Of a stretch of 8,167 bases of DNA, positions 1 through 8,167 are shown piece after piece; positions within the stretch are counted from its first letter, which is position 1, and every line of letters begins with the position of its first letter. This stretch comes from a bacterium (GTDB lineage Bacteria > UBA9089 > CG2-30-40-21 > SBAY01). Where the stretch lies: positions 1-8,167 of the forward strand of contig JBFLYA010000170.1 of NCBI GenBank assembly GCA_040757115.1, read 5' to 3'. A program made the position numbers and the translations under genes. The notes beneath the pieces are model-generated. The model saw only the letters and a program-made list of their open reading frames with translations. It was not told the DNA's origin and did not search any database.

Positions 1-46
1 TAATAGAAACTAATAGAAATTTATGGAAATTTGTTGTTTTCCACAA
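1..46 (+). repeat. Direct terminal repeat of the window, copy 1 (46 bases)
   Basis: Bases 1-46 match 8122-8167 exactly by direct reading. The repeat lies in the middle of element A, between its two inverted arms. This is what an assembler leaves when a contig closes on itself or stops at a repeated node, so it is not evidence of a biological terminal repeat. Confidence 0.95.
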
Positions 47-160
47 TCAATTTCTACCTATTTCTATAAATTTCAATCTATTTCTATTATCTTATCTCCA
101 TATCACTCTTATCTCCTTATCCCCTTTCTTACACTTTTGATATATAGCCTGAACGGTTAC
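1..160. mobile_element. Part of a GTAACCGTTCA inverted-repeat element (element A, right part, cut by window start)
   Basis: The stretch ends at 148-160 with CCTGAACGGTTAC, the shared element end. Inside it, 47-120 is rich in TTTCTAT and CTTATCTCC motifs. These are the reverse complement of the AATAGAAA and GGAGATA motifs at 8070-8145. Joined to 8045-8121 across the identical window ends, it makes a complete element of about 237 bases able to fold into one long imperfect hairpin. No protein is encoded by the element itself, as in a MITE. It overlaps the 3' end of the radical SAM gene and supplies its last 22 codons and stop. No clear target-site duplication is seen at its edges. Confidence 0.7.
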
Positions 161-1480
161 CAAAGTTTTTCCAATGCGTTTAATCACATGAGGTATCTTC
201 AGCATCTTTTCGCGAATCCATTCTGAATATTCAATTTGCTGACAAATCTGCCGTAGATGGTCAGCAGTATAATTAGTTCCAATGGTCCCCGCAAGGAGCA
301 ACAGTTTCGTCCAATCTGCTCCAATATTAGAAATTAATCCATCCTGAACAGCCTTTTCATATAATATTGTCCCTGGATATGGAAACCAGATATTGGGATA
401 AAACCGAAGACCTAAGCGGTGAAATTTACGGCGTGTTTCTTCTATAGTTCTTCTCGTTTCTCCCGGTGCAAATATACCAGCAAATGCTATCACCCTCGGG
501 ATACCCTGCTGACGACATATATTGACAGCCCGCTCCACATCAGTCCAGACAATTTGTTTATTGAACTCTTCCAGCACTGAGTTCACAGCAGATTCAACTC
601 CCAGTTCAATCTTGTAGCAACCTGAATGAGCCAGTGCCACAGCAATTTCTTCATCGACACAATCAACCCGTGTCTGGATTACATAGGGAACTTTATATCG
701 ACCAAGTAACCGACATAATTCAATTGTTTGCTTCTTATCCAGGGTAAAAGTAAGGTCTTCGAAGAAAAGACATTTACATCCTTGCACTTCAATAAGTTGG
801 TGCAATATCTTTTCCATTGAAGTTAAGGAGTGGGAACGAATTTTGAACGGTGCCAGGACACGAAAACAGAATCTACAGTTGAACGGACAACCTCGACTAC
901 ACATTAACACCCCTACTCTTCCAAATGGAAGTTTCTCAAAAATTTGCTCACATCGTCTTGAATCATACAAAAAAAAGTCAAATAATTCATAATTTGGCTC
1001 CGCCAAAATCTCTAAATATTTCGGTCCAAGTCTTCTATCATTACCTTCCAGAGCCTGTTCAATTACCCCTTCCGGCTCACCTATAATAACGCAATCAGCT
1101 TCGGAGAAATCATCGGGTGCCACAGTAGCATGGGGTCCATAAACTATAGCCCGAGCACCAGCCTGATGAGCGGCATGTATTGACTCGTGCACATGTCCCA
1201 CAAATGTCTGGCTACACCGCCAGTGACTGTATGGTGCGGTATTTACCACCACCACATCATACGGTTTTAAGTTGATGTCTTCGGGGTGTAGTGCCAGAGC
1301 ATGAGCATCAAGTATGGAAACATCAACCTTGTCTCGCAAAACTCCAGCAAGATAAGCAAAGTCCAGTGGAAGTATGCTATATCTACCAATATTGGCTGGT
1401 GTGAATGAAACATATGACCTCAGATGTTGAGGAACATACCGATTTATATCTCTATACGGATTAAGGAGTAATACTTTCAT
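92..1480 (-). CDS. B12-binding-type radical SAM enzyme
   Basis: Predicted radical SAM enzyme of 462 residues with an N-terminal cobalamin-binding-like domain. Residues 1-145 look like the Rossmann-type B12 domain: it opens MKVLLLNPY, has a hydrophobic strand VVVVN at 76-80, and shows GEPEG at 134-138, like the GEGE signature of this class. The radical SAM core follows. C198, C202 and C205 form the CxxxCxxC motif that binds the 4Fe-4S cluster. ELGVES at 292-297 and YPGT at 368-371 are typical of the family. Known relatives methylate or rearrange lipids, sugars, peptides or antibiotics; the substrate here cannot be read from the sequence. The ATG overlaps the glycosyltransferase stop as ATGA, so translation is probably coupled; GGG in AAGGGAT lies about nine bases upstream. 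Oddity: residues 441-462 are encoded inside a GTAACCGTTCA repeat element, which also supplies the TAA stop, so the native C-terminus is probably lost or replaced. The family call is firm; the function is open. Confidence 0.9.
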   Translation of the reverse strand: MKVLLLNPYRDINRYVPQHLRSYVSFTPANIGRYSILPLDFAYLAGVLRDKVDVSILDAHALALHPEDINLKPYDVVVVNTAPYSHWRCSQTFVGHVHESIHAAHQAGARAIVYGPHATVAPDDFSEADCVIIGEPEGVIEQALEGNDRRLGPKYLEILAEPNYELFDFFLYDSRRCEQIFEKLPFGRVGVLMCSRGCPFNCRFCFRVLAPFKIRSHSLTSMEKILHQLIEVQGCKCLFFEDLTFTLDKKQTIELCRLLGRYKVPYVIQTRVDCVDEEIAVALAHSGCYKIELGVESAVNSVLEEFNKQIVWTDVERAVNICRQQGIPRVIAFAGIFAPGETRRTIEETRRKFHRLGLRFYPNIWFPYPGTILYEKAVQDGLISNIGADWTKLLLLAGTIGTNYTADHLRQICQQIEYSEWIREKMLKIPHVIKRIGKTLVTVQAIYQKCKKGDKEIRVIWR

Positions 1481-2649
1481 ATAGTTATCCCTTGATGGGA
1501 AGATTTCTTCCGACTAATACGCCGATATACCTGAATCATCTGTTCTACCGTTTGATTCCAGGAGAAATGACTGATGGCGAAAGAATGAGCCTCTTGTCCT
1601 AATTGTTGGCGTTTATTCTTATTATTGATTAACTCTACTAAGGACTCTTCTACCATACCAATATTGTCTGGAGGTAACAGAATAGCTCCATTGGTTAATA
1701 ACTTTGGAAGTGGTCCCACTGCATAAGTTATTACCGGTATGCCTGCCGCCATAGCTTCAGTGAACACCAACCCGAAAGACTCATCTTTAGTTAAAAGTGC
1801 AAATATATCCGAATTAGTATACCAATACTCCAATTCATCTTGTGAAATATGCCCCATTAGATGCACTCTATCTTGAAGATGATGTTCATTAACTACCTGC
1901 TGAATCTTTTCCATGTCACCGCCGTCATCACCGACGAGAATCAACTGACAGGCTGATTGTATCCTATCCTGTATCCGTAAAAAACAGCAAACTAAATTCA
2001 TCTGTCCCTTCTTGGCACATAACCTTCCCACAGATAATATTGTTACAGGATGGTTGTTTTCTATTTGATGAGGCTGTTTAGGAACTTCAGAACCAAGCGG
2101 TATTATTACTATTCGACTTTCGGAAAGGTGAAAGTATTGTTTCACTACTTCCTTCCCATACTGTGATACCACATGGACTATATCAACATGATTCGCCAAC
2201 CACCTGTTGAACCATAAAAATGGATATGTGCCTATGGAAAGGTGGAAATCGTGGACGAAAATAGTCATAATTTGTGCTGAGTATTTCTGGCTTAGAAAAT
2301 AAGATTGCAAATTGGGTAAAAACCAATCATAAACCATATAATGGATATGTGTTGGTTGAAAACTCTGGATAACCTTTTTCATATTATGCCCGAACAATCC
2401 AGTATCGAGGTGATAAAAATATGGCATCTTTTCAGGAAAAAACCGCAAGCGAAAAACAGTCGCTCCATCTATTTGCTCTTGTGCTTGCAAACCTGTCATA
2501 ATCTCAGCGGGATATCTGTAGTAACTGGTGAGAATTCCCAAAACCTCTACATCAGAATCCATACACAACCGCTGACATAATTGTTCAACCACGCGTTCCA
2601 CTCCACCTAAGTAAGGTTTGTAACAGGGTGTAACGAATAATATTCTCAT
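1477..2649 (-). CDS. GT4-family glycosyltransferase (group 1, GT-B fold)
   Basis: Predicted cytoplasmic retaining glycosyltransferase of 390 residues that moves a sugar from a nucleotide donor to a lipid-linked acceptor. The N-terminal half starts MRILFVTPCYKPYLGG, with the GGVERV loop at 15-20 usual for this family. The C-terminal donor-binding half has SVGRL at 206-210 followed by KKG, LILVGDDG at 236-243, and the EX7E pair E290 and E298 in ESFGLVFTE. AMAAGIPVI at 299-307 is also classic. The frame is open further upstream to 2757, but I chose the ATG at 2649. The family's N-terminal strand begins there, and this ATG overlaps the flippase stop as ATGA; the longer form would add 36 unrelated residues read from inside the flippase gene. 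The ribosome binding site is weak (GGGAAAA), which fits translational coupling. Its place between the flippase and the radical SAM gene points to assembly of a surface or exported polysaccharide. The specific sugar cannot be predicted. Confidence 0.93.
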   Translation of the reverse strand: MRILFVTPCYKPYLGGVERVVEQLCQRLCMDSDVEVLGILTSYYRYPAEIMTGLQAQEQIDGATVFRLRFFPEKMPYFYHLDTGLFGHNMKKVIQSFQPTHIHYMVYDWFLPNLQSYFLSQKYSAQIMTIFVHDFHLSIGTYPFLWFNRWLANHVDIVHVVSQYGKEVVKQYFHLSESRIVIIPLGSEVPKQPHQIENNHPVTILSVGRLCAKKGQMNLVCCFLRIQDRIQSACQLILVGDDGGDMEKIQQVVNEHHLQDRVHLMGHISQDELEYWYTNSDIFALLTKDESFGLVFTEAMAAGIPVITYAVGPLPKLLTNGAILLPPDNIGMVEESLVELINNKNKRQQLGQEAHSFAISHFSWNQTVEQMIQVYRRISRKKSSHQGITI

Positions 2650-4157
2650 GATTTTTCCCGCACACTCCGAATAAAAGTCTGAATTTGTCTGGGCTGAATT
2701 GCTCCTGTAACTATTATACCTATTCCATAAAATAATACCGCCAGCAATCCTCCCCAAACAGTATCAAATAATCTGATGTGTTGAATAACAACTAAGCTGA
2801 TGGTAACTGAAATAACTACCTTAACCAATATCCACCACTTTAAATGATAACCAATAAAGTGCTGTATGACAAACAATGCCAGAATTACTAATGTGATTTC
2901 TCTCATACATGTAGCGACTGCGGCACCTATGTAACTGAATCGCGGAATTAATAGAATATTAAGAGTTGCATTGATGATTACCCCACCCATACCAAAGGCA
3001 AGCGAAAACCATTGTTGTCGTATAATAATGAACATAGGTCCTATTATAGCACTGAGGTGCATAATAGTGATTGTCAGAGCCAATATCCTCAAAGCGGGTG
3101 TGGCTTCTACTGCCTCTGGACCAAACAAATTCATAAGAAAGCCAGCCCCGGCTACTACTCCACAAAATGTTGCCCCAGCTAACAGAATAGAACAGTCCAT
3201 TCCCTGCTGATATAATTTCCTCAGGTCGTCCATGCGGTGACCCCAGTAAGACGATAATATGGGATATAAGGTGGTCATCAGAGCAGTAGGGATGAGCACC
3301 AACGGTAGCATAAACCGATAGGCGGCGGAATAGAGACCAACCGATTTCCAACTATCCATCCAGGAAAGCATAAATATGTCCAGGCTGGTGTAGATACTGA
3401 CCATGAACATAGATATACCTATTGGCAAGGCGGCGATAAACCCCTTTCGAATATCAACAGTATTCCATCGCTCAATGTATAAATTGTAATCCCGGCGTCC
3501 TAAGGCAAATGCCACCAGAAAATAGACCATTCGTGAACATACAAAGGCAATAAATATGACCGAGAGTCCTCCGCCAAAATAACAAACTTCAACCAAAAGT
3601 CCAAAAAACACCACTGTACTCACCAATTCAGCTATCATATCACACTGTATCTTAAGCATTGCTTTAAATAATCCCTTATATATAAATATCCCTCCAAAAA
3701 ATACTAATTCCAGTCCACCTATGAGCCCGGCATAAACCACCTCCTTAGAATATCCCGATAGAACTAAGAGCCCAACAATCACTATATAGGCGACAATAAT
3801 CTGGAGCATTTTGGAATATGTCAAAGCCGATAATAGTGATTGTTTTCGATATGGGTGTTGGTGAACTTCCCGAACAAAGATTTCATTTAGTCCAAAATCT
3901 AAAATGGTCTCACCAAAACTTAATATAATCAGAATGAGCGAATATTGTCCAAATCGTTCCCCTCCCCAAAAACGAAAAATGAGAAAATTACCGAGATACC
4001 TAAAAACGGTTATAATTATCCGGGCGATTACCTGCACACCGATATTTTTTAACACTGCCCAGTTAATATTTTTGGGCAATAGAGCAGTATGAACGCGTGT
4101 CTCTACCTCGTCAGTGTCATAGTTATTATCTTTGTTTGCTACTGGATTTTTATTCAT
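2646..4157 (-). CDS. Wzx-type polysaccharide flippase (MVF/MATE-like)
   Basis: Predicted inner-membrane flippase of 503 residues that moves lipid-linked glycans from the cytoplasmic to the outer leaflet. Numbered from the chosen start, roughly 35 hydrophilic residues precede a dense series of hydrophobic helices, about 12 to 14 by eye. Family hallmarks are GGERFGQYSL near 65-74, LDFGLNEIFVRE near 86-97, GLYSAAYRF at 274-282 and NILLIPRFSYIGAAVAT at 400-416; these match Polysacc_synt (PF01943-like) exporters. The frame runs on to a GTG at 4208, but the extra 17 residues are largely coded by an inverted-repeat element, so I chose the ATG at 4157, which has AACAGG three bases upstream. The gene ends with the ATGA overlap that starts the glycosyltransferase, and it is first in a three-gene unit. 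The repeat element ends 18 bases before the start codon. Any native promoter is therefore displaced or lost, and I see no convincing one. The exact start is less sure than the family. Confidence 0.9.
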   Translation of the reverse strand: MNKNPVANKDNNYDTDEVETRVHTALLPKNINWAVLKNIGVQVIARIIITVFRYLGNFLIFRFWGGERFGQYSLILIILSFGETILDFGLNEIFVREVHQHPYRKQSLLSALTYSKMLQIIVAYIVIVGLLVLSGYSKEVVYAGLIGGLELVFFGGIFIYKGLFKAMLKIQCDMIAELVSTVVFFGLLVEVCYFGGGLSVIFIAFVCSRMVYFLVAFALGRRDYNLYIERWNTVDIRKGFIAALPIGISMFMVSIYTSLDIFMLSWMDSWKSVGLYSAAYRFMLPLVLIPTALMTTLYPILSSYWGHRMDDLRKLYQQGMDCSILLAGATFCGVVAGAGFLMNLFGPEAVEATPALRILALTITIMHLSAIIGPMFIIIRQQWFSLAFGMGGVIINATLNILLIPRFSYIGAAVATCMREITLVILALFVIQHFIGYHLKWWILVKVVISVTISLVVIQHIRLFDTVWGGLLAVLFYGIGIIVTGAIQPRQIQTFIRSVREKS

Positions 4158-4338
4158 TTGCCTGTTGAGTTTTTTGTAACCGTTCAGCCACAGAGGCACA
4201 GAGTTCACAAAGAATTAGAGAAATTAGCCACAAATGGACACGAATTAACCTGTGACATTCGATAAATGTAGTGCGAACCTTATTGCTTTTTCATAAATAG
4301 GTTCCTCTTTTGGGGAGAGCGATAGCAAGAAGAACTTT

Positions 4339-4470
4339 AATGTAAATATCAAAATGCAAATATCAAAATTACAATGCAAAATGCAAAAATACTTGTAAAT
4401 TAACAAAGTAGCTGGAGAATATTTTGATTTTTGATTTGTAATTTTACATTTTGATGTTTGATTTTTAATT
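4339..4470. repeat. AT-rich inverted repeat nested in element B
   Basis: The left arm, about 4339-4391, is built from CAAAATGCAAATATCAAAA-like words. The right arm, about 4420-4470, carries the inverse words TTTTGATTTTTGATTTG and ACATTTTGATGTTTGAT. The arms pair imperfectly around a spacer of about 28 bases. It looks like an independent short element that landed in B or was captured by it. Confidence 0.55.
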
Positions 4471-4544
4471 TATTTTATGGTATTCCAGAAAAGTGGAAGT
4501 TAATTTTGCAAAAACCATTAGGTTCGCTTTCCTGTTTGCCAGAA

Positions 4545-4562
4545 GCGAGGCTAAAGCCTCGC
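4545..4562. repeat. GCGAGGCT perfect hairpin (REP-like) in element B
   Basis: GCGAGGCT at 4545-4552 and AGCCTCGC at 4555-4562 form an eight-base stem with a two-base loop. It is much more GC-rich than its surroundings. Next to it, GCACTACAAAT is the inverse of ATGTAGTGC at the left side of element B. It resembles short palindromic repeats scattered in many environmental genomes. It is not followed by a T-run, so it does not read as a terminator. Confidence 0.6.
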
Positions 4563-4676
4563 ACTACAAATCTTTTTATTATTCGTGTTCATTCGTGGTT
4601 ATATATTCCCTCTGTGTTCTCTGTAACTCTGTGGCTATATCCCTGAACGGTTACCCTTTTTTCAATCTTTCCACAT

Positions 4677-4984
4677 TGAAATTTATCAATAGACCAACCT
4701 TGATATTTGCCAATTTCATATATGGTAATGGGTCAGTGAAATGGGGGATTCTCCTGAAAGTAGGAAGTAGGAGAGTAGGAAAGTAGGAAAGGGGGAGACA
4801 TTGCCCCCAGAAGAGGAATACCGTGCACATCCTTTATCCCTTTCCTACTTACCTACTACCTACTTGCCTACTATTTTCATTTCTTTGTCCTCCGCAGGTT
4901 AATGTTCATTCCCCCAAATAACTGACTTATTACCATATATGTCAATATTTGAGCTTCATGAATTCGATAATTCATCAAATTTCA
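4677..4984. repeat. Inverted-repeat element with GTAGG/CCTAC tandem arms
   Basis: An imperfect long inverted repeat. TGAAATTT at 4677-4684 pairs with AAATTTCA at 4977-4984. ATATATGGTAAT at 4719-4730 pairs with ATTACCATATAT at 4929-4940. Inside, a run of GTAGGA units at about 4760-4790 pairs with a run of CCTACT units at about 4844-4874. GGGGG at 4791-4795 and CCCCC at 4804-4808 cap the centre. No protein is visible. It lies in the 360 bases between element B and the end of the hydrolase gene. Confidence 0.6.
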
Positions 4985-5021
4985 CTTCGTGCTCTCCGTG
5001 TCCTTCGTGGTGAATAGTTAC
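4985..5021. mobile_element. Diverged single end of a GTAACCGTTCA element (element C)
   Basis: Read on the minus strand from 5021, the sequence is GTAACTATTCACC followed by ACGAAGGACACGGAGAGC. The first 13 bases match the end of element E (GTAACCGTTCACC) except for TA in place of CG, and a CACGAAGG-type repeat follows as in related elements. The matching far end was not found; it may have been lost when element B or the 4677-4984 repeat arrived. The TAA of the hydrolase stop codon is the TAA of this GTAAC. Confidence 0.5.
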
Positions 5022-6637
5022 CTCCTTTCTTGAGAACCCGACAATTCGATTTTCTCCAACCTCAGACGGTTCGAACCTTGCTTGCCTGTAAATCCTGATA
5101 TATCAAGAAATGCTATCTTGTTAACTTGTTGTATATCCAGAATGTTATTGGAATCCTTTGTGCCATCTTGCAAGGTAAAATTACGCCAGGATACAGGATA
5201 TGTTTGTCCTGGGCCACTATAAATTTGCATGCGATACTCATATCTCGCTCCACTATCTTCTTCCAGAATTATGGCTATATGGGTTGGTTGTTCAGTGTGG
5301 AGATGAAGGAGTAAGCCACTGCTACTCTTGTTGATGTTTGGCTGTTGTTTAATCAACATGGCAAATTGGTTTGCCTTGATATTGTATGACCACTCAAGAG
5401 GTTTTCCATGTTCTTGTCGAACCGATTTGGAAGTTCCAATTCCCACAAAGCCTTCAAGGGGTATCTCGCCCATTGTGTTAAGAGATGGTTGTGTTACTTC
5501 CTTTGTTACTTCTTTTTCCTCCGGGTGCATAGATTTCCATACATTCCATGCAGGTTTGGGATTCAACTTGTCATCCAGAAGTGCCAACGAAAAGAATTGT
5601 GGAGCTACCTTCTTTAATTCCGATAGAACGGGTATGTCAGGTATATCATACAAACTGACCCAACATACACCCTTTACATTTAATCCATTCAGAAGAGAAG
5701 GTACCCGTCGTATAAACTCCGCCTGTTTCTCAGGAGAACTGGGAGGTTCGACATCTGGTGAGGAGTAAAAACCGAGTTCCGCAAAGAAAATTGGCAGTTT
5801 GTTTTTTTCTTTAAGTGGCTGATAGTATTCTTTAGAAATGGTCTGTGGGTCGTATGGCTTGTGCAGGAATAGTGGATATGAAGAGATACCTAACATATCC
5901 TGTTCAACGGCTTTTTCTCCTAAAAGTTCCCACTGAGGTTTTCCTTTTTGTCCTGCAAATTGACCTATTAATAGCTCATACTGGTATGAGCAGAAGACCT
6001 TTGTATCCGGGCTTATTTGCTTAATTTCCTTGCAGAGGCTATTGAACATATCACGGAAGTTACCGTAGTCCTCCGGATGGTGCTGATAGTACATATTAAC
6101 CTCAACTGCAAGGTTGAGGTACTGTGGTTTATGTTTGTCAACGATTTTTAATACATAATTACGGAATGCGGCTTTCCATTGGGAATTCATAAGAGTCGGT
6201 AGGGCACCTTTCCAGTTGGATGGTATGCGTAAAGCGGAACGATCCCCATTGAAAGGTTCTATAGCAACATATTTTAATAATCCAGCTTTTTCGGCTCGTT
6301 CAAGCCAATCATCAATAACCTTCCGCTTTTCTTTCAATTCATTGTCTTCTATTTCATACCAGTCGTGAATCTGAACAAGAGATATCTCAGCACCTTGCTG
6401 GAGATAGGGGAAAATACGGTCTATAAATGATTTAGAACAGTCAGTAGGCCAGTATCCAATTCCTCTCTTAAAAGGTATTGTTATTAAGGATGTTTCTTCT
6501 GGCATTTTCTCACACTTGGATGATTTACACATCACGAGAAAACTCACAAGTATTATTAAGCAACTCCACCCAAGAGCCATCAAATACCAACATCCTCCTT
6601 TTCTCCATACCTTAATTTTTTGACTTTCTTTTGTCAT
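5018..6637 (-). CDS. Membrane-anchored clan GH-A-like glycoside hydrolase with C-terminal carbohydrate-binding-like domain
   Basis: Predicted exported hydrolase of 539 residues. A positive N-terminus (KVWRKGG) and one hydrophobic stretch at about 17-37 form a signal anchor. C37 could be a lipoprotein cysteine, but Met at -1 is atypical. Residues about 53-370 look like a TIM barrel related to proteins annotated as arabinogalactan endo-beta-1,4-galactanase-like. Evidence is RGIGYWPTD near the start, NLAVEVN with E179 as likely acid/base, MLGISSYPLF at 248-257, and PIFFAELGFYSS with E287 as likely nucleophile. Two Glu on separate strands fits clan GH-A, but the family number is uncertain. Residues about 385-539 are beta-rich and resemble CIA30/CBM-type binding domains. 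The ATG has a perfect AAAGGAGG nine bases upstream. The TAA stop is formed by the end of a repeat element (G-TAA-C). It lies upstream of the flippase operon on the same strand, separated by repeats; trimming or release of the exported glycan is an inference. Confidence 0.8.
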   Translation of the reverse strand: MTKESQKIKVWRKGGCWYLMALGWSCLIILVSFLVMCKSSKCEKMPEETSLITIPFKRGIGYWPTDCSKSFIDRIFPYLQQGAEISLVQIHDWYEIEDNELKEKRKVIDDWLERAEKAGLLKYVAIEPFNGDRSALRIPSNWKGALPTLMNSQWKAAFRNYVLKIVDKHKPQYLNLAVEVNMYYQHHPEDYGNFRDMFNSLCKEIKQISPDTKVFCSYQYELLIGQFAGQKGKPQWELLGEKAVEQDMLGISSYPLFLHKPYDPQTISKEYYQPLKEKNKLPIFFAELGFYSSPDVEPPSSPEKQAEFIRRVPSLLNGLNVKGVCWVSLYDIPDIPVLSELKKVAPQFFSLALLDDKLNPKPAWNVWKSMHPEEKEVTKEVTQPSLNTMGEIPLEGFVGIGTSKSVRQEHGKPLEWSYNIKANQFAMLIKQQPNINKSSSGLLLHLHTEQPTHIAIILEEDSGARYEYRMQIYSGPGQTYPVSWRNFTLQDGTKDSNNILDIQQVNKIAFLDISGFTGKQGSNRLRLEKIELSGSQERR

Positions 6638-6646
6638 AGTCTATTT

Positions 6647-6654
6647 CCTCCTTT
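6647..6654 (-). promoter_or_regulatory. Strong ribosome binding site of the glycoside hydrolase gene
   Basis: On the minus strand AAAGGAGG sits nine bases before the ATG at 6637, a full match to the anti-Shine-Dalgarno core. It fixes the start codon and suggests this gene is translated on its own, unlike the coupled trio, whose sites are weak. I found no convincing -35/-10 pair between here and the repeat element starting at 6781. Confidence 0.85.
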
Positions 6655-6780
6655 GTAAATTTAATATCTTTAGACTCCTGCAATTTGAAAATTTGTAACA
6701 CTTTACCCAAGTGAAGTCTCGACAAAAAATAGAACCACCCAGGACATAGAATGGAAAGAAGTTGAGAGGATGAGAAAATG

Positions 6781-6998
6781 GTAACCGTTCAGGTAGTGTA
6801 AATAGAGAAAAAGGGAAAGGGAGATATAATTTCTAATTTCTAATGTCTAATTGACCTAAAAAATGTTGAATAACAAAATAACTATCCTGAATTAAATTCA
6901 GGATAGGTTTTGGTCATTTAGTCATTGATTAGGGATTAGATTAATTAGGTTAATTAAAATTTTTTCCATTTTTCCCTTATTACACCTTGAACACATAC
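6781..6998. mobile_element. GTAACCGTTCA inverted-repeat element D (right end decayed)
   Basis: It starts with a perfect GTAACCGTTCAGG at 6781-6793. The right end at 6985-6998 reads, on the minus strand, GTATGTGTTCAAGG followed by TGTAATAAGGGAAAAA. This parallels the left side (GTGTAAATAGAGAAAAAGGG) with several changes. Total length is 218 bases. The interior has imperfectly inverted AT-rich words (TCTAATTGACC on the left, GGTCATTTAGTCA on the right) and a perfect palindrome at its centre. No protein. It sits about 125 bases upstream of the hydrolase ribosome binding site. Confidence 0.65.
6882..6906. repeat. Perfect 12-base palindrome at the centre of element D
   Basis: CTATCCTGAATT at 6882-6893 and AATTCAGGATAG at 6895-6906 flank a single A. 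The stem would need to open a few bases to form a loop. GTTTTGG follows on the plus strand, so a weak terminator is possible. However, no gene reads into it from the left, and the structure is more simply the apex of element D's hairpin. Confidence 0.7.
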
Positions 6999-7027
6999 AA
7001 AATTTTATATTTCTCCCTCTGCAAATG

Positions 7028-7055
7028 TCAAAGATTTCCTCATCTTTATCTTTGA
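7028..7055. repeat. Small hairpin TCAAAGAT/ATCTTTGA
   Basis: Eight-base perfect arms at 7028-7035 and 7048-7055 with a 12-base loop. No T-run and no adjacent gene. The surrounding stretch 6999-7150 holds nothing else that I can recognise. Confidence 0.35.
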
Positions 7056-7150
7056 TATAAGTGAAATAGCCATAGTTTTATTCTATCACGAAACCTTTAA
7101 TATGTCAATCAAAATTTTGTTTTTTCAGCAATTCTCGGTGAATTGTTTAT

Positions 7151-7243
7151 GGAGTGCGGTGGCTTGCCACCGCTTTCAGACTAAGTAAAAAGCAAGCATT
7201 ATCTCGTGAAGGAAGACAAAGCGAAAGCAATCTTTCACACTCC
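7151..7243. repeat. Short element with GGAGTG/CACTCC ends and a GCGGTGG hairpin
   Basis: It is bounded by GGAGTG at 7151-7156 and CACTCC at 7238-7243. Near the left end, GCGGTGG (7156-7162) and CCACCGC (7167-7173) form a seven-base stem with loop CTTG, followed by GCTTTC. GAAAGC recurs in inverse sense near the right end (about 7223-7228). GGAGTGCGG...CCGC hairpins of this kind are, from memory, dispersed repeats in several environmental phyla. No protein. Confidence 0.5.
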
Positions 7244-7283
7244 CAAAAATAAAAATCTTCGACCTGTGCAATTAGAAATAAAG

Positions 7284-7527
7284 GTAACCGTTCACCGCAG
7301 AGACACAGAGACGCAGAGAAAAAATTAAAAACTATTTACCATACGCTTCATTCCATTCCTGATTTTCATCAGAGCAAGCTTTTGAGGCCCGACATCTCAT
7401 GATTGATTAACAATCTGGTTTTGATGTCCTATGTAGTGCAATGATTGCCTCAATAATCTTTTCTGTTATCTGATTTATTTCTCTGTTCCTCTGCGTCTCT
7501 GCGGTAAATTACCACCTGAACGGTTAC
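7284..7527. mobile_element. GTAACCGTTCA inverted-repeat element E (MITE-like, best preserved)
   Basis: The ends are GTAACCGTTCA at 7284-7294 and CCTGAACGGTTAC at 7515-7527, 244 bases in total. Just inside, CCGCAGAGACACAGAGACG on the left pairs with CGTCTCTGCGG on the right. The core shows nested stems: TTGAGGC (7382-7388) with GCCTCAA (7447-7453), GACATC (7391-7396) with GATGTC (7423-7428), and GATTG with CAATC between them. This gives the whole element a folded, RNA-like layout. There is no open frame of note and no clear target-site duplication. Confidence 0.8.
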
Positions 7528-7715
7528 CTATTGTTTAACAAAGAGTTACTTCTCAAATCAACGCAATTTGGAACACGCTAAACACGTACAAAGCCCCTGA
7601 ACATCTTCCTTAATTTTCGAGAGCGTTGCAAATGGTTTTTAGTTATGGTACGGGTTGGGGAAAGTTTTGGGTGATAAAAAATGCCAAAGCGACAAAAAAG
7701 AAATAATCTGCTTAG
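7528..7715. other. Non-coding stretch without recognisable features
   Basis: Between element E and the promoter at 7716 there is no open frame with a start and ribosome binding site on either strand, no long inverted repeat and no tRNA-like structure that I can see. It may be old spacer or decayed coding sequence. Confidence 0.5.
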
Positions 7716-7744
7716 TTGACATCAAGATGAGGAAGTGTTATATA
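7716..7744 (+). promoter_or_regulatory. Sigma-70-type promoter for the transposase remnant
   Basis: TTGACA at 7716-7721 is a perfect -35 box, and TATATA at 7739-7744 is a fair -10 box, with 17 bases between them. It lies about 85 bases upstream of a ribosome binding site and ATG on the same strand, which makes a chance match less likely. Confidence 0.55.
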
Positions 7745-7818
7745 GTTGTCCCTTCTAAAGTGGTTAAAGTTTATGATTGATTAAGTCGATAAAGACAACA
7801 GAAGTAAGTTTTAAATTT

Positions 7819-7824
7819 AGGAGG
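7819..7824 (+). promoter_or_regulatory. Ribosome binding site before the ATG at 7831
   Basis: AGGAGG, extended to AGGAGGGG, lies six bases upstream of the ATG. This is why I start the reading frame at 7831 and not at the in-frame ATG at 7777, which has no such site. Confidence 0.7.
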
Positions 7825-7830
7825 GGAACA

Positions 7831-7981
7831 ATGCATCCAAATAATCAATTCTGTTGTCATGAGGTTTCAGGCAAGAGCACAGATAACGGTGGCAGTCACA
7901 GAACAGTAGAGATTTACCTGCACAGGTCGAATTTTTTTGTTGACACAAGGAAAAATTTTTGCTAAAATACCTCCAAAATAG
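7831..7981 (+). pseudogene. Decayed 5' end of a zinc-ribbon transposase gene
   Basis: The frame opened by the ATG encodes 44 residues beginning MHPNNQFCCHEVSGKS and stops at 7963-7965. I recall transposases of environmental bacteria starting MHPN-QFC, then a cysteine pair, ARGQ, an ITVHS-like strand, RF-C--CG--F and T-GK-F. The next frame (+1) continues that pattern from 7871: ARAQITV, EQ, a TAG stop at 7907-7909, then RFTCTGRIFLLTQGKIFAKIP, ending at 7979-7981. The two frames together resemble the N-terminal zinc ribbon with at least one frameshift, one stop and missing cysteines. The rest of the gene is absent; the +1 frame stays open after the second stop until it runs into element A at 8045. 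The alternative is that the 44-residue frame is a real small gene. The family resemblance is from memory. Confidence 0.45.
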
Positions 7982-8044
7982 GCAAAAATAGATATGATAG
8001 CCAAAAAACACCCAAAAAGCATCTATGGCAAAGACCAAATAATT

Positions 8045-8167
8045 GTAAGCGTTCAGGTGGTGTAACAAAAGGAGATGTGGAGATTAAGGAGATAGGGAGA
8101 TATTATTAAAAAAATTGAAATTAATAGAAACTAATAGAAATTTATGGAAATTTGTTGTTTTCCACAA
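8045..8167. mobile_element. Part of a GTAACCGTTCA inverted-repeat element (element A, left part, cut by window end)
   Basis: It begins with GTAAGCGTTCAGG at 8045-8057, one base different from the shared end GTAACCGTTCAGG. A GGAGAT-rich segment and an AATAGAAA-rich segment follow, which pair with the inverse motifs at 47-120. Bases 8122-8167 are identical to 1-46. The bases just inside the end (CAGGTGGTGTAA) resemble element D (CAGGTAGTGTAA), so A and D form one subgroup. Confidence 0.7.
8122..8167 (+). repeat. Direct terminal repeat of the window, copy 2 (46 bases)
   Basis: Exact copy of bases 1-46. If the molecule is really circular, its length would be 8121 bases and element A would be whole; if not, the contig simply stops inside a repeated element at both ends. 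Confidence 0.95.

Follow-up and report, generated by a model that had tools for sequence, protein, structure and literature searches.

Short elements with inverted ends, very probably miniature transposons of the IS66 family, in a draft bacterial genome

Several short segments without genes, each bounded by inverted copies of the sequence GTAACCGTTCA, lie within a single stretch of 8,167 bp (the window), which corresponds to contig C170 of the source draft genome G000 (4.32 Mb in 462 contigs), and this raises the question of what these segments are and what could have moved them. Exact copies of the end are present at 150-160(-), 4176-4186(+), 4644-4654(-), 6781-6791(+), 7284-7294(+) and 7517-7527(-), with further ends of the same type at 8045-8055(+) (one mismatch) and 5011-5021(-) (two mismatches). 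Allowing up to two mismatches there are nine matches in the window against 1.6 expected, a number reached in none of 200 shuffles. An earlier note made from these letters placed inverted ends around elements B and E and at the left of D, and all of them are located at those positions; the density, which it called very high, exceeds the genome mean, with six exact ends seen where ~1.05 per 8.2 kb are expected. The consensus of the conserved ends is 5'-GTAA(C/G)CGTTCA, in inverted orientation.

The end is abundant throughout the genome, with 553 exact copies of GTAACCGTTCA in the 4.32 Mb of G000 against 8 for a reversed control, and among relatives in the phylum there are 559 in the congener G001, 485 in G008 and 127 in G013. 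For family counts and duplication statistics, the sequence examined amounted to 1.14 Mb in G000 and ~0.4 Mb in each of the genomes G001 and G008. Within that part of G000, neighbouring ends less than 700 bp apart are convergent in 74 cases, compared with 7 divergent ('-+'), 12 '++' and 8 '--' arrangements, which argues against chance pairing, the possibility that the earlier note had wished to see checked. The spacing of the inverted pairs is mostly ~240 bp (median).

Many of these pairs carry the signature of transposition. An exact 8-bp target duplication flanks 31 of the 74 G000 pairs, whereas 0.5 are expected from shuffled flanks, and the same is true of 9 of 28 pairs in G008 and 12 of 22 in G001; exact direct repeats flanking the pairs are concentrated at k=8 and hardly occur at other lengths. 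In a search for pairs of up to 6 kb all those flanked by duplications are smaller than 900 bp, and a search of larger pairs for cargo genes yielded a single 1038-bp pair, which holds an ORF and has no duplication. The exact duplication is absent from 43 of the 74 G000 pairs, and also from the window elements B (with flanks agtttttt and cctttttt that agree at only 6 of 8 positions, so that no intact duplication is present), D and E; at these three the duplication could have been lost by decay or through recombination of one copy with another.

Comparisons with unoccupied sites point the same way. Five intragenomic examples could be aligned in which a filled site is longer than its empty counterpart by the element and a single 8-bp copy, the hosts being other repeats whose remaining copies are without the element. 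Eight single-copy loci were compared with G001, of which two are empty there and have a single 8-bp copy, two are filled and have the same duplication, and four match on one side only. The precise presence and absence for which the earlier note had asked is thus seen at two orthologous loci and five intragenomic sites. A reading of the pairs as static structural or regulatory repeats, such as hairpins of the REP, ERIC or BOX-like kind, would account for numerous non-coding copies and for the strong hairpin fold of E (z = -6.7), but it is contradicted by the exact 8-bp duplications and the precise empty sites, orthologous ones included, and we regard it as barely credible. The elements instead have the properties of MITEs: they are short and multi-copy, lack a transposase gene, have inverted ends and a target duplication, and are precisely present or absent at otherwise identical sites.

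Transposase genes bounded by the same ends, the other item that the earlier note had proposed to look for, are found in the source genome and beyond it. G000 contains five IS66-family matches, one of which (L029:893-2455, on contig C277) lies in a segment that is 1563 bp long and has inverted ends of 15 bp, GTAACCGTTCAGGTA, and a single IS66-family gene that is decayed by two stops. In G004, a genome of the same order, a segment of 1505 bp (L075:1339-2843) has the same 11-bp ends and one intact transposase ORF of 468 aa, which matches PF03050 (E=4.5e-39), with PF03050 and zf-IS66 both above their cut-offs. The two proteins are 40% identical, and L075 and L029 each have a single ORF and no separate tnpA/tnpB, as in the ISBst12 group. 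Related IS66 elements with GTAACCGTTCA at both ends are present in Omnitrophota, Deltaproteobacteria, Planctomycetota, Krumholzibacteriia and Treponema, and one of these related insertion sequences, L154, is flanked by a perfect 8-bp duplication. The IS66 element L074 is more distant, with 23% identity to L029, and has a different end, GTAACTACTCAGG, so that end and transposase differ together. No convincing GTAA ends were seen at the IS66 matches L081 and L085. IS66 transposase fragments also lie at the contig edges L032:1262 and L086:340, in G000 and G001, near another end type, GTAACTGCTCATCATCAAGTGG.

Since IS66 transposase elements bear the same ends in the source genome and its relatives, the elements are best explained, and with high confidence, as MITE-type miniature transposons that are non-autonomous and belong to the IS66 family (ISBst12-like group), the group name being taken from the description in PMC12898284 and general knowledge and not from comparison with ISBst12 sequences. 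The transposase-bearing and miniature elements have little in common beyond the outer 11-15 bp. The earlier note envisaged a fixed end of 11-13 bases with gene-less interiors, moved in trans by one transposase, and across the genome this finds good support in the 8-bp duplications, the empty sites and the same-end transposase elements; that a single IS66-type transposase acts in trans is the part we infer, because target duplications are missing at both L029 and L075 and the source assembly yielded no intact transposase with GTAACCGTTCA ends.

That last absence, together with G008, in which there are 485 ends and no IS66 match, could also suggest that the elements are mobile and moved by a non-IS66 transposase whose ends are similar by chance. 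Against this, every transposase found between GTAACCGTTCA ends is of the IS66 family, in several phyla (the searches used IS66 queries), and the 8-bp duplication and GTAA end suit IS66 (PMC12898284; PMC3281130); moreover, an active multi-copy insertion sequence would be the first to drop out of contigs broken at repeats. We therefore consider a non-IS66 mover very unlikely. With an IS66-type transposase as the preferred agent, an enzyme of the ISBst12-like clade would recognise ~11-15 bp at each end and could move any segment lying between two inverted copies, so that unrelated interiors can ride; elements would insert into one another to give nested arrangements, and copy-copy recombination or decay would erase many of the target duplications.

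The features of the window are listed in the table, and several depart from what the earlier note described. B was taken to be an element of 479 bp, and its ends are correct, while its length results from a ~240-bp repeat nested in an element of 242 bp; bases 1-106 and 338-479 of B match 242-bp copies at 95-99%. The diverged single end noted at about 5009-5021 is real, and belongs to the separate truncated repeat X, whose ends, GTAACTATTCA, are related to the GTAACCGTTCA-type end. More complete X copies at L072 and L022 have the left part that is missing in the window, and no target duplications were seen in eight pairs of X-type elements. The L072 copy lacks F and has a single CATATATG; the F duplication is nevertheless weaker evidence than the others because CATATATG is palindromic, and other sampled F copies have no clean duplication.

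Table. Repeat elements and partial copies in the window
Feature	Coordinates	Strand	Description
B	4176..4654	.	IS66-end MITE of the 242-bp type, made longer by a nested repeat; subterminal CCACAGAG octamers; ends at 4176-4186 and 4644-4654
Repeat nested in B	4279..4521	.	~243 bp, boundaries approximate; 98-100% identical to L044:5256-5498, L023 and other genome copies
X	4655..5021	.	truncated at the junction with B, where its left part is missing; GTAACTATTCACCACGAAG ends, the right one at 5011-5021
F	4725..4933	.	inside X; GTAA...TTAC element with ends GTAATGGGTCAGT / GTAATAAGTCAGT (GTAAT type); CATATATG on both sides (4717-4724, 4934-4941)
D	6781..6998	.	left end intact; right end with 3 mismatches (TGAACACATAC), decayed
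E	7284..7527	.	full-length 244-bp member of the largest family, with subterminal CCGCAGAG octamers
Left 123 bp of a 237-bp-type copy	8045..8167	+	cut by the contig end; 100% identical to complete copies, e.g. L059:13946-14182
Right 160 bp of a 237-bp-type copy	1..160	-	interrupted by the contig start; matches complete 237-bp copies at 100%

The decay that the earlier note saw at the right end of D is confirmed by its mismatches, and another copy (L064:19188-19425) matches D only in the outer 38 bp on each side. E is 96% identical to L024:4193-4436, and its asymmetric right end, which had been read as an exchange between two types, is normal for its family. No empty site for E turned up in G000 or G001; both of its flanks belong to separate repeats. 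The segment A, described previously as one element running across the ends of the window, is better seen as two half-copies: bases 1-46 are the same as 8122-8167, both halves equal the multi-copy 237-bp element, and the 8 bp outside their ends differ (aaataatt and caaagttt), indicating that the contig was broken inside a repeat. A circular element or plasmid was also considered for A and rejected, as the shared 46 bp lie inside a multi-copy repeat. No Rfam match above the gathering score was found in the window.

Clustering of 125 elements from the three genomes shows that the description of the cores as unrelated was too strong, since most of them fall into a few multi-copy families, the three largest being those of E (37 members), B (21) and the A halves (16). 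All members of these three come from G000 or G001, and the elements of G008 form clusters of their own. In G000, 13 of 14 copies of the 237-bp family are at least 99% identical, and this near-identity suggests a recent spread.

Just inside most ends in the three genomes are arrays of octamers, NCRCNRAG, which are inverted at the two ends. The distance between a GTAA-type end and an array of at least two octamers is no more than 30 bp in 109 of 155 cases for G000, and in 42 of 47 and 32 of 43 cases for G008 and G001, respectively. The combination of end and array was seen in 7 of 386 genomes, of which three belong outside the phylum, and its reversed control in none. Arrays that vary around one pattern in three genomes could mean that the interiors are diverged descendants of one ancestral miniature element and not independently acquired cargo. 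The 237-bp family and several singletons lack arrays, however, as do the transposase-bearing elements L029 and L075, and cores do not cluster between families; a common ancestry for the interiors thus seems somewhat unlikely to us. Some arrays sit behind other ends, such as an ACCTGTGC end and a TTAACC end. More speculatively, and in our estimation doubtful, the arrays might be a putative functional module (e.g. a binding site for a host factor or the transposase) recruited behind IS66-type and other ends in several phyla, with ends and subterminal modules assorting independently; the measured part of this reading is the association of arrays with ends. A repeat at L015:2053-2158 and L037:19834-19939 has TTAACCACAAAG ends and octamer arrays with no GTAA end, and no target duplication longer than 3 bp was present in five pairs of it.

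Elements of this general kind are already known. ISDge4, a member of the ISBst12 group, has a single ORF and the end GTAACTGCTCAGCA, and generates an 8-bp direct repeat upon transposition (PMC12898284), and two IS66 elements with 8-bp repeats have been described (PMC3281130). The elements reported here share with IS66 and the ISBst12 group (ISDge4) the GTAA... end, the 8-bp target duplication and, in the transposase-bearing copies, a single-ORF DDE transposase, but those of the window lack a transposase, have only an inverted end of ~11-15 bp in common, and have interiors that are not recognisably derived from an insertion sequence. The prokaryotic MITEs Correia, Chunjie, MITEAba12 and MITECca01 (reviewed in PMC10969869; PMC9769881, 169 copies) are likewise short and non-coding, with inverted ends, target duplications, high copy numbers and nesting in mobile elements; here, by contrast, several unrelated interior families occur under one end in one genome. 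Elements with Tn3-family ends similarly have conserved ends, variable cores and a proposed movement in trans, and their target duplications are often missing, which has been ascribed to recombination between copies, but they differ in having 38-bp ends and a low copy number. A limited literature search found no description of IS66-derived MITEs, nor of a high-copy set with several unrelated interiors.

Very abundant repeats of a poorly known bacterial lineage are thereby tied to a named transposase family. The findings suggest that a short IS66 end may suffice for the high-copy spread of unrelated interiors, which can be tested directly and bears on the minimal substrate of the ISBst12-group transposases, a group that has been little studied. 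To judge by the presence of the end-plus-octamer structure in other phyla, repeats of this kind would seem to be under-annotated and to cause breaks in draft assemblies.

Some further observations concern the surroundings of these elements. The locus orthologous to that of B was considered as a clean empty site in G001 and rejected; B and X are absent there, but homology halts at window position 4174 and restarts at 5030, with a radical-SAM gene between. This radical-SAM stretch, at the place of B, X and F (window 4176-5021), is at L127:3131-4236 in G001, and the source genome has a 74% relative at L018:811-1796. A radical-SAM ORF at 92-1480 (- strand) of the window extends by ~23 codons into the contig-start repeat (window 92-160), which is the source of its last residues and stop codon. 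Another family of repeats with inverted ends, (G)ACCTGTGCRATTAG..., is also present (window 7258-7941; L098:11441-11698), and E sits between two such ends; copies of this family are flanked by an exact 10-bp repeat, gaaagatttc, in one case in G008 and by a repeat matching at 9 of 10 positions in one case in G001.
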